Shown here in pieces: positions 1 through 64,000 of a stretch of 64,000 bases of DNA. This DNA comes from Bdellovibrionales bacterium (GTDB lineage: Bacteria; Bdellovibrionota; UBA1018; CAIMNF01), in contig CANNBJ010000003.1 in assembly GCA_947502835.1 (NCBI GenBank), positions 124,001 through 188,000 of the forward strand. The letters run 5' to 3'. The notes beneath the pieces were generated by a model, which made no database searches, had not been told where the DNA came from, and was given only the letters and a program-made list of their open reading frames with translations. Position 1 is the first letter of the stretch; each line of letters begins with the position of its first letter. The position numbers and the translations under genes were made by a program.

Positions 1-2
1 AC

Positions 3-509
3 TTGAATCGCGATGGAAAAGAGATCGAAGTCGTGGTCGTCTTGGCGGGCGGAAAGGGACGGATCCCCCTTGCCGTCGAGCTCTGGAAGAAGATCCGTGC
101 GGCCCGAACCGGGCGAACAGAGCCGGTTTTGTTTCTCTCGGGGCTTGGCAGGAATACCGGGGTCGATGCACTGGCGGGGCAGGGAGTCCCTGACGAAGAT
201 GTGAAGCTCTTTACCAGGGAAAACCTGGTCTTTGAGAATGTGAGCGAGAATACCTTCGAGAACGCACAGCTGTTTTCTTCGTTTGCGCGCCAGAAGGGAT
301 GGCGCCACGTCTTGCTCGTGACCGCGAGCTATCACATGAGACGCGCCGAATTCATCCTGAAGCGAGCCCTTGATCCGGAGGTGCGTTTACGGACGGAGAC
401 CCTTGATGCCGGTCATTTTGGCCGCAATGAATGGCGCAAGGATGAGGTTTCGATCCGAGTGACTGTCCTTGAGTACTTCAAGTGGTTGTATTATCGATAT
501 AGTTATTGA
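3..509 (+). CDS. DUF218 family protein (YdcF/SanA/ElyC-like), 5' end cut by window
   Basis: The frame is open from the window edge, so the N-terminus, where family members often carry a membrane anchor, is probably missing. The visible part has the DUF218 signatures: a beta-strand ending in VVLAGGKG, then FLSGLG, then an ENTFENA block, then LLVTASYHMRRAEFIL, the characteristic YHM-R-A motif. DUF218 proteins of the SanA/ElyC type act at the cell envelope in vancomycin resistance or lipid-carrier metabolism, but their chemistry is poorly defined. The TGA at 507-509 lies 23 bp before the start of the next exported protein, so the two could be cotranscribed. Family assignment is fairly secure; function is not. 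Confidence 0.72.
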   Translation: MNRDGKEIEVVVVLAGGKGRIPLAVELWKKIRAARTGRTEPVLFLSGLGRNTGVDALAGQGVPDEDVKLFTRENLVFENVSENTFENAQLFSSFARQKGWRHVLLVTASYHMRRAEFILKRALDPEVRLRTETLDAGHFGRNEWRKDEVSIRVTVLEYFKWLYYRYSY

Positions 510-532
510 TCATGGGTGAATGGGGGGACGTA

Positions 533-1450
533 ATGTTTCGGATTCTTCTGTTATTGCAGGTCGCTGTGGTTTGTCTTGCTCCGGCGTCGCATGCGGAGGA
601 GGAGCGCAGGATGACCAGTCTGTATACGGAACTTTCGTTTGGAAGGGATGCGTACCGTGCACAGTCGCTTTCTGCGCAGATCGGGGTAGACCGTGTGTTT
701 GCGTTTCCGATCGGCCTCTCCCGAAATGTGAATGACTTCACCGATGCCACTCTTTCTTTTTTTGCGGGCGGGGATTGGGATTTCGGGCCGAACCTGACCC
801 CGAGGGTTGTTCTGAACTTTTATCGTGAGCCGAATTCGGTCATCGGTCTTGGGATTTCACTTTCGAACCGGTTTCATCTGGAGGGCCTCTGGGAGGGACG
901 GCGTGCTTCCGTGTTGACCCTCGGAGTGGAGGGAACACGGTATGCCGATCGAGGCGTTGCCTCCCCCGTTGTCGGTGATTCGGGCCTGTTCAGTTCAAAA
1001 CGGGGAAGAGGGCGGGGAGGATCAACCTCCACCTTGCTTTCCACCGGGGTGCTTCAATCCTCGGTTTGGTTGAACTGGAATCACAATCTTTCGGATCTTT
1101 GGACCATCTCCACCTCGGGACAAAAGTATTTCTACCTCGGAGCCGCGCCCGTGGACGGGAATGCGGCCATCAGCGATCGCCCCTTTGTGCCGACGCAATC
1201 CCAGCTCCTCGTGGACGGATTTCCAGAATGGACTGCGGATCTCGGAGGGAGCGCGTGGTTTGAGTCTTGGGATATCGGCGCAAGAATTGCCGCAAGCAGG
1301 GCCAGGAATTCCTCCTCGGGAGTCCTGTTTGCACCCGCCATCAACGGAGGATGGCATGCCACCGAAATCCTCACGCTCGGGGGGACAATCTCCCATGCAA
1401 TTCAATCCTCTTCCACTCTCGTTTCTATGAATGCCGAGTGGGTTTGGTGA
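533..1450 (+). CDS. exported protein, possible outer-membrane beta-barrel
   Basis: I chose ATG 533 because a GGGGGG ribosome-binding site sits just upstream (522-527) and the protein then begins with a clean signal peptide: MFR, a run of L/V/A, and a cleavage site around SHA-EEE. The frame stays open upstream to 506 but that extension lacks a good start context. The mature protein alternates polar and aromatic residues in strand-sized blocks and ends in a Trp-rich stretch (EWVW), as many outer-membrane barrels end in an aromatic residue. I recognise no named family. It follows the DUF218 gene closely and converges on rdgB, 8 bp away. Confidence 0.6.
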   Translation: MFRILLLLQVAVVCLAPASHAEEERRMTSLYTELSFGRDAYRAQSLSAQIGVDRVFAFPIGLSRNVNDFTDATLSFFAGGDWDFGPNLTPRVVLNFYREPNSVIGLGISLSNRFHLEGLWEGRRASVLTLGVEGTRYADRGVASPVVGDSGLFSSKRGRGRGGSTSTLLSTGVLQSSVWLNWNHNLSDLWTISTSGQKYFYLGAAPVDGNAAISDRPFVPTQSQLLVDGFPEWTADLGGSAWFESWDIGARIAASRARNSSSGVLFAPAINGGWHATEILTLGGTISHAIQSSSTLVSMNAEWVW

Positions 1451-1458
1451 GCAGGAGC

Positions 1459-2097
1459 TTACGGCTTTGCGAGAACGATTTCCTGTTGCTTCAGTTCTTC
1501 CATGAGGTGGGAAACCGCCTGCGCTCGATGGGAAATTTTGTTTTTGATGTCCGATCCGAGTTCGGAGAGGGTCTGGGTTTGGCCTTTCGGAATGAATACG
1601 GGATCATAGCCAAAGCCGCCGCTTCCTTGGGGTTCGCGCGCAATGGAGCCTTCCAAGGTTCCGACTACGTGGATCAGCTTTCCTTCCATCACCAAGGCGA
1701 GGTGGCACACAAAACGGGCAGTGCGTTGGCCCTCGGGCACATTCTTCATTGCCTCGAGAAGCTTTTTCACATTCGCTGAATCCTGCGTTTCTCCCGCCTT
1801 CGGGATGGCAAACCGATGGGAGTGTACGCCCGGCTTTCCCCCGAGGGCATCCACCTCAAGACCTGAATCGTCGGCCAAAGACGGATAGTGACAGCCGTGA
1901 TTGCAGGTGCGGGCCTTGGCAATGGCGTTGTCGTAGTAGTGGTCGGAGGTTTCGACAAAGCCGAGTTTGTCTGGGTTCCGGATGTGCTCTTCAATTGGAT
2001 GGAGTTCCACCCCGGAGTGCCGGGCAAGGAGTTCCCGGAACTCCTCGAATTTATGACGATTCGTTGAGGCTAAGACAATGACATTGGCCGTTCTCAT
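1459..2097 (-). CDS. rdgB: XTP/dITP pyrophosphatase (RdgB/HAM1 family)
   Basis: Hydrolyses non-canonical purine nucleoside triphosphates (XTP, dITP, ITP) to monophosphates in the cytoplasm, keeping deaminated purines out of DNA. The N-terminal nucleotide-binding motif LASTNRHKFEEF is typical. LADDSGLEVDAL carries the catalytic and metal-binding aspartates, and GGFGYDPVFIP is the conserved family block. Length (212 aa) is slightly longer than E. coli RdgB. The start lies 11 bp after the stop of the upstream lipoprotein gene on the same strand, so they probably share a transcript. No strong ribosome-binding site is visible. Confidence 0.95.
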   Translation of the reverse strand: MRTANVIVLASTNRHKFEEFRELLARHSGVELHPIEEHIRNPDKLGFVETSDHYYDNAIAKARTCNHGCHYPSLADDSGLEVDALGGKPGVHSHRFAIPKAGETQDSANVKKLLEAMKNVPEGQRTARFVCHLALVMEGKLIHVVGTLEGSIAREPQGSGGFGYDPVFIPKGQTQTLSELGSDIKNKISHRAQAVSHLMEELKQQEIVLAKP

Positions 2098-2108
2098 GGA
2101 ACAGGATT

Positions 2109-2855
2109 CTAATCAAAATGGACGATGTAGGCCAGTGTTTTGATCCGGGTTGCATTTCCGATCTGGAGCGCTCCGGTTTGGCGCACATAGAGGTCGAAGA
2201 GCTGGTTTGCCCAATAGAGTTCATCGGTTGAGCAGCCCGAGCCGTCCGTATAGCACTCGGCGAGCCTGCTCAGGATCGAAGTGCAATTTCCATGGAAGTT
2301 CCGGATCAGGCGGAATTCGAGGAGAAGCTCGCCTGAAATTGTGCCTGTCGACCCGTCGGAATAGGTGATGGTTCCGGGCCTGGATCGATCCAGTTCCCCG
2401 AATTGTTGCATTTGGAGGTTCATGGTGCAGGCCGGGTCCGCCCCGAATTGCTGGAATTCCGATGAGGTGCTTACGCCAATCGTTCCGTCAGGGTTCAAGA
2501 GGGTCCCGATGCAGTTCGAGTTTGCAGGGTCAAGCATGCAGGAGGTTTGGGAGAGCCCGATGAAGAGGTGGACTCCCGGGGTGGCGGTCGGTTCGGTGAG
2601 GTAAACGGGATTCGTGAAGTTGTCGAGAATCATGCTCGGAACCGCGGAAAGTGGAGCGTTCAAATTGTGAGTCTCACTGTCGTCATCATAGAGAACGAAG
2701 GTTTCGAGTTTGTGTACCTGGGTTGAGAAAAGTTCGATGGAATTGAAGTTTTTCACCCCTTTCGGTGGTTCCGAATAGTTTCCGAACCGGCAGCTCGAAA
2801 GGCCGGGGGATGCCAGGATCAATAGTCCCACGAACAGGGTTTTTTGAAGATTCAT
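2109..2855 (-). CDS. putative lipoprotein of unknown function
   Basis: ATG 2855 has a good AAAGGA ribosome-binding site and starts a lipoprotein signal: MNLQKT, a hydrophobic stretch, then the lipobox LSSC at about residues 18-21. Longer in-frame starts upstream overlap the divergent MFS gene and are unlikely. The mature 230-residue protein contains several cysteines in the second half (SCMLDPANSNC, ECYTDGSGC) that may form disulphides. I see no recognisable domain. It is read divergently from the MFS transporter and directly precedes rdgB. Confidence 0.6.
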   Translation of the reverse strand: MNLQKTLFVGLLILASPGLSSCRFGNYSEPPKGVKNFNSIELFSTQVHKLETFVLYDDDSETHNLNAPLSAVPSMILDNFTNPVYLTEPTATPGVHLFIGLSQTSCMLDPANSNCIGTLLNPDGTIGVSTSSEFQQFGADPACTMNLQMQQFGELDRSRPGTITYSDGSTGTISGELLLEFRLIRNFHGNCTSILSRLAECYTDGSGCSTDELYWANQLFDLYVRQTGALQIGNATRIKTLAYIVHFD

Positions 2856-2959
2856 GGAGAATCCTTTCTCTCTGCCTTCCATTTCGGAGGGGAGAGGGAT
2901 TCCCTGAATGGGAAAGAATTGCCGGGGCAGGGCAGCTTGTGGCACCTTGGGAACACCCC

Positions 2960-4159
2960 ATGAATCCGCATTTCTACCGGGCCACCTCCGCCCGATTCCT
3001 GTTTTCCCTGTCCGTGCAATCCCAGGCTGTCCTCATGGGTTGGCAGATGTACGAGTTCACCCATGACCCCTTGAAGCTCGGATTGATCGGACTTGCGGAA
3101 GCCATCCCCGCACTCTCGCTCGCCTTGTTTTCCGGATATCTTGTGGATCGGTTGAACCCGCTCAGGATCTACCAGACGATTCTCTGGGTGAGTCTTGCCT
3201 CGGTGCTCATTTCGTGGAGCGCAACGGGGCCGGCGGCTTTGTTCGGGGCGGCGATCCTCACGGGTCTTGTACGGAGTTTCTCCTCACCTTCCATGGGGGC
3301 GCTGATTCCACGATTGATTTCACGATCGGAACTGAAGAAATCGGCGGCCTTCACTGCGCTTGCGTTTCAGTTTGCAGGTGTGGTGGGACCGGGACTTGCG
3401 GGAATCCTGCTTGGAATCCACGGATACACCTATCCTTATGCCTTTTGTGTCTCGGCGCTCCTGGTTGCGTCCCTTACTCTCCTGACGCTCGAGTATCGGC
3501 ACCCGGTCCCGGATCAAGCGAGTGTCCGGAAGAAAGCATTTCTGGGAGAAATGCTCCTCGGAATCCGTTTTGTGTTCAATCATCCTGTCATGCTGTCTTC
3601 CATGAGTCTTGACATGTTTGCGGTCCTCTTTGGCGGAGTGACAGCACTTCTTCCCGTGTTCTCCGCAGAGATTCTTCATGCGGGGCCATCCGGGCTCGGC
3701 TGGTTGCGTGCCGCTCCGGCGATCGGGGCCATGATTGCAGGAGTGATCCTGCTGCGTCGACCGATCTCGAGCGGGGCGGGGAAGAAGCTCCTCGTCGCGG
3801 TGTTCGGGTTTGGTCTTTGCATCCTCGTGTTTGCCCTCTCGCGCAGTTATGCGCTTTCGTGGCTCATGCTCGCCTTGAGTGGCGCACTGGATTCGGTCAG
3901 CATGGTGATTCGCGGCTCCATTCTGCAGCTTGCATCGCCGGATGGAATGCGGGGAAGAATCGCCTCTGTGAGTGCGATCTTTATCGGGTCCTCCAATGAA
4001 ATTGGTGCATTCGAATCGGGTCTTGCCGCACGCCTCATGGGAACGATTCCCTCCGTTTTGTTTGGCGGGGGTATGACCCTTCTGACTGTATTGATCGTGG
4101 CGATTCGCGGAAAAAGATTGCGGGAGCTTGATTTGTCCACGTATGAGAAAAGGGTTTGA
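2960..4159 (+). CDS. MFS transporter, EntS-like
   Basis: A 12-helix major facilitator protein of 399 residues. ATG 2960 (MNPHFYRATSARFLF) fits the family start; the open frame upstream reads through the divergent lipoprotein promoter and is not membrane-like. Helix 1 to loop 2-3 contains the MFS motif region GYLVDRLNPLRIYQ, and the order of segments (SVQSQAVLMGWQMYEFT, then GLAEAIPALSLAL) resembles EntS/multidrug-efflux-type MFS proteins. Substrate cannot be told from sequence. It ends 18 bp before tgt, so the two may be cotranscribed, but no functional link is evident. Confidence 0.82.
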   Translation: MNPHFYRATSARFLFSLSVQSQAVLMGWQMYEFTHDPLKLGLIGLAEAIPALSLALFSGYLVDRLNPLRIYQTILWVSLASVLISWSATGPAALFGAAILTGLVRSFSSPSMGALIPRLISRSELKKSAAFTALAFQFAGVVGPGLAGILLGIHGYTYPYAFCVSALLVASLTLLTLEYRHPVPDQASVRKKAFLGEMLLGIRFVFNHPVMLSSMSLDMFAVLFGGVTALLPVFSAEILHAGPSGLGWLRAAPAIGAMIAGVILLRRPISSGAGKKLLVAVFGFGLCILVFALSRSYALSWLMLALSGALDSVSMVIRGSILQLASPDGMRGRIASVSAIFIGSSNEIGAFESGLAARLMGTIPSVLFGGGMTLLTVLIVAIRGKRLRELDLSTYEKRV

Positions 4160-4177
4160 ACCCGACTCAGGAAACTT

Positions 4178-6193
4178 ATGCCAAGACTCGACTTCAAACT
4201 TGAAAAGACAGCCACAGGATCCGCTGCCCGTGCAGCACGCTTTCGCACCCTGCATGGGGAGGTGATCACTCCTGTGTTCATGCCGGTCGGGACTCAGGCG
4301 ACGGTGAAGAGCCAAACCGTCGAAACCCTGAAGGCGACCGGCTCCAGTGTGCTTCTTGCCAACACCTATCACCTGCTCTTGCGTCCCGGCCCCGAGGTCT
4401 TCCGGAAATTCGGGGGAATCCACTCATTCATGAAATGGGATCGCCCGGTGCTCACCGATTCCGGCGGCTTCCAGATTTTCTCGCTCCCGCATTCTCGACG
4501 CATGAACGAGGAGGGGGCTCAGTTCCAGAGTTACGTCGATGGAAAGATGATTCTGCTCACTCCCGAGCTCAGCATCGAAACCCAAAAGGCCATCGGATCG
4601 GACATCATGATGGTGCTTGATCAATGCATTCCCTCGACTGCAAGCAAAGAGGAGGCCTTGGCCGCGATGAAGCTCACGCACCGCTGGGCGGTCCGGTCGC
4701 TTCAGGCGCGCGGGGATTCGCCCCAAGCGCTTTTCGGAATCGTTCAGGGGGCCTGCTATCGGGATTTGCGCGAGAAAAGTGCGGAGTTTCTCACGAAACT
4801 TCCCTTTGACGGGTTTGCCATCGGAGGACTTGCCGTGGGTGAGTCAAAAGCGGAGCGCGAGACCTTCACGGGCATTGCCGCCGCGATGTTGCCCGTGCAT
4901 CTTCCCCGCTATCTGATGGGGGTCGGGACACCGATCGACATTCTCGAGGCGGTCCACCGCGGCGTCGACATGTTCGACTGCATTCTTCCATCACAGCTGG
5001 CCCAGAGGGGAACCGCATTCACTTCGCGCGGGAAGTTCCAACTGAGAAGAAGTGTGTACAAATTCTCGGAGGAACGGCTCGACCCCGCATGCGATTGCGA
5101 AACTTGCGCTCACTACTCGCGAGCCTATCTTCATCATCTGGTCAAGTCGGACGAGGTTCTTGGATGGCACTTGATCGCCCGGCACAACATCCATTTTTAT
5201 CATCAGCTCATGAGGGAGATTCGGGAGAGCATCTTGCAGGACCGGTTCCTTGCCTTCTATGAGAAAATGAGGCTTGAGCTCGTCCGGTCCGATGAGAAGA
5301 ATCCCTCGACACCCTTCATCCCCGCCAAACCAAAGCGTTCCGAGAAGCGCCTCCGGCTCGGGGATTATGAAGTTCACACGCATGAGAAAGGTTTCTCGAG
5401 CATTCGCCAGGTGAGTTCGGGAGAGGTGATGCACTCGGTGAGTCCTCCCGAGGAAGAGGCCAGACGTTTGTATCTTGAGCCCTCCCGCCTCAAAGAGCGC
5501 TTGCAGAAGCGTGACGAGATTGTGATTTGGGATGTCGGACTCGGAGCTGCATCCAATGCAATGGCAGTGATCGAGGCGCATTGCGGGCCTGGAAGGATCC
5601 GGATGGAAAGCTTCGAGATTGATCTCGACCCTCTCCGGCTTGCGCTCAAGAATCCTCATCTCTTTCGGCACCTGAGGAGTCCTGCTCCCCATGCATTGCT
5701 TCGGGATGGAAGGTGGGAGTCGTCGACCGATGAGCCCGGGGATCAGAGCAGCGGATCAATCGAGTGGCGTCTTTTTAAGGGCGACTTTCTGGAACGGATG
5801 AAGGAAGCATCCCGGCCGGACCTCATTTTCTTTGACCCGTTCTCACCGAAGGTGGATGTGCCACTCTGGAGTCGCGAGTGTTTTTCGCGGATTTTCGCCG
5901 CTTGTCGGGACGAAGGTGCGATGCTCATGACGTATTCGGTTTCCACTGCGGTACGAGCCATGCTCCTTTCCGAGGGTTTTTTTGTCGGATCGGGGGCTGC
6001 ATCGGGGCCCAAGTCCGAGACCACAGTGGCCTACCGGGGCAGGCCGGATCCCGATGCCTTCTCCAGGTTGCTCGGGGCGGAGTGGTTGCAGCGGTGGGAG
6101 CGAAGCAGTGCAAAGTTCCCTGCCGGACTTGACTTCTCAAAGCACAGCGAGTTTGAGAGCTTGATCCGCTCGCATCCGCAGTTCAAAGGTTGA
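4178..6193 (+). CDS. tgt: tRNA-guanine transglycosylase fused to an MnmC-like SAM methyltransferase domain
   Basis: Residues 1-370 are a complete bacterial Tgt, which swaps guanine-34 for preQ1 in GUN-anticodon tRNAs. VLTDSGGFQ carries the general base Asp94, and GVDMFDC carries the nucleophile Asp267. CDCETC (305-310) with His336 forms the zinc site. The stretch after the nucleophile reads PSQLAQRG, where most bacterial enzymes have PTR-ARNG. Residues 390-670 are a second domain: DYEVHTHEKGFSSI, the SAM loop IWDVGLGAASNAMA, acidic FEIDLDPL and FFDPFSPK. These match the methyltransferase half of MnmC/MnmD, which finishes mnm5U34. Both halves therefore act on the tRNA wobble base. The fusion is seen directly; the exact product of the second half is inferred. 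Confidence 0.9.
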   Translation: MPRLDFKLEKTATGSAARAARFRTLHGEVITPVFMPVGTQATVKSQTVETLKATGSSVLLANTYHLLLRPGPEVFRKFGGIHSFMKWDRPVLTDSGGFQIFSLPHSRRMNEEGAQFQSYVDGKMILLTPELSIETQKAIGSDIMMVLDQCIPSTASKEEALAAMKLTHRWAVRSLQARGDSPQALFGIVQGACYRDLREKSAEFLTKLPFDGFAIGGLAVGESKAERETFTGIAAAMLPVHLPRYLMGVGTPIDILEAVHRGVDMFDCILPSQLAQRGTAFTSRGKFQLRRSVYKFSEERLDPACDCETCAHYSRAYLHHLVKSDEVLGWHLIARHNIHFYHQLMREIRESILQDRFLAFYEKMRLELVRSDEKNPSTPFIPAKPKRSEKRLRLGDYEVHTHEKGFSSIRQVSSGEVMHSVSPPEEEARRLYLEPSRLKERLQKRDEIVIWDVGLGAASNAMAVIEAHCGPGRIRMESFEIDLDPLRLALKNPHLFRHLRSPAPHALLRDGRWESSTDEPGDQSSGSIEWRLFKGDFLERMKEASRPDLIFFDPFSPKVDVPLWSRECFSRIFAACRDEGAMLMTYSVSTAVRAMLLSEGFFVGSGAASGPKSETTVAYRGRPDPDAFSRLLGAEWLQRWERSSAKFPAGLDFSKHSEFESLIRSHPQFKG

Positions 6194-6922
6194 TTACGCG
6201 CCGATCACCACTACGAACTCGGCCTTCTCGACTCCCCCCAAGGAGGAGAGGATTTCGGCGGGCTTTCCGCGATGAAGGGATTCCCGCGGGGAATTGAGCT
6301 CAACGGCAAGAAATGTTTTCCGATTCTTGAAGGGCGATTCCGCAAGGGATTGGAGCAGGGCCTTCAATCGATACGGAGTGTCCATCAGAACAATGGTCTG
6401 TTTCTGCCGTTGATGAATCTGATCGAGCTCTCGTTTTCTCTCTTCTCCCGAGGCGGGAAGAAAACCCGCAAAAAAGAACGATCGGTGATCCAGTCCGGAT
6501 AAAGCGAGTGCAAGCGATACGGAATGGGGAAAAGGACTCGCAGTGACCCGGACTCCGGCCGAGTGACAGGCATCCACCAGCTTCATGCCGGGGTCGCAAA
6601 ACGCGGGGAGTCCGCCATCGCTCATGAGTACCGCACGGGCACCGGATTTGAGGCGGTTCAAGATTTCCGGGATCGGGGTCGCGACATTTTTTCCTTCGGT
6701 GTGTTCATTGAATGGAATGAAGCGTTCAATCGCCTCACGCGGGAGACCCCAGCGCAGCCAACGGATTCTCGCGACCTTGAGCTCTTCCACCAGAATCAGG
6801 CTTTCGGGGTCCGCCGCCACATCCTTCAGGAGTTCAAGCGCGACCGGCTCAAGCGGCAAGGACTCCTCGATCGGAGTGGGAATCAGGATGAGTCCCGATT
6901 TGAAATTTTCAAGAGAGCTCAT
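6194..6922 (-). CDS. RsmI-family (tetrapyrrole methylase fold) SAM-dependent methyltransferase
   Basis: The start MSSLENFKSGLILIPTP at 6922 places the first beta-strand (GLILIPTPI) where RsmI begins, and overlaps the stop of the upstream PilZ gene by 14 bp, suggesting translational coupling. VLMSDGGLPAFCDPG corresponds to the RsmI SD-G-P--DPG loop, and PFPHSVSLALALSGL to its PGPSA-- helix. RsmI 2'-O-methylates C1402 of 16S rRNA. This protein is divergent and has a different N-terminal half (LVEELKVARIRWLRWGLPRE replaces the usual AEDTR region). It may be an RsmI paralogue with another RNA target. Convergent with tgt, with the stop codons adjacent. Confidence 0.72.
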   Translation of the reverse strand: MSSLENFKSGLILIPTPIEESLPLEPVALELLKDVAADPESLILVEELKVARIRWLRWGLPREAIERFIPFNEHTEGKNVATPIPEILNRLKSGARAVLMSDGGLPAFCDPGMKLVDACHSAGVRVTASPFPHSVSLALALSGLDHRSFFFAGFLPASGEERKRELDQIHQRQKQTIVLMDTPYRLKALLQSLAESPFKNRKTFLAVELNSPRESLHRGKPAEILSSLGGVEKAEFVVVIGA

Positions 6923-8195
6923 CGAATGCCTCCAGGATCTTGATGAAGTAGGGTCCCTTGTACATGGTCTTTGCAATCTTCGAAAACTCCCGGAACGTCC
7001 ATTCGGGGGTCTCATAGACGTAATCCACAAAGGAGTGGCAGACCATGAACAGACAAGAGAGGGGGTAGAGTTGCTTGAAGTCGACACCTTCGGGGAAGCC
7101 CCGCCCATCCGGACGTTCCTTTTGTTGGATCAGGATTCTCTCGACATCGATCGAGTCTTCGGTCGAATCACGGGCCATGAGCGAGCTGTAGATCGGCCCC
7201 TCCAGAAAAATCTTGCACTCCTCCGAAGTGAGGGTCGACTTCATGTCCTCGAACTCGGGAAGACCCCGGATTCGGGCGAGTTTTGGATTCTCAAAATAAC
7301 GGATGTCGTGCAGATAGGCGGAGAGAATGAGTTTGTCGAGGGTCTTCTTCGTGACCCAGCCCAGGATCCGGCCAAGAGAGCACGAGACATAGCAAAGGAG
7401 ATCGATATGGGTTCGAAGATAATTGCCCCCGCGGTCCACTTTCAAGGTTTTCATCGCAGTTTGGAGTTTCGGAAGCTTCTCCAATCGTTCGATTGTGTCC
7501 TGCATGTTGCTCTGAACGGTTTCGAGATACTCCTGGTCTTGAAAAAACTTTTCCGGATCGACGCGCTCAAAGACGGGAGTCCGGATGAATTCGAGAAACC
7601 CGGCCTCCGGGATCTCGGTCTCAAGCCTGAGTGCAATCGAGTATTCGTCGCTTCGGATGATGTGGCATTCAAGGTCCGTCGGGGCATCTCCGAGCCGCTT
7701 CAGTCGCAGCGAAGGAGATGCGTGGATCCGTACTTTGGTTTCGGAATCGCTTTCCAGTTTGAGGCCTGAGCGTGAAGCATTGATCACCCTGAAGTTCACT
7801 TCCGCGCCAAGAATCTCAAGGGTTGCGGTTTTGCGGTCCTCCTTCGCAAAGTGAATCCGGCGGTGCGAGCGCTTTTCCTCAAGGATCATTTCCTCCGAGG
7901 TTTGCAGGGTGAGAAGATTGTCTTTGAGGGTGAGGATCCGGCACTTGGCCACTCCCGAGGTTCCGGAGAACCTCACAAACACGGAGTCAAGATCGGAGAG
8001 TGCGGCGGGCACAATCTTCAATTCCAGCACGAGCAGGTCCTGATCCTCATCGTACCGGTGGAGCGTTCCCGTGAAGAGAATCCGCCGTTCGTCCGGATGG
8101 ATCCACAAGGCAAGCTCCGACTTGGGAGGCACGCTTCTCAGCATTGCCTTGATCTCACGGAGTTTCCGGGTCAGACGGAGCTTTGAGTCCCTCAT
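6909..8195 (-). CDS. PilZ domain protein with a degenerate HD-GYP domain
   Basis: Residues about 100-215 form a PilZ domain: R109-x3-R113 in EKRSHRRIHF and N-A-S-R-S-G at 139-144 are the two c-di-GMP contact motifs. Residues about 220-428 resemble an HD-GYP phosphodiesterase: YLHDIRYF holds the HD pair and ERPDGRGFPEG the GYP loop. The His-His that normally precede the loop are replaced by ILIQQK, and the IGK after HD is missing, so metal binding and c-di-GMP hydrolysis are doubtful. I infer a c-di-GMP sensor that signals through a pseudo-enzyme module. Its ends overlap both neighbours (4 bp with 8192-8698, 14 bp with the RsmI-like gene), a compact three-gene operon. Confidence 0.75.
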   Translation of the reverse strand: MRDSKLRLTRKLREIKAMLRSVPPKSELALWIHPDERRILFTGTLHRYDEDQDLLVLELKIVPAALSDLDSVFVRFSGTSGVAKCRILTLKDNLLTLQTSEEMILEEKRSHRRIHFAKEDRKTATLEILGAEVNFRVINASRSGLKLESDSETKVRIHASPSLRLKRLGDAPTDLECHIIRSDEYSIALRLETEIPEAGFLEFIRTPVFERVDPEKFFQDQEYLETVQSNMQDTIERLEKLPKLQTAMKTLKVDRGGNYLRTHIDLLCYVSCSLGRILGWVTKKTLDKLILSAYLHDIRYFENPKLARIRGLPEFEDMKSTLTSEECKIFLEGPIYSSLMARDSTEDSIDVERILIQQKERPDGRGFPEGVDFKQLYPLSCLFMVCHSFVDYVYETPEWTFREFSKIAKTMYKGPYFIKILEAFDELS

Positions 8196-8698
8196 TGAAT
8201 CCGTTTCAGTGTGCAGCGGGAGCGCGCAAATTCAAAATAGGGGGATCCATTCATCATTCCGCTGATGGAGGTGCGGTACCGGATCTCAAGGTCGTTCCCT
8301 TCGGTGAGCGAAAGGGACCAGTGGGATGAGCTGTTCCCCGAGAAGTACCCGAAGCCATAGAGTCTTTCTTGCCTTGATGCGGAATCGGAAATCCGTTTTC
8401 GCGAGGTATTCAGGGAATCAAGAAGCAGGGTTCGGGTCGTCTCTCCTGCGGGGGAGAATCTGTGGTCGGGATAGACTAATGTGATGCTGAGGCACCCGTT
8501 TTGTTCGATGCGGATCCGGTCGCCGGACGCGATGACGAGGCCTATGGGAAGGGGCGTGGCGTGTCCCGAATAGGGTCGGAAGGTATGGCACTTGTTGTCC
8601 TGGAATCCCGTAAACTCGAACATTCCGCTCAGGTCGGGACATGCTGCAAATGTGTTCTGGGCGGAAAGAAACAACAAAAGTGCGCGGAAAGCCTTCAT
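8192..8698 (-). CDS. exported protein of unknown function
   Basis: A 168-residue protein with a short signal peptide (MKAFRALLLFLSAQNTFA-ACP). Three further Cys residues (NKCHTF, QNGCLS, SRCTLK) suggest a small disulphide-stabilised periplasmic beta protein. No family recognised. First gene of the three-gene operon with the PilZ/HD-GYP and RsmI-like genes; it overlaps the former by 4 bp (ATGA type). Confidence 0.58.
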   Translation of the reverse strand: MKAFRALLLFLSAQNTFAACPDLSGMFEFTGFQDNKCHTFRPYSGHATPLPIGLVIASGDRIRIEQNGCLSITLVYPDHRFSPAGETTRTLLLDSLNTSRKRISDSASRQERLYGFGYFSGNSSSHWSLSLTEGNDLEIRYRTSISGMMNGSPYFEFARSRCTLKRIQ

Positions 8699-8860
8699 GG
8701 TTCGGATTTATTACACTCGATCTATTTAGTCAAATTCAGAGCATCGCGGAGGGCATCCGCAGTGCGAAACACAAGCATCATCTCATTTCGGAATGTCTAA
8801 AATGTTTGACACTTGGCCGTCCTGAAAGCAGCATTCGCAATGGTTCAAAGGAGACGATCC

Positions 8861-9694
8861 GTGATTGCTCTTTTCTTGTTTTTTCTTTTATCGACCCGGG
8901 CATTGGCTGACCCATCTGTGGTTCTGATCGAGCTTGATCCAACCGTCCTGACCCCCGGACCGGAGATTTCCTGTCCCGGGGATGACGACGGAGAGCCCGA
9001 AGGTGGATTCGAGTCCTTCAAAAAAGCCGTGAAGCAGAGGATTCTCCCGAGAGTTGCGGTACGTCTCAATGCCGGAGTCCCCACGGGGCTTGGGGCAGGG
9101 TTGTCCTACCTTCCGGGGGGTGGGAAATGGGCAAGTGCTTCCGTGGATTACGGGATTCTTCCCCCCTTTACCTCGGTGAGCGGACGCGTGGGCGTGACCC
9201 TTCCGAAACTCCGGATGTTCCGTTTGAAGTTCGGATTTACCCGGATCGGGATCGGCCCGGTGTGGAGACGGGTCAGTGCCTATGAGGCGAATCGGTTCAT
9301 CGACGAATGGTACGGGAAATACGGAGTGTATGATGTGAATTATTCGATTCCTGAGAGCGTTTTCCGTCTCGCTGTGAACGGACCGACGTTTGGCATCGAG
9401 TGGAAATATAAAAAGCTCTGTGTGGAGGCGGGAGTTCATTATGCCGATTGGCAGGCCGCGATTGCTCGGCTTTATGACCAAGCGGGAAACCATGTGATGG
9501 AGAGGACGCATCGCCTTCAGAGCGCAGGTATTTTGAATGCGGAAGATGTTGAGGCTACGGAAATTTTTTTGCGGGAGCGCAGGCATCAGCTTCTCGGAGA
9601 GGAGCTGCCAAAAGCCTTCAGCAAGATTCCAACCGGCTCGCGCTGGGTTCCTTATGCTGAAATGAGGCTCGAACTGCCCTTTGCCATGCAGTGA
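8861..9694 (+). CDS. exported barrel-like protein of unknown function
   Basis: GTG 8861 is preferred because AAAGGAG lies 7 bp upstream and the product then begins VIALFLFFLLSTRALA-DPS, a textbook signal peptide. An ATG at 8840 in the same frame adds a charged leader without a ribosome-binding site. After an acidic, Pro-rich linker the mature protein contains Gly-rich alternating segments (RLNAGVPTGLGAGLSYL, KWASASVDYG) typical of outer-membrane strands, and ends in a short Phe-containing segment. No named family. Confidence 0.58.
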   Translation: MIALFLFFLLSTRALADPSVVLIELDPTVLTPGPEISCPGDDDGEPEGGFESFKKAVKQRILPRVAVRLNAGVPTGLGAGLSYLPGGGKWASASVDYGILPPFTSVSGRVGVTLPKLRMFRLKFGFTRIGIGPVWRRVSAYEANRFIDEWYGKYGVYDVNYSIPESVFRLAVNGPTFGIEWKYKKLCVEAGVHYADWQAAIARLYDQAGNHVMERTHRLQSAGILNAEDVEATEIFLRERRHQLLGEELPKAFSKIPTGSRWVPYAEMRLELPFAMQ

Positions 9695-9718
9695 CCCTGC
9701 CGGGGTGGAACAGAATTT

Positions 9719-10933
9719 CTAGAGTTCCTCGCGGTATTTGCAATCGGGGGATGTGTCCGAGGGGGAGCAAATTTCATAAACACGGACTGAGTCGATTTCA
9801 GTAACTCCCTCCGTGGTCAGGTTTGGATCGATGGAGGGTTGGGCATAGAGCGAATCCGCAAGAGGCGCGACCGTGGTGTTCATCCAAATCATCATTTTGT
9901 CCCTTGGGATCTTCACGTTCAACATCGTCCCATCCGGTACGGTTTCATAGCCTGTCTTGAAATTCGGATTTCGGGAGGCCGGAGCAAGATCCGATGCCCT
10001 CACTCTGTAAATATCGCTGAGGGTTGCGGGATTTTTTCCGTTGAACCACCGAAGTTCAGTTTGATCCCATTCCACCACGTAATGCAGAAGGTTTCGCCCG
10101 AGCGCGAATGGATCATTGGTCTTTTTTGCGATCTTCGAAATATAGGTGCCCCGGACATCCTGCCCTGTTGCGGGGTCGGTACCGATGGTGTGCAGGGTTC
10201 CGTAATTGTAAGCAGGCTCGTCTGCCCAGTATTCGACCGCATCGATCTCTCCGGTTACCGGCCAATCATAAGGCTCCACAGTGGAAACCATCCAAAGCGC
10301 AGGCCAAGCCCCCTTCACCCGCGCAAGTCGAGCCCTGAACTCGATTCGGTGGTTGGGAGTGACCTCGAAACCCTCTTTCTGGAAATGGGCTTCAGGGCGG
10401 CTGGTTACCGATCCCGATGTGTAGCGGCAGTAGTAAAGATCAGGACGTGTGAGAGCGAGATCCCCCCGATTCGTCGAGGTCAGTTTCAGCGAGTCCCCGT
10501 TTGCGATCACGTCTTGGGGATGCAGTTCATTCACGCCGATTTCGGTATCGGATTTGCACCACTTGAAATTCACGCCCTTGGGATTTCGACGGATGTTTTG
10601 GTCCATGCCGTTGTAATTGTGATCCGGGGTCCAAAGGCACTTGTTCAGGTTCTTGAATTGGGATTGATTGATTTCCGGAGGACAGACAAAGCCCGGATAC
10701 CGGTAACACCTGATGATCCTTTCGTAACACTCCCTTGGATAGTTCACATAGGTGCGGCTGGCATGGTCATACTTCTTGGAAGTTCCGGGACCTGCGAACT
10801 CATCCTCAAGCACCAGACGGTACTTGTGCCCGGGCAAATCGAGCGAAGTGATGGGATCGGCATCGGTGATGCATCCGGTGAGGAACGAAGGAAGGAGCAG
10901 GAATGCAAGACACCCTTGAATCAGTCTTTCCAC
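9719..10933 (-). CDS. GH16-family glycoside hydrolase, lipoprotein
   Basis: Signal peptide with lipobox LTGC (residues 18-21) anchors it as a lipoprotein. The GH16 active-site signature is GEIDAVEY, in which the first Glu is the nucleophile and the last Glu the acid/base. GAWPALWMVS upstream of it is the usual aromatic strand. GH16 enzymes cleave beta-1,3 or beta-1,4 glucans and galactans; the preferred substrate cannot be read here. Residues 60-140 form an insertion with six Cys, absent from short laminarinases. It is the last gene of the exporter operon and overlaps the TolC gene by 13 bp, so its expression is tied to the transporter. Confidence 0.85.
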   Translation of the reverse strand: MERLIQGCLAFLLLPSFLTGCITDADPITSLDLPGHKYRLVLEDEFAGPGTSKKYDHASRTYVNYPRECYERIIRCYRYPGFVCPPEINQSQFKNLNKCLWTPDHNYNGMDQNIRRNPKGVNFKWCKSDTEIGVNELHPQDVIANGDSLKLTSTNRGDLALTRPDLYYCRYTSGSVTSRPEAHFQKEGFEVTPNHRIEFRARLARVKGAWPALWMVSTVEPYDWPVTGEIDAVEYWADEPAYNYGTLHTIGTDPATGQDVRGTYISKIAKKTNDPFALGRNLLHYVVEWDQTELRWFNGKNPATLSDIYRVRASDLAPASRNPNFKTGYETVPDGTMLNVKIPRDKMMIWMNTTVAPLADSLYAQPSIDPNLTTEGVTEIDSVRVYEICSPSDTSPDCKYREEL

Positions 10934-12309
10934 TCGAGTTCCCCTCGCGCCACCCTGAAATCATTGAGGGAGCGTCGATATTCCGCGTAGGATTCAAAAC
11001 GGCGGATTTCCGCCTCCGCGAGATTCTGTTCGCGGATGTTCAAGGTGATCAGGTTAGAATCCCCGTTCAGAAAGCGCTTGTTTTCCATCTTGACGAGCTC
11101 GCGGGCAAGTTCGAGCTCGCGGGTCGCGATGCTCATCCGTTCAAGCGAGAGGTTGAGTGTGTTGCGTGCTTCCTCGATCTGGTTCCGGATCCGGATCCGG
11201 GTCAGGTCGAGCTGGGCTTCCTGCCGGATCAACACCGAGTTGGCCTGGGATTTCCTGGCTTGCGCTGCCCTGGAGGGGATCGGAAACTCGAATACGACTC
11301 CGGCTTCACTCTGTGCAGGATTGAGGGATGCCACCGAAGTTCCAAGATCTTTGGAAGCGTTCAGGCTCAAATCCAGTTTGGGCAGGAATTGGTTTCGCGC
11401 CACCCGCTGGTCAATTTCGGCCTGTTTGACGAGAAGATCCTGGCGGAGCGATTCCGGGTGATTCGCCTCGAGATCCCGGGTGTCCCGGGGAGCGACGGGG
11501 GAGAGGGAGGCGCCGGAAGGATAGGCGTAATCGGGAATCTCCTTCAAGTCGAGCGAGAAGGGGCTCGTCTCCTCCGGGCCCTTGATGAAGCTCTCGAATT
11601 CCAGTTTCGATTTGATGAAGTTCCGTTCCTGCTGGGCGCGAGTCGATCGCCGCTGAAGCACGATCCGGTCCCCCTCGAGCTGCTCGATTTTTGCGATGTC
11701 CCCGCGCTCCACCCTTGTCTTGATCTTTTCCTGACGGTCAAGGGAAAGTCTCAGCAAATCCTCCGCAACGAGCAGCCGCTTTCCGTTGGTATACCAATCC
11801 CAGTAACGCACTCCGAGTTGTCGAAGGAGGTCGAGCTTCTGGGATTTCTCCTGCATCTTCGAGAGTTCATCCGAGAGTTCCCCTTTCTTTACGGCGCCCC
11901 GGAGCGGGTCGATGAAGCCGTTTCTGAGCAAGGGGATCTCAAGGCCGAACCGGACTTCGCCTCGGTCCTGGGTTTCCCATTTTCCTTCATACACCGGAAA
12001 ACGGCCATCACCGGCGCGATAACCCACCAGAACCTGCGTTCCCCATAGAGAAGTCCGCTGGAGAAGGGAGATGTCGGATCTTCGATTCAGGTAATATCCC
12101 CGGAACTCGTTGAAATAGGAGGCCCGAAGGACAGGATCATAAAAAGAACCAAGAGCAAGCTCGTACTCCTGGGCAACACGGTTCCGGTCTTGCTCCACCA
12201 CGATGCTCTGGTTCGACTCCTGAAAGAATCGGCCCGCGAGATCCGGAAAACGGAGAGCGGCGTTTGCTTGGACAAAAAGCAAGGTCAGGAGTGCGGAGAA
12301 TAGGGTCAT
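10921..12309 (-). CDS. TolC-family outer membrane efflux protein
   Basis: A 462-residue outer membrane factor with signal peptide (MTLFSALLTLLFVQANA) and two long alpha-helical coiled-coil halves rich in Glu/Arg/Leu/Gln. The C-terminal LNIREQNLAEAEIRRFESYAEYRRS block corresponds to the second coiled coil and equatorial strand of TolC-type trimers. It forms the outer-membrane duct for the adjacent ABC/HlyD pair. Overlaps by 4 bp with the HlyD gene upstream and by 13 bp with the GH16 gene downstream. Confidence 0.86.
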   Translation of the reverse strand: MTLFSALLTLLFVQANAALRFPDLAGRFFQESNQSIVVEQDRNRVAQEYELALGSFYDPVLRASYFNEFRGYYLNRRSDISLLQRTSLWGTQVLVGYRAGDGRFPVYEGKWETQDRGEVRFGLEIPLLRNGFIDPLRGAVKKGELSDELSKMQEKSQKLDLLRQLGVRYWDWYTNGKRLLVAEDLLRLSLDRQEKIKTRVERGDIAKIEQLEGDRIVLQRRSTRAQQERNFIKSKLEFESFIKGPEETSPFSLDLKEIPDYAYPSGASLSPVAPRDTRDLEANHPESLRQDLLVKQAEIDQRVARNQFLPKLDLSLNASKDLGTSVASLNPAQSEAGVVFEFPIPSRAAQARKSQANSVLIRQEAQLDLTRIRIRNQIEEARNTLNLSLERMSIATRELELARELVKMENKRFLNGDSNLITLNIREQNLAEAEIRRFESYAEYRRSLNDFRVARGELEWKD

Positions 12310-13307
12310 TTTTTCTCCTCTTTCGGCTTCCCGGATCCTGCAATCCGCTCGGGAGCAATGGGAAACGCATTGAACTGTCGCCAGAGCTCATATCCGATCG
12401 ACACCGACTTGATCGATACCCACCCCACGGCACGCACACCCTGCCTGAGAAAGGAGGGATCGGGCCAGTCTTCATCCACAATCGGCACCACCATGGTGCG
12501 GAATTCGCCCTTTTCGTTGCTTGTCGGATCAATCCAAATCACCTTGGCGGGGAAGGTACCCACTGCAACCGACGGCCACCCGGAGAATTGGATTGCGGGC
12601 CAGCCTTCAAACTGAAGGCGAACTTCCTGATCCTTTTGGACAAGGGGCATGTCGTTTCCACGCACCCAGAGTTCGACCGCGCGGGATTTTGTATTGGGAA
12701 TCAGGATGCTCAGCTCGGTGCCTGCCTTGATGAGATCGCCCTCTTGCCCGGTAAGCCGCCTGAGAACGACTCCATCGGTCGGGGCCGACACCAGCTGTGC
12801 TGCTTGGCGCGCAAGTCGTACCTCGATCCGGGCGAGTTCGGACACGGCATTCGCCTCATCGGTGAGGTATTTCACCAGCTCAAGATTGGCGAGCTCGTAG
12901 TTGCGCTTGGAAGAGATTCCCTCTTCAAAGAGTTTCTGCTGTCGTTCAAGGTTTTTTCTCGAGGTGGAGATCCCGAGTTTGGAGGCTTCGATCTTTTTCT
13001 GGGCGGCGGACTTCTCGAGTTCAAGTCTGCTCACGATGTCGGGATCGACATCCATGAGCTCCACGAGAGGATCACCTTTCTTGACCTGGGTTCCCTCCAT
13101 GATGAACCATTGCTTCACGCGACCGTCAATCGGAGCGATGATTCGCTGTTCCCGCTCGGTGGGTGAAAACGCAACCACGCGGCCTTTTCCCGGGACCGTC
13201 TGAATCCAAGGGAGAAGCAACAGGGCAAGAAGCGTCGTTCCGCAGGCAATCAATAAAGATCGAGCGGCCTTCCGGTGGATCAAAAGTTCGGATTCTTCGA
13301 ATTTCAT
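12306..13307 (-). CDS. HlyD-family membrane fusion protein
   Basis: One N-terminal transmembrane helix (residues 14-35) followed by a biotinyl-lipoyl-like half (IIAPIDGRVKQWFIMEGTQVKKGD), a helical hairpin (about 90-165), the second lipoyl half (APTDGVVLRRL-GQEGDLIKAG) and a beta-barrel domain. This is the periplasmic adaptor that joins an inner-membrane ABC exporter to TolC. It overlaps both partner genes by 4 bp, so the three are translated as one unit. Confidence 0.88.
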   Translation of the reverse strand: MKFEESELLIHRKAARSLLIACGTTLLALLLLPWIQTVPGKGRVVAFSPTEREQRIIAPIDGRVKQWFIMEGTQVKKGDPLVELMDVDPDIVSRLELEKSAAQKKIEASKLGISTSRKNLERQQKLFEEGISSKRNYELANLELVKYLTDEANAVSELARIEVRLARQAAQLVSAPTDGVVLRRLTGQEGDLIKAGTELSILIPNTKSRAVELWVRGNDMPLVQKDQEVRLQFEGWPAIQFSGWPSVAVGTFPAKVIWIDPTSNEKGEFRTMVVPIVDEDWPDPSFLRQGVRAVGWVSIKSVSIGYELWRQFNAFPIAPERIAGSGKPKEEKK

Positions 13308-14980
13308 GGATTCCTCCGCGTGAGGGTTCCGGACGGAAGTTCAAGGATCAGGTCGCATTGATTTGCAATTTCATGGTCATGGGTTGCGATGAACACCGTC
13401 TTTCCTTTCATCTCGATCAGGATCCGGTCGAGAATCTTTTTTCGATTCTTGGAATCGAGTTCGTCCAAAACCTCATCCACCAAAAGGACATCGGGCTCAT
13501 GAATGAGCGCGCGGAGCAGGGAAAGCCGCGAGAGTTGACCCACCGAGAAGGGCAGTGTCCGGGATTCAAGGGACGTGTTGAATCCCTCGGGAAGGGACTG
13601 GATCGACTCCTCGATCGAAAGCTCGCGTGCCATCTCGACCACGCGACCAAAATCAATGGACTTCCCCAGAAGCAGGTTGTCCTTCAAGGATTCCGGGAGC
13701 GCCTGGAAGTCACCAGCGTAACCGATCCGATCGCGCAACTCCTTGATGTTCAGATCCTTGTAGTCGAAGTCGTCCACCCGGATCACGCCGTGGACCGGGG
13801 AGCGCAAACCATAAAGAATCTCCAGAAACGTACTTTTTCCCGCGCCCGAGGTTCCGATGATGGCAACGGTCGTTCCCGGGGCGACCCGAACGCTCAGGGG
13901 AGACCACAGGATCGGTCCGTTCGGATACCGGTAGTTCAGAAGGTTCAACTCGAACTTGCCGAGGATGGAGGAAATAGAGTGCCGTTCGGAGTGGGCCTGT
14001 TCCTCGGGGATGGAAAACAAGGATTCGAGTTTCGAGAGGGAGGCGAGGATCGAGTAGAAACTCTCGATGATCTTGTCGAGTTTTCCGATGGAGGCAAGCA
14101 CCCCCGCCAGAATGATCTCGGCCGCCACCAGCTGACCAAGAGAGAGCTGGGTTTTGAAGACAAGCACCCCTCCGACTCCGAGCAGGAGAGTGGAAGCAAG
14201 CATGCTGATGAGGAGAAATCCGCCATGTTGGCGAATCAAAACCCCGAAGTGCTGTCCTCGGGCTTCGATGAACTGTTGGGACAGAGCTTCGGTTCGCTGC
14301 GCGGCGAGATCCGCACCGTGGGAGCCGCGAAGGGCGACTGCGGGGCGGGAAAGTCCCATGATCCAGGTTGCGATCTCGTATTTCTTCTCAGACTCCTCCA
14401 GTTTCGTCCGGAGACCATCGCGCCCGATGATTCGGATCACGAAGGCAAGACTGGCAATCAGGAGAAAGTCAAAGAGCAGAAAGGCAGGATGGTAGAGCGC
14501 CACTATCAACATGCCGGATCCGACAACCAGGATGAAATCAAGCACATCGATGATCAGGGAACTCAGGTTCTTCTGAACCGAGAACAGCTCGAGATAACGC
14601 GAAAAGTAGGTCTGATCGTAGGTGGCATCGAGTGCCTCCTCCGAGAGGTTCGGAATGTGTGCCCCGAGTTGGCTCGTGGTGCGGTAGAACACTTTCAGCG
14701 TAAGCCACTCCACCACATGGCGTTGGGCGAGTTTCAAAACTGCGCTGAAGCCAAGACCGACGAACACCATGAAGGACAGGGTGAAGATCGGAAGAAGGAT
14801 CGAACCGAAGGCAACAGAGTTCACAAGGTTCTGCACCGCGATCGGAATCGAGAGGGAGAGGAACCCGACCACGACCGAATAGATCACGATGATCCGGAGC
14901 TCGGATCTGCCGATCTCGAAAAACCGGGAGACTTTCTTGTAAATTTTTGAATAGATCTCGGGATCATTGGTGCTTGCCAT
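13304..14980 (-). CDS. ABC exporter, fused permease and ATPase
   Basis: ATG 14980 gives 558 residues; in-frame sequence further upstream lacks membrane character. Five to six helices (residues 30-310) precede an ATPase with Walker A GTSGAGKST, Walker B VLLVDE and the H-loop IATHD. The signature motif is FSVGQLSR rather than the canonical LSGGQ, a visible deviation. No C39 peptidase domain is present. With HlyD and TolC it makes a type I secretion-like tripartite exporter. The transported substrate is unknown; the operon carries a GH16 lipoprotein instead of an RTX protein. Confidence 0.85.
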   Translation of the reverse strand: MASTNDPEIYSKIYKKVSRFFEIGRSELRIIVIYSVVVGFLSLSIPIAVQNLVNSVAFGSILLPIFTLSFMVFVGLGFSAVLKLAQRHVVEWLTLKVFYRTTSQLGAHIPNLSEEALDATYDQTYFSRYLELFSVQKNLSSLIIDVLDFILVVGSGMLIVALYHPAFLLFDFLLIASLAFVIRIIGRDGLRTKLEESEKKYEIATWIMGLSRPAVALRGSHGADLAAQRTEALSQQFIEARGQHFGVLIRQHGGFLLISMLASTLLLGVGGVLVFKTQLSLGQLVAAEIILAGVLASIGKLDKIIESFYSILASLSKLESLFSIPEEQAHSERHSISSILGKFELNLLNYRYPNGPILWSPLSVRVAPGTTVAIIGTSGAGKSTFLEILYGLRSPVHGVIRVDDFDYKDLNIKELRDRIGYAGDFQALPESLKDNLLLGKSIDFGRVVEMARELSIEESIQSLPEGFNTSLESRTLPFSVGQLSRLSLLRALIHEPDVLLVDEVLDELDSKNRKKILDRILIEMKGKTVFIATHDHEIANQCDLILELPSGTLTRRNP

Positions 14981-15087
14981 GGCTTTTCGATATACCAGAA
15001 GGCCTATATGCCGGCCAGAAGTGGGGCAAATTAAATGATTTTGGTTCAAGAAATCCCTATGGCCGGATTCGTGCTATGCTCGCCGCC

Positions 15088-15621
15088 ATGGATCCGAAGA
15101 TCAATATGATTCAGGTTGCGTCTCCCATCAATTGGGATGAGTACTTCATGTTCCAGGCGATTCTTGCCTCCTACCGTTCAAAAGACCCCTCCACCAAGGT
15201 GGGCGCGGTCTTTGTCGACCAAAACCAGCACCAGATCAGCATGGGCTACAATGGTTTTGTGGCCGGGATCGATGAGTCAAAGCTCCCTTGGGGCAAGGAG
15301 CCGGGTGTGGGCCTTGAACATCAGAAGTACGGGTATGTCGTGCATGCGGAGGCGAATGCGATCCTTCATGCGCATGGAAGTCTTGCCGGCTCGAAACTCT
15401 ATGTGACTCACTTTCCCTGCAATGAGTGCGCGAAGATGGTGGCCTCGAAAAAAATCAGTGAAGTGGTGTACCTGTCCGACAAGCATCACCACCTCGAGAT
15501 GAACCGGATCGCAAAAAAGATCTTCGACCTCACGGGCCTTCGCTACCGGCAGCTTCACCTTGATGAGGGACTTGTTGAGAATCTGCATGGGCATTTTCTG
15601 AGTTCCATTCGCGATACATGA
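15088..15621 (+). CDS. dCMP deaminase-like cytidine/deoxycytidylate deaminase
   Basis: Zinc-dependent deaminase: HAEAN supplies the His ligand and catalytic Glu, PCNECAK the two Cys ligands. The order and the insertion between them (KLYVTHFPCNEC) match ComEB/dCMP deaminases, which convert dCMP to dUMP for dTMP synthesis. ATG 15088 was chosen because the family begins near INWDEYFM. There is no ribosome-binding site, but an extended -10 like sequence (TG-C-TATGCT, 15072-15080) ends 7 bp before the start, so the message may be leaderless. Stop overlaps the selO start by 4 bp. Confidence 0.85.
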   Translation: MDPKINMIQVASPINWDEYFMFQAILASYRSKDPSTKVGAVFVDQNQHQISMGYNGFVAGIDESKLPWGKEPGVGLEHQKYGYVVHAEANAILHAHGSLAGSKLYVTHFPCNECAKMVASKKISEVVYLSDKHHHLEMNRIAKKIFDLTGLRYRQLHLDEGLVENLHGHFLSSIRDT

Positions 15622-17111
15622 GCATCATCTTCCAAAACAGCTTCCAAAGCCTCCCGCGATTCTTCTTTGAGGAAATCGAGCCTACACCGCTTCGCGATGC
15701 GTCCCTTCTGCATGTGAGTTCGCTCCGGCAGGAACTCGGGCTCTCGGAAGTGCCCGACCATGAGTTCCGGACTTGGCTCAATGGCGAATCCCGAATCGAG
15801 GGAGATCAGCGCATTGCCACTCGCTATGCGGGCCACCAGTTCGGAGTGTGGGCGGGCCAGCTCGGAGACGGTCGTGCGGTTTCCCTGGGCGAGATCCTGA
15901 GTCCGGAGGACACCGGGGCTGATTTTGGGATCAGCAGGGGGATCGGGAGAAGGGAGGTCCAAGTGAAGGGGCTTGGCAAAACTCCGTTTTCCCGATTCGG
16001 CGACGGGAAGGCGGTGCTTCGCTCTTGCATTCGCGAGTATCTGTGTGCCGAGGCAATGCATGCGCTTGGAATTCCGACCACACGATCCCTTGCGATCCTG
16101 GCAGGTACGGGCGCGGTGGAACGCGAAGAGGTCGAAACGGAAGCCTCGGTGGTTCGGGTCTTTCCAAGTCAGGTCCGCTTCGGACATTTCGAAATGGCGA
16201 AACACTTTGACCGCAAGTCGGAACTTGGCGCTCTCATTGAATATACGCTTACGCAGATTTACCCCGGGCATTCGGTCGAATCCATGCTCGCAGAGGTGAT
16301 CGATCGCACTGCTCGAATGATTGCACTTTGGCAGTCGGTCGGATTCTGTCACGGTGTGATGAATACGGACAACATGTCGATCCTCGGGCTTACCCTTGAT
16401 TATGGCCCGTTTGGATTCATGGAGGATTTCAACTCACAGCACATTTGCAATCTTTCTGATCGTGAAGGGCGGTATGCGTACGTACGCCAGCCTCATGTCG
16501 GGATGGAGAATCTTGAGCGTCTTCTCGTTTGCTTTACGGATCATGTGCCGCGAGAGCGGCTGATTGCACTTCTTGAGACCTTTCCCGAGCGCTACCGGGA
16601 GCATTATTTATTTGTGATGAGACAAAAGCTCGGACTTGTCGAGGCTCGGGCGGGGGATGCGGTTTTTCTGCAATCCCTGTGGTCCACGCTTGAGCAGTGC
16701 CGAGTGGACTCCACCTTTTTCTTTCGAAGCCTGTCCCGGTATGAATCGGGGAAAATCGGCTCAATGGATTCATTTTTTGAGTCGTATCCGGTGCTCCGGG
16801 AGGATGCATCTTTGGTGGTCAGATGGCTCAAAGAATTCGACGATCGTATCAAGCTTGAGGGATCCACAGACTCCGCCCGGATCGAAGGAATGCTGCAGAA
16901 AAACCCGAAATTTGTTCTCAAGAACCCCGTTGCAGGGGCTGTGATCGCTGCAACGGGGTTCTCGGAAGGAACTCTCATTGGAGAGTGTCTGAGGGTTCTC
17001 CAATCGCCCTTCGAGGAACATCCGGAGATGGAGGGACACCCTCATTTCGGATTTTGGGCCCGCCCGCTTCCGGAGGCGCTCAAGAATCGGGCACTTTCGT
17101 GTTCGAGCTGA
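15618..17111 (+). CDS. selO: SelO/YdiU-family protein adenylyltransferase (UPF0061)
   Basis: A 497-residue pseudokinase-fold protein close to the usual family length. Family blocks are clear: GQLGDGRAVSLGEI, REVQVKGLGKTPFSRFGDGKAVLRS with the nucleotide-binding Lys/Arg, and GFCHGVMNTDNMSILGLTLD with the catalytic Asp-Asn. SelO transfers AMP from ATP to Ser/Thr/Tyr residues of target proteins and is linked to redox stress. The start overlaps the deaminase stop (ATGA). Its last 70 bp overlap the 3' end of the convergent flavodoxin gene. Confidence 0.93.
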   Translation: MSIIFQNSFQSLPRFFFEEIEPTPLRDASLLHVSSLRQELGLSEVPDHEFRTWLNGESRIEGDQRIATRYAGHQFGVWAGQLGDGRAVSLGEILSPEDTGADFGISRGIGRREVQVKGLGKTPFSRFGDGKAVLRSCIREYLCAEAMHALGIPTTRSLAILAGTGAVEREEVETEASVVRVFPSQVRFGHFEMAKHFDRKSELGALIEYTLTQIYPGHSVESMLAEVIDRTARMIALWQSVGFCHGVMNTDNMSILGLTLDYGPFGFMEDFNSQHICNLSDREGRYAYVRQPHVGMENLERLLVCFTDHVPRERLIALLETFPERYREHYLFVMRQKLGLVEARAGDAVFLQSLWSTLEQCRVDSTFFFRSLSRYESGKIGSMDSFFESYPVLREDASLVVRWLKEFDDRIKLEGSTDSARIEGMLQKNPKFVLKNPVAGAVIAATGFSEGTLIGECLRVLQSPFEEHPEMEGHPHFGFWARPLPEALKNRALSCSS

Positions 17112-17668
17112 TCCCCGGCGCGAGCACCCGAGGTCTGAATCTTCAATCCGGGCCGCAAGGGGCCTTGAATTTCATTGAGGATGGGATTCAAACGCGCAAG
17201 AAAGCCATGAATCGAGTTTTTCAGGGAGTGACCCCTGAGGTCACGCTCTGGAATCACAAGACTCGCCCGGGGCGGAATTCCTGCATCACTCTGCATTCGT
17301 TCCATCGCGCGCTCTCCGGCGCGGGTGCCCCCTTGGGTGGCAAAGAACGCCACGCGCTTGAGGTTCTTTTGGTGGCCTCGCAAAAATGATCGGACCGGAG
17401 TTGCTACCCTCCCGCCCCAAATCGGACCGCCCACAATCACCAACTCGTAGGATTCAGGGCGTTTTCCGATCACTTCAATTTCAGGCAGGCGCCCCGTCAT
17501 GGAGTGAAGGAGCGCCTTGAGAAATCCCCATGCACCCGTTGGGTAATTGGTTTTTGGCCGGAGCTCAACCCATTCGCACCCGAGTTTTTGAATCAACGCC
17601 TCTGCAAGGACACGCGTGTTTCCGGATCGTGAATAGTAGACCAACAGGATTTTTGGATTCATGGCCAC
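17042..17668 (-). CDS. flavodoxin-like protein
   Basis: Begins ILLVYYSRSGNTRVLAEAL, the FMN phosphate-binding loop of flavodoxins, followed by ELVIVGGPIWGGRVATPVRSFL, the second FMN loop. It probably carries FMN and acts as a cytoplasmic electron carrier or quinone reductase. GTG 17668 has an AAGGAAG site 7 bp upstream; ATG 17662 is the alternative. The C-terminal 50 residues (Gly/Ala/Arg-rich, ending SGRAQNPK) are not flavodoxin-like and include the part read across selO, so read-through past an ancestral stop is possible. Overlaps the upstream small exported gene by 10 bp. Confidence 0.78.
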   Translation of the reverse strand: MAMNPKILLVYYSRSGNTRVLAEALIQKLGCEWVELRPKTNYPTGAWGFLKALLHSMTGRLPEIEVIGKRPESYELVIVGGPIWGGRVATPVRSFLRGHQKNLKRVAFFATQGGTRAGERAMERMQSDAGIPPRASLVIPERDLRGHSLKNSIHGFLARLNPILNEIQGPLRPGLKIQTSGARAGDQLEHESARFLSASGSGRAQNPK

Positions 17669-17919
17669 TCACAAACTTCCTTGTGTTTTTGATTCAAGGC
17701 AAGAATGTCCGCATTCAAATAAGAGTCAAATCCTGCTGCTTCCAAGGCGCGCGCAAAATTGTCGCACACCAGATTCAAGGATGCTTGGTCCGGAATTGGA
17801 AATACCGGCGTGCAGAGCGTCTCTCCTTCGGATTCCACGGCGCAGAATCCGTACGGAAGATCAGCTCTCGAAGTGGACGAGGCAAGTAGAACGAACAGTG
17901 CGATCATTAGTCTTTTCAT
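17659..17919 (-). CDS. small exported protein
   Basis: 86 residues with signal peptide MKRLMIALFVLLASSTSRA and a strong AAGGGGG ribosome-binding site. The mature part is about 67 residues with four Cys (FCAVES, TLCTPV, LVCDNF, EVCEWP), likely two disulphides. No family recognised. Overlaps the flavodoxin start by 10 bp. Confidence 0.6.
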   Translation of the reverse strand: MKRLMIALFVLLASSTSRADLPYGFCAVESEGETLCTPVFPIPDQASLNLVCDNFARALEAAGFDSYLNADILALNQKHKEVCEWP

Positions 17920-18061
17920 GAAGACCCCCTTGAGTGGATCCGAGCAATTTCCGTTCCACTGAAGAAGTCCAGCTCCACAGGGGGGGGACTCGATTCAAAG
18001 CCTCTGTGCGGGATGTTTTGGCACAGCAGTGGGTCGGAGGCCACACGTCAGGCAGATGGGT

Positions 18062-18868
18062 TCATTCCACCGGAAAATCGAATTCCTTGGCCGGGTGGGG
18101 CTCGTTCTTCAAGGTGAAGTGCCACCATTCTTTCGGGTAGTTTTGAAATCCTTCCGATTCCATTGCATTCCTGAGAATTTTTCGATGGAGTGCAGCCTTG
18201 GACGACGTGTTTGGATGATCGGTGTTTGCGAGGTCAGAAAAACAGTCATAGGCAGTGCCCATATTGAGTTGACCCGTTCGTTCAATGTCTCGCGTATCCC
18301 TGCAGTCTCCGCCTGATTCCTTGTATCGGAGAGGAGTGTCTTTGCTCGAGCTTGTGGCCGGTTTCTTGATCAAGGTCAGGTCCACCGTACTTCCCCGGCT
18401 GTGCCCCGAATGATCCGCAATGTATCCCCGTTCGATCAGAGTCGATTTCGGTTCGTCAGGGTAAAAAATTGACTTCATTTTCAAGTCAGCTCCAGTGCGT
18501 GTCCAATCCACAAACGCCCGGACTGCCTGGGCCGGGCGATAGCAGTCGAGGAGTAGAAGAGAGTATCCTTTTTTTGCAACCCGAGCTTCCACGCGGTGGA
18601 GGGCCCAAGCTGCCCGGTCAGTCAGGTAACACTTGTTTGTACGGTATCCTGGAACGACACGTCCCATGAAGTTCCATTCGCTTGCATAGCGCATTTCCAC
18701 TTGGATGTCAGGATGAATGGAGCTCAGGTCCACGAACCCCGGGGGCGGAAGGGAGGGCTCGGCCACTTTAAGGGGATCCGCTGAAGTAGGATTGGTAGCC
18801 AAGACGATTGAGAGCAAAACCATGGTAAGAGGTGCGAGCGTTTTCAGTTCCATTGGGTTTGGTTTCAC
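18062..18868 (-). CDS. D-alanyl-D-alanine dipeptidase-like enzyme (VanX/DdpX, peptidase M15D)
   Basis: The zinc site of the M15D family is intact: SGHSRGSTVDL supplies His and Asp ligands and KEWWHF the catalytic Glu and third His ligand. YRTNKCYL and LLLDCYRPAQAV are further family blocks. These enzymes split D-Ala-D-Ala during cell-wall recycling or vancomycin resistance. GTG 18868 is preferred (AAAGGA 6 bp upstream), followed by a signal peptide ending near TSA-DP, so it acts outside the cytoplasm. No vanHA genes are nearby, so a resistance cassette is not indicated. A 142-bp gap without clear features separates it from the next gene. Confidence 0.87.
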   Translation of the reverse strand: MKPNPMELKTLAPLTMVLLSIVLATNPTSADPLKVAEPSLPPPGFVDLSSIHPDIQVEMRYASEWNFMGRVVPGYRTNKCYLTDRAAWALHRVEARVAKKGYSLLLLDCYRPAQAVRAFVDWTRTGADLKMKSIFYPDEPKSTLIERGYIADHSGHSRGSTVDLTLIKKPATSSSKDTPLRYKESGGDCRDTRDIERTGQLNMGTAYDCFSDLANTDHPNTSSKAALHRKILRNAMESEGFQNYPKEWWHFTLKNEPHPAKEFDFPVE

Positions 18869-18932
18869 CCGGAATCCTTTCGATTGCAAAGCTGAAAGGG
18901 GTTTTTCTTTCCACTTCCAGCTCCAAACCCTG

Positions 18933-20615
18933 TCAAAAGCCGGGAATGAACTTGTAGGAAGGCATGTCTGGAAGTGGTGCGACTGAAAGATAGTTGATGA
19001 TCGTACTCAAATCAGCGGCACTTGAGGTGTCCACCGGAATGTCAGGGTGGGTGAGGGTCAAAGCTTTTCGCCAGGTGTTGCTCAATTGCATTTCAGCTTC
19101 GAGCGCTTGCTCTTCGCAGTCGTTTGCGTTGTACGGATCAGTAAGATCAAGACTGCATGCGGTGTTTGCACGAAACCCCTTACCCAGTGAATAGTTGCTG
19201 TCCAACCCTGTGAATGCATTCTGGATCCTCGGTAGAAGAAGAGTCAGGTCTGTCTCGATGCTCCCTGGGATTGAATCAGGGAATGCGCTGTAAAGATCAC
19301 TTTGGGCGGCTCCGAAGATATAGGTTTGATGGTAATACATTGCGACGGTTTTGTTCAGCCAGGTATCGAACTTCCCATGAAACACGATCCTGACGTAATC
19401 GGCAATGTCTGAGGGCAGCACATCGAAGACCGGGGTCCCTTCGGGTGGATTGCTACTTAGAGATCCGAGGTGTTGGTTAATTCTGATCAAGACAGGGGCG
19501 AGTCCGCATGGTTCCGGGTTCGGTCCTGTAGGGGAAGAGGCTGAGCAGGCGGACGAAGCAGCATCGCCGAAGGGTTTCAGTATTCCGCTGCTGAGTGTAC
19601 CGACATCTTCAAGAGATCGAACCAAGGAGTAGGCGAGATGATGGAGCATGAGCCGCAGATCAGGATCAATCACATCCAAAGATGGTTCCAGGACTTGATT
19701 GGTGGCCGCGTTTGGCACTGATAGGGCAGCCAGTTGAGCATCCATTCTTGCCCTGAAGCGAACGCCAATGGGGATGAGATCCGCTTTGCCTCCGGAATTT
19801 AAAGCGCTCAAGAACTCATTTGCGAATTGGTCCAAGGAAGATGGATCCTTGCGAAGTAGGATCGAGGTCCATGTGATGAGAAGGGCTGCGATGTCGGTTT
19901 GGGAAACTCCGCCCCGAATGGTGCTGTGATCCCACGCAAGTACATCGCCGACCAGGCCCTCTTTCAGATCGGAGTCTGGGCCCGAATAGGAATCGATTTC
20001 ATCAATTTGACTCTTCAGGAAAATTAAAATGGTTCTCTGATCGCCGCCTATCTGAAAAGACCCATAGTATGAGTACAGGCTTGAGAGCAAATCCACAGAA
20101 CTTTCCAGAGCCCGTTTCCGATAAGTCCCGATGATGCTTTGCTGAACCAAGAAGTCCTTTTCGTGTTGCAGAGCATTGCTCAAGATGGTCATCGCGTTTT
20201 GTTTTATAGTATAGAATTCCTGAAGCTTGCTCTGAGGAAGTGCCTCAGCCGTGGTAGAGCTGCTTACCGTAAAATTTGAACTGTTCAGATCCGCTTGGGT
20301 CAGGAGCTTACGGCGCTTTGCCAGGCCCTTGGCTTCACCGCCTGAAACAAAGATTCCGATTTTTGAATCGTCCATGGATGCAAGTTGAGTTTGGAGTGAT
20401 CCATCCTGATTGGTGAAGGTGTAAGATCCGTCAGCTGCAACTGGAGTTGAACAAAGTTCTGTCCAGGTCTGAGAAGCATCATCATAAACCCGCAGGTGAG
20501 CGCAGTAGGTGAACGAGGAGTCCGTACAGCTCTCAGTGCAAGAAGCTGAGGCCTGAGTGGATGAGATGAGAAAGATGCCTGAAATCAGTACGAGAAAAGC
20601 CGTGGAGATCTTCAT
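18933..20615 (-). CDS. large exported protein of unknown function
   Basis: 560 residues with a signal peptide (MKIS, hydrophobic core, cleavage near ASA-SCT). The first 110 residues read like a small beta-sandwich (DGSYTFTNQDGSLQTQL), the rest is mostly helical. Cys are clustered at the start and in two later pairs. No domain recognised. It overlaps the preceding small lipoprotein gene by 4 bp, so the two likely work together at the envelope. Confidence 0.55.
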   Translation of the reverse strand: MKISTAFLVLISGIFLISSTQASASCTESCTDSSFTYCAHLRVYDDASQTWTELCSTPVAADGSYTFTNQDGSLQTQLASMDDSKIGIFVSGGEAKGLAKRRKLLTQADLNSSNFTVSSSTTAEALPQSKLQEFYTIKQNAMTILSNALQHEKDFLVQQSIIGTYRKRALESSVDLLSSLYSYYGSFQIGGDQRTILIFLKSQIDEIDSYSGPDSDLKEGLVGDVLAWDHSTIRGGVSQTDIAALLITWTSILLRKDPSSLDQFANEFLSALNSGGKADLIPIGVRFRARMDAQLAALSVPNAATNQVLEPSLDVIDPDLRLMLHHLAYSLVRSLEDVGTLSSGILKPFGDAASSACSASSPTGPNPEPCGLAPVLIRINQHLGSLSSNPPEGTPVFDVLPSDIADYVRIVFHGKFDTWLNKTVAMYYHQTYIFGAAQSDLYSAFPDSIPGSIETDLTLLLPRIQNAFTGLDSNYSLGKGFRANTACSLDLTDPYNANDCEEQALEAEMQLSNTWRKALTLTHPDIPVDTSSAADLSTIINYLSVAPLPDMPSYKFIPGF

Positions 20616-20854
20616 TGTTCCACTTTCCCTTGTATGATGTACGGTCCACTGGTGCCCCCCGTAGTGCCTCCGGAGGTCCCACTGCCGCCCCCACTGCTAC
20701 TTCCGCCGCTGCTGCTTCCGCCGCCCGAGCCCGTTGTCGCGGAGGTTGCATTGTTCAAGGAGGCAGGAATGGAAGACCGCGTTTTCGGAGTGCACGCCGA
20801 GAGTCCGAATGAAAGTATGAACAAAAATACAGGAACATTCTTCACCCATCCCAT
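20612..20854 (-). CDS. small lipoprotein with Gly/Ser-rich tail
   Basis: 80 residues from ATG 20854: signal peptide with lipobox LSAC, then a short Asn/Thr segment and a low-complexity stretch of Gly, Ser and Thr (20640-20750), ending GPYIIQGKVEQ. The ending resembles the first strand of a small transthyretin-like domain, so this could be a tethered linker lost from a longer protein. The start of the following gene overlaps its stop by 4 bp. Upstream 20855-21078 holds only AT-rich promoter-like sequence for the divergent genes. Confidence 0.5.
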   Translation of the reverse strand: MGWVKNVPVFLFILSFGLSACTPKTRSSIPASLNNATSATTGSGGGSSSGGSSSGGGSGTSGGTTGGTSGPYIIQGKVEQ

Positions 20855-21078
20855 AGAATTAGGATATCTTAATTTCTTGATTATTACAATCAAGTATTAA
20901 ACGAAAACCGATTTAGAAACCGATGCCATTTGAGGGTAGGGTGGGTTTTAAGGACTTTTGCGCAGCATGAGGCAAGTTCTGGCGCCAATTGGGGCGATCC
21001 TCTGATTTACATTATCAACGAAAATAGTTGCAACTCTGCACAAAACCTCTTAAATCTTGCGTTAGCAAGGGGGGGCCC

Positions 21079-22080
21079 ATGCAACTACATCAGCATCGGT
21101 GGGGTAAGGTTTTATTCGTCTTTTTTGTCGTAGGATTTTCGGGAGTCGATTGGTTTTCGATTGAAGAGTCGATGGCGCGGACGGTAGGCGCCACAGCAAT
21201 TCCAATGAAGCGAAAATCGAAATCACAAGGGAGTCGAAGGGGTTCCTCAGTGCCCTCGACAAGTGCGGGGGCGATGAGCTCTTCTGCGGTCACCGCAGAG
21301 GTGGATGCGACCAAGCCTGAAGCGGCAGCCCGGAACAAGTTCGGAGTTTCGTATTGGTCGATGTTCACGGGACCTGCAATCGGGCAATCGTTTGATCAAT
21401 CAAAAACAGGCAGCGGGGAAGTGAGTGAAACCGGGGCAAATTATTTTCAGATCCTCTTTGCCACCTTCAGCCCGAATCCCGATCAAGTGGTCGGCGCACA
21501 GCTCAGGACTTCAACGGATATGAATCGTCCGGCCTCGGCGCCAGTGATGGATTTCCTGAATCCCAGGATTTATTTTCATCAGAAGAATGTGATCAACAAC
21601 AACTGGGTGAGCATGGGCCTTCAGCCCTTTGTTGAGATTCCGACAACCGAGGCATCTCGACAAAACAGTCTGAAAACAACTTTGCTCTTTGCCCAGAACT
21701 TCACTTTCAAGATTCCCGATGAGCGCTGGACTCTCCAGCTGACCACGATGATCAACCAGCATTTCTATGGAGAGGCGAGAAGCGGGGCACGTACCACCGA
21801 TCTTGTGGCGTTTCCGACGGTCGGCTACCAACTCTCAAAGTCCTTTCAACTTTTGGGATGGGCTTGGTTTGATTGGACCCGCCGCAGGGAGACGGTCTCA
21901 GATTCCGGCGCTACCGTGGCGCCTGCCGGATTTGACTCCTGGAGTGATAATTATGCGCGACTGGGTCTGAACATTTCGGTGCTTGAGAATGTGCAAATCA
22001 TGCCGTGTGCACAGGTTTTTTTGAACAATCTGCGCGCAAGCAATACGACTTTCGGCTTTGATTTGTCGGCAAGTCTCTAG
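21079..22080 (+). CDS. exported outer-membrane-like protein of unknown function
   Basis: ATG 21079 has an excellent AGGGGGGG site 3 bp upstream. A hydrophobic stretch (KVLFVFFVVGFSGV) acts as signal or anchor. A Ser/Ala/Thr-rich linker (residues 45-90) leads into a 240-residue region of amphipathic strands (FGVSYWSMFTG, PRIYFHQKNVIN, TLQLTTMINQHF), like a porin-type barrel. Unknown family. The PAP2 gene starts 8 bp downstream and is probably cotranscribed. Confidence 0.55.
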   Translation: MQLHQHRWGKVLFVFFVVGFSGVDWFSIEESMARTVGATAIPMKRKSKSQGSRRGSSVPSTSAGAMSSSAVTAEVDATKPEAAARNKFGVSYWSMFTGPAIGQSFDQSKTGSGEVSETGANYFQILFATFSPNPDQVVGAQLRTSTDMNRPASAPVMDFLNPRIYFHQKNVINNNWVSMGLQPFVEIPTTEASRQNSLKTTLLFAQNFTFKIPDERWTLQLTTMINQHFYGEARSGARTTDLVAFPTVGYQLSKSFQLLGWAWFDWTRRRETVSDSGATVAPAGFDSWSDNYARLGLNISVLENVQIMPCAQVFLNNLRASNTTFGFDLSASL

Positions 22081-22088
22081 GGGGTTCC

Positions 22089-22757
22089 GTGATGGGCTTC
22101 AAGGGGATCAATGTTCTGATTTTTGTTGGGTTCTTCGGGATGAATCCGGTGCATGCACAGGATTCATGGTTTCTTGGGTATCGCCTCTCGCCTCCTCCAG
22201 TGGCCGGATCCGCTGAAAGTGATGAAGACTTCATTCGTCTGCATGAGTATCAGGATCATCGAACTCCTGGTGCGTGTGAAGCTGCGGAGTCTCAAAGTGA
22301 TCTCACACTTGAGAATGGATTTGGTCCTGAGACCGGGGTCCTGACAAAGGATGAGGTCAGGCAAGTTCGAGTGCTTGGGGCAAGAGTGATTGCGAAGGCC
22401 TTGGTGCCTGTTCTTTATTTCAAGAATAGATTCAAGCGCCCCCGTCCATTCCGGACGGATCCCACGCTTTCGCCCTGTATTTCCAAGCCTCGATTCGGGG
22501 ATGATGCTTATCCCAGTGGACATTCCACAGTGGGGTATGCCTTGGCACTTGTGCTCTCAAAAAGGTTTCCGGAGAAGCGGGATCTGATCCTGCGACAAGG
22601 GCTTCAGATTGGAGAGAACCGCCTCATTGGTGGGGTTCATCATCCAAGCGATGTAATTGCAGGACGAAGGCTTGCCGAGCAGGTGGTGCGCGGGATGCGT
22701 AAGGAACATCACTTGGCCTTCATGGGGCCGTCTGGAAATATGCTGAGGGTTCGCTAA
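22089..22757 (+). CDS. PAP2-family acid phosphatase, exported
   Basis: The three-part PAP2 signature is complete: KNRFKRPRPF (K-x6-RP), YPSGHSTVG (PSGH with the catalytic His) and ENRLIGGVHHPSDV (R-x5-H-x3-D). Arrangement and an N-terminal signal peptide (FVGFFGMNPVHAQ) match class A non-specific acid phosphatases of the periplasm. GTG 22089 or ATG 22092 could start it; both follow the GGGGG near the end of the previous gene. A hairpin (22762-22781, stem TGCGGG/CCCGCA) follows the stop but lacks a T-run. Confidence 0.85.
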   Translation: MMGFKGINVLIFVGFFGMNPVHAQDSWFLGYRLSPPPVAGSAESDEDFIRLHEYQDHRTPGACEAAESQSDLTLENGFGPETGVLTKDEVRQVRVLGARVIAKALVPVLYFKNRFKRPRPFRTDPTLSPCISKPRFGDDAYPSGHSTVGYALALVLSKRFPEKRDLILRQGLQIGENRLIGGVHHPSDVIAGRRLAEQVVRGMRKEHHLAFMGPSGNMLRVR

Positions 22758-23100
22758 AGGCTGCGGGAATTTTTGCCCGCATATTTGAATTGTTTACGCT
22801 ACCTGCCTTACTTCGAATCTACCCGGGGCTCATGCAGTTGAAGCAGGTCCTGGTCTTCGCCCGTTCACCTGCACATCCGGCTCAGGTGTGCAACATCGAG
22901 TCGCACCTCACGGCTCGGCTCCTGCCTCGCCGCGCACGCGCGCTTCAAGTAAATCATCTCCGCTTTGTTGTCTTTATAGTTTTCCATATTCATCACAATG
23001 AGCGCGAAGGTAAATGCGTCCCGAATGACACAGGTGCGGGGCTGAAAAACCACTTCGGATCAGAGCATGTTCGTGCGAAAATTTTCTCAGAGGTACCTTT
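22758..23100. other. intergenic region, no gene supported
   Basis: 343 bp between the PAP2 gene and the small Cys-rich gene. It holds the hairpin at 22762-22781 and a GC-rich stretch at 22900-22960 with CTCGGCTCC / GCCTCGCC runs that vaguely resembles the palindromic array downstream. Short frames here show no ribosome-binding site or signal features and I do not call them. The last 15 bp carry the AGAGG site of the next gene. Confidence 0.5.
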
Positions 23101-23352
23101 ATGAAAGCACTCTTTTTCGCTGCGGCCTTGTTTCTATCCTTTGGTATCGATTCTTTTGCAAAACCCGGATGTCCCAAGGGGGTTCAGAATACTGTGTGCG
23201 GAACTCGTTGTGATGGATCGCCGGTGGGTGGCACCATGCAACCCTGTGCGAGTGGATGCTGTTGCAAACCCGCGGTGCCTTGTCCGACCACTCAGCGCGA
23301 CTCACCCGTGGATGAGAATCACGAACTCTTGGCGCAGTTAGGGATCGAGTAG
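23101..23352 (+). CDS. small exported Cys-rich protein
   Basis: 83 residues with a clear signal peptide (MKALFFAAALFLSFGIDSFA) and an AGAGG site 7 bp before ATG. The 63-residue mature part contains eight Cys, including a CCC run (SGCCCKP), so it is probably a compact disulphide-rich secreted peptide. No family recognised. Its stop codon abuts the palindromic array beside tRNA-Ser. Confidence 0.6.
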   Translation: MKALFFAAALFLSFGIDSFAKPGCPKGVQNTVCGTRCDGSPVGGTMQPCASGCCCKPAVPCPTTQRDSPVDENHELLAQLGIE

Positions 23353-23466
23353 GCTCGCGTTGCTCGCGCGAGGGTCCTCACCCACCCCCTTCCTACAAAT
23401 AATTTTCCCCTTGCGCACGAACCCACGAGGAAGGTTCCCGTGACTTCATCATCTCGGCCCAGCGCC

Positions 23467-23589
23467 TCCATTCTTTTAAATCCCTTTTTAGGAAATCGAG
23501 CGAGGCAAGCGAGGGAGTCGTACGCAAAGGTACGTCGGACTGAGCGCGTCCGAAGGGAGATGATGTAAAAAGGGATTTAAAAGAATGGA
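23467..23589. repeat. perfect 24-bp inverted repeat, module A
   Basis: Arms at 23467-23490 and 23566-23589 are exact reverse complements over 24 bp. The 75-nt loop holds a nested hairpin (CGTAC/GTACG) and a second short stem (GGAC/GTCC). The right arm runs directly into a copy of the tRNA-Ser 3' end. Confidence 0.85.
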
Positions 23590-23605
23590 GGAGGGGATGG
23601 GATTC
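23584..23605. repeat. att-like direct repeat of the tRNA-Ser 3' end
   Basis: These 22 bp are identical to 23881-23902, which covers the 3' end of tRNA-Ser from the T loop to the CCA. Many tyrosine-integrase elements leave exactly this part of a tRNA gene as their repeat. The enclosed interval is under 300 bp and has no integrase gene. Confidence 0.7.
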
Positions 23606-23761
23606 ACCTCGCGCCTCCTGCTCTCGGCCCTGCGGGCAACCTTTGTTCGCTTTCGCTCTCTGCGGTTGTGCAAAAATGCGATCCGCGCATTTTTGTCGAA
23701 CCCACGTGAGCTCGCGTTGCTCGCGCGTGAGTTCTCACCCACCCCTTCCTCAAGAAGGTTT

Positions 23762-23877
23762 CCCCTCGAATTTTCCATTTAAGGAAGGCGAACGAGGGGA
23801 AGCGAGCGCAGGTGTATAAGTGATACTCCGAGCGAGTGAGCCGAAATGAGACGATCTTAAATGGAAAATGCGAGAGG
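23762..23877. repeat. inverted repeat, module B
   Basis: A 14-bp perfect core (ATTTTCCATTTAAG at 23770-23783 against 23856-23869), extended outward with two mismatches to 23762 and 23877. The 72-nt loop is homologous to the loop of module A but its nested hairpin uses a different stem (GTAT/ATAC). It lies just downstream of the tRNA in the direction of tRNA transcription. Confidence 0.8.
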
Positions 23878-23882
23878 GAAAA

Positions 23883-23972
23883 TGGAGGAGGGGATGGGAT
23901 TCGAACCCACGAAAGGTGTGACCCTTTACACGCTTTCCAAGCGTGCTCCTTCAACCACTCGGACACCCCTCC
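23883..23972 (-). tRNA. tRNA-Ser, anticodon GGA
   Basis: Read on the minus strand: acceptor GGAGGGG pairs with CCCCTCC, D stem TCC/GGA, anticodon stem CACGC/GCGTG with loop TTGGAAA (GGA, reading UCC/UCU), a long variable arm as expected for serine, and T arm GTGGG-TTCGAAT-CCCAT. CCA is encoded (23883-23885). The base before CCA reads U, whereas bacterial serine tRNAs usually carry G73, which is unusual. Confidence 0.95.
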
Positions 23973-24118
23973 GGAAAACAGATTTAAATTGTGTTCACCT
24001 TATAGCACGCCAAGAGGCGGGAGTCTAGGATTCTGAGGCTCTCCACTCATTGGAAATCGTTTGGGTGCTCGTTCTTGAAATCCTTCGGCTTTTTTTGACT
24101 TCAGAGTCATTTTTGGAA

Positions 24119-24157
24119 ATAAAAAACCCCCGGCATCCAGAGGAAGCCGGGGGTTTG
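24119..24157 (-). terminator. rho-independent terminator of the Cys-rich exported gene
   Basis: Perfect 10-bp stem (AACCCCCGGC, 24125-24134, with 24146-24155) followed on the minus strand by a T-run. It lies 16 bp past the stop of 24173-24823. Between it and the tRNA (23973-24118) I see nothing coding. Confidence 0.9.
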
Positions 24158-24172
24158 AAGTGAAACAAGTCC

Positions 24173-24823
24173 TTATTGCGCAGAAAGTTTCTTGGTGTAG
24201 GCAGCCGGAGGAATTGCAGCGGCTCCTGGTACGCACGAATCCTGGGTTTTTGCAGTCTGGGTGCAACCAGAAGCTGAGTCTACAGGCTTCGAACATGTTC
24301 CGATTGTTTGTCCTGTGAGAGGACCGTTGCAGTTCTGGTTTTGAAAGGTGCAGGTCACGTTCGCGGCAGAGGGGCCATTTTCTACGCAAACTTTTTGAAT
24401 TTCGCAGGCCTTTGAACCTGATACGGCGCAGTTTTGGTTATGAGCATCAGAAGCACAAAAGTTCTGGGCGCCTTGGTTGTTGCAAGACATGGTCATTGCG
24501 TTCGGGTTTGTGTAGGTCTGAAGCTGGCCAGTGTAACCGCCGGTTGTTGGGGTGTAGGAGAAGGTGCGGACACCGACACTGTAGTTCATGGAGCCGGGAA
24601 TTCCTGCTCTTGCTACGCATTGGCTACACTTCGCATTCATTGCAGCTGAGATCGCGCTGTTTACAAGACCTGCAATCACCGCGACATCGGTGCTGTTTGT
24701 TGACACGGTTCCGGAAATGGTGCCCAGAGAAGTGGGGCTGACACCGCTGGTTGACCAATTCACTGTGAATGCATTTGCATTTGCTGCGAACAATACCAAG
24801 GACAAGAGTGATAATAATTTCAT
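24173..24823 (-). CDS. secreted Cys-rich protein of unknown function
   Basis: 216 residues with signal peptide MKLLSLLSLVLFAANANA. The first half is Thr/Ser/Gly-rich and strand-like; the second half carries a dozen Cys in spaced pairs (CSQC, NFCASDAHNQNC, ACEIQKVC, NCNG, GCTQ). No family recognised. It has its own strong terminator, so it is probably monocistronic and well expressed. The 172-bp upstream gap contains a weak CCCC/GGGG hairpin and its promoter region. Confidence 0.6.
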   Translation of the reverse strand: MKLLSLLSLVLFAANANAFTVNWSTSGVSPTSLGTISGTVSTNSTDVAVIAGLVNSAISAAMNAKCSQCVARAGIPGSMNYSVGVRTFSYTPTTGGYTGQLQTYTNPNAMTMSCNNQGAQNFCASDAHNQNCAVSGSKACEIQKVCVENGPSAANVTCTFQNQNCNGPLTGQTIGTCSKPVDSASGCTQTAKTQDSCVPGAAAIPPAAYTKKLSAQ

Positions 24824-24995
24824 TTTGATTCTCCCAATTGAATGCCCAATTATGACAGTTTTGAAGCCCCCGTTTGGGGACCCTGATCCAGACTAGACGG
24901 AGAAAGGGGATGATTTGAAGCGAAAAGTGATGGAGTGTGTGCTTTGTTTGGATCGAGGACTCGATCTCCGTCAAAAGCCCGATAGTGCCCTCGAT

Positions 24996-25628
24996 TCAGC
25001 CTAGTTCCCGAGCCTCGATCACTTTGATTCCCCGGTTGGGGCTCTTTGCCTCCTCGACCATCCGGTGAGCGAGGGATTCAACCTCGGTGGCAAATCTTCG
25101 AATCCAACCTCTGGGCAAAGCCCTTGAAATGAGGATTCCGATCCGTTCTGCGGGCCTTGATTCCTGACGTTCCCCGATCAAAAGCCCGGGCCGGAAAATC
25201 ACGGTAGATTTGATTTCAAGCTTGCAGAGTGCCTGTTCGGTTTCTCCCTTCACTTGATTGTAAAAGATCGGGGAGTCGGGGTTTGCGCCAGTCGCGGAAA
25301 TCACAAGAAAGACCACGGCTTCGCTCTTTTTTGCAAGCTGTCCGAACTGCACGACTGCATCAAAATCCACTGCTCGAAAGGCTGCCCGGGAGCCCGCATT
25401 CTTGAGTGTGGTACCGAGTGCGCAAAAAAAAGTGGCGCCTGCCGGAATCGAGTGTGAGTCCGATAGTTTTGAAAAGTCCGTGATCACTCGCTCTTCGATC
25501 TTCGGGTGTTGAAAACTGAGGGAGCGCCTCGTGACGACAATCACGCGGGTGATTGAGGGGTCTTCCAATAAAAAACGAAGAATCTTTGAGCCCGTGAGGC
25601 CTGTGGCTCCGGCAATGACTGCGATCAT
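24996..25628 (-). CDS. NAD(P)-binding Rossmann-fold oxidoreductase (HTATIP2/YbjT-like)
   Basis: Starts with the dinucleotide-binding strand IAVIAGATGLTGSKI (Gly-x2-Gly-x2-Gly), then VIVVTRRSL and the TFFCALGTTLKNAGS segment typical of the HTATIP2/atypical SDR group, and VISATGANPDS near the active site. Substrate unknown. ATG 25628 places the Rossmann strand at the N-terminus; ATG 25640 adds four residues and neither has a good ribosome-binding site. Confidence 0.8.
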   Translation of the reverse strand: MIAVIAGATGLTGSKILRFLLEDPSITRVIVVTRRSLSFQHPKIEERVITDFSKLSDSHSIPAGATFFCALGTTLKNAGSRAAFRAVDFDAVVQFGQLAKKSEAVVFLVISATGANPDSPIFYNQVKGETEQALCKLEIKSTVIFRPGLLIGERQESRPAERIGILISRALPRGWIRRFATEVESLAHRMVEEAKSPNRGIKVIEARELG

Positions 25629-25733
25629 GGGGGCCCACATTAGCCGGCTTTTGCAAGGAGTGGATGGTTTTCTTTAATTCCTGATTGTTTTAGTCTTGAT
25701 TTCAGACGGGAGATTTCATAGGATCGTGCAGCC

Positions 25734-26609
25734 ATGCTTTGTCGATGGATTTCATGGATCATGATGGCGGCAGCCCTCCTGCCTGACGGGATCTCACTTG
25801 CGCAGGTCCGGTATGGAAACGGCTATCTGCATCCTGAATCCAAAGAAATTCACTTGGATGGCGAACGCTTGGGCAGGTGTTTTTTTGCGGAAGCCAGACG
25901 GCATGCGTTCATCTCGATTCCGAACATTTATGAAAAATACCCGGAGCTTGAATCCTACCTTCAGGGGGACAAGGGGTACTCTTACTCGACGGGGCTTGAG
26001 CAAGAACTCAGGAGAATCATCCTTCTGCAGCCTGCAGGCAGTGTGGATCCGTACAAGATTTTTGTTTGGTCTCTTCAGCTTCATGAAGGACGGCTGTTTC
26101 AAGCTTTGCTTGCGATTCATCAGCTCCTTCGCAATGAGGCCCGCTTTTACCGGGACTGGGTGAACTACCCCTCGAGTTACGAGCTCATGAGGCATTTCTT
26201 CAATCAATTTGTCGATATCCGCGGCGACCTCGAAGAGCGCGGTCAGGGTTTTCACGGTGATCACCGGGGTTCCTGGTACCGGATTTGGGGCACCATGATG
26301 GATTCACTGGGCTTTATGATGCCATCCAAAGAATCCTCAGGCACAGCAATCGAGGTGCTCGGTGCGGCCTCGAATCTGACTCTTGCATCGATCTATGGAG
26401 TTTTTCGCGCGCAGGCAGCGGAGTGGGTGAAGCCAATCATCATGTACGGAGCACACGATGAGAGTGATCCACGAAAAGCGGAAGTCAATCTGTGGGGATA
26501 TGCCACGATCGAGGGGATGGTTTTGGCATCTCAAGATCCATCCTGGAGCGAAGAGAGCTGGGAGACATATCGAAAAATTTGTCACAAGCCCGAAGTCTAT
26601 CTTCGGTGA
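25734..26609 (+). CDS. exported protein of unknown function
   Basis: 291 residues with a signal peptide (CRWISWIMMAAALLPDGISLA). The mature protein is mostly helical and rich in Trp, Tyr and Glu, with two Cys (GRCFF, KICHK) that could pair. No recognised domain. Convergent with the Fur-family gene 9 bp downstream. Confidence 0.55.
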   Translation: MLCRWISWIMMAAALLPDGISLAQVRYGNGYLHPESKEIHLDGERLGRCFFAEARRHAFISIPNIYEKYPELESYLQGDKGYSYSTGLEQELRRIILLQPAGSVDPYKIFVWSLQLHEGRLFQALLAIHQLLRNEARFYRDWVNYPSSYELMRHFFNQFVDIRGDLEERGQGFHGDHRGSWYRIWGTMMDSLGFMMPSKESSGTAIEVLGAASNLTLASIYGVFRAQAAEWVKPIIMYGAHDESDPRKAEVNLWGYATIEGMVLASQDPSWSEESWETYRKICHKPEVYLR

Positions 26610-26618
26610 TCCGAGGTT

Positions 26619-27164
26619 TTAACTGCATTTCGGGCAAACGCCCGTAAATTCCAATCGATGGCTGAGCTCACGAAATCCCATCTTCTCAACCTGTTTTTGG
26701 ATTTTTTCGATCTCACAGGCATCGATCGATTCAATCATTCCGCACTTTTTGCAGCTCACATGGTGATGATGATGATGGTCTTCGTGGGAAGCGTGTTGAT
26801 ACTCATACCGGAGCGCACCATCCACAAGTGTGGTGTGGGTCACAAGGCCCGCATCAGTAAACGTCAGAAGAGTCCGATACACTGTGGTCCAATCCACTTT
26901 GGTCTTCCCCTCCGATAGAGACAATCGCTTTACGATTTCGTCAATGGTCAGCAGACAGTGCTCTTGCTTCAGGAGTTCAAGAACCTTCACGCGAACCGGA
27001 GTGAGTTTCAGACCTGCTGCGCGAATCTCTTCGGCACAGGGAGAATGTGCGTTGGAATTGCCTTTCGCTTCTGATTTTGATTTTTTTTTGATCGGCATTT
27101 TTGCAGTTGGTTTCACCCGATTTTTTGCGAGCGAATTTGTTTTGGTTCCCGTCTTTGCTTTCAC
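26619..27164 (-). CDS. Fur-family metalloregulator, probably Zur
   Basis: After a 40-residue Lys-rich extension the protein has the Fur winged helix (LTPVRVKVLELL, VDWTTVYRTLLTFTDAGLV) and dimer domain. A stretch of six consecutive His precedes CKKC, and CPKC lies near the C-terminus; the two CxxC pairs form the structural zinc site. GTG 27164 is the start; a TATAGT -10 ends 8 bp before it, so the mRNA is likely leaderless. It sits divergent from tonB and a receptor gene, and the palindromes upstream of both suggest it controls them. Zinc rather than iron is my inference from receptor similarity to ZnuD. Confidence 0.82.
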   Translation of the reverse strand: MKAKTGTKTNSLAKNRVKPTAKMPIKKKSKSEAKGNSNAHSPCAEEIRAAGLKLTPVRVKVLELLKQEHCLLTIDEIVKRLSLSEGKTKVDWTTVYRTLLTFTDAGLVTHTTLVDGALRYEYQHASHEDHHHHHHVSCKKCGMIESIDACEIEKIQKQVEKMGFRELSHRLEFTGVCPKCS

Positions 27165-27172
27165 GGGGCGAC

Positions 27173-27229
27173 ACTATAGCCGGAATCCATTTCTTGACAA
27201 AATAAATTCGAAATGACAATGATTTGCAT
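27173..27229. promoter_or_regulatory. divergent regulator/tonB promoters with Fur-type operator
   Basis: Minus strand (regulator): -35 TTGTCA (27195-27200), 16 bp, -10 TATAGT (27173-27178). Plus strand (tonB): -35 TTGACA (27194-27199), 18 bp, AATGAT (27218-27223). The two -35 boxes overlap back to back. The 17-bp sequence at 27213-27229 (ATGACAATGATTTGCAT) covers the tonB -10 and shares its right half with the receptor operator, with an 8-1-8 layout typical of Fur-family boxes. Confidence 0.65.
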
Positions 27230-27235
27230 TCACTC

Positions 27236-27847
27236 ATGCCCCGAAAACTAAGATCCTCTTTTGCTCGAAGCCTTCTGCTCCATGGGGCGCTCCTCCTGAT
27301 GATTGCGCTTTTGGTCTATCATCCCCACAGCGATGAGCCAGCCAATCCTCCGATCATCATCGAGAACATCAGCCTGGGAAAAGAAGTGAAAAAAGCGATT
27401 CACACGGTGGTCCACTCGATCGGACTCCCGCACACGGAGCCGGAATCGTCCGAGGATCCGGAAGAGTCGACTGTTACGAGTCAGCAGGATCTCCCTTCAA
27501 ATTCCGAGGCCTCTCCGAACACTTCGAGTGAGGGCGGGGCGGCAATGGAAGCAAGCGAGATGCAAAGATATCTTGCCGGTGTGGTTTCCAGAATCAATGA
27601 GCGAAAGCGATATCCCAAGGCCGCGCAGTTCCGGGAGCAAGAAGGCCAGGTCAAGGTCCTGCTTGAGGTTTCACCCGAGGGTCGCGTGCTTCGGGCGGAG
27701 GTCGAGAGCGCATGCCCCTTTCCTCTTTTGAATGAGGCTGCTCTGGATGCCGTTCGCGCGATGACGGTGCTCCCGCCGCTTCCGGCCTCCCATTCAGCGA
27801 AATCGATTGTTTTGCATGTCCCGATCCATTTCAAAATCGAGCGCTGA
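27236..27847 (+). CDS. tonB: TonB-family energy transducer
   Basis: ATG 27236 gives 203 residues: basic N-terminus, one transmembrane helix (LLLHGALLLMIALLV), an acidic Ser/Pro/Glu periplasmic spacer, and a C-terminal TonB domain (RYPKAAQFREQEGQVKVLL, then SPEGRVLRAEVE and LNEAALDAVRAM). It couples the inner-membrane proton gradient to outer-membrane receptors; ExbB/ExbD are not in this window. The predicted transcript start is about 6 nt from the ATG, with no ribosome-binding site. The receptor gene follows after 44 bp. Confidence 0.9.
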   Translation: MPRKLRSSFARSLLLHGALLLMIALLVYHPHSDEPANPPIIIENISLGKEVKKAIHTVVHSIGLPHTEPESSEDPEESTVTSQQDLPSNSEASPNTSSEGGAAMEASEMQRYLAGVVSRINERKRYPKAAQFREQEGQVKVLLEVSPEGRVLRAEVESACPFPLLNEAALDAVRAMTVLPPLPASHSAKSIVLHVPIHFKIER

Positions 27848-27855
27848 TTTTTTTG

Positions 27856-27872
27856 ATGCAAGTGATTTGCAT
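27856..27872. promoter_or_regulatory. Fur/Zur-type operator upstream of the receptor gene
   Basis: ATGCAAGT-G-ATTTGCAT is an 8-1-8 palindrome with a single mismatch and lies 19 bp before the receptor start. Its right half ATTTGCAT and central TG are identical to the tonB site at 27213-27229. Confidence 0.65.
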
Positions 27873-27891
27873 TTGAGTTAGGTTCGGCCGC

Positions 27892-29937
27892 ATGAAATTC
27901 CAAATTGTGTTCGTGCTAGTCGCGAGTTCCCTGTTTTCCGGTGCGGCCAAGGGTGCCGAATCTCTCGGGTCGAATTTTGAACTGGATGAGATCAGGGTAC
28001 TTGGCCAATCGGGCAAACGCTCTGCATTTGATTCCCTGCCGAGTGTAAGCAAGGTGAGTGGCACGGAGCTTGATCGAAAGCGGAAGTCCACCTTGGGAGA
28101 GACACTTTCTCGCGAGGCAGGCGTTTCGGCGACCTTCTTTGGACCGAACTCAAGTCGTCCTGTGATCCGGGGTTTGGATGGGGACCGCGTGCGGATGCTT
28201 GAAAACGGAGTGGGGCTTCTTGATGCTTCAAGCGCAAGCCCTGATCATGCAGTCGCAATCGATCCCCTCCTGATCGACTCGGTCGAGATTCTTCGCGGGC
28301 CCTCGGCGCTTTTGTACGGAAGCAGTGCTGTGGGCGGTGTGGTCAATGTGCGCACGAACCGGATCGCAGAGACGCAATTGGATGCAGGTCGTTTTGACTT
28401 GAATCCTGCATACAATTCGGTGGACCAGGGCAAGAGCCTTGGAGCGGTTGCTCGTCAAAAATTAGGAGATTTCGTACTTCATGTGGATGCTTCCATCCGC
28501 TCAAGCGAGAACTATGCGATTCCTGGACAGGCGAGAACGGTCGCACAGCAGGCGGAAAAACCTCTCGTTCCTGGAAGACAAGAGAGCTCCGGTGTTGTTG
28601 GAGATAGTGCCAACCGTACCTCACAGGCAGCAATCGGAATCAGCAGGCCCTTTGAGCAAGGGTTCATCGGAGCGGCTCTCTCAGGCTATCTTTCAGAGTA
28701 TGGAGTGGTTTCTGAATTGGGAACGATCTCTGACCCTGATAAGAAGTCCGTGATCATCGACATGGACCGCGTGAGGCTCGATGCCGCGGGTGAGTGGCGT
28801 GGTCTTTTGGGACTCGACTCTGTTCGCTTCAAGTCTGCCTATTCGAAGTACGAACACAGTGAGATTGAGGAAGGCGAAGTCGGCACCATCTTCCGGAATC
28901 GAGGAGTGGAATCCCGGATCGACGCGAAGAAGGGAAGTTTTGTCTTCGGCGCTCAGCACCAGTACTTCCGGCTGAGTGCGGTGGGTGGTGAGGCTTATCT
29001 TCCTACCACGAAGAACTCCTCGATTGCAGGGTTCGGTCTTTGGGAAGAGTCTTACGGACGACTGAAGCCATCTCTGGGCTTGCGTTTGGATTCTGCAAGC
29101 GTGGAAAGCGAGGCCAGTGATACCTTCGGAGCCGGAGCACTGAAATCCTTTTTTGCGCCGAGTGCCTCACTGGGGATGCAAGTGGCTCTCAATGAGCCCG
29201 TGGCCGGTGCGCCTTCCTGGACGATCGGCTTGAACTCCACCTACACCGAGCGTGCGCCGAATTATCAGGAGCTTTTTGCGGATGGCGCGCATGTTGCGAC
29301 AGGCATCTTCGAGCGGGGCAATGCTGACTTCACGACCGAAAAGAATTTTGGCTATGAGGCATCCCTCAAAGTGAAGGATAAGCTGCAAGAGGCGCGTTTT
29401 TCGCTCTTCTTACAGGACTTCCGCAATTACATCGCGCTCTCTCCGACTGGTGAACCTGAGATAGACAATCTTGAAGTCTATCAGTTCAACCAGGTCCGTG
29501 CCCGATTGTTCGGAGCAGAGCTCGAATATCGGTATCGACTTGAGGAGATACTGCTCTCCGGAAACTGGGACTTCGATTTCAAGGTGGACTGGGTTCGCGG
29601 ACTTGATCTCACCAATGGTGGAAACCTTCCTCGCATGGTTCCGATCCGTGGGACACTCGGTGCGAATTACCGCCATGCGCTCTTTTCAGCGGGCCTCGAA
29701 TACCAACGCACGGAAGGGCAGAGCTTGGTTGCCTCAAACGAACGTGCAACTCGCGGATACAATTTTGTGAATCTCTCGGGTGAAGTGCCGTTCAACACAG
29801 GATTCGGACTCTTCAAGGGTTTGGTTCGGGTGAACAATCTGTTTGATGTCGAAGGCCGAAATCACATCTCGTTTGTGAAGGAAATCGCACCTCTCCCCGG
29901 AAGAAACATCTTCGTAGGGATTCAGGCTGCAATTTGA
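27892..29937 (+). CDS. TonB-dependent outer membrane receptor, ZnuD-like
   Basis: 681 residues with a signal peptide (cleavage near AKGA-ES), a plug domain and a C-terminal barrel. The plug shows LGETLSREAGVSATFFGPNSSRPVIRG and later VEILRGPSALLYGSSAVGGVVNV, the hallmark of these receptors; SPDHAVAIDPLL resembles the ZnuD/zinc receptor branch. A TonB box-like segment DEIRVLG follows the signal. The C-terminus is strand-like (FVGIQAAI). The adjacent Fur-type operator and tonB support metal uptake; zinc is inferred. No His-rich loop is obvious. Confidence 0.88.
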   Translation: MKFQIVFVLVASSLFSGAAKGAESLGSNFELDEIRVLGQSGKRSAFDSLPSVSKVSGTELDRKRKSTLGETLSREAGVSATFFGPNSSRPVIRGLDGDRVRMLENGVGLLDASSASPDHAVAIDPLLIDSVEILRGPSALLYGSSAVGGVVNVRTNRIAETQLDAGRFDLNPAYNSVDQGKSLGAVARQKLGDFVLHVDASIRSSENYAIPGQARTVAQQAEKPLVPGRQESSGVVGDSANRTSQAAIGISRPFEQGFIGAALSGYLSEYGVVSELGTISDPDKKSVIIDMDRVRLDAAGEWRGLLGLDSVRFKSAYSKYEHSEIEEGEVGTIFRNRGVESRIDAKKGSFVFGAQHQYFRLSAVGGEAYLPTTKNSSIAGFGLWEESYGRLKPSLGLRLDSASVESEASDTFGAGALKSFFAPSASLGMQVALNEPVAGAPSWTIGLNSTYTERAPNYQELFADGAHVATGIFERGNADFTTEKNFGYEASLKVKDKLQEARFSLFLQDFRNYIALSPTGEPEIDNLEVYQFNQVRARLFGAELEYRYRLEEILLSGNWDFDFKVDWVRGLDLTNGGNLPRMVPIRGTLGANYRHALFSAGLEYQRTEGQSLVASNERATRGYNFVNLSGEVPFNTGFGLFKGLVRVNNLFDVEGRNHISFVKEIAPLPGRNIFVGIQAAI

Positions 29938-29968
29938 ATGAGGCAAAGAAGGGCCGGGAAAGAGTCAC

Positions 29969-30775
29969 TTAAAGATCATGCGCAAGTTTCGGGCTGATCT
30001 TGTATTCCTGAAGGAGTTTCGCGAGGGCTTCCCTGGCCCGAACGCTCTCAGGATGGTCGGGAGTGGATTTTCTCTCGGCCAGGATCAGCTCGTTTTTCAT
30101 GGAGTGCTCCCATCCCACCAGTTCAGTCACGGTGACTGCGTAGCCCTTTGAGTTCAGAAAGAGTCCGCGAACCACGTTCGTTAGGTGGCTCCCGAATTCG
30201 CGTCGATGAAGAGGGTGCCGGAAGAGAGGATGTTTTTCGGAGTCCCGAATGAGATCGAGCTGGCTTGAAATTTCGGCCTGGCAGCAGGGAACCAAGGCAA
30301 ACGCGTGCGCGTTTTCGCGGATTCCAAACAGGATTGCATCATCGGTTGCCGTGTCGCAGGCATGGAGCGCGCAGACCACATCTGATGGATTCGGGAGCCT
30401 TGCGCTTTCAATCGAGGAGGAGACGAAGTCCATCCGGTCAAATCCCGATTCCAAAGCGAGCTGTTTTGATTTTTGAACGAGTTCGTCCCTGAGTTCAATC
30501 GAGGTGAGGCGTGCATCCGGAATGGATCGAAGGATCAGGTCATACAGGAGAAAGCCCAAGTAGGATTTTCCTGCTCCGAAATCCGTGACATGGAGCTTTG
30601 AGCGGTTTTTCAGGGTTCTTTGCAGAAATGGCTCAATCAGCTGAACAAGATGGTGGACCTGTTTCAGCTTTCGCCTTGAGTCGGCATTGAGGTTTCCGTC
30701 CCGAGTCAGGATATGGAGTGCCTTAAGAAGGGGTTCAGAGCTGCCTTTCCACAGGCTTTCTATCTCTTTGTTCAT
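29969..30775 (-). CDS. SAM-dependent methyltransferase (Methyltransf_32/METTL25-like)
   Basis: Residues about 60-75 (LHVTDFGAGKSYLGFLL) form the SAM loop, and LTSIELRDELV the acidic strand. ALHACDTATDDAI and ALVPCCQAEIS are the family-specific blocks of Methyltransf_32 proteins, whose substrates are poorly known. The start region lacks a ribosome-binding site and contains a 19-bp palindrome (CTTAGAT-GTTAG-ATCTAAG, 30781-30799) immediately upstream. Confidence 0.78.
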   Translation of the reverse strand: MNKEIESLWKGSSEPLLKALHILTRDGNLNADSRRKLKQVHHLVQLIEPFLQRTLKNRSKLHVTDFGAGKSYLGFLLYDLILRSIPDARLTSIELRDELVQKSKQLALESGFDRMDFVSSSIESARLPNPSDVVCALHACDTATDDAILFGIRENAHAFALVPCCQAEISSQLDLIRDSEKHPLFRHPLHRREFGSHLTNVVRGLFLNSKGYAVTVTELVGWEHSMKNELILAERKSTPDHPESVRAREALAKLLQEYKISPKLAHDL

Positions 30776-30843
30776 AAGTTCTTAGATGTTAGATCTAAGG
30801 ATTTGCTTTCGTAATCTTTTTTTAGATTATTTGAATCGATTTA

Positions 30844-30871
30844 TTGACAGTGTTGAATCCTCGGTTACCAT
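30844..30871 (+). promoter_or_regulatory. candidate promoter of an orphan small RNA
   Basis: TTGACA (30844-30849), 16 bp, TACCAT (30866-30871) on the plus strand, in a gap with no plus-strand gene downstream, only the terminator at 31019-31053. Confidence 0.45.
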
Positions 30872-30877
30872 TTAACT

Positions 30878-31053
30878 ACATCGGTTGGTATTACCCGCTT
30901 CACGGACGAGGCAACAGTTACTGAATGTAGTCTAAGTGTGGTTGCGGTCGAGTCTGTCCAACGGATTGGATAAAGCTTAAAGCTTGATCGAGGGAATGAT
31001 CGGTTAGACCCTTTGCAGAAACCCCGGAAAGAGATGATCTTTCCGGGGTTTTT
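30878..31053 (+). ncRNA. candidate orphan small RNA, about 176 nt
   Basis: The interval between a minus-strand methyltransferase start and a minus-strand esterase stop holds a plus-strand promoter and a perfect terminator but no open frame of note. The predicted transcript contains hairpins such as TCCAA-CGGA-TTGGA and AAGC/GCTT. It does not match 6S, tmRNA, SRP RNA or the c-di-GMP-I motif as I know them. The terminator could instead be the bidirectional end of the esterase gene. Confidence 0.4.
31019..31053 (+). terminator. rho-independent terminator
   Basis: Perfect 14-bp stem (31019-31032 with 31038-31051) with a GATGA loop and five T on the plus strand. On the minus strand the stem is followed by only three T before CTGC, so termination of the esterase gene would be weaker. 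Confidence 0.8.
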
Positions 31054-31057
31054 GCGT

Positions 31058-31975
31058 TCAACGTTGGTTCAGAATTTTTTCAAAAAACTGAAGTGCTGAC
31101 ACGCCGCCTTCGCGCAGCACCGCACCGTCTGCTTTGATCTCGGTTTGGGTGCGGATCCCAAGTTCTGTAGCCCGTTTGGAAAGTATTCTTGTGTGGTTGG
31201 GGGAGTGGACGAAATGATTGTAATCGGGCTCGGTTTGATCCTGCAGAGAGTTCCAAAGAAGCAGTGGAGGGTCATCGGGACTCAGGTTTCCATAGGAGTC
31301 GAGGTCTTCTCGAATGGCCTCTCCTGCCGGAGTAAACAGATCCTCGATCGATTTCAGATGGTAGCGGGAATACACTTGCTCGCCCATGAATCGATCGGTC
31401 GCCTCTTTGCCGAAAAACTCGTACCAAACCATGAAATCATACGAAAGCTGCCCGTTCAGGTGTCCGGCTCCTGAGATCCGGGTTGACTCGTGTTTCACAG
31501 GATCCCGATTCTTTGGATCCGCAAGATCATCATGGGTCGCAAGCCACAGACTCGCGGAGGCTCCGGCGCTGACTCCGTAGGCGAAGACCCGGCGGGGATT
31601 GATGGAGTAGGAAGATGCCTTGGCGCGAATGTGTTGAACGAATCCACCGATGTCCTCACGCATGATGGTCTGAAGCGGAGCGTGTTTCAGAAAGCGGTAT
31701 TCAATCGAGGCGATGGCCATTCCCTTTTTGAGCGCGAGATCGATCAGTCCTGGGTTTTTGCGGAGTTCATTCTTGGTGCCCGCCTGCCAACCTCCACCAT
31801 GAATGTAAATCACCAATGGAGCGCGCGTTTTCTTTGTTTTTTGTAATGGAGTCCAGAGATCGAAGGTCTGTCTTGGATGGGGGCCGTAGGATTGGTCGAG
31901 ATACTCTTTGGCGAAGGCTCGAGGGACGGAGGAAATGAGCACAGTCAGGATTAGAGCGAGCGTCGGCAATCCCAT
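31058..31975 (-). CDS. alpha/beta-hydrolase esterase, exported
   Basis: Signal peptide (cleavage near AFA-KEY). IYIHGGGWQAGTKNE is the oxyanion HGGGW loop of the carboxylesterase/BD-FAE-like group, and YGVSAGASAS holds the nucleophile Ser. These enzymes deacetylate or de-esterify carbohydrates or small esters. The C-terminal His of the triad is not obvious; NHFVHSPNHT is the best region. An 81-bp gap separates it from the zinc-ribbon gene. Confidence 0.8.
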   Translation of the reverse strand: MGLPTLALILTVLISSVPRAFAKEYLDQSYGPHPRQTFDLWTPLQKTKKTRAPLVIYIHGGGWQAGTKNELRKNPGLIDLALKKGMAIASIEYRFLKHAPLQTIMREDIGGFVQHIRAKASSYSINPRRVFAYGVSAGASASLWLATHDDLADPKNRDPVKHESTRISGAGHLNGQLSYDFMVWYEFFGKEATDRFMGEQVYSRYHLKSIEDLFTPAGEAIREDLDSYGNLSPDDPPLLLWNSLQDQTEPDYNHFVHSPNHTRILSKRATELGIRTQTEIKADGAVLREGGVSALQFFEKILNQR

Positions 31976-32056
31976 GGGGCAAGGATTTATTTGAGATTGC
32001 CGGAAAGTTCAAATGATTTTCCTGCAGGGCCCCCGTTTCGGAGTGGAAAAAGTCGG

Positions 32057-32539
32057 CTAGAAAAAAATACTGCGGAAGAAGTCCAAAAGCGTTTGATTGG
32101 TTTCAGCAGAGGTGGGGTTTGATGGATGGAGATGCTGCTTCCACTCGGATTCACGTTTCGCGGCTTCAGCCCTCCAAAAAGCCCGGTTGTCTTCAATCCG
32201 TTTGAGTTCGCCTGAGTCGAGCCAGACTCCATGATTCGGACAGCGGTTGATGATCACGCCCGAATCATAGGCGAAGTTCATCGCATTCATGGTTTTGGAG
32301 CAAAACGGACAGGAGAGGTGGTCTTGCCGGGCATCATTGGAAATGCCTGCATTGAGGTGTACCCCGGAGCTGATCTCGGAATTCGGGGTGTTTCCATTCG
32401 GTGAAGTTTCAAGAATTGCCTCGAGTTCGCCTTGGTCGAGCCAAACGCCCCCGCATTGAGAGCACTGGTCAATTTCCACTCCACCATGAATCTGGTGAAC
32501 ACAAGAGCCTTTGCAACGGAGACAGGTCTGAATGGACAT
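32057..32539 (-). CDS. tandem TFIIB-type zinc-ribbon protein
   Basis: 160 residues with two zinc-ribbon units: CLRCKGSC then CSQCGGVWLDQGEL, and CPFCSKTM then CPNHGVWLDSGEL. In the second unit one Cys is replaced by His. Such zf-TFIIB proteins bind zinc, with no settled function. The start lies 4 bp after the stop of the interrupted 45-codon gene, so the two were once a translationally coupled pair and the MITE insertion cut the zinc-ribbon gene off from that leader. Confidence 0.78.
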   Translation of the reverse strand: MSIQTCLRCKGSCVHQIHGGVEIDQCSQCGGVWLDQGELEAILETSPNGNTPNSEISSGVHLNAGISNDARQDHLSCPFCSKTMNAMNFAYDSGVIINRCPNHGVWLDSGELKRIEDNRAFWRAEAAKRESEWKQHLHPSNPTSAETNQTLLDFFRSIFF

Positions 32540-32543
32540 GCGT

Positions 32544-32891
32544 TCAGCCTATCATGGCTTTCAGGAAATTTTGCACCGCTTGGAGAAGTGTTCTAACTGC
32601 CCCCGAAGATTGCGCCTGCCCTCGAATGGATTGGCTGCATGATGCTTGATTTGACGCGAGTATTTGCCGGGATGCCATCCCTGATTCGGGGCAGCCTGAT
32701 TCTCTTGCGGATTTCGATTTCAAAACCCGCACAATTACCATGAGTTAAAGCTGAATTCTGTCGCCCTCAGGCGCAATCTTCGGGGGCAGTTAAAGAAGTG
32801 TTGACCGGCGGCCCAAGTCCCGAAGCGGGGAATTGGCTAAGAGCTCCAATAAAGGAGCGGTGAAAGGGTTACCCAGTGGTTTAAGAGCCAT
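32544..32891 (-). pseudogene. 45-codon small gene split by a MITE
   Basis: From ATG 32891 (GGAGG site 7 bp upstream) the frame reads MALKPLGNPF and so on for 33 codons, then meets a stop inside the MITE's inverted repeat at 32790. Removing the MITE and one copy of the 9-bp duplication rejoins the frame exactly, giving RRSTLL-QAVQNFLKAMIG and TGA at 32544-32546. The restored product is 45 residues, amphipathic and helical. No family recognised. The clean restoration and coupling to the next start argue it was a real gene. Confidence 0.65.
32593..32793. mobile_element. 201-bp MITE with 25-bp inverted repeats
   Basis: Terminal inverted repeats TAACTGCCCCCGAAG and on (25 bp, perfect; 32594-32618 with 32768-32792). 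The element is flanked by an exact 9-bp direct repeat AGAAGTGTT (32584-32592 and 32794-32802), a target-site duplication. No transposase frame inside. A 9-bp duplication fits IS5/IS903-, IS4- or IS1-type transposition; the parent family is not identified. It interrupts the 45-codon gene described above. Confidence 0.88.
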
Positions 32892-32897
32892 CTTAAA

Positions 32898-32993
32898 TCC
32901 TCCGGTCGCAAGCTTTGATGTCGCCATCAAAGTGGAGAGGGGAGATCTTGATGAGCTCCGGAACTTTCCGGGCCGCATCGGTCACTCCCCTCT
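32898..32993 (-). promoter_or_regulatory. structured 5' leader of the interrupted small gene
   Basis: On the minus strand: a 9-bp stem (AGAGGGGAG/CTCCCCTCT, 32936-32944 with 32985-32993) enclosing CCGGAA-AG-TTCCGG, then an 8-bp hairpin with a GCGA tetraloop (32913-32932), then the GGAGG site. A further stem TTTAAGA/TCTTAAA folds around the ATG. This looks like a cis-acting RNA, but it matches no riboswitch I know. The remaining gap 32994-33121 shows only a GCCAG/CTGGC hairpin. Confidence 0.4.
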
Positions 32994-33121
32994 ATTTCAC
33001 TCTTTGTGCCAGACTTCATCCTGGCTCGTTTCTTTGAATATCAAGGACTTGGGACGGATCCTGGTTGCGGCGTGTCATTCTGGCACTGACTTTCCGCCCC
33101 AAAAGCTACCCGTTTTGGCCC

Positions 33122-33760
33122 TTAGTGGACGCAATAGCCGTTAAAGTAGCCCATGCCAAAGGGACAGTTTCCTTGAGGAAGGCATCCGTAGGTGGTGTAG
33201 GAGTATCCATTCATACATCCGCCGTACAAGACGCCCGCTCCAAAGCTCATTCCATATCCGTAATTCATGCCGTAGCCGTTCCCGTAGTTGGTATTGGTCT
33301 GCGCGGAGATGCAGGAGTTGTACTGTGGAGAAAAGGCCATCCCCTGGGGGCAGTTTCCTTGGCTCAGACACCCCATTTGGGTTTGCACCGTTCCCGCAGG
33401 GCAGTTGTTCGGGTAGCCCCCGTTTGGAAATCCGCCGTTAGTCCCGTTTCCGAACGTGTTGGTGACCGGAACGCACTGATTGGTTTGTGGATAAAATGCC
33501 TGGTTCTGAGGGCAGTTTCCACGTTGAAGACAGCCATATTGTGTGGGGAGGGTTCCGTTTTGGCAGTTGTTGAATCCTGTCTGCCCGAAACCGTTGTTCT
33601 GGCCATTGAAGCCATTTCCATAGCCATACCCTGCGCCGCTCATCACGCAGGTGCCGTTTTGCGCGACCTGGCCTTGCGGGCAACTCACGTCATTGCTTCC
33701 GCAACCGGCAAGGAGCAGGGTGCTCAGGATCAGGCTTCGGACAAAAAAGAATTTATTCAT
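33122..33760 (-). CDS. Cys/Gly/Asn-rich repeat lipoprotein
   Basis: Lipobox LLAGC at residues 16-20. The mature protein is built from four imperfect repeats of the form C-x4-5-G-x8-GC-L--GNCP-x3-AF-P, with linkers of Gly/Asn/Tyr (GYGYGNGFNGQNNGFG). Repeat Cys are regularly spaced, so each unit probably closes its own disulphide. No known family; likely a surface or periplasmic structural protein. Confidence 0.65.
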   Translation of the reverse strand: MNKFFFVRSLILSTLLLAGCGSNDVSCPQGQVAQNGTCVMSGAGYGYGNGFNGQNNGFGQTGFNNCQNGTLPTQYGCLQRGNCPQNQAFYPQTNQCVPVTNTFGNGTNGGFPNGGYPNNCPAGTVQTQMGCLSQGNCPQGMAFSPQYNSCISAQTNTNYGNGYGMNYGYGMSFGAGVLYGGCMNGYSYTTYGCLPQGNCPFGMGYFNGYCVH

Positions 33761-33900
33761 GAATGGCTCTCCTCATTTCTTTGCCGCACGCTACAACGCG
33801 CCAAATTCAGGTGTCAATAAAATTTGTTTAATTTATGCATTTGGCATCCTTTCTGCTGATTTCATTTTCGAATTCGGAAATCCATCAAAAGAGAGGGTAA

Positions 33901-34746
33901 ATGCAAAATTTAATCAGGTATTTGGCTTTGGTGTTGGTCGTGGGATGTGGACAGGTCAGGGACCTTGGGCAGAATGGATTTCAAGCGCCTCCCCAAAAAC
34001 TGGGTGAAGTTCGCGGACAGACCAGCCTTGGTCCCGCGGTGCTCTCCCTTTACTCGGGACAGGTCGATCCGGAGCGGGTTCTCGGATGGGTCGGGACCTT
34101 GGATGAGGTGATTGAAGTCACTGAGGTTGTGGCAGGTTCCGGGGCTGTTCCCTTTGAGCAAAAGAGTGAAGAAGTCACGGTTCGCAACAGCCCAATCTAT
34201 ATGCTCTCCTCCACACCCGAAAAAACGGAGCTTGCGGCATTTGTGAATTCTGGATTTCAGGCCCATCTTTCACAGCCTTTGTTTCATTCCAGAATCATTG
34301 AGCTCTCGCCTTACCTCCGCTATTGCGACCAGTTCTCGTTTCGGGGAAACGACTACTTGAAGGATCCTGTGAAGTGCAATCCCGGAGCCTGGTGTTTTGT
34401 TCCCCAGCCCGCGACCTTTCTCTGCCGGCTTGATGGACAGGGACAGCCGGAATGTCAACCCTGGAGGCGATATGGAATGCCTGTTCCCAATCCGCTCCCC
34501 TATTCGAGGGCGGATTATTTAAGCACTCTTGAGGAACCAAGAGCTTTTGTCTGCAACCATTGGTCAAATGCCTCTCCATATTCTTACCGTCTTCGTGAGA
34601 TGAAGCGGCTCAGTAAGCTCAGGGCAAGTTTCGACATCGGCAGGAAAATCAAGATCGAGACACCCAGTGGGCAGCTCGATTCCGGGGCTTCTGAGACCCG
34701 CTGGGTTCAGTTCAAGGAACAGGGAGTGGACTTTTTGTTGGAATAA
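33901..34746 (+). CDS. putative lipoprotein of unknown function
   Basis: Signal MQNLIRYLALVLVVGC has a lipobox-like VVGC. 281 residues, with a Cys-rich middle (YCDQF, VKCNPGAWCF, FLCRLDGQGQPEC, FVCNHW). An AGAGGG site lies 5 bp before the ATG. No domain recognised. Convergent with tatA. Confidence 0.58.
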   Translation: MQNLIRYLALVLVVGCGQVRDLGQNGFQAPPQKLGEVRGQTSLGPAVLSLYSGQVDPERVLGWVGTLDEVIEVTEVVAGSGAVPFEQKSEEVTVRNSPIYMLSSTPEKTELAAFVNSGFQAHLSQPLFHSRIIELSPYLRYCDQFSFRGNDYLKDPVKCNPGAWCFVPQPATFLCRLDGQGQPECQPWRRYGMPVPNPLPYSRADYLSTLEEPRAFVCNHWSNASPYSYRLREMKRLSKLRASFDIGRKIKIETPSGQLDSGASETRWVQFKEQGVDFLLE

Positions 34747-34779
34747 GAAAAATGGAGCGCTGCTGAAGAGCCGGGGCGC

Positions 34780-35013
34780 TCAGGCCTTGGAGTGCGGGTC
34801 TTGGTTTCCCCCGGCCTTGGCTTCCTTATGGGCGTCCTGCTTTTCATTCTCTTGAATTCGTTTGAAAGAAGCTTCCTCAACACCGCTCAGCGAGTCCTTG
34901 AAGTTCTTGATGGCCTTCCCCATGGTATGGCCAAGTTCGGGAAGTCTGCGAGGGCCGAACAAAAGAAGAACGACGCCTACGATCAGAAGATGCTCAAACG
35001 AAATGCCAAACAT
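34780..35013 (-). CDS. tatA: Sec-independent translocase subunit TatA/E
   Basis: ATG 35013 with an AAAGGA site. One transmembrane helix (EHLLIVGVVLLLFGPRRLPELG) with the FGPRRLPELG hinge and an amphipathic helix (GKAIKNFKDSL), then a charged tail: the full TatA/E plan in 77 residues. It forms the pore-like assembly of the twin-arginine pathway. TatB and TatC are not in this window. Confidence 0.93.
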   Translation of the reverse strand: MFGISFEHLLIVGVVLLLFGPRRLPELGHTMGKAIKNFKDSLSGVEEASFKRIQENEKQDAHKEAKAGGNQDPHSKA

Positions 35014-35132
35014 GGAAAATCCTTTCAAAAAGGGGGTGGAATCCTGAAGAATTACACCGGAATGCCGCATTCGTCAATGAAGCGCCAACCGGCATCCTTG
35101 AGCGGGCATGGCCTTCGGGCTTGTGGAGGCGA

Positions 35133-36386
35133 TTATTCCACGACTTCCGAGGAGTCGATCTGAGAGAGTGCTGGATCTCCGCGCAGGTCGGTGTTCTCAA
35201 GAATGGAGCCCCGGTCGGGCTCGGGGCTCCCGGCTTTCAAGATCCCGAGATCTATGCGAGCGCGCCGTTTTCCGTCCTGACCGCAGATGAAGAATTCGCT
35301 TGTGCGCTTACTCAGCGAGTGGGACGGACTGACTAAACGGTAGCGCTTTACCTCGGGACCGCCGAGTCCCGGGAAAATTTCGGACAGTGGCTTTCGTGTT
35401 TTTTGAATCACGAGGTAGCTGAAGGGAAGGCTTTTCCGATCAAGGCCTGTCATCGAATCAAGTTCTCTGAGGTAAGGAGGCCGCCACCAAGAGACTTCCT
35501 CGTGACACCAGTCATCTTCCTTGGCGAGTGCGCCACATGCCTGGTGGCCCAGGCAGGGGAGCAGGAGTCGCAAGCCCGCCCGGTTGCTTTGAACCAAAGG
35601 GTGGGCGAGGAGAGCTTTCCGGAACTCGAGAAGTTTTCGCGATTGGAGCCTGAGTGCCGGTTCCACAATGATGACCAGCCCCTCCTCTTCGAGGTGGTGC
35701 TCAAATGCCTCCAGAAATGAGGGAACAAGCTCCTCGGCTGCAATTCCGCTTTCGTTCAAGAAATAGCTCATCACAAAAAGGTGGAACTTCGGGGCCGCTT
35801 GGGGAAGCCAGCGTTCGCGAAGATTCAATCTCCGGTGAAACGGGCGGACGCTCAATTTTTGGCCCGAAAAATGGTGAAGCCACTTGGTTCCAAGATCGAG
35901 AGCGGATTTGTTCTGTTCAATCAGAGCGAAATTTCCCGAAGCGGGAAGTCCAATGCCCGCGAAGCGCTCACCGGCGACGATCCCGCACGCACCCGAGGCC
36001 ACTCCGGCTCCGAATTCAATGCCCTTGAAATCCTGATCCGGCGAAAACGGCCAACGGAAACCAAGCCGATTCAGTTCAGCCCAAACGGATGCCACCCGGA
36101 AGAGGTTGCACGGCATGAAGGAGAGAAAGTAGGCCAGCTTCCGGTTCTTCGGACTCCCCGAACCAGTCCAGTAGCTTTCCTCATCGATCGCATCCGTCTG
36201 GGTCCCTTCGGTACGATTGAACAGTGAGGAGAGGGCCTTCACGTGCGGGGCCACGGAGCGCGTCATAAATCGTTTTGATTGAAGGGACTCGCCCTCGGGA
36301 AGCAGGCCTTCATTCATTAAAAAATCATTCAAAATCGGCTCAAAATCCTCTTTGAATGATTGAACCAAGGCCTCTGGAACCCGCAT
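35133..36386 (-). CDS. Rsm22-like SAM methyltransferase
   Basis: 417 residues. GIEFGAGVASGACG is a SAM loop, and the C-terminal block LLPCLGHQACGALAKEDDWCHEEVSWWRPP carries the Cys/His pattern of Rsm22 (mitochondrial small-subunit rRNA methyltransferase-like) proteins, where it binds a metal or iron-sulphur cluster. LPFSYLVIQK follows as in that family. Role in ribosome assembly is inferred. Stands alone between tatA and the pseudo-carboxylase gene, divergent from the latter. Confidence 0.78.
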   Translation of the reverse strand: MRVPEALVQSFKEDFEPILNDFLMNEGLLPEGESLQSKRFMTRSVAPHVKALSSLFNRTEGTQTDAIDEESYWTGSGSPKNRKLAYFLSFMPCNLFRVASVWAELNRLGFRWPFSPDQDFKGIEFGAGVASGACGIVAGERFAGIGLPASGNFALIEQNKSALDLGTKWLHHFSGQKLSVRPFHRRLNLRERWLPQAAPKFHLFVMSYFLNESGIAAEELVPSFLEAFEHHLEEEGLVIIVEPALRLQSRKLLEFRKALLAHPLVQSNRAGLRLLLPCLGHQACGALAKEDDWCHEEVSWWRPPYLRELDSMTGLDRKSLPFSYLVIQKTRKPLSEIFPGLGGPEVKRYRLVSPSHSLSKRTSEFFICGQDGKRRARIDLGILKAGSPEPDRGSILENTDLRGDPALSQIDSSEVVE

Positions 36387-36432
36387 CGTTTTATTCCCTT
36401 TTTGTTTGGTTTGCGATAGTCTGTTCGTCTAA

Positions 36433-38391
36433 ATGAAACTAGGTTTAGCCGATCAAACTGCCCCTCGTCCACCTGCAATTTTGGTGCTGGGAGAGGGAGC
36501 TCTTGCGCTTCAGATCCGGGACGATTTGGTCTCCCTGGGGCTTTACACCTTGATGGTGAATGATCTTGGGCTCGGACCGAACGAAGCGGAGCTTCCCCGG
36601 GTGACGGATTTGGATGCGGCCGTTCGATTCAAACAGATCTTCACCCGCTTCCGAAATCGTGACGAGATCGAGCCCTTTGATCACATCTGGGTGCATCCCG
36701 GTGTGACTCTCTGGGGTGAGCGGCCCGAGCTCGAAGGTTGGGCCCGGCAGGCAGGCCTTTTCACAATCACGTCTTCCGCCAAGAATCTGCATCTGTTTTG
36801 GAACATGCATCAGGCCCTTGATGTTGCAAAAAGCATCGGGATCCCCACGCTTGTGGTTTCGGATGAGCCGGTGACCTCGATCCGGGAAATCGAAGCCACG
36901 ATTCGAAAACTCGGCGAGGAGGGGCGTGCCGGATTTCCGCTCGTCATGAAAAGCGCCTATCGGGTGCGGGGCGGGTATGCCACACGGGTTCTCAGGAATC
37001 TCGAGGAACTCAATGAGTGGGTTCCGATCTGGATGAGCCAGGTTCAGGAAGCATGTGGCGCAACCCTGCTGTTTTTTGAGCGGTTTCTTGAAAGTGCGCG
37101 CTGTTATGTCCAGCCCTTCGCCCGAAGAAAAGACGGGCACGTGGAGTTTTTTCCGGTGATCGACGGATCGCTGATGTTTGAAGGAAAAAACTGGGTCGAG
37201 GTCTGTCCCGCCCAGACACTGGATGAGGAGATCCGGAGCAAGATCGAGGATTATTCCGTGCGGTTCCTCAATGCATCGGAGTTTGTGGGCGTTGGAAACC
37301 TTGTGTTTCTCTCCAGCGGGACCGATGCATTTTTCACTGAAGCCCTCGGCAGGATCAATTTCGGGTATCGACTCTGGGAGAGTGTTGCACGTACGAAAGC
37401 AGTCCAGTGGCAGATCCATACCCTTGCCCCCGCTCTTCTTTCGTCCCATCCCGAGATCAGCTCCTCGGGGCGCGCGCCCGATTCCGGAATCTGCGGGATC
37501 AATCTGAAGTTGTATGCGGAGGACACCTGGCTCAAGATTCCCCATCCGGGGGTTGTGCACGAGGTCTCCTTCAAAACGGAGTGGAACGAGGGGGAGTTCG
37601 AAGGTTCGCTCGTGTGGGATGTGGTCCCCGGTCAAAACGTGGATTGGAAATCCAGTGGTTCTCTCGGGCAGATCACCCTCTTTTCCACGGGCTGGAAAAA
37701 ATCCCTCGAAGCCGCGCGCAAGATCCTGAGCGAGATCTGGATCTCGGGAAGCATCCAGACCAATGAGCGGTTTTTGTCCGAGCTTCTCGCCCATCCCTGG
37801 GTCGAGGAATCCATGTTTTACACCGGTTTTGTCGATGACGAATTCATTCCAAAGCAGGCTCCCGATCCGGCGTGGCTCAAATTCATGGCTGAGGCTCTTG
37901 CCGAAGTGACGCCGATCCTGAGGGCCGAGGAGGGGTTTCTTTGGATGAATCACAGACTTCCCTCGCCCGAGAAAAAACTTTCCTGGACCCAGCGTGTGGA
38001 ATTTTGGGGCGGCTTCCACAAGGGAGTGAAGGGATTCTTCGTGTCCGAATCGGGGAAACTCGAGAGAATCTGCGTGTATCCGATCCACGACCGGCGTTTC
38101 GTAGTTCGCATCCGGAATTGGTTCTTCTCGGTCCGGCGTTCCGAGAAAGGGAAGCCCCTGCAATTGATGGCACTCACGAGTGGACGAATCCACTCGATCT
38201 TCTATCGGGAAGACTCCGTGGTTCCGGCCAAGCAGACCGTCGTCATTTTGGAGGCCCACCAGAATTTCATTTCTCATCGACTGCCGGTTCCCGTTAAGAT
38301 CAGGAAATTGAAGGTTCGGGCCGAGGACGAGGTTCTTGCGGGGCAGGAGCTCGCGGAGATCGAGCGCTGGATCGAAAAAGAAGGAGAATGA
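36433..38391 (+). CDS. biotin-carboxylase-like protein with a biotinyl-like domain, both degenerate
   Basis: Residues 1-450 follow the biotin carboxylase plan (N-terminal Rossmann, ATP-grasp, C-terminal cap); residues about 590-645 follow a biotinyl carrier domain. Key positions are changed. The glycine loop GGGGKGM reads VRGGYATR, the EMN-R active site reads EALGR, and the EAMKM that would carry biotin reads EAHQN. Carboxylation and biotinylation are therefore unlikely. The protein may be a regulatory or structural relative of an acyl-CoA carboxylase. The next gene starts 3 bp downstream and shares its translation signal. Confidence 0.72.
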   Translation: MKLGLADQTAPRPPAILVLGEGALALQIRDDLVSLGLYTLMVNDLGLGPNEAELPRVTDLDAAVRFKQIFTRFRNRDEIEPFDHIWVHPGVTLWGERPELEGWARQAGLFTITSSAKNLHLFWNMHQALDVAKSIGIPTLVVSDEPVTSIREIEATIRKLGEEGRAGFPLVMKSAYRVRGGYATRVLRNLEELNEWVPIWMSQVQEACGATLLFFERFLESARCYVQPFARRKDGHVEFFPVIDGSLMFEGKNWVEVCPAQTLDEEIRSKIEDYSVRFLNASEFVGVGNLVFLSSGTDAFFTEALGRINFGYRLWESVARTKAVQWQIHTLAPALLSSHPEISSSGRAPDSGICGINLKLYAEDTWLKIPHPGVVHEVSFKTEWNEGEFEGSLVWDVVPGQNVDWKSSGSLGQITLFSTGWKKSLEAARKILSEIWISGSIQTNERFLSELLAHPWVEESMFYTGFVDDEFIPKQAPDPAWLKFMAEALAEVTPILRAEEGFLWMNHRLPSPEKKLSWTQRVEFWGGFHKGVKGFFVSESGKLERICVYPIHDRRFVVRIRNWFFSVRRSEKGKPLQLMALTSGRIHSIFYREDSVVPAKQTVVILEAHQNFISHRLPVPVKIRKLKVRAEDEVLAGQELAEIERWIEKEGE

Positions 38392-38393
38392 CC

Positions 38394-38690
38394 ATGGCGA
38401 GCTTTTCAAAAACGTTCACAATTCCAGGCAAGTCCTCCGATGTGATTTTTGGAGCCATTTCATCGGACATCGACCGGTTTCTCAGCAAGACGCCGATCGG
38501 GAATGTAGAGGTGAAACGGGATGAGGGCGGCAAAAAGGTCACCTTCAAGTCCTCCATGGCCAGCGGCACGCTCGCCGCAAAGGATGGCTCCCTTTCCGTC
38601 GATGTGTCGCTCAGTCTTCTCGCCTCCGCCTTCAAGGGCAAGATCGAGGAAGGCATCACCCGTTGGCTGACAAAGACGTTTCCCGGCTGA
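38394..38690 (+). CDS. small protein resembling polyhydroxyalkanoate granule-system proteins
   Basis: 98 residues from ATG 38394 (AAGGAG at 38381-38386, proper spacing; ATG 38388 is too close). The order of a beta-strand, Lys-rich segment and SVDVSLSLLASAFKGKIEEGI helix resembles the PHA_gran_rgn family, in which the C-terminal helix is GKIEEGI-like. No granule genes are nearby. Role unknown; its tight link with the pseudo-carboxylase suggests a shared process. murJ starts 4 bp later. Confidence 0.5.
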   Translation: MASFSKTFTIPGKSSDVIFGAISSDIDRFLSKTPIGNVEVKRDEGGKKVTFKSSMASGTLAAKDGSLSVDVSLSLLASAFKGKIEEGITRWLTKTFPG

Positions 38691-38693
38691 GGC

Positions 38694-40319
38694 ATGGAGC
38701 ACCCCTCTCAAAAATCGGTCTTGAAGTCGGCCGGAGTGATGGGGATTGCGGTCCTGATCAGCCGCGTGCTTGGTTTGGTGCGGGAGCAAGTGTTCGCAGC
38801 CCTGTTCGGAGCCTCGAATGCAACCGATGCCTACCAGATCGCATTCCGGATTCCGAATCTCCTGCGTGATCTTTTCGCAGAGGGGGCAATGAGTTCGGCG
38901 CTCGTTCCCACGTTCATCAAGATCCAAAAGGAAGAGGGTGTGGATCGAGGATGGCAACTCTCCACGAGAGTTTTTGTGGTGCTGTTCTGTGCGGTGAGTT
39001 TCCTCGCACTGCTCGGGATGTTTTTCGCCGAGTCGCTCGTGGACCTCTACGCCGGCGCCTATCGCGAAATTCCTGGAAAATTCGAACTCACGGTTTCCAT
39101 GACCCGCACCATGATGCCGTTTTTCCCCTTGGTCGCGCTTGCGGCCGCCTTCATGGCGATTCTCAACGCCTGCGGGAAGTTCTTCATGCCTTCGTTTGCC
39201 TCCGCGCTTTTCAATTTGATCTCCATCCTGGTCGGGGTCCTGCTTGCCTGGATTTTTCCGAAATACGGCTTCGAGGCGATCGAAGGCATGGCCTACGGCG
39301 TGATTGCCGGAGGATTTGTGCAGGCGCTGGTTCAGTGGCCGGTCTTGAGGCGGGTCGGGTACCGCCCCTTGTGGAGGAATCCTCTTTCGGGATCGGCACT
39401 CGGGGATCCGGGGCTCCGGCGGATGATGTTTCTGATGATTCCCGGTACAGTTGGCCTTGCCGCCACCCAGATCAACATTCTGGTCAACAGTGTGTTTGCA
39501 ACCTCGGTGGGGGAAGGTGCGGTCTCTTGGCTCAATTACTCCTTTCGACTGATGCAGTTTCCAATCGGGATCTTTGGCGTTTCGCTTGCATCCGCAACGC
39601 TTCCGCTCTTCAGTCGGCACTGGAGCGCATCTGAATACTCAGAGGCTTCGGAATCCCTGGGCAAATCCCTGAAAAGGGTGTTTGCGATCAATTTTCCGGC
39701 CTCCGCCGGACTTGGATTCCTCGGGGTTCCGATTGTGGCACTCATTTTTGAGCACGGGCGATTTCACCGGGGAGACACAATCGCCACGGCGGAAGCGCTT
39801 GCAGCCTATTCTGTCGGATTGACTGCATACTCTGTGGTGAAGGTTCTGGTTCCCGTCTGTTATGCAATCGGGGAAACCCGTTTTGCGGTACTCTCGAGTT
39901 TTTTTTCGGTACTCTCGAACCTTGCCTTCAATCTCCTCTTTGTGAAACGCTTGGGTTTCGTGGGGCTGGCTTTCGGCACCTCGATTACGGCGATTCTGAA
40001 TTCCGCGCTCCTTTGGGCGCTCATCTCCCGAAAGCTCAGGGCCCGGAATGTCGACTTCAAGACCGGCGCGCTTCTTCGTTCGAGCCTTGCCTACGCGGGG
40101 CTGGCTGCTTTGATGGGGGTGTTGGTCTACGGGGTGGATCATTTCTGGCTTGAACAGGCCCTTGATCCCGGTTCTTTTCAGTCCAAGTGGATCAGAGTGG
40201 CCACCGGCCTCACCCTTGGCGTGGGTGTTTATGTTGCGGGAAGTATTTTCCTTGATCTCAAAGAATCGCTTGAGTTCATTGAACTCTTCAAGCGAAGATG
40301 GAGGCGAGGGAACCACTGA
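38694..40319 (+). CDS. murJ: lipid II flippase MurJ (MviN)
   Basis: 541 residues and about 14 membrane helices. The N-terminal SRVLGLVREQVFAALFG with FRIPNLLRDLFAEGAMSSALVP is diagnostic of MurJ, and conserved Arg residues in helices 1-2 are kept. It moves lipid II across the inner membrane for peptidoglycan synthesis. The stop abuts the next start (40319/40320), so translation is coupled. Confidence 0.96.
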   Translation: MEHPSQKSVLKSAGVMGIAVLISRVLGLVREQVFAALFGASNATDAYQIAFRIPNLLRDLFAEGAMSSALVPTFIKIQKEEGVDRGWQLSTRVFVVLFCAVSFLALLGMFFAESLVDLYAGAYREIPGKFELTVSMTRTMMPFFPLVALAAAFMAILNACGKFFMPSFASALFNLISILVGVLLAWIFPKYGFEAIEGMAYGVIAGGFVQALVQWPVLRRVGYRPLWRNPLSGSALGDPGLRRMMFLMIPGTVGLAATQINILVNSVFATSVGEGAVSWLNYSFRLMQFPIGIFGVSLASATLPLFSRHWSASEYSEASESLGKSLKRVFAINFPASAGLGFLGVPIVALIFEHGRFHRGDTIATAEALAAYSVGLTAYSVVKVLVPVCYAIGETRFAVLSSFFSVLSNLAFNLLFVKRLGFVGLAFGTSITAILNSALLWALISRKLRARNVDFKTGALLRSSLAYAGLAALMGVLVYGVDHFWLEQALDPGSFQSKWIRVATGLTLGVGVYVAGSIFLDLKESLEFIELFKRRWRRGNH

Positions 40320-40766
40320 ATGCAAACCAAAAAAGAGCACATCAAAGCGCTTGCCAAGGCTGTCGTGAGTCGTCTCGAGCAGGACCAGGCAATCGTACTG
40401 AATCCCCGGACACGCCAAATGGTCTATCAGGATCTTTTCCTGAAGCTCGAGAATCTGATTCTGACCGACGAAGACATTCGCAGCAAGGTGATCGCCCAAC
40501 TTGGACTCAAGGCTGAGGAGCTGGGAGAAACAGGGTACACCGAGAACGACCACTACAAGGCCGCAAAATCGGTGTTGATGGCAAAGTTCGGTGAGAACGC
40601 GGTAGAGGGGATGTATTATCAACTCCCCGTAAAAACCGTCGCCCAGCAGATCGGGGCATTTCTCATGAAGCATCCCCAGGTTGAGGATGTTTTCCCTTCG
40701 GATGAGGATCTCGAAAAGGGGATTGTGCAGTTTCTGAAGCGCTTTGCTCCGGATCAACTGCATTGA
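40320..40766 (+). CDS. DUF507 family protein
   Basis: 148 residues of alternating helices with two similar halves (KAVVSRLEQDQAIVL, then the repeat after residue 75), matching DUF507, a family frequent in delta-proteobacteria-like and Aquificae genomes. Function not known. Begins at the base after the murJ stop, which hints at a link to envelope assembly but proves nothing. The 133-bp downstream gap holds an imperfect TAGCGG/CCGCTA repeat. Confidence 0.72.
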   Translation: MQTKKEHIKALAKAVVSRLEQDQAIVLNPRTRQMVYQDLFLKLENLILTDEDIRSKVIAQLGLKAEELGETGYTENDHYKAAKSVLMAKFGENAVEGMYYQLPVKTVAQQIGAFLMKHPQVEDVFPSDEDLEKGIVQFLKRFAPDQLH

Positions 40767-40899
40767 TTTTAGCGGTCAATTTTTTGTCTTTTTTTCAGAA
40801 GATCAGAGGAATTTCGGCTAGCCCGTTCCTGCTTTAGCCGCTACAATTTTCACATTGCGCCCTCCTGTGGTCCAGGATGGAAAAATAAGGGAGTAGCAC

Positions 40900-42468
40900 G
40901 TGATTTCAAGTCGAAACATCAAGATGAAGTTTTCTTCTTTAGCACTGGCATCGGTTCTTTCCGCGTGCGCGGGAATCGAGCCAAAGGCCCCGGTGCGGGA
41001 TGCCGAGCCTGTTGAAGTTGCGCTTGATCCTGCCAGTGATCTCAAAACCATTCCGGGACTTGAGTACCGGGGATTGAAGATCGAAAATGCGGCCTTTGAT
41101 CTTCCGGTGGAGATGAATCCGGCAGTCGAAAAATGGATTGCCTATTTCACCGGGAAGGGGCGGGGGCATTTCAAGAAGTATCTCGAGCGCTCGGAGTATT
41201 TCATTCCGTTTCTGAAACCCATCCTGAAGAACGCAAAAGCTCCCGAGGACCTTGTGTACCTTGCGATGATCGAAAGCGGATTCAACAACAACGCGCGCTC
41301 CAATGCCCGTGCGGTGGGTGCGTGGCAGTTCATCTCCGCCACCGGCCGTCGCTATGGATTGGATGTGAATTGGTGGGTGGATGAGCGTCGTGATGTCGAG
41401 AAGTCCACGATCGCTGCGGTACAGTATCTGAAGGAACTTTATTCAATGTTCGGAAGCTGGCACCTGGCGGCAGCCGGCTACAATGCAGGAGAAGCCAAGA
41501 TCCAACGGGCCATCGCCAAGTACAAGACCAATGATTTTTGGGAACTGTGTGATCGGAAGCGGAAGTACTTGAGACCGGAAACGAAGAACTATGTTCCGAA
41601 GCTTTTTGCGGCTGCGATTGTCGCAAAAAACAGAAAGCAGTTCGGATTCGAGGAAAACTATACCAAGCTCGGAGAAGTCAATGCAGCCCTTGTGTCGGTG
41701 AAGGCCGAGGAGAACGATGATCTTGAGCGTTTGCCGGATCAACTCGACTCGGACAAACCGGAGACTGCGGAAAAGCAGGGAACGCCCTCCGAGCCTGTCG
41801 TAGAGCTTACTCGTGATTCACCGACGGATCCGGAAGAGGCCGAGACGCTGGCTGCGGATTCCATGGAGACCATGCTTCGATCCATGTCGCAGCCCGTTCG
41901 CACCCCCCATGTGAACCGGAATGGCGAAGTGAATGGCGATGTCCTGACCGAGGTCGAGATTCCGTCTCCTGCGGATTTGTTCAAGGTGGCGAATGCCGCG
42001 GGACTTTCCTATCTCGAGTTCAAGTCCATGAATCCAGAGCTTTCCCGCTGGGTCACCCCGCCGGACATGAAGTATTACAAGATCAGGCTCCCGCTCAGTC
42101 ACAAGGAGGGATTCATGAAGAAATACTTCGATCCCGCCTTCTCCCGTGATGTCACCTTTTTGGTGTACAAGGCGAGGCGCGGGGACACCCCGAAGCGCGT
42201 ATCGAAGAGATTCGGCATCAGCGCGGATCCGATCCTCGACATGAACGAGGTGAAGTCCGCAAACTCGTCCTTCATCCCTGGAGCATTGGTTGAGCTTCCG
42301 ATTCCCAGTGATTTTGTCCGTTCCATCGCCTCTCTGAAGACTCTCGAGCTTCTTGATCCGGTTTACCCCAAACGTCATCGGTACCGCCGTTTCAAGCGAC
42401 GCAAGTCCCGGTCCGCAAGTTCCAGCGAAGTCCGATTCGATGGTTCCTCACGCAGAAGCCGGATGTAA
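40900..42468 (+). CDS. mltD: membrane-bound lytic transglycosylase D-like, lipoprotein
   Basis: GTG 40900 has an AAGGGAG site; ATG 40924 lacks one. Lipobox LSAC. The SLT domain runs over residues 100-230 with AMIESGFNNNARSNARAVGAWQF, where the Glu of IESGF is catalytic, and AAGYNAGEAKI. A LysM-like segment (VYKARRGDTPKRVSKRFGI) lies near residue 420. It cleaves the glycan strands of peptidoglycan. A Ser/Arg-rich tail ends the protein. The stop overlaps rarA by 1 bp. Confidence 0.88.
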   Translation: MISSRNIKMKFSSLALASVLSACAGIEPKAPVRDAEPVEVALDPASDLKTIPGLEYRGLKIENAAFDLPVEMNPAVEKWIAYFTGKGRGHFKKYLERSEYFIPFLKPILKNAKAPEDLVYLAMIESGFNNNARSNARAVGAWQFISATGRRYGLDVNWWVDERRDVEKSTIAAVQYLKELYSMFGSWHLAAAGYNAGEAKIQRAIAKYKTNDFWELCDRKRKYLRPETKNYVPKLFAAAIVAKNRKQFGFEENYTKLGEVNAALVSVKAEENDDLERLPDQLDSDKPETAEKQGTPSEPVVELTRDSPTDPEEAETLAADSMETMLRSMSQPVRTPHVNRNGEVNGDVLTEVEIPSPADLFKVANAAGLSYLEFKSMNPELSRWVTPPDMKYYKIRLPLSHKEGFMKKYFDPAFSRDVTFLVYKARRGDTPKRVSKRFGISADPILDMNEVKSANSSFIPGALVELPIPSDFVRSIASLKTLELLDPVYPKRHRYRRFKRRKSRSASSSEVRFDGSSRRSRM

Positions 42469-43637
42469 TGGATTTGTTCGAAGCAGCACGAGGTCCAGAG
42501 TCCGAGCCCTTGGCGCACCGCTTGCGTCCCAAGACGCTGGATGAGTGGTTCGGGAGTGCGAAGATCGCAGGACCGAACGGGATGGTTCGCTCCTGGATCA
42601 AGTCAAAGCAACTTCCCTCACTGCTGCTTTGGGGGCCTCCCGGAGTGGGGAAAACCACACTTGCCCTCCTGATCGCGGACGCCCTCGGAGATGCCTTCAT
42701 TCAGCTTTCAGCAGTGACCTCCGGAGTGAAGGAGATCAAGGAAGCGGCGGAAAAAGCCCGTGGGTATCGGCAGCTCGGACGGAAAACGGTTCTGTTTTTC
42801 GATGAGATCCACCGATTGAACAAAGGCCAGCAGGACGCGCTCTTGCCCTTTGTGGAAAACGGCACATTCACCTTGGTCGGAGCCACCACCGAGAATCCGT
42901 CCTACGAAGTGAATGCAGCACTGCTTTCGCGCTTGAGAGTGTTGCGTCTGGATCGCCTCGAGGACTCCGGGTTGCTCAAGGTTCTGGATCGCGCGCTTTT
43001 GCATGAACTCGGGTATTCAGGCAGTGTTCGGATCTCCGGGGATGCGAAGCTTCTCCTGGTCCGTCAGGCGGACGGGGATGCACGTAGATTGTTGACCCTT
43101 CTTGAGACGGTGACGGGACTTGCAACGATGACGGACGAAATTTCGGGTGAGGAGATGAAGGTTCTCCTTGAGCAACTGGGGGACCGGGTCATTCCCTACG
43201 ACAAGTCATCGGATCATCACTATCAGACCATTTCAGCATTCATCAAATCCATGAGAGCCTCGAATCCGGATGCGGTCGTGTATTATCTCGCCCGCATGCT
43301 GCAGGGAGGTGAGGATCCGATGTTCATTGCGCGAAGAATGATCATCTTTGCAAGTGAGGATGTGGGCAATGCCGATCCAAGGGCGCTCCTGATCGCAGTT
43401 GCCGCAAAGGACGCGCTTGAAGCAGTAGGCCTCCCTGAAGCGCGAATCAATCTGGCTCAGGCCGCGATCTCCCTAGCGCTCGCACGAAAGGATCGCGCCA
43501 TTTATGATGCGATCAATGCCGCAATGGAAGAGGTCAAGAACACGGGAGCTCTTCCCGTAAAGCCGGGCGCGCTTCCGGAGGGACTCCAGGAACGCACATT
43601 CTTCCGTCCTAAGGAAAACACGCGCGATAGGCAGTGA
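42468..43637 (+). CDS. rarA: replication-associated recombination protein A (AAA+ ATPase)
   Basis: Walker A GPPGVGKTTL, Walker B LFFDEIHR and sensor 1 GATTENPS are all present. RarA/MgsA handles stalled replication forks. N-terminal LAHRLRPKTLDEWFGSAKI replaces the usual RP-TLDE-VGQ with a slight divergence. Overlaps mltD at TAATG and converges on the GH15 gene by 29 bp. Confidence 0.94.
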   Translation: MDLFEAARGPESEPLAHRLRPKTLDEWFGSAKIAGPNGMVRSWIKSKQLPSLLLWGPPGVGKTTLALLIADALGDAFIQLSAVTSGVKEIKEAAEKARGYRQLGRKTVLFFDEIHRLNKGQQDALLPFVENGTFTLVGATTENPSYEVNAALLSRLRVLRLDRLEDSGLLKVLDRALLHELGYSGSVRISGDAKLLLVRQADGDARRLLTLLETVTGLATMTDEISGEEMKVLLEQLGDRVIPYDKSSDHHYQTISAFIKSMRASNPDAVVYYLARMLQGGEDPMFIARRMIIFASEDVGNADPRALLIAVAAKDALEAVGLPEARINLAQAAISLALARKDRAIYDAINAAMEEVKNTGALPVKPGALPEGLQERTFFRPKENTRDRQ

Positions 43638-44898
43638 GGTAGGAGACATAGCTCCAGGTCAGATCACGGGCCCCCTGTTGATAGCCTGTTTCCCGGTTGA
43701 ATTGCTCGCGCATGGATCCGTGCGCATCGAGATGGAAGATCACGCGATTGAATTGGGAGAGTGCGATCTCCATGAGTGCATCCCTTTTTTTTCCGACTCT
43801 CAAGTGACTCAGATCACAGAGGAACTCTGCAGCAGCCAAGGTGGATAAAAACCATGGATTCCCCCCGGTGAATCCATTTCCGTCGTAGATGTCCTCCGGA
43901 TACCGGCCAAGCGCCACGCCGAGGGGAGCGCCCGTTGCATCATGGGTAATGCGGTTGACGGGGTATTGGAAACGAAAAACCCGAAAGAGTTCCTTCAGGG
44001 TGGTCATGGCTGAGTCGGTTGACTCCAGGAATGAACCGTCGAAATTCTGGATCAAGGCAAGAATCACGGAGATGTCGAGAATGCTTTTTTTGTGGGGAAG
44101 TCCGGGTGACTTGTCGAGTGCGTAGCGGATGGCGCCGCTGTAAGGATCGCGGAATTGCACAAGAACGGATTGAATCGCTCTTGCCTGGACTTCGTAGTAT
44201 CGCGACGCTCCCGTGTCACCGAGTCTCTTTGCGAGGCGCGAGCCCTTGGCAAGGGCGGCATACTGGGAAAGGAGAGTGTAGTAATGAAGGGCCTGCTCTT
44301 CCTCCCAGAGGTCAAAACTCTTCTCGTTCCAATGATGGGCAACATACTCAAGGTCGCGTTTGATCAGAGTCCGTGCGGGGAGGGCCGGAGCATAGAGGAG
44401 TTCCTTCACTCCTGCAAAATTGCCCTCGCGAATCCATTGATCGGCAACTGCCATTGCCGTCAAGGCCCGGATGGCTGGTCCGTCGTTTTGCGGTCGGCCC
44501 CATGGATCTTCGTTCACCCTTCCGTCGAGGTGGAACCTGGGCTCTCCGAGACCGGTCAAACGGTTTTGTTCCTGCCGGTGAAGTTCCCATGAGATCCATG
44601 CCCGAATCTGTTGCTGGAGGGGGGCCCGCACCGACGCAGCCGTCTTTCGGTCATAGGCAATTCCAACCAGCGCACGCATGGTGAGACCGGTGTCCCGAAC
44701 CCAATCATAAAAGTAATTTGGATTCGAAGTGGAGGGGGATGCGATCACCGAACCGGCGGGTTGCACATTTGAAAGAACACCCTGGAGTGCGCGTTGATAC
44801 TGGGTATGTATGCGGGGATCGATCGCGGCAACGGCCGGGGAAACCGGAACGAGGAAAGCCCCTGCGAGAAGGAGGGGGATCAGGGAAAGCACCCTCAT
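43609..44898 (-). CDS. GH15 glucoamylase, exported
   Basis: Signal peptide MRVLSLIPLLLAGAFLVPVSPAVA. Family GH15 blocks: NYFYDWVRDTGLTMRAL, GRPQNDGPAIRA, KSFDLWEEE with the acid Glu, GGNPWFL, and REQFNRETGYQQGARDLTWSY with the base Glu. This matches the exo-alpha-glucosidase (glucoamylase) architecture, which releases beta-glucose from starch or glycogen. It ends the PTS operon (4-bp overlap with ptsI), so its product, glucose, would be taken up by the adjacent EIICBA. Confidence 0.9.
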   Translation of the reverse strand: MRVLSLIPLLLAGAFLVPVSPAVAAIDPRIHTQYQRALQGVLSNVQPAGSVIASPSTSNPNYFYDWVRDTGLTMRALVGIAYDRKTAASVRAPLQQQIRAWISWELHRQEQNRLTGLGEPRFHLDGRVNEDPWGRPQNDGPAIRALTAMAVADQWIREGNFAGVKELLYAPALPARTLIKRDLEYVAHHWNEKSFDLWEEEQALHYYTLLSQYAALAKGSRLAKRLGDTGASRYYEVQARAIQSVLVQFRDPYSGAIRYALDKSPGLPHKKSILDISVILALIQNFDGSFLESTDSAMTTLKELFRVFRFQYPVNRITHDATGAPLGVALGRYPEDIYDGNGFTGGNPWFLSTLAAAEFLCDLSHLRVGKKRDALMEIALSQFNRVIFHLDAHGSMREQFNRETGYQQGARDLTWSYVSYLTAYRACFP

Positions 44899-46646
44899 GA
44901 TTCAAGCCCCCGATGGAACGTGTCCAGGATCAAGCGGATCTGGCGCTCATCTCCTGCAGCCAGGACTTCGCGGAGAACGCCTTGACACGCCCGGGTTGTG
45001 AGTTTGGAGAGCAAACGGCGCTTCGGGAGAACCTCGTTCGGAGTCATGCTGAGCTTGTCAAATCCCATTGCAACCCAAAGGGGCAGAAGATCATCCTGTC
45101 CCCCGAGCTCCCCGCAGATCCCAAGGCTCAGGCCTGCATCGAGGGCGGAGGAGGCGAGAAGATTCATCATGCGCAGGAAACCCGCGTTGTAAGGAGTGTA
45201 GAGTCCCCGAAGTTCGGGGTTCATCCGGTCAACCGCAAAGGAGTATTGCATCAGGTCGTTGGTGCCGACACTGACAAAGCTTGTGCAGTCCTTGAGTTCC
45301 TTCAGTTCAAAAATGAGGGAGGGGATCTCGACCATGGCTCCCACCTTGTAGGGCATGGCTCGATACTCGGGAAGCTTTCGGAGTTCCTCATGGCACTGGT
45401 CGATCAGGGCACGGATTTCGCGCGCCTCGTGTGCGCGGCTCACCATGGGGAGCATGATCGAGAGATTCCCGTTTGAGTTCGCAAGGAGCATCGCCTTGAT
45501 CTGCGTGGTGAAGAGGGGAAGGTCCTTCATGCAATACCGGATGGCGCGCACGCCGAGAAAGGGGTTTTCCTCTTTGGCGATGCGGATGTACTCAATCGGC
45601 TTGTCGCCACCGATATCGAGGGTCCGGATCACCACCTCTTGATCCGGAAAGAGGTTCAGGATTTCAGAGTATGCCTTTTGCTGTTCGGAGAGCGAAGGTG
45701 CTGTTTTTCGCCCCATGAACAGAAACTCGGTCCGGAAAAGTCCGATCCCTTCCGCGTCCGACTCGAGTGCGGAGCGGGCATCGGAAATTCCACCAATGTT
45801 CCCCATGAGGCGGATCGAGTGTTGATCGTGAGTGACGCTCGGTTTGCCCTTGTACGCTTCGAGGGATTTGGAATCGGATTGATCTTCCTGCATGCGGGTC
45901 GAGAAGTAATCACGCTCGTGATTGGATTCGATCTCGAAAATCGAGCCTTCCTTCCCGTCAATGGCAAGCATCTTCAGGTTTTTCAAAGAAGCGATTGCAT
46001 CCGCAACCCCCGTGATCGCAGGGATGCCGAGGGTTCTCGCAATGATCGCACTGTGGGAGGTCTCTCCGCCCTTTTCGGTGATGATTCCCTTGATTCGGGA
46101 GCGGTCAAGGAGCAGGGTCTGGGAAGGAGTGAGGTCCTCGGCCACAAGAATCCCGTCACGTTCGAAGCGAAGATTCGGTCGAGTTTCCGGGTGGAGCGCT
46201 GCCTGGAGCTGTCGTTCGAGATCCTTCAAATCAAGCGCCCGCTCCTTGAGATAGTCCGAATCGGCAGCCTCAAACACGGCGATTTGGATTTCGAAGACCT
46301 CGCGGATCGCAAGTTCCGGAATCATGGATCCGGACTCGATCAGATTCAGAATCGGGCCTCTCAGTTCCTCATCCTGGATCATCATCAGATGGGCCTCGAA
46401 AATCGCGGCTTCTTCACTTCCGACTTCCTTCAGCGTCTTTTCGATGAGGTGTTCGATGTCGGAGGCGACGATCCTGACCGCACTCTCAAAACGCGAGCGC
46501 TCGGCAGGAACGGATTGAAAGGAACGTCGGGATTCGATCTCGCGTGGCGAATGCAACACCAGAGGCATGCCGATTGCGATTCCCTTGGAAACGCCGGTTG
46601 CCATCCATTTCGGGGTGAAGGGATGCTGACTGCTTGGGATCGACAC
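44895..46646 (-). CDS. ptsI: PTS phosphoenolpyruvate-protein phosphotransferase (EI)
   Basis: 583 residues. The phosphorylatable His is in GGETSHSAIIARTLGIP, and the PEP-binding domain has RTLDIGGDKP, GVRAIRYC and GICGELGG. It moves phosphate from PEP to HPr. Follows ptsH by 5 bp and overlaps the glucoamylase gene by 4 bp. Confidence 0.95.
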   Translation of the reverse strand: MSIPSSQHPFTPKWMATGVSKGIAIGMPLVLHSPREIESRRSFQSVPAERSRFESAVRIVASDIEHLIEKTLKEVGSEEAAIFEAHLMMIQDEELRGPILNLIESGSMIPELAIREVFEIQIAVFEAADSDYLKERALDLKDLERQLQAALHPETRPNLRFERDGILVAEDLTPSQTLLLDRSRIKGIITEKGGETSHSAIIARTLGIPAITGVADAIASLKNLKMLAIDGKEGSIFEIESNHERDYFSTRMQEDQSDSKSLEAYKGKPSVTHDQHSIRLMGNIGGISDARSALESDAEGIGLFRTEFLFMGRKTAPSLSEQQKAYSEILNLFPDQEVVIRTLDIGGDKPIEYIRIAKEENPFLGVRAIRYCMKDLPLFTTQIKAMLLANSNGNLSIMLPMVSRAHEAREIRALIDQCHEELRKLPEYRAMPYKVGAMVEIPSLIFELKELKDCTSFVSVGTNDLMQYSFAVDRMNPELRGLYTPYNAGFLRMMNLLASSALDAGLSLGICGELGGQDDLLPLWVAMGFDKLSMTPNEVLPKRRLLSKLTTRACQGVLREVLAAGDERQIRLILDTFHRGLES

Positions 46647-46651
46647 GGGAG

Positions 46652-46912
46652 TCAGGCCTTGAATTCGTTGTTCACGAGGTCCGAGAGAGTGCGCGAAGCG
46701 GAGTCCGCATCAGGACCATCGATGATGAGTTTGAATTCCTGGTCTTTTTTGAGGCCAAGACTCATGAGAGCCATGATGGACTTCGCGCTTTTGATCTGTC
46801 CGCCCGCCGAGATCTGGATGTTGGATTGGAATTCCGCCGCTTTTTTGGCAAGGATTCCCGCGGGACGAGCGTGCAGGCCTTCCGCGTTTTTGATTTTCAA
46901 GAGTAGTTCCAT
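46652..46912 (-). CDS. ptsH: PTS phosphocarrier protein HPr
   Basis: 86 residues with GLHARPAG (His15 phosphosite) and KSIMALMSLG (Ser46 region). Overlaps the EIICBA gene by 16 bp, so the three PTS proteins are made from one message. Confidence 0.95.
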   Translation of the reverse strand: MELLLKIKNAEGLHARPAGILAKKAAEFQSNIQISAGGQIKSAKSIMALMSLGLKKDQEFKLIIDGPDADSASRTLSDLVNNEFKA

Positions 46913-48816
46913 AATGCATCTCCTGTTTTGATTTCCCGTCCTGCCGGAACCGCAATCGGATTCCTCATGGCATCGGGGTTGGTCACGACGACCGGAGTGA
47001 TGATTGATTTTGCCGATCTCTCGACCAGCGGCAGATCAAACTCGATGAGTTTCTGTCCGCGGGTCACGCGGTCCCCGTTTTTCACGAAAGCCTTGAAGCC
47101 CTCACCATTCATTTTGACCGTATCGATTCCGACATGGATCAAAACCTCGACTCCATCGGGGCCGATCAGGCCGATGGCGTGCCTCGTGTGAAACAGGGTT
47201 GCAACCTCGCCGTCAAACGGTGCGACGACCACACCTGAGGTCGGGCGAATCGCGATGGTTTTGCCCATCATTTCCTCCTGGAAAGTCGCATCGGGAATCT
47301 CGGAGAGCGAAAGCACCACACCCTTGAGCGGGGAGAGGATTTGCTTGGTGGCGTCGGCCGGGGATCCCCTCATGATCTTTTCAATTTCGGTTTTCAGGAA
47401 GTCCGATTCCACTCCAAACACGATTTGTACGTTGCCCCCGCCCGCGTTCATGATTCCTGCGGCGCCAAGGCGCTTCAAGGTGTCAGCCTTCACCCGTTTT
47501 TCGTCATTGAGCACAAGTCTGAGGCGGGTGATGCAAGCATCAAGGTTCTTGATGTTCGAGGCTCCTCCGATGGCGGCGAGGACCTCGCGGGCTTTGTCCT
47601 GAAGTGCGCCCGGGATTTCGACGTTGATGGTGAGCGCTTCGTCGATCTCACGCCCCGGAGTCTTGAATCCGAAAAAGCCGATCGCCCAGTAGAATACGGA
47701 GAAGTAGGCCAGCGCAATCACGGGTCCGACCACCAAAAACAGGAGGCTTGTGTTTTTTTGGTTGAAGAAGCCCAGTCCCAGGTCAATCAAAGATGCCGAA
47801 AATGTGTACCCCAAATGGATGTCGAACATCGAGGTCAGGTAGCCCGCAAAAAATGTCAGTGCCGCATGCGCAAGGTACAAAGGCGGAGCGACGAAAGTGT
47901 AGGCGAACTCGATCGGCTCGGTGATTCCTGTGATGATCGAGGTGAGGGCGGCGGAGAGCATGATCCCTCCGATCATCTTGCGGTTCTCAGGACGTGCCCG
48001 CATCGTCATGGCAAGGGCTGCGGCCGGGAGTCCGAAGATCATGATCGGAAACTCGGAGGCCATGAAGCGTCCGGCGGAAGGATCGCCCGCAAAATAACGA
48101 GTGGCATCGCCATGGAGCACCTTTCCCGCTGCATCGGTGAATTCACCGAACTCATACAGGAAACTTGGATAGAATACGTGGTGAAGGCCGACCGGAATCA
48201 ACAGGCGTTTCACCGATGCATAGATGCTCGGTCCAAAGGTCGAGCCCATTACGGATTCGCCGAAGTCATGGATTCCCGTCTGGATCGGAGGCCAGATCAC
48301 CACAAAAACCAAGGCCAAAAGCACCGATGCGGCAACGGATGCGATCGGAATCAGGCGCTTTCCCGAGAAGAACCCGAGAACCGGAGGCAGCTTCACCGTA
48401 TGGAAGCGATTGTAGAGCCAGGCCACGACGGCACCCACTGCGATCCCGCCCAAGACTCCTGCATTGATGGCATTCGGAAGATTCAGGATTTCGCCGAAAG
48501 TTTTCAGAACGGTGGCAAATGCAAAGTACCCGGTCACAGCGGCAAGTCCGGAAATTCCAGCTGATCCTGTGAAGCCCAGGGCAACTCCGATGGCAAAGAT
48601 CAACGAAAGTTGTTCAAAAACGCTCAGGCCGGAGGAAAAGAGAACTTTCCCGAGCTTTGCAGTGGTGGAGTCCTGTTGGGAGTTGAATTTGGGGTCGGAA
48701 AGCAAGCGGCCGAGTGCCAGCATCAAGCCTGCTGCCGGAAGAACGCTGACCGGAACCATCAAGGCCTGGCCCAAGCGTTGGAGTGAAGAAAATACACGGT
48801 TCCAGAGGTTTTTCAT
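46897..48816 (-). CDS. PTS glucose/GlcNAc-family EIICBA permease
   Basis: 639 residues in the order EIIC (1-390, about ten helices, with GITEPIEF and LIPVGLHHVF), EIIB (about 400-470, phospho-Cys in LDACITRLRL) and EIIA (about 500-639, phospho-His in VLIHVGIDTV). Sugar class is PtsG/NagE; the linked glucoamylase points to glucose but GlcNAc cannot be excluded. First gene of a four-gene operon, divergent from 48920-50092 with a 103-bp shared upstream region. Confidence 0.9.
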   Translation of the reverse strand: MKNLWNRVFSSLQRLGQALMVPVSVLPAAGLMLALGRLLSDPKFNSQQDSTTAKLGKVLFSSGLSVFEQLSLIFAIGVALGFTGSAGISGLAAVTGYFAFATVLKTFGEILNLPNAINAGVLGGIAVGAVVAWLYNRFHTVKLPPVLGFFSGKRLIPIASVAASVLLALVFVVIWPPIQTGIHDFGESVMGSTFGPSIYASVKRLLIPVGLHHVFYPSFLYEFGEFTDAAGKVLHGDATRYFAGDPSAGRFMASEFPIMIFGLPAAALAMTMRARPENRKMIGGIMLSAALTSIITGITEPIEFAYTFVAPPLYLAHAALTFFAGYLTSMFDIHLGYTFSASLIDLGLGFFNQKNTSLLFLVVGPVIALAYFSVFYWAIGFFGFKTPGREIDEALTINVEIPGALQDKAREVLAAIGGASNIKNLDACITRLRLVLNDEKRVKADTLKRLGAAGIMNAGGGNVQIVFGVESDFLKTEIEKIMRGSPADATKQILSPLKGVVLSLSEIPDATFQEEMMGKTIAIRPTSGVVVAPFDGEVATLFHTRHAIGLIGPDGVEVLIHVGIDTVKMNGEGFKAFVKNGDRVTRGQKLIEFDLPLVERSAKSIITPVVVTNPDAMRNPIAVPAGREIKTGDALWNYS

Positions 48817-48919
48817 GTCGCGTCAATATGGCAATCCACTCGGGTTTTGACAAGATTTTTCACTAGACTCCGACACGCTTTGTCGATTTAATTGAGGGAA
48901 AAAAGGGGGGTTCGTTCCT

Positions 48920-50092
48920 ATGAATTCAAATGCTCCGATTCTCGTTTATGGTGAAGGCTCTTCCTCGGTATTTTTGATCCATGAGTTGATCAAACGCAAT
49001 GAGCGGGTGGTTTGGGTCGCCGGTTCCAGTGCGCCCCTTTTGCCCCTGATGCCCCACATGAAAAGCGAACTTGCGCTTTCGACCTTGGCCTCGGCCGCGG
49101 ACTCCCTGGCGGTTTCCTATGAGTCAAGGATCGAAAAGGGCCTTTGCCACCGGGTTTTCAAGAACAAGTCATTCAAGCTTTCCAATTGGAAAAAAGCCTC
49201 TGAACAGACGTGGATTCCCGAGCTCTCCCTCCTTGGGGAGGATGAATGCCGGATGGAGGGATTGAATCCGGTCCTGATTGAGGAAAGGCTTCGGGCAAGT
49301 TTTGAATCCCATCCGCTGATCACCCGTGTGGAGCGCTCTCCTGTGCTTGAGTTTGAGATTTTCGAAGAGGGTGGAAAGATCCAGTTTGCAGGAGGAATGC
49401 TGACCGAATTCAAGCGGTTCTATTTTTGTGATGACCCCGCGTCTTTGAAGGCGTTTCCCAAACTCCAGACCATCTTCAAAAACCAGATGAAGGGAATCAA
49501 GCCTGCTTCCCGAATGGGCGCTTTGCAGGTGGTGTTTCACCATTCGGTGCCGCTCAAACAGGCCATGTCTCGCGGTCTGGTGATTCCGATGAACCGTGAG
49601 TCGGGGGAGACTTTCGATCGGGATGTGCTGGGATATTTTGTCGAGCCAACCCGCTCCATTTGGACGGTCTTTTTGAATCCTTCCGAGTGCGAGGAGAATC
49701 ACGAGATCATGAAGAAGCTGAGAAAGCTCAAGCAATCGCTGAATCGTGCATTTGAGGGTCCCGAATTTCTTCCGGAGGGAAAAAAAGAGTTCATTTCGAC
49801 CGTGGAGCGCGAGCAAGTGCGGTTTGAGGATTCTGCGCTCTACACGGAGGGTGAACTCCAGACCAGTGCTTCCAATCCGGACTTCGTATTGTTCATGGAT
49901 GGTCTGGGTCAGACAAAGGCCATGGAGCAGGTGGCCCGGCATTTCGGACTGTCGCTTCCGGAAGTTCAACTTGAGGAAGTGGCGGGTGCTGCTCTGGATC
50001 TGAGCGACATTGAGTTGCCCGGGCATTTGCAAGCTTCGGACGAAACCCAAGCGATCCAGCCCAGCACCTTGAGTCCGGAATCCAGTCTTTGA
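48920..50092 (+). CDS. protein of unknown function
   Basis: 390 residues starting with a Rossmann-like strand-turn (APILVYGEGSSSVFLIHELI, then NERVVWVAGS). This resembles an FAD/NAD-binding N-terminus, but the rest shows no oxidoreductase signature. A purine-rich GGGGGG site lies 9 bp before the ATG. The last 200 bp overlap the antisense comF 3' end, one of the longest convergent overlaps in the window. Confidence 0.6.
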   Translation: MNSNAPILVYGEGSSSVFLIHELIKRNERVVWVAGSSAPLLPLMPHMKSELALSTLASAADSLAVSYESRIEKGLCHRVFKNKSFKLSNWKKASEQTWIPELSLLGEDECRMEGLNPVLIEERLRASFESHPLITRVERSPVLEFEIFEEGGKIQFAGGMLTEFKRFYFCDDPASLKAFPKLQTIFKNQMKGIKPASRMGALQVVFHHSVPLKQAMSRGLVIPMNRESGETFDRDVLGYFVEPTRSIWTVFLNPSECEENHEIMKKLRKLKQSLNRAFEGPEFLPEGKKEFISTVEREQVRFEDSALYTEGELQTSASNPDFVLFMDGLGQTKAMEQVARHFGLSLPEVQLEEVAGAALDLSDIELPGHLQASDETQAIQPSTLSPESSL

Positions 50093-50696
50093 TCACAGAA
50101 CCGGCTTTGGAGAGCGTGCTCCCGCTTGTGATGAGGTCGTCGACAATCAGGAGGCGGACGGGCAGTCCCGCTGTCTGTCGTTCCTGAATCATTTGATACG
50201 AACTACCTGATCGGTCCATCCGTCTTGAAATCCCGAACGGATTCTTTGAGAAATCCCGATCAAAGCGACTCATCCCTGTTTGGCGTTTTGGATTTGAATC
50301 CCGAAGTTCAAGAAGCGGCAGGATTTGAATGCCGAGTTGCTCTGAGAAGAATCGCGCCACTTCATATGCGGAGTCGTGCCCCCGTTCGTAGGATCGGAAT
50401 TGACTCTGGGGGATTGGAACAATCGCAGAAAAGTGAAGTTCAAGGAGTCGCCTGCGAAGGCCGGTGGGCATGCGGAAAAGCTGGCGGGCAAGGGAGGAGC
50501 CACGGTGGTCCTTCCACCGTCGAATCAGCTTTTGCGCTCTTTCCAGGGATATGATCAAGGGAGCCACGCCTTCGATCGTTTGCGTGGGGGAGGGGAGCAT
50601 GTGTTCGTTCCAATAGAGCGATTCCTTGCAAGGAGTGCAGAGCGGAGTGCGGGATGGAATGGAGCAACCGGGGCAGAAAAAGAGTTTCGGGAACAT
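49893..50696 (-). CDS. comF: ComF-family phosphoribosyltransferase-like protein
   Basis: N-terminal zinc finger CPGC--CTPC and the PRPP loop LLIVDDLITSGSTL with GLRRRL/VPIPQSQFRSYERG in the middle identify ComF, needed for DNA uptake in competent bacteria. The core ends at about residue 220 (WAGSLGFRPKL). The 45 residues after it are Pro/Glu/Ala-rich and are read antisense to the 48920 gene, so they are probably a later 3' extension. Last gene of the ribosome-biogenesis run. Confidence 0.85.
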   Translation of the reverse strand: MFPKLFFCPGCSIPSRTPLCTPCKESLYWNEHMLPSPTQTIEGVAPLIISLERAQKLIRRWKDHRGSSLARQLFRMPTGLRRRLLELHFSAIVPIPQSQFRSYERGHDSAYEVARFFSEQLGIQILPLLELRDSNPKRQTGMSRFDRDFSKNPFGISRRMDRSGSSYQMIQERQTAGLPVRLLIVDDLITSGSTLSKAGSVIKDWIPDSRCWAGSLGFRPKLANARATQCRSDPEQHPPLPQVELPEATVRNAGPPAPWPLSDPDHP

Positions 50697-50761
50697 GGCT
50701 GAGGCTATAGCAAGGGGTATGCCTTTTTGTTTCGGTTCAAAGGATCGGGAGCTGAAACAAT

Positions 50762-51274
50762 CTACCCCTCATTGTGATAGGGATGTCCCGAAAGATAGGA
50801 GAGTGCGCGGTACAGCTGTTCGGTCAGGATCAAACGCGCAAGCTCATGGGAAAGAGTCTGGGGCCCCAAGCTCACTTTGCGATGCGCACGTTTCAGGATG
50901 GCATCTCCAAGGCCCAGGCTTCCTCCGATCATCAGCACAAGCTCGCCACTCCCGCGTGTGCCAAGGTCCTCGAGACTCTTTGACCACTCGCGGGTCGGGA
51001 GCGCTTTTCCGGTTTCATCAAGGCACCAAAGTTCCGGAGTCTTTCCGGCCTTCGACTTGAACCCCGGGCTTTCGAGCAGTTCAAGAAGGATCCCGGCCTC
51101 TTTTTCAGGGATGGAAGAGCGAAGGGTTTCCGATTTTTCAGGGACGGGAGCGGGCTTTAATTCAATGGCCTGAAACTCGACATACCTGCCAAGGCGCTTT
51201 TCAAACTCGGCCACCGCGAGGGAAAGTCCCGGGGTTTTCAGTTTTCCAAAGCAGAGGAGGGTGATTTTCCGCAT
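50762..51274 (-). CDS. rlmH: 23S rRNA pseudouridine-1915 N3-methyltransferase
   Basis: SPOUT fold with a C-terminal knot: MIGGSLGLGDAILKRA and SLGPQTLSHELARLILTEQLYRAL, diagnostic for RlmH. It methylates pseudouridine 1915 in helix 69 of 23S rRNA. 18 bp after rsfS, so cotranscribed. At 170 residues it is slightly longer than E. coli RlmH because of an insertion near KPAPVPEKSE. Confidence 0.94.
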   Translation of the reverse strand: MRKITLLCFGKLKTPGLSLAVAEFEKRLGRYVEFQAIELKPAPVPEKSETLRSSIPEKEAGILLELLESPGFKSKAGKTPELWCLDETGKALPTREWSKSLEDLGTRGSGELVLMIGGSLGLGDAILKRAHRKVSLGPQTLSHELARLILTEQLYRALSYLSGHPYHNEG

Positions 51275-51292
51275 GGAAACACCGTCACCTGA

Positions 51293-51700
51293 TCAGTGCT
51301 GGATTGAGGTGATGAACAATTCCTGGGGAATCGGCACACGCTTTGCGTGGCTCCAGAGTTGCTCGAGGTCGTAAAAATCCCGGAGAGCATCAAGGAATAC
51401 ATGGATCACCACATCGCCGTAATCGACGATCACCCAGCGCCCTTCACGGTAGCCTTCGACAGAAATCGGTGCAAATCCGCTTTCCTTCAGGTCAATCACG
51501 ATCGAATCGGCGATGGCCTGGACCTGGCGGTCCGAGGTTCCCGAGCAGATCATGAAATAATCCGTAAACGAGGATTCGCTCTTCAGGTCCAGGATCTTGA
51601 TCGTCTCGGCCTTCTTGTTTGCCGCGGATTGAACACTCAAGAATGCCTTCGCAAGTGATACTTCTTCAACTTCAATTACTGTGGTTTGTTCAGGTGCCAT
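51293..51700 (-). CDS. rsfS: ribosome silencing factor
   Basis: 135 residues with the RsfS/YbeB block FTDYFMICSGTSDRQVQAIADSI and VEGYREGRWVIVDYGDVVIHVF. It binds L14 and blocks subunit joining when nutrients fall. Overlaps nadD by 11 bp. Confidence 0.95.
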   Translation of the reverse strand: MAPEQTTVIEVEEVSLAKAFLSVQSAANKKAETIKILDLKSESSFTDYFMICSGTSDRQVQAIADSIVIDLKESGFAPISVEGYREGRWVIVDYGDVVIHVFLDALRDFYDLEQLWSHAKRVPIPQELFITSIQH

Positions 51701-52340
51701 AAAGATGATTCCTTTTGATCCAATCCATCACAGGGGACTCGACTGGAAGATTGTGGATTTCTGTGTTGGGGAGCGAGAAACGTTCACGGATTCTTGTAGA
51801 TGAAATTTCGGGAGCATCCGTTTCTACAAAACGCAGGACACGGGGAGAGCCTGTGATCTGCCACTCTTGCGCATCGGGGGTGGCCGTAAGGATCGATTGC
51901 GATGCGAACTCGCGCAGGGTTGATTCATGGATTCCGGTCACGGGCTTTCGCAAAAGGACAATCCAATCACTGAGTTTCAGGACATCCGGGAACCGTGACC
52001 AGGATCTCAAGGATTGAAACTGATCCGTTCCAATCACGAAGGCCAGGCGCTCGTGTTTTGAGCGAAGAGCGGTAAGGAGCTCGAAGGTGTAGTTCACCTT
52101 GAGATCCTCTTCGATCGAGGAGACTTCTGCGATATCCGAAAACGCCAGTCGCGCCATCTGAAGGCGCTCAGGATAGGGGGTGGTCACGGTCTTGAGCGGG
52201 GTGCCCAAGGAAGGCACAACCATCACGCGCGCAACACCGGGATTTCTCAAAAGACCCTCGACCGCGACCCTGTGCCCGATATGAGGAGGATTGAAGCTTC
52301 CGCCGAAAACGGCCAAATGGCGTTCAAACGAAATACTCAT
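51690..52340 (-). CDS. nadD: nicotinate-nucleotide adenylyltransferase
   Basis: GGSFNPPHIGHR is the HxGH nucleotidyltransferase motif and ISSTRIRERF the ISSTxIR motif. It makes deamido-NAD from nicotinate mononucleotide. Overlaps obgE by 4 bp and rsfS by 11 bp. Confidence 0.95.
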   Translation of the reverse strand: MSISFERHLAVFGGSFNPPHIGHRVAVEGLLRNPGVARVMVVPSLGTPLKTVTTPYPERLQMARLAFSDIAEVSSIEEDLKVNYTFELLTALRSKHERLAFVIGTDQFQSLRSWSRFPDVLKLSDWIVLLRKPVTGIHESTLREFASQSILTATPDAQEWQITGSPRVLRFVETDAPEISSTRIRERFSLPNTEIHNLPVESPVMDWIKRNHLYGT

Positions 52341-53428
52341 GAAGAGAGTTTTTCCCAGAGGGTATGGATCAATTCATGGATTCCCTCACCGGAGGCGCAG
52401 GAAATGGAAAAGGGCTCTTTCGGAAGAAGGGTGCGTCCCGTTTTCTTCGAGTCCTTTTCAAGAAGTTTTCGCCACTCGGCTTTCACTTCGTTCAAGAACT
52501 TCGGCTGACCGATGAAAAGATCTGCCTTGTTGATCACAATGACCTCGTCTTTGTCGCCAAGCTCCGGGTTGTAGAGCTCAAGTTCCTTGCGAATCGCAAG
52601 ATAAAGCCTGTGAAGCTCTTTTGCGCCCTTCTTCGCAGAGGCGCCCGGTTCTTCATCGGGGAGGGTCGTGAAATCAAGCAAATGTGTGCCATCGAGCAGG
52701 TGCACGGTGATTCTGGTGCGTTCGATGTGTTTCAGGAACTTATGCCCAAGGCCCGCCCCTTTGTGGGCGCCTTCGATGAGACCCGGGATGTCTGCCACCA
52801 CAAAGCTCTTGAAGTCTGCCACCTTCACGACACCAAGATTCGGAGAGAGGGTGGTGAAGGGATAATCCGCGATCTTGGGATGGGCCGCGCTCATGCGCGA
52901 AATCAGTGTGGACTTTCCGGCGTTCGGATAGCCGATCAGGCTCACATCGGCAAGAAGCTTGAGCTCCAAAAAAAGCTCACGGCCTTCGCCCTCTTCGCCG
53001 GGTTGTGCGAATTTCGGGGCTTGAAACACAGAAGAGACAAAGTGGGTGTTGCCTTTTCCGCCGCGACCGCCCTTTGCGGCGATCCACTTTTGGCCCGACT
53101 CCGCAAAGTCAAACACAACCTCATTTGTTTCCGCGTCCTTGATCACAGTGCCCACCGGGATCAACACTTCGATGTCTTCTCCGTCCCGCCCTGCTTTGTT
53201 TCTTCCCGAGCCGGGCTGGCCGTTTTCTGCCTGGTAACTTCGCTTGAATCTAAAGTCTTGAAGGGTGGAGAGGTTGGAGGAGGAAACAAAGACCACCGAT
53301 CCGCCCCTGCCGCCATCGCCCCCATCGGGACCGCCACGAGGCACGAATTTCTCACGACGGAAGCTTACGCATCCGCGTCCACCGTGTCCGGCGATGATTT
53401 TGATTTTGGCTTCGTCGATAAATCGCAT
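52337..53428 (-). CDS. obgE: ribosome-associated GTPase ObgE
   Basis: Gly-rich Obg fold (residues 1-155: GRGGSVVFVSS, GGRGGKGNTHF), then the G domain with GYPNAGKSTL, DIPGLIEGAHKG and NKAD. Required for late 50S assembly. No ribosome-binding site is visible before the ATG, and a terminator lies only 17-58 bp upstream, so expression may depend on read-through from rpmA. Confidence 0.96.
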   Translation of the reverse strand: MRFIDEAKIKIIAGHGGRGCVSFRREKFVPRGGPDGGDGGRGGSVVFVSSSNLSTLQDFRFKRSYQAENGQPGSGRNKAGRDGEDIEVLIPVGTVIKDAETNEVVFDFAESGQKWIAAKGGRGGKGNTHFVSSVFQAPKFAQPGEEGEGRELFLELKLLADVSLIGYPNAGKSTLISRMSAAHPKIADYPFTTLSPNLGVVKVADFKSFVVADIPGLIEGAHKGAGLGHKFLKHIERTRITVHLLDGTHLLDFTTLPDEEPGASAKKGAKELHRLYLAIRKELELYNPELGDKDEVIVINKADLFIGQPKFLNEVKAEWRKLLEKDSKKTGRTLLPKEPFSISCASGEGIHELIHTLWEKLSS

Positions 53429-53444
53429 GGGTTTTCAGGGTTCT

Positions 53445-53486
53445 TGAAATAAAAAACCGGGGGAACAGATGCTGTTGCCTCCCGGT
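53445..53486 (-). terminator. terminator between rpmA and obgE
   Basis: Stem ACCGGG--AACAG with CTGTT--CCCGGT (53456-53486) followed on the minus strand by six T and then ATTT. It ends the rplU-rpmA message just before obgE, so it may work as an attenuator. Confidence 0.85.
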
Positions 53487-53529
53487 CTTTGAAAAGTTCT
53501 AAATTGGGCTTCGCTCCGGTCGTACCGGA

Positions 53530-53784
53530 TCAGGCTGCGTAAACAGAAATCTTCTGGCGCTTCTGGTCCTTGTACTCGAACTTCACCACGCCATCAGTCT
53601 TGGCGAAAATAGTGAAGTCACGTCCAAGACCCACACCCTTGCCAGGATGGAACTTGGTTCCACGCTGACGGCAGATGATCTGTCCGCATTTCACAGTTTG
53701 TCCGCCGAACACCTTCACTCCGAGCATCTTCGGGTTACTGTCGCGACCGTTTTTTGTACTACCACCGGCTTTTTTATGTGCCAT
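53530..53784 (-). CDS. rpmA: 50S ribosomal protein L27
   Basis: [19 protein letters not shown] is the invariant start, and [12 protein letters not shown] the conserved core; 84 residues as expected. There is no N-terminal leader to cleave. 84 bp downstream of rplU. Confidence 0.97.
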
Positions 53785-53868
53785 GTTTCTTCCTCATGAT
53801 CGGCCTTTCGCGCCGACGAGTTGCCCGAGCGGAATTTCTCCCCTCAGGGCGCCACTCTTGCTGGTTAA

Positions 53869-54384
53869 TTAAGCTTTCTTCGCCGTTTTTGCGGCAGGTT
53901 TTCCTTTGGCTGCAATGGATGCTGCTTTTTTCGCTGCAGTCATCTTCTTGCGGGAGCCCAGAGTCTTGGTCTGGCTTGCAGGTCCTTTTGGCTTCAGGTT
54001 CGTGAAGAACTTCGCCATTTTGACTTTTTTGTCTGCTGCCGAGATCTCAATCTTCTTGGATCCGTCAGTGAGCCCGGTTACCAGAAGCTGAGTTTGCTCC
54101 TGTCGGTGCCCCTGGGTGCGGCGATATTGTTTGCGGCGCTTCATCTTGATGATGGTCACCTTGTCACCACGACCTTGAGCTACGATTTCGGCATCCACGG
54201 TTGCATTGGCAACATAGGGTTGACCAAGCGTGATTTCCGAATTGGATTCGGAGGGAGTGCTCAAAAACAAAACCTTATCAAATGTGATCTTCGAGCCGAC
54301 ATCTCCGGTGAGTTTCTCAACCTGAATGATATCGCCGGCTTGGACACGAACTTGCTTACCACCTGTTTCAATAACTGCGTACAT
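53869..54384 (-). CDS. rplU: 50S ribosomal protein L21 with a basic C-terminal extension
   Basis: Residues 1-103 are ordinary L21 ([31 protein letters not shown]). Residues 104-171 are an added tail rich in Ala and Lys ([12 protein letters not shown] and on), absent from E. coli L21. A small GCCC/GGGC hairpin in the leader (54399-54411) could be an autoregulatory site. First gene of the run, divergent from hppA. Confidence 0.95.
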
Positions 54385-54449
54385 AGACGGTTAGGTCTGC
54401 CCGAAAGGGGCGCTGAAGTCAAGTAGAGACATGAATCATGCCAAGAAAA

Positions 54450-54478
54450 TTGACTCATCGCCTATTTTGGGGAATAGT
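54450..54478 (+). promoter_or_regulatory. promoter of the pyrophosphatase gene
   Basis: TTGACT (54450-54455), exactly 17 bp, AATAGT (54473-54478). A conventional AAAGGAG site follows at 54498-54504, in contrast to the leaderless cases in this window. Confidence 0.6.
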
Positions 54479-54514
54479 GTCCGGACATTCAATAGTTAAA
54501 GGAGATTAGTCGAC

Positions 54515-56575
54515 ATGGAATCTTGGAATTCGTGGATGAATTCGCCGGTTATTTTTGGAGTGGTGGGCCTGGTGGTCGCCGCTTTTTTTTACTTTCGCGT
54601 GAAGGCAATTCCCGACGGAAATGAAACCATGCGTCGAATCGCAGGATACATCCGCGAGGGCGCCATGGCGTTTTTGAATCGCCAGTACAAGGTTCTCTTC
54701 GTCTATGCGGTGGCGGTATTTGTCGCAATTGGCCTGAGCCTTGGCTGGATTTCCGGAGCCTCCTTTCTTGTGGGCGCGTTCTTGAGCCTTCTTGCGGGCT
54801 TTATTGGAATGAAGGCGGCAACTTATGCAAACGTCCGAACCACGGAAGCTGCCCGAAGCGGAATCAAGGCCAACGCGCTTTTGACCGCTCTGGATGGTGG
54901 CGCTGTGATGGGGCTTTCGGTTGCAGGATTGGGTCTCATTGGACTTGGCGGATTGTACATCGTGTTTCGTGAGCATCAGGACATCAGTCCGATTCTCCAC
55001 TCGTTCGCGGTGGGAGCTTCCTCCATTGCGCTGTTTGCTCGAATCGGTGGCGGGATTTATACCAAGGCCGCAGATGTGGGTTCTGACATTGCCGGAAAAG
55101 TGATTGAAGGGATTCCTGAAGATGACCCAAGGAATCCAGGAGTCGTTGCCGATAACGTCGGTGACAACGTAGGGGATGTGGCCGGAATGGGTGCTGACAT
55201 CTATGAATCCATGATCGCAGCGATTGTTGCTGCAATGGCGATCGCGATTACTGCCGCAGCAGGCAGCTTTCCGCGCCTGATCGAGGCGGATGATTCCACC
55301 AACAAAATGATCGCAATCGGTCTTCCGTTGGTTCTCTCGGGTCTCGGGCTCGGGGTATCGATCATTTGTATTTTCATCGCTCGTGCGATGAAGCACATGA
55401 ATCCCGCAACGGTGCTTCGCGGATCCTTGATTTTCCCCCCGATTCTTTTGGCCGGAGTGTCTTTTGTCGTGATGAACATGCTTGGGATCTCCCAAGCTGT
55501 GACCGCGATCATCGCGCTCGGAGCGGTCGGTGGCGCAGTCATCGGTCTCATTACCGATTACTACACCTCCAGCACGCCCGTGGCCCGCATTGCGGAAGCA
55601 TCGGTCACCGGAGCCGGAACCAACCTCATTCGCGGCCTTGCGGTCGGGATGGAGTCGACCGCGATTCCCATGGTGGTGGTGGCACTCGTTGCCTACCTTG
55701 CCAACAAGTACCTTGGACTTTATGGAATCGCGCTCTCTGCAGTCGGAATGCTCGGCGGAACCGCAGTCGTCATGACGGTCGATGCCTATGGCCCGATCTC
55801 GGATAACGCGGGCGGGATCTCGGAAATGTCAGGACTCGGAAAAGAAGTTCGCGACATCACAGACGAGCTCGATGCGGTTGGAAATACCACTGCTGCGATC
55901 GGAAAAGGCTTTGCCATCGGGTCTGCGATTCTGACGGTGCTTGCGCTGTTCTCCGCGTTCAACATGGAAGTAAATCATGTGCGTGAAATTGCAGGTCTCG
56001 ACAAGGTGTCTCTTGAAATCACGAATCCCAATATTCTGATCGGGATTTTGGTGGGCTCGATTCTGCCGTTCCTCGTGGGTTCTACCACGATGCTTGCGGT
56101 GGGGCGTGCAGCAGGAGCGATCGTGGAAGAGATTCGCCGTCAGTTCAAAGAGATTCCAGGCCTGATGGAGCTGAAAGCAGATCCGGAGCCTAAGAAAATC
56201 GTCGACATTGCAACCGCTGCAGCTTTGAAGGAAATGATCCTTCCTGGCCTCATCGCAGTTGTTTCTCCGGTTTTGGTTGGCTTCCTGCTGGGTGCTGCCG
56301 CACTTGCGGGACTCCTGGCCGGTGCCTTGGCTGTGGGCGCGACCCTGTCGCTCTATATGGCAAATGCCGGTGGAGCTTGGGATAACGCCAAAAAATACAT
56401 CGAGAAGGGAAATCTCGCAGGCCACAAAAAAGGCGGAGATGTTCACAAGAACGCGGTCGTAGGCGATATGGTCGGTGATCCATTCAAGGATACTTCGGGA
56501 CCAGGCATTGCGATCCTCATCAAGGTGATGAGCGTTGTGTCCCTGCTCATTGCGCCCTTGATCGCGAAGATCTGA
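54515..56575 (+). CDS. hppA: membrane-bound ion-pumping pyrophosphatase
   Basis: 686 residues and about 16 helices. The substrate region [21 protein letters not shown] and [20 protein letters not shown] is intact, as is the C-terminal mirror ([26 protein letters not shown]). At the potassium-selectivity site it reads GNTTAA, where K+-independent enzymes have Lys, so it should be K+-dependent. It pumps H+ or Na+ using PPi; which one is not decided by what I can see. Terminator at 56593-56629. Confidence 0.95.
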
Positions 56576-56592
56576 TCAGTCTTTTGAAAAAG

Positions 56593-56629
56593 GCCCGCTT
56601 CCGGAGTTTTCGGAGGCGGGCTTTTTTTG
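56593..56629 (+). terminator. terminator of hppA
   Basis: 11-bp stem (GCCCGCTTCCG with CGGAGGCGGGC, one G-U pair) followed by seven T, 18 bp after the stop. Confidence 0.92.
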
Positions 56630-56782
56630 TTTTTTTTTGAGCCCTGCAAATGGAGTTTCAGTTTCTGCCCGGGCGCCAAAGATGGGAGGGAGTGTCCGTC
56701 CTGACATTCTTGAAATCATTGGCAATCAAGGTTTCCTCTGGGTTTGCCGGACACCCCCTGTGAACAAAAGGCCATAAATCTG

Positions 56783-56813
56783 TATATTTTACATCTCCGC
56801 GATGTAAAATATA
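56783..56813. promoter_or_regulatory. perfect palindrome at the start of the DUF4838-like gene
   Basis: 13-bp arms (TATATTTTACATC and GATGTAAAATATA) around a 5-nt spacer. The left arm contains TATATT, a -10-like hexamer with TGAACA 16 bp upstream, and the right arm ends directly at the ATG. It therefore spans -10 to start codon and is a strong operator or mRNA-hairpin candidate. 56630-56782 shows nothing else. Confidence 0.65.
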
Positions 56814-59800
56814 ATGATGTGGGGGTCATGTTTCAGGCTATTGATGTTTGTGTCGTGGGTGTCCACCCTCTGTTTGTCCGGCTGCTCCGGAAATAATTCG
56901 TCCGTTCAGAACCAGACCCTGGGCGGGTCTGATCCGGGAAGTGCCAATCAAAAAATGTACTCAGGCAAAATGGGCGCGCTTTTTTCGTGGTTCCAACCTG
57001 GTGAGCCCGCTCCGGTGACGATTGCGAAGCTCACGGCTCCTGGCCAACTTGAGAATAAGGTTTTGGTTTTGGAACAGCAACTCATCGGCAATCAAAGTCA
57101 ACCGCTCTATGGATCTTTTGCAGTTCGGAAGTATTTGATGGCAGTGCTTCGGAGTGGGCCTGGAAGCGGTTTTTTAGACTCGAATGAAATTCCCAAGGGA
57201 ACATTCGGGCCTCTCGGGGCTTTGGGTGTGAACCATGAAAACTTGATCAGTTCGAATTCCGACTCTTTTCGAATCTGGGTTGGCGCCAAAGGGAATGGAA
57301 ATATCTATGATGCCTTGGATCCTGTGTATAAAAAATTCGAAGAGTATCTGAAGCCGGACTCGACACTCTTGAAGAGGGATGGTTTCATAATCGCATTTGA
57401 TCATTATACAAAAAAAGATTTGTACATTGTGGGCAAGACTCCCGCGGCCACCCAGTTTGCGCAGTATTATTTTCTTGAAAAGTTCCTTGGGGTGTCCCTT
57501 CTCGGGCATCCGAGGCCTCGACCTTATGGTAATGATTTTCCCGCGCCCCATGATCACCCCATCGCCGGCGACCAATTCGAAGGGCCGTTGGATCGGGTTC
57601 CTCGATTGGATTCGGTTCAAATCAACCCGGCTCTTTTCAAGATCCCTGAGGACAGGAGTGATCAAATCGGAATCATCATTCAAAATCCCGACTACGGGAA
57701 CCGCCATTTCAGTTCGAGGTTTGGGAATCCGATGTACCACTTTGGATTGGCTTACTTTGGAGTGGGGACGCATCAAATCTCGAAATATTTTCGTAAACAC
57801 GATTCGAATGGCGAGCCTGGAGCTTATTATAATGTCCCGGACTATTATTCCACGGGTGACGTGCCTTCAGTTGACAGCGCCACTCCTTGGCAGCCTTGCT
57901 TTTCCTATCCGGGGAATGGGGCTACCCTTGTCCTTTCGAGCGCCAATGCTGTCGCAAACTCGGTTTTAATGGAGCTGAAGGCGAAATTCAAACCAGACAT
58001 TTACAACTATTCGATCTCCTTGGGCCAAAACGATACTGGGCCTTGCGAGCTCGACAAAACGCTAATTGACCCCTCGACTGGTTTACCGATGAGTGAACTG
58101 GATTCTACCACCTATGCCTATTTCAAGTTTGTGAACAATGTCATCAACAAGGTGAAACAGCTTGGTCCGAGTCATGGCTTGAGTCTCGAAAGGCTTCAAA
58201 GGGTCCGGTACTACACGCTCTCATATGGGTTTACTTCTGGGAATCTGCCTCCTGGATTCTCTGTTCACGATCAGGTCACTTCGCGGATCACCATTGATTC
58301 GAGTTATGCGCATGAAAGTGGGCAGTGGGATGAGAATTTTGCTCCTGTAATTGGAAGGATTGCAAAAACAGCGGCGCATCTGACCTCGGTGGACATTTAT
58401 GAATACATGTTTGGCGGGGGCTTTCTGATTCCGAGAATGCCACCCAAGCTTTTTTCAAACATTCAAGGAAAGTATGAACTCCAGGATGATAAGCACTCGG
58501 GTCTTTATGCTGAGACTTATTTCAATTTCGGTCTTGACTTTCATAAGTATTGGATTGCTGCCAAGCTCGCTTGGAACACACAACTCAATGTCGATGATCT
58601 CAAAGATCAATACTATGGGGCATTGTTCGGTGCATACGCAGCTCCGGTCAAAGATCTGGCTAACCGCTTGGAACACCTGTGGGAAAATCAGCCGGATTAC
58701 ACGGAGGCTTCCTTAGTGGCTCCAGATTCGGAGAATGGCAAGTTTTTTTCAACTATAGTGGATGGAGTGGAAAAAGACCCATTGAGCGAGTTGAATCAGT
58801 TCAGGAGCTCCAATTTCAGGTTTTTGGGGAACCCCACTCAGCTCTTGGTTCTTGACCTTGAAAAGTTCAGGCAAATCGTTGACGAATTCCAGGAGCTGAG
58901 GAACCAGATCGCGAGTCAAGGTGTGATCGACCCGTCTTTTGATCCCGAAACGGGTAATGATCCGGGTTATGAGAAACAAAGGCTCTTGAAAAAAATCGAC
59001 TATTTTTTGGAGCCTTTGAAGCTCTCGCTTTTTGCTCACGAAAGGTATCGATTGTTTGTCCGGGCGAGACACAAGTTTGTCACGAAGAACCTGAGTTTAC
59101 CTGAGGCGATGCATATCCTGTCGAAGTGGCATGAGCTTCCCGATCTTGCTGCGCAGATTGAAAAGGTGCGCACTTTTGATTTTGACCAAGGTATAGGCAC
59201 GACTCCAAACCAACTTCCTCCTGTGGATGAGATGACTCTGGAATTGGCAGAGGAGGTTTTAAAAACCTTCCCGAACGAGGCTCTGATTGTTGCAAGCAAG
59301 GCCTTCATTACCCAAGTGACAAATGATCGGGGATTCTGCTTGGAAAGGGATCTGCGGGCGCGTCTTGAAGCAGAGATCATGGGGTGGTCCGGAGAGGATC
59401 CCGGGAACTCCTATGTTGTTACGGATCAAGCTCGAATCTTGGTTCGTGATTACGCACTCGAAAAGGGCTATCTTTTCTTTGAGCCCGAGGCCACAAGCGT
59501 CACACTGGATGGGGTCATTGAAGACTCGGAGTGGGGCAAGCCTAAATTTGATGGAAGACTCAACGTTGCGATCCGGTACCATGCAGGCAAGGGCACCTAC
59601 GCCACTCCGGGTTTTCTGAATGCTGATTCGACTATAAACCAGTTTTGGTGGCGGCATGATCCGACGAAGGGCGCGAATTACTTTGCTTTCCGGTTTGGAA
59701 TTTCGAAGGACCAGCCGCAAATGGAAAATGACCATATTACTTTGACCTTTATCTCCAGGGTCAATGGGAGTGTCACGTATGGGTATCAGGCCTTGAAGAT

Positions 59801-60212
59801 TTCGCAGAACGGCTTGATTCCACAGCCGAATTCTGAAGGATATGTGGTTCACGATCAACTTCTTGCCGTCTCGCCCATACAAAAAACCCCGCAGAGCTGG
59901 GGATTCGAGATGATGATCAAGGATCAGGCCATTGTTCCCGCAAATAGCGTCCTTGTGAATTCGCTGTTAGCTCCTTCCCTAAGTAAAAACAAGGCTCCGG
60001 GACTTGAAAACTATACTGCCATGAGTATTGCAAGGTACTCGAATCACGCGGCTGTGTTGGGCGTGATTCCATTTCGATACGTCAATGGCGGAATCGAGTC
60101 GAACTCCTTGGATAAGGAGTGGCAGACCGATGGACCATTGGTGATTCACCATGACAAATCCTGCCGACCCTTTGTAAGGATCGATCCCGGGTTGGATGAA
60201 GTGGTGGAATAA
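56814..60212 (+). CDS. large lipoprotein with DUF4838-like and CBM9-like parts
   Basis: 1132 residues, lipobox LSGC. Residues 180-240 (IVGKTPAATQFAQYYFLEKFLGV) and 300-660 follow the DUF4838 glycosidase-like plan seen in alpha-glucuronidase-related proteins (FGLAYFGVG, IYNYSISLGQNDTG, DIYEYMFGGGF). Residues about 905-1110 resemble a CBM9 sandwich (VTLDGVIEDSEWGKP). Probably acts on surface or extracellular polysaccharide. No ribosome-binding site. The last 67 bp overlap the convergent GH5-like gene, so its extreme C-terminus may be a later extension. Confidence 0.62.
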   Translation: MMWGSCFRLLMFVSWVSTLCLSGCSGNNSSVQNQTLGGSDPGSANQKMYSGKMGALFSWFQPGEPAPVTIAKLTAPGQLENKVLVLEQQLIGNQSQPLYGSFAVRKYLMAVLRSGPGSGFLDSNEIPKGTFGPLGALGVNHENLISSNSDSFRIWVGAKGNGNIYDALDPVYKKFEEYLKPDSTLLKRDGFIIAFDHYTKKDLYIVGKTPAATQFAQYYFLEKFLGVSLLGHPRPRPYGNDFPAPHDHPIAGDQFEGPLDRVPRLDSVQINPALFKIPEDRSDQIGIIIQNPDYGNRHFSSRFGNPMYHFGLAYFGVGTHQISKYFRKHDSNGEPGAYYNVPDYYSTGDVPSVDSATPWQPCFSYPGNGATLVLSSANAVANSVLMELKAKFKPDIYNYSISLGQNDTGPCELDKTLIDPSTGLPMSELDSTTYAYFKFVNNVINKVKQLGPSHGLSLERLQRVRYYTLSYGFTSGNLPPGFSVHDQVTSRITIDSSYAHESGQWDENFAPVIGRIAKTAAHLTSVDIYEYMFGGGFLIPRMPPKLFSNIQGKYELQDDKHSGLYAETYFNFGLDFHKYWIAAKLAWNTQLNVDDLKDQYYGALFGAYAAPVKDLANRLEHLWENQPDYTEASLVAPDSENGKFFSTIVDGVEKDPLSELNQFRSSNFRFLGNPTQLLVLDLEKFRQIVDEFQELRNQIASQGVIDPSFDPETGNDPGYEKQRLLKKIDYFLEPLKLSLFAHERYRLFVRARHKFVTKNLSLPEAMHILSKWHELPDLAAQIEKVRTFDFDQGIGTTPNQLPPVDEMTLELAEEVLKTFPNEALIVASKAFITQVTNDRGFCLERDLRARLEAEIMGWSGEDPGNSYVVTDQARILVRDYALEKGYLFFEPEATSVTLDGVIEDSEWGKPKFDGRLNVAIRYHAGKGTYATPGFLNADSTINQFWWRHDPTKGANYFAFRFGISKDQPQMENDHITLTFISRVNGSVTYGYQALKISQNGLIPQPNSEGYVVHDQLLAVSPIQKTPQSWGFEMMIKDQAIVPANSVLVNSLLAPSLSKNKAPGLENYTAMSIARYSNHAAVLGVIPFRYVNGGIESNSLDKEWQTDGPLVIHHDKSCRPFVRIDPGLDEVVE

Positions 60213-61348
60213 GCAGACCGTCTTTCGCCCGCCAGCACCAGGGTTCGCATCAGGAGAGGCTTCACCTTTCCGTCCATCGTGTAAAGATTGTTGTAGCGGG
60301 TGGGGTCACCGGTGTTCGGACCGTAGTCCATCGCCCACATCGCAGCTCCCATGAATCCGCAGGCCCTTGATTCCTCGATGAAGCGCTTCATCACGCGCGC
60401 CTGATCGGTGACGGGTGCGGGCTTTAAAAGACCGAATTCTCCGAGCATGATCGGAAGTCCCACGCGGCTCCACTCGCCGCAATCCCCAATCGATCCCTCC
60501 TGGTTGTAGAGGTGGATCTGGGCGAAATCGAGGCCGGTGTTTGCGAAGAGCCTTCGGGCTTTTTCGGGAGTGGGGCCAAAGCCAATCGATGCAGAGAGTT
60601 TGGCTCGAAGCTCAGGAAAGTTCTTTCGAATGAAGGATGTGTTCATGGCAAGGAAGATGCGAAGATCAAGCTCTGTGATCTCGCCATTTGCGGTCGAGAT
60701 CGCTCCATCGGTTTCACCCATGATTTCAAAATGCTCAAGAGCCGGATGGCTTCCGATTCGTGTCAGAACCGGGTGTATGACTTTTTTCAGGTAATCCATC
60801 ATGGTTTCGGGGTTTTTCAGGATCAGGTTCTTGCCATGGTAGAAGTTGTACATTCCCGATTCATTCCGGAACGTGTTTCCGGTCAGCATTCCGATCTGAA
60901 CGCGGAGTCCCCGCGCATGGGCCTGATCAAGCAAGAATTTGAGCCGCGCAATCCATGCAGGATCAGCACCCTTGATGCGGTCCGCGCGGCCATTTACCCA
61001 GGGCTCCCAGAGAATGCCCTGGCCTTCAGTCATCGCAGGAATCCGGATAAAGTTTGCCCGAGCCCGCACGAGGTCATCCATCATCCTGAGCCAGTATTCT
61101 TTTTGAAAGGTCACCTTGCCTGAATATCCATGCATCGAGAGATGAATGTCACTCCAGCCGTTGTGCCCAAGATCATGGCCATAGGAGCAGCGCTCGGAGT
61201 TGCACTCCCAATCGATGGCGTTCCCGCCCACGAGAAAGGGGGCAGGAGTGGGAGAGGAGGTGAATGTCCCCGCGAAAGCGTGAGGGGCTCTCGGGAGAAA
61301 GAGTCCAGTGATGATTCCGACGGCGATGCATGCGCGCAAATGCTTCAT
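60146..61348 (-). CDS. GH5-like (clan A) glycoside hydrolase, exported
   Basis: Signal peptide ends near AFA-GTF. A TIM-barrel hydrolase: FEIMGETDG holds the acid Glu where clan A enzymes usually read NE, and IMLGEFGLL the nucleophile Glu. LRVQIGMLTGN and MWAMDYG are further barrel strands. It likely cleaves beta-glucans or mannans. It lies divergent from bcsA, the usual place for a cellulose-synthesis accessory glycanase (normally GH8 BcsZ), so it may trim the nascent polymer. The last 67 bp overlap the DUF4838-like gene. Confidence 0.75.
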   Translation of the reverse strand: MKHLRACIAVGIITGLFLPRAPHAFAGTFTSSPTPAPFLVGGNAIDWECNSERCSYGHDLGHNGWSDIHLSMHGYSGKVTFQKEYWLRMMDDLVRARANFIRIPAMTEGQGILWEPWVNGRADRIKGADPAWIARLKFLLDQAHARGLRVQIGMLTGNTFRNESGMYNFYHGKNLILKNPETMMDYLKKVIHPVLTRIGSHPALEHFEIMGETDGAISTANGEITELDLRIFLAMNTSFIRKNFPELRAKLSASIGFGPTPEKARRLFANTGLDFAQIHLYNQEGSIGDCGEWSRVGLPIMLGEFGLLKPAPVTDQARVMKRFIEESRACGFMGAAMWAMDYGPNTGDPTRYNNLYTMDGKVKPLLMRTLVLAGERRSAYSTTSSNPGSILTKGRQDLSW

Positions 61349-61368
61349 GCCGGTCGGTGTAACGAATC

Positions 61369-61441
61369 TTGTTTAAATAAACAATATCAATTTATTTAAT
61401 TGGTGCGAGGGGGATGCTCTAGCAGTTTTCGTCTTCGAAAA
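61369..61441. promoter_or_regulatory. two palindromes between the GH5-like and bcsA genes
   Basis: TTGTTTA-AA-TAAACAA at 61369-61384 and TTTTCG-TCTT-CGAAAA at 61426-61441. Both lie in the divergent promoter region and could bind a shared regulator. No assignment. Confidence 0.4.
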
Positions 61442-61464
61442 TAGCGAACCTGAAGGGCATTTTC

Positions 61465-61493
61465 TTGACCAAAAAACTTTAATCAGGCAATAT
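61465..61493 (+). promoter_or_regulatory. bcsA promoter, probably leaderless message
   Basis: TTGACC (61465-61470), exactly 17 bp, CAATAT (61488-61493), then seven bases to the ATG at 61501. Transcription would begin at or next to the start codon, and there is no ribosome-binding site. Confidence 0.5.
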
Positions 61494-61500
61494 TCCCGAA

Positions 61501-63756
61501 ATGCAAAATCCTAAAAACTCCCCGGGCCTGTCTCCAATTGAAATCCTGCCACTCAGCAAAGGCCAAAGAATCCTGATCGGAGTTTCGATTGTGTATTCGG
61601 TTTGTTACTTCATCTGGAGGGGACTCTATTCGGTCGATACCGTGGTCCATCCTGAGTACTCTTGGACCTATTTTGCCTTCGATGCTTTTGGCTTCGTGAG
61701 CAGCCTTTTCTTCATCGCGTCGACCTATCGAATCCGGAAACGCGGATCAATACAACCAGAGCGCACGTATTCGGTCGATGTCTTCATTCCGACCATCAAT
61801 GAAGGGGTCGAGCTCCTTCGAAATACCGTGAGCCATGCACTCAAAATGGATTATCCCCATGAGACCTATCTGCTTGACGATGGTCGAAGGCCTGAAGTGG
61901 AAGCGCTTGCACGCGAGATGGGGGTTGGGTACATCACACGATCCGATAACCGCGGAGCAAAGGCAGGGAACCTCAATCACGCGCTCTCGAAGACCCGGGG
62001 CGAGCTGATTGCCTTGTTTGATGCGGATGGAATTCCCCGGATGGATTTTCTCTCGAAACTCGTAGGCTATTTCAACGACCAGAAGGTTGCCTTGGTTCAG
62101 ACTCCGAACGCGTTTTACAATCTCGACAGTTTTCAACACTGGACTGAGAATTCCGGAAAGAGCATCTGGCATGAACAGTCGCTTTGGTATGATGTCATTC
62201 TAAGGGGTCTCGATTACGGGAATGCATCAACCTGGTGCGGAAGCGGATCGCTGTTCCGGCGTGAGGCGTTTGAAAAAATCGGAGGCGTACCGACCACGTC
62301 CGTAACCGAAGACACGCTTGCCACCCTGAAACTCCATCAGGCTGGATATGACACCGTTTATCACGATGAACCGATCGCATTCAGCCTGGCACCTGACTCC
62401 ATCGAGCCATATTTGGTTCAGCGCGGACGTTGGGCGCTTGGTTCGATTCAGATTCTCAGGGATCATTTTTTCAGAATTCTTTTTTCGGCCAAATTGAACT
62501 GGGCAAAAAAGAAGTCCTACTTCCTGTCGCTGTACTATTTTACCGCGATCCAAAAGGTCCTTTACTACACGGCGCCATTTGCGTTTCTGTGTCTGGATAT
62601 TTCACCCGTGGTTGAACCCGACATCATGTCTCTTCCGATGCTTGGCTATGTGATTCTCTCCACATGGGTTTTCAAGACGCTCGCTCGCGGTACGGGGCGT
62701 GTGTACCGGAATGAGGTGTATTTCATGCACTTGATCCCAGTCTACCTCAAGGCGATCGCTCTTGGTTTGATACCCTTCTTCCGGGGCAAATTCAAAGTGA
62801 CGCCGAAATCCCATGCAGGTGAGATCCCATTCCATCTCTGGGTCGGCCCCGTCATGGTATTCCTTGTTTCCGCGCTTGCCGTGGGAGCGGGAGTGAGCCG
62901 TTATCTGAATGGCGAAGAGCTTGGGCTGGCTGTGATCGTAAGCGTGGGAGTGGCCGCCTATTATCTCCTTATTTCTTTGGGTGCGCTCCTCTATTTTGAC
63001 AAACAGCCGGTCTCCTACGAGTCGAGTTCATTTTTTGATTATCGGCCCTTGCGACTCACAAGTGTGGGCGGGAATCCCCACGTCGATGAGGCTTTGGGAA
63101 TCTCCTTCATGGTTTCTGAAACCGCTGTGGAATTCATTCACAAGGGCTCATTTCCTGAGGGCGAGCGAATCACGCTTGATCTTGAGCTGCCTGCATTGGC
63201 ACTTCATCTTTCGGGAACCGTGACGGGATGCCGGATCTGGAATGAGGCGGATCTCGAGCCTCTACACATCATCCATGTCCGGCTTGATTCCCTTGATCGG
63301 GAAGCCAAGCAACACCTTTCTTTGTATTTCTTCGAGCATGCGACTCCGAAGGTGATGGAAACCACGGCAAAGGCTCTGAGTGAATCCATGGTTCGATTCT
63401 CGGAGGCAAACCAGAAGCGTCAGTCGGAGCGAAGTCCGACGATCGCTCCTGTCGTGATTGAGACTGCGGACGGCAGCGGCTCCAGGTTTGGTTTGCTGAT
63501 GGATGTTTCCACAGGTGGCGCGCTCTTGAGCATGCCATCCGCGCTTGAGCCGGGCTCTCAGATTCAGGTAAGGCTGCCTTGGACCAAGAGTGAAGTGTAC
63601 GCCGAGGTGATCCGGTGTCAGAAGGGGGTGGAGCAGATTCACCCCACATTCCTGATCGGGGTTCGATTCAATAGTCCTGCCGAGATGGAATCAAAGTATC
63701 TTTCACGATTCTATCAGGTGGTGGAGTCGGGTGCGGTCAAGATTCGGGTCGGGTAA
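61501..63756 (+). CDS. bcsA: cellulose synthase-like glycosyltransferase with PilZ domain (BcsA-like)
   Basis: Processive GT2 with LLDDG (126-128), FDADG (174-176), TED (269-271) and QRGRW (307-311), flanked by about eight helices. Residues 540-751 contain two PilZ-like units; the second has MDVSTGGALL, the D-x-S-x-x-G motif, and a preceding Arg-rich stretch (RQSERSPTIAP) for c-di-GMP. It would polymerise UDP-glucose into a beta-1,4-glucan on c-di-GMP binding. The bcsG-like gene follows after 15 bp. BcsB, if present, lies outside this window. Confidence 0.88.
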   Translation: MQNPKNSPGLSPIEILPLSKGQRILIGVSIVYSVCYFIWRGLYSVDTVVHPEYSWTYFAFDAFGFVSSLFFIASTYRIRKRGSIQPERTYSVDVFIPTINEGVELLRNTVSHALKMDYPHETYLLDDGRRPEVEALAREMGVGYITRSDNRGAKAGNLNHALSKTRGELIALFDADGIPRMDFLSKLVGYFNDQKVALVQTPNAFYNLDSFQHWTENSGKSIWHEQSLWYDVILRGLDYGNASTWCGSGSLFRREAFEKIGGVPTTSVTEDTLATLKLHQAGYDTVYHDEPIAFSLAPDSIEPYLVQRGRWALGSIQILRDHFFRILFSAKLNWAKKKSYFLSLYYFTAIQKVLYYTAPFAFLCLDISPVVEPDIMSLPMLGYVILSTWVFKTLARGTGRVYRNEVYFMHLIPVYLKAIALGLIPFFRGKFKVTPKSHAGEIPFHLWVGPVMVFLVSALAVGAGVSRYLNGEELGLAVIVSVGVAAYYLLISLGALLYFDKQPVSYESSSFFDYRPLRLTSVGGNPHVDEALGISFMVSETAVEFIHKGSFPEGERITLDLELPALALHLSGTVTGCRIWNEADLEPLHIIHVRLDSLDREAKQHLSLYFFEHATPKVMETTAKALSESMVRFSEANQKRQSERSPTIAPVVIETADGSGSRFGLLMDVSTGGALLSMPSALEPGSQIQVRLPWTKSEVYAEVIRCQKGVEQIHPTFLIGVRFNSPAEMESKYLSRFYQVVESGAVKIRVG

Positions 63757-63771
63757 GCACGGAATCGAATC

Positions 63772-64000
63772 ATGGTACTGTGGAGCTTTTTTTTCATTTC
63801 AAAGGTGATTCTGCACTATCGCGGTCATCTGCAATTCGACGGGTTCTTGAATGTCCTGATGGGCCTCTACGCCATCCTTCCGTGGGCGGCGAGCCGTTCG
63901 GTGGGGCTCTCGATCCGTAAGAATAGCGGGATTACCACTCTTCATGGTGGTTTCGGTTTGGCTCTCGGGGTTATGCTGTTATGGCACGACAGTTATTTTC
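63772..64000 (+). CDS. bcsG: BcsG-like cellulose phosphoethanolamine transferase, 3' end cut
   Basis: 76 codons are visible to the window edge. The order FFFISKVILHYRGHLQFDGFLNVL, LYAILPW and then GFGLALGVMLLWHDSYF matches the N-terminal membrane part of E. coli BcsG (FYFLVK, LNFHPLLNL, GFALFWHDTW), which adds phosphoethanolamine to cellulose in the periplasm. Only the first helices can be judged; the alkaline-phosphatase-fold catalytic domain lies beyond the window. Confidence 0.68.
   Translation, partial: MVLWSFFFISKVILHYRGHLQFDGFLNVLMGLYAILPWAASRSVGLSIRKNSGITTLHGGFGLALGVMLLWHDSYF

Follow-up and report, generated by a model that had tools for sequence, protein, structure and literature searches.

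Folded repeat arrays behind Bdellovibrio-like tRNAs look like an undescribed family of tRNA-end-targeting elements

Introduction

The 3′ ends of tRNA genes are favourite landing sites of mobile DNA. Behind tRNA-Ser(GGA) in the genome of a Bdellovibrionales bacterium, a palindromic array repeats the 3′ end of the gene in front of it, which raises the question of what such an array is and how it came to be there. The locus lies in a stretch of 64,000 nucleotides, here called the window (GenBank assembly GCA_947502835.1, contig CANNBJ010000003.1, positions 124,001 to 188,000 of the forward strand), and positions are counted from the first base of that stretch. The genus is known from environmental, partly freshwater, metagenome assemblies. 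A sequence-only reading of the window had proposed a non-autonomous element that duplicates or targets the tRNA-Ser end, or else a family of structured RNAs transcribed with the tRNA. No description of such arrays was found in the literature; the one paper on palindromes 3′ of tRNA genes (PMC5217627) deals with a short motif in Methanopyrus. The comparisons reported below favour, with a probability of about 0.6, the reading that the array consists of stacked non-autonomous elements with a highly structured fold, which insert at tRNA and tmRNA 3′ ends.

Results

Structure of the array behind tRNA-Ser(GGA)

The host gene, tRNA-Ser(GGA), occupies positions 23883–23972 of the minus strand. The array has the orientation of the tRNA, and all of the features described here lie on the minus strand of the window. 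In this orientation a first hairpin (H1 copy B) comes after the CCA. Next stand an inverted copy of the tRNA end (X′) and the 5′ half of a copied T arm, which a 92-nt insert separates from a direct copy of the tRNA end (X′′). A second hairpin (H1 copy A) and remnants close the array. The segment that is copied, termed X, is the 3′ part of the tRNA from T loop to CCA (about 23883–23902). Directly past the CCA, H1-B (23757–23883) is a long hairpin with a structured loop of 72 nt, the arms of which (23759–23783 and 23856–23880) are complementary at 88% of 25 positions. H1-A (23465–23591), after X′′, has arms (23465–23490 and 23566–23591) complementary at 26/26 positions and a loop of 75 nt. These are the two long-inverted-repeat modules of the sequence-only reading, whose measurements are borne out. 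It took their arms to differ completely; both modules, however, belong to a single alignable family of 14 members and the arms are therefore not unrelated. Both fold better than dinucleotide shuffles (z = −8.9 for module A and −5.4 for module B; 0/200 shuffles were as good).

Between the two hairpins lie the copies of the tRNA end. X′, TTGAGGAAGGGGTGGGTGAGAACTCACG (23726–23753), repeats the tRNA-Ser 3′ end imperfectly and in inverted orientation; it was absent from the earlier account. The 18-mer said to be shared by the modules is real and forms the core of a 36-nt repeat, of which one copy (23710–23745) comprises the end of X′ and the start of the second unit and the other lies at 23353–23388 (92% identity). 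The copied T arm is split, as the earlier reading had it: its 5′ half, CACGTGGGTTCG, lies at 23697–23708, where GTGGGTTCG ends at 23697, and AATCCC starts, in the tRNA sense, at 23604. The structured insert of about 92 nt that interrupts the copied T loop (23605–23696), termed TLI, falls within a match to covariance model R3 at 23598–23703. X′′, AATCCCATCCCCTCCTCCA plus flank (23584–23605), takes in the T-arm 3′ half, the acceptor strand and CCA, and is an exact 22-bp match to 23881–23902. Beyond H1-A are a remnant T-arm 5′ half from a further unit, CCTCGTGGGTTCGTGCGCAAGG (23409–23430), and a distal remnant of X′ with the second-unit start (23353–23388), which begins one base past the stop codon of the ORF at 23101–23352. 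tRNA-Ser in the window thus bears H1-B, X′, TLI and X′′, beyond which lie a further H1 (copy A) and the remnants of older units. Only the tRNA itself was matched by Rfam in the window, and when four loci were scanned permissively no further family reached its gathering score.

Three structured families with fixed places

Reading of the 3′ flanks of all 40 tRNAs in the window genome revealed a usual layout, X–slot1–X′–core–X′′. Slot1 holds H1, another long hairpin or a hairpin resembling an intrinsic terminator; X′ is an imperfect inverted copy of X and X′′ a direct one. The core is either H2, a structure of five helices closed by X′ and X′′, or TLI, the insert that splits the copied T arm. The two hairpins in the window belong to the H1 family and its insert, put earlier at 91 bp, to TLI. 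The element is structured, as had been supposed, but as three families (H1, H2 and TLI; covariance models R2, R1 and R3, respectively), each with its fixed place in the layout, rather than as one palindrome. Units are about 120–400 bp in size and most are without a gene, a size that leaves no room for an integrase of their own.

A DNA search of the window genome placed the H1 hairpin also behind Leu-TAG, Val-TAC, His and Arg-TCT. Arrays follow at least 15 tRNAs and also tmRNA, and the proposed specificity for tRNA-Ser was therefore wrong, while the idea of a non-autonomous element that duplicates or targets tRNA ends is supported. Copies of H2, H1 and TLI lie 3′ of tmRNA at two loci (L238:2155-3128 and L244:1290-2001). 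One H1 copy in another genome (G005, L213:1501-1628), about 300 nt from the tmRNA 3′ end, is apparently inside or near the tmRNA gene and not behind it. In genome G000, tRNA-Ser(CGA) and tRNA-Ser(GCT) have a near-identical terminator hairpin right after the CCA (L003:1591-1640 and L064), as if trailers may have been copied between tRNA loci.

Linkage to tRNA 3′ ends

In the window genome, all 24 matches to R1–R3 lie downstream of a tRNA or tmRNA, in sense and no more than 500 nt from its 3′ end (24/24; binomial p ~1e-51); some of these copies had trained the models, in which tRNA distance played no part. Across the phylum, a tRNA or tmRNA in sense lies within 900 nt of 74 of the 88 H2 matches (tmRNA in two of the 74), and three further matches are at contig edges. 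Compared with its own tRNA, X′′ had ≤1 mismatch in 15 for 47/74 of these H2 matches, against 0/740 foreign comparisons, and X′ had ≤4 mismatches for 26/74, against 7/740. A model-free search within the genus for a direct copy of the tRNA's own 3′ end (≤1 mismatch in 16) found 23/150 in 3′ flanks and 1/149 in 5′ flanks, with 8/750 in foreign comparisons, which include tRNAs whose ends are common to isoacceptors. X′′ matches the tRNA in front of it, and X′ does so less closely. No simple insertion accounts for an X′ that is fitted to each tRNA.

Could such repeats arise with no mobile element at all, through template switching or slippage of replication at tRNA genes that makes and corrects repeats and leaves compensated arms as by-products? 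X–X′–X′′ with perfect arms is the product to be expected, and tandem units and truncated tails do occur, but the cores behind different tRNAs, and in different families, are homologous rather than derived from local sequence, and they keep branched structures with conserved unpaired bases. This origin is considered very unlikely.

Distribution

Searches of relatives with the covariance models found further copies beside tRNA genes. H2 is present in 32/369 genomes and 23/182 genera of the phylum and TLI in 21/55 genomes of the order, while H1 matches are nearly confined to the genus; hairpins that resemble H1 by eye follow tRNAs in other families. A strict H2 pattern occurred in only five contigs among the genomes of 84,980 species, behind a tRNA in 5/5 cases. 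The filters were strict and these counts are therefore lower bounds, from mostly draft metagenome assemblies and with rough E-values. No copies were found in the viral, phage and plasmid collections IMG/VR, INPHARED and PLSDB.

Two near-identical H2 copies in genome G012 (L182 and L194) are on separate contigs with no nearby tRNA. In genome G029 (L318-L332) TLI-like elements are dispersed in the manner of REP sequences: 10 of the 15 loci fetched had no tRNA detected nearby, and the borders of the copies away from tRNAs are mostly without tRNA sequence. The TLI module can therefore live away from tRNAs.

Filled and empty sites

Comparison of orthologous loci bears on how the arrays arose. At Arg-TCT, the empty site of one genome (G001) aligns over about 1 kb with the filled site of another (G006) except for a 124-bp gap, and the alignment re-enters at X′′, so that X′′ and its flank are the original tRNA end. 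Filled and empty orthologues with larger units were likewise found at Trp, Gly-TCC (within a tRNA cluster) and Met, and filled loci have the T-loop-to-CCA segment duplicated. With empty sites at four tRNAs, the evidence favours an insertion that duplicates the tRNA end, and the comparison of loci points to probable mobility. The set of array-bearing tRNAs varies among close relatives and tandem units stand behind Ser-GCT and Pro-GGG. Modules are exchanged between relatives: at Leu-CAG, genomes G008 and G011 share one and the same H2 but have unrelated slot1 hairpins, and at Asp a common terminator and X′ are followed by H2 in G008 and by TLI in G011. At tRNA sites TLI sits between GTTC and AATC, with the local tRNA's T stem on both sides; it splits the T arm cleanly 3′ of GTTC, yet whole arrays duplicate the tRNA end.

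In genome G036 (L336:1099-1250; contig G036:C57) a TLI lies inside the T loop of a tRNA-fMet-like sequence with a CAT anticodon and one acceptor mismatch, at which ARAGORN found no tRNA; this may be either a pseudogene or an interrupted initiator tRNA.

The T-loop-to-CCA direct repeat is the classic target of tyrosine recombinases, and X′′ might be the attR of a decayed prophage or integrative element for which the tRNA end served as attB, i.e. the arrays might be scars of tRNA-integrating islands. One locus has ORFs resembling a tyrosine recombinase and AbiEi/AbiEii (names by eye) beside H1–X′–H2. Such an origin leaves unexplained the inverted X′, the conserved H1, H2 and TLI structures and the identical cores behind different tRNAs, and we regard it as improbable. 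No integrase of its own was found inside the element, and a recombinase-like ORF adjoins one array only (L237). That region, in genome G002, has two H1–X′–H2 copies (L237:3459-3583 and 7841-7965) with a common Leu-type X′ that flank about 4 kb of genes, and the loop of one of its H1 copies is inverted relative to its own flanks.

Toxin-antitoxin-like ORFs, named by eye, adjoin arrays at L275:2283-3028, L098:225-933 and L237:8113-10527; the types seen beside arrays are HEPN/nucleotidyltransferase-like, RelE-like with an HTH, and AbiEi/AbiEii-like with a tyrosine-recombinase-like ORF. That some units hold genes, including ORFs of this kind, and that tandem units end in a folded site would suit integron-like cassette arrays in which the tRNA end is attI and H2 an attC-like site. 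This is scarcely credible, given that none of the 32 H2-positive genomes had an integron integrase (IntI, TIGR02249) over the cut-off, that the branched five-helix fold of H2 is unlike attC and that most units are gene-free.

A fold constrained on one strand

The ten H2 copies first examined all fold alone into essentially one five-helix plan (10/10). Covariation was 0.575 for H2 (shuffles 0.165, slid partners ≤0.10) and 0.608 for TLI (shuffles 0.160), both from alignments fitted to their own models, which favours structure in the scores; the first H2 alignment, built without a model, had 23/38 pairs changed on both sides. H1, in a sequence-only alignment, gave 0.534 against 0.221 for shuffles, which bears out the compensated change that the sequence-only reading saw in the arms and the nested hairpin. 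That reading was to fall if there were no further copies or if there was no covariation; both were looked for and both are present. Compensated arms could stem partly from palindrome correction at replication, besides selection.

On the tRNA-sense strand of H2, G·T outnumbers A·C by 216:51 and G·A mismatches outnumber T·C by 227:26; in TLI the G·T to A·C ratio is 77:8, or 27:8 without one near-invariant G·T pair. This strand-specific excess indicates that the fold belongs to one single strand. H2 also keeps conserved unpaired bases and a branched structure. The structure is constrained on the tRNA-sense strand, and RNA and folded single-stranded DNA fit equally. Three assignments to known motifs were rejected: box C/D RNA for the tandem-GA motif and hammerhead for P4, by eye, with variants replacing the boxes needed, and CsrA sites for the GGA-loop hairpins (CAGGATG), of which GTGATG and CGATG variants are equally common.

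The strongest rival to insertion is that the arrays encode functional structured RNAs, a family that tRNA enzymes could process, that could act in trans or regulate its tRNA, and that would spread by duplication. The strand-specific G-U and tandem G-A signals, the conserved unpaired bases and the strong covariation across the phylum are what such an RNA would leave, and, as in a tRNA acceptor minihelix, CCA terminates the X′/X′′ stem. Sequence context gives a divided picture of possible transcription: in the operon contexts of Trp and Gly-TCC there is no obvious T-tailed terminator between tRNA and H2, so that co-transcription with the tRNA would follow, whereas many H2 copies lie just past a hairpin resembling an intrinsic terminator, 50–70 nt from the tRNA, a form found phylum-wide that argues against simple co-transcription for those copies. 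Most genomes of the phylum, moreover, have no H2 match, the tRNAs that bear arrays differ between close relatives and folded single-stranded DNA would yield much the same strand bias. We judge a functional RNA to be unlikely, though it is the alternative to be taken most seriously.

Search for a mobilising enzyme

No mobilising enzyme was found among the reverse transcriptase, Y1 transposase and integron integrase genes searched for. A reverse transcriptase (PF00078) is encoded in 7/12 genomes of the genus, a presence that disagrees with that of H2; no H2 and one weak TLI match (L163) were found beside these genes. A Y1 transposase is present in 8/12; the match in the window genome is below the cut-off, none was found in the element-carrying G001, G009 and G006, and neither H2 nor TLI lies beside the Y1 loci. 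Both enzymes were rejected as mobilising partners, since their presence does not track H2 or TLI and their genes are without adjacent elements save the one weak TLI.

Discussion

Elements inserted at tRNA and tmRNA 3′ ends, the reading preferred here, would be targeted to the T loop, which has the sequence GTTCRANNC common to almost all tRNAs, and the duplicated end would preserve tRNA function. Recognition of the fold is probably in single-stranded form, in which the X′/X′′ stem would mimic the duplex of a tRNA end. A recombinase or transposase would be supplied in trans, the leading guesses being an HUH/Y1-type enzyme or a tyrosine recombinase; host-wide enzymes such as XerC/D or general repair could also serve and would leave no correlation of presence. 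Later template switching between inverted copies may adapt X′ to the tRNA at hand and maintain arm pairing. A bolder and more tentative proposal is a new class of element, a folded single strand with a tRNA-specific complementary arm, retargeted by copying the 3′ end of its target into its own closing stem, such that each copy would be a made-to-measure mimic of the tRNA end that it follows.

Several known systems share features with the arrays. The Rtt repeats of E. coli tyrT are tandem units downstream of a tRNA, each of which holds a copy of the tRNA 3′ end. They resemble the arrays in both respects, but Rtt is one locus, whereas the arrays stand behind tmRNA and a wide range of tRNAs, copy the end in both orientations and have three covarying structured families in common between loci; Rfam scans of the window and four loci gave no match to the Rtt family. 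REP/BIME sequences, with their Y1 enzyme RAYT, are likewise small, folded, strand-polar non-coding repeats, and TLI is REP-like in its dispersal in G029 and its entry 3′ of a short fixed motif, GTTC. In most genomes, by contrast, the arrays are confined to tRNA and tmRNA ends, and they have larger branched folds and no RAYT linkage that we could find. With prophages, ICEs and islands that use attB sites of tyrosine recombinases the arrays share the T-loop-to-CCA direct repeat, present at both borders, and probably the kept tRNA function, but their units are only about 120–400 bp and mostly gene-free, and each has an inverted copy that suits its tRNA. Integron attC sites are also folded and stand in tandem cassette arrays; they differ in their integrase, in their fold and in the cassette gene that the arrays usually do not have. 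Rickettsia palindromic elements and mitochondrial double-hairpin elements are mobile folded hairpins that enter conserved genes, and the likeness to the arrays lies in that mobility and folding. We know of no fitting of their arms to the target gene.

Across many genera of a single phylum, the elements appear to exploit the T loop that nearly all tRNAs and tmRNA have in common, and to bear copies of whichever end they enter. If so, this would be a general, many-target use of tRNA genes, unlike the rule of one integrase and one tRNA, and a system in which base-pairing arms visibly change with the target. The question can be put to a direct test with the covariance models, the empty sites and the tandem units.

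Follow-up and report, generated by a model that had tools for sequence, protein, structure and literature searches.

Gene arrangement at the locus and structure of the inserted element

The window analyzed here comprises 64,000 nucleotides and corresponds to positions 124001-188000 of contig C3 in the 2.73-Mb genome G000, which consists of 8 contigs. On its minus strand it features a gene for a zinc-ribbon protein of 160 aa (32057..32539; two stretches match Zn_ribbon_TFIIB), which is followed at higher coordinates by a MITE of 201 bp (32593..32793, no strand assigned) and by a block of about 233 nt (32803..33035) that is a candidate for a structured non-coding RNA. The RNA would be encoded on the plus strand and thus be divergent from the zinc-ribbon gene. 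The terminal inverted repeats of the MITE are 25 bp long and reside at 32594..32618 (plus strand, TAACTGCCCCCGAAGATTGCGCCTG) and 32768..32792 (minus strand); they are complementary at 25 of 25 bases. The 9-bp sequence AGAAGTGTT is present on the plus strand on either side of the element, at 32584..32592 and 32794..32802. In all these respects the preliminary description of this DNA, made from the letters alone, was accurate to the base. It had also noted that deletion of the MITE and one repeat rejoins an open frame of 45 codons, which is indeed the case: on the minus strand, the 5' part of the frame lies at 32803..32891, the rest at 32544-32592 in the empty site, and the stop is situated 4 bp before the ATG of the zinc-ribbon gene.

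The flanks of the MITE match at 9 positions, while none of the 380 mismatched left/right flank pairs drawn as a null from 20 elements of the MITE/IS family scores above 7. Among the elements of the same genome the window copy is the only one with an exact duplication. The MITE copy at C4:175853 carries a near-duplication (9/10), and by the same flank scoring no duplication stands out for the remaining MITE copies and none is clear for the insertion sequences (IS) of this genome. The simplest reason for so few duplications is that older ones have been lost by decay; recombination between copies is a possible alternative cause.

Related short elements and the probable partner insertion sequence

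Further copies were sought in the genome by DNA and pattern searches. Together with four others that are 86-88% identical over the full length (C4:76310, C4:174582, C4:175853 and C1:137813), the window MITE forms a subfamily of five, termed subfamily A. A search with the MITE end, as had been proposed beforehand, yielded twelve additional short elements with related ends. All 17 elements, dispersed over contigs C1-C7, are 194-201 bp long, even though interiors from different subfamilies bear only a remote resemblance to one another. The element at C2:522074 still resembles both main subfamilies in register, a residual similarity which suggests that the short elements belong to one old lineage. 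This similarity makes it needless to take the equal lengths as a sign of independent capture, and we rejected that idea. A length constraint on mobilization is a possible reason for the uniform size of elements with such dissimilar interiors. Two members of one subfamily (C4:174582-174778 and C4:175853-176049) are oriented in the same direction about 1.1 kb apart and could act as a composite pair.

A full-length IS sharing these ends, for which the preliminary description had likewise suggested looking, was found in two intact copies (C1:527685-528693 and C3:507477-508485). Their ends are near-identical to those of the MITE, and their frames of 308 aa are 93% identical. A third IS, a 71% relative, is located at C2:527548-528544. 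Between the interior of the MITE and the IS no similarity was detectable, the likeness being confined to the ends, and descent of the MITE by internal deletion therefore lacks support. Four contig ends in G000 lie inside IS copies of about 1 kb (C2:1-670, C3:1-468, C5:1-468 and C7:98961-99229); the assembly thus breaks off at this repeat, and more IS copies must exist than the intact ones counted.

Exact flanking repeats of 9 bp also surround two autonomous relatives, L114 (AGAAACTTA) and L122 (GAGTAATCA). In both, a single base separates the repeat from the (T/A)AACT end, just as in the window MITE, so that the length of the duplication and the spacing agree between the MITE and its autonomous relatives.

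Bacterial type II MITEs are less than 500 bp long, have inverted ends of 4-30 bp and carry no transposase; they resemble an autonomous IS at the ends only, and direct repeats are kept mainly around younger copies (PMC10969869). The window element agrees with them in its size, its inverted ends, the lack of a transposase gene, its dispersed copies and a likeness restricted to the ends of an autonomous partner (C1:527685 and C3:507477). It differs in that its family is new and in the narrow size range that all 17 elements maintain. It is thus a new member of an ordinary kind, namely a type II MITE belonging to an IS1-like family.

The transposase of the probable partner

No Pfam family passes its cut-off for the IS transposase. 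The NCBIfam model transpos_IS1 matches all 14 aligned transposases at E <= 0.01 (best 1.6e-12), and the two enzymes from G000 itself that were scanned score 32 and 43.7 bits, where the cut-off is 100. They are relatives of IS1 that by score fall outside the IS1 family. The family occurs in 32 of 97 genomes and is spread over the phylum. A search of plasmids, phages and viral contigs returned no relatives of the transposase.

An AlphaFold model of the transposase (mean pLDDT 79) shows a zinc ribbon, a helix-turn-helix and an RNase-H-like fold in this order. The best matches among solved structures are ISCth4, Mu and retroviral integrase complexes, all with low TM-scores. D131 and D210 are invariant in the aligned transposases and map in the model to the expected strands or to positions directly following them. 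N256-H257 is invariant across the IS1-related transposases of the phylum and opens the helix on which the catalytic Glu is usually found. E243 is near-invariant too, but falls within a low-confidence loop of the model. Sequence conservation and model together suggest D131, D210 and N256 as the likely candidates for a putative DDN catalytic site.

Duplications of 9 bp are typical of the IS1 family, and those around the relatives L114 and L122 have this length. The partner shares with this family (NCBIfam NF033558) also the zinc-binding N-terminus, the helix-turn-helix and the RNase-H-like catalytic fold. It differs by scores below the cut-off, a single frame of about 300 aa, ends that start with (T/A)AACTG and, as far as the model allows this to be read, Asn (N256) instead of Glu as the third catalytic candidate. 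IS1016 elements are reported to produce 7-9-bp duplications (IS1595/IS1016 family, e.g. ISApl4, PMC12561309). The partner shares with them a related model of the zinc-binding N-terminus, but its ends are different, its protein is larger and only two of the 14 transposases match the IS1595 model NF033547 at E <= 0.01 (best 0.0031). The transposase lies on a deep branch distantly related to IS1 and has a zinc-ribbon/helix-turn-helix/RNase-H-fold architecture.

Empty site and age of the insertion

The sister species G008, which belongs to the same genus, has an orthologue of the zinc-ribbon gene (71% identical) and the same DNA upstream of it, and here the target sequence is single and uninserted. 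The element is also absent from all 57 relatives searched. It follows that the transposition was real and is private to G000. The proposal that a non-autonomous element has transposed and that the ancestral state can be read therefore stands, resting on the dispersed copies, the same-ended IS, the empty site, the lack of the 201 bp in all 57 relatives and the 9-bp duplications around the autonomous relatives. The event had furthermore been called recent, and this part can only be bounded. The duplications show no difference in 18 bases (d < 0.15 substitutions/site) and the arms none in 50 bases, corresponding to d < 0.06 substitutions/site if they were identical on arrival. With 13 changes from the subfamily consensus the window MITE is typical of its group (range 12-18) and therefore does not stem from a fresh burst. 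The insertion is younger than the split from G008, yet it is no product of a fresh burst.

A conserved block next to the insertion

The last base of duplication copy 2 is 32802 and the first base of the conserved block is 32803, so that the block was left whole. Over 32803-33035 it retains 91% nucleotide identity in G008 and in G011, a further species of the genus, whereas most neighboring genes reach 68-77%; an exception among them is the partial tatA match with 85-90%. The block terminates in a terminator-like hairpin with a T-rich tail on the plus strand (33008..33035), and the same stem and the same tail, TCGTTTCTTT, are present in G000, G008 and G011. A covariance model built from these three sequences detected a divergent homologue in G002 (E 1.3e-6), which is syntenic as it lies between hpt and murI in the neighborhood of tatA (gene names by reading of the frames). 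A fifth match in G005 is weak (E 0.002) and also syntenic. The candidate thus occurs at the tatA-hpt locus in five of the 12 genomes of the genus, in one of them weakly (window 32803-33035 on the plus strand, L062:443-684, L095:2843-3084, L104:3759-3980 and L128:1501-1745), and a search of 240 genomes of the phylum gave matches in these five only. A second match in G000 itself (C6:181766, E 0.012) was weak and not accepted. In G008, G011, G002 and G005 a gene for an hpt-like phosphoribosyltransferase adjoins tatA (e.g. L062:2359-2913 and L095:594-1148); it is absent beside tatA from the list of open frames in the window (34746-34790).

Compensatory changes were counted at 15 of 73 pairs, more than in any of 500 shuffles and all slid controls, in an alignment of four sequences; because this alignment was fitted to the structure by the model and mainly the one divergent homologue supplies the changes, the covariation counts as support and not as proof. 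An alignment made without such guidance also folds better than its column-shuffled versions, whichever strand is taken, and does so more clearly on the minus strand (z -4.5) than on the plus strand (z -2.9). The asymmetry of G-U versus A-C favors the plus strand, counted on the structure predicted for that strand. Although the unguided fold favors the minus strand, the conserved terminator-like hairpin makes it quite probable that the RNA is encoded on the plus strand.

The preference of the unguided fold for the minus strand, together with the fact that in G000 and G008 the block lies on the upstream side of the zinc-ribbon gene, would fit a zinc-ribbon mRNA with the block as its cis-regulatory leader, split from the gene by the MITE. 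We consider this unlikely. In G011 the zinc-ribbon gene is missing from the locus and the block persists, which is therefore not simply the leader of that gene; in G002 the block resides between hpt and murI with no zinc-ribbon gene downstream. Hairpin and asymmetry also argue for the opposite strand, the latter with the restriction just given.

Much less probable still is that the MITE disrupted a real gene for a small protein, as had been concluded in the preliminary description, and that this gene was co-transcribed with the zinc-ribbon gene. The rejoined frame is open, starts with ATG, has GGAGG seven bases upstream and ends next to the zinc-ribbon gene. In relatives with an uninserted site, where an intact frame of 45 residues was to be expected, it comprises 39 (G008) and 33 codons (G011), and a one-base shift after codon 27 leads to a different C-terminus in both. 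Over the first 26 codons, one synonymous change compared with the window is faced by six to eight nonsynonymous ones. An excess of synonymous changes was absent from every frame on either strand of the conserved block, and a protein encoded by the block on either strand was rejected. That G011 retains the block without the zinc-ribbon gene speaks against a disrupted gene of this kind as well. By these sequence comparisons the 45-codon frame is almost certainly spurious: it overlies the RNA candidate and does not merit annotation as a protein.

Hardly any credence can be given to the idea that the 201 bp serve a function of the host, for instance as a regulatory hairpin, that the direct repeats are fortuitous and that no transposon was inserted. 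Both strands fold strongly (z -6 to -7), but the inverted ends dominate this fold, and a conserved RNA structure of the interior was rejected with only 2 covarying pairs across five copies. The empty site in G008 and the dispersed copies refute the idea; the same-ended IS and the 9-bp duplication are also at odds with it.

Proposed course of the insertion and its significance

We are highly confident that a type II MITE, presumably mobilized in trans by an IS with the same ends, hit no demonstrable protein gene and came to adjoin a conserved RNA candidate. The transposase from the IS of about 1 kb in the same genome would act in trans on the MITE, which lacks a transposase of its own, and would bind the shared (T/A)AACTGCCC(C/T)CGAAGATTG ends. 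A cut staggered by 9 bp would then leave AGAAGTGTT on both sides. According to this scenario, the MITE landed after the separation of this species from G008, between the zinc-ribbon gene and the RNA candidate, directly ahead of the base at which the conserved block of the latter begins.

As the block begins right after the duplication, the insertion replaces its upstream region on the plus strand and leaves the block itself intact; what lay far upstream of the zinc-ribbon gene is replaced as well. It is conceivable that expression of the RNA or of the zinc-ribbon gene is affected, for example by replacement of an upstream promoter. A consensus promoter was found on neither side of the MITE.

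The insertion represents a clean natural experiment with a filled and an empty site, a probable parent and autonomous relatives whose 9-bp duplications match. It also links a family of MITEs to a branch of IS1-like transposases that has been little described and apparently has Asn at the third catalytic position. No fitting description of an IS1-type MITE or of a matching small RNA turned up in a search of the literature. The RNA candidate is more interesting than the MITE and the part worth following: it is the kind of locus that gene-centered annotation would overlook or mistake for a small protein. We lean towards reading 32803-33035 as an undescribed structured non-coding RNA that five species of the genus share at the tatA-hpt locus and that in this species had the region directly upstream replaced by the MITE. 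If this is true, the insertion is a natural test of the RNA's expression. The block resembles 6S RNA (RF00013) in being a structured bacterial RNA of similar size but differs in having no meaningful match among all models of Rfam 15 (the best has E 4.4 and reaches 9 bits, the gathering score being 500). Its identity as 6S RNA was rejected, as a separate 6S gene scoring above the cut-off is located at C2:81371-81548.
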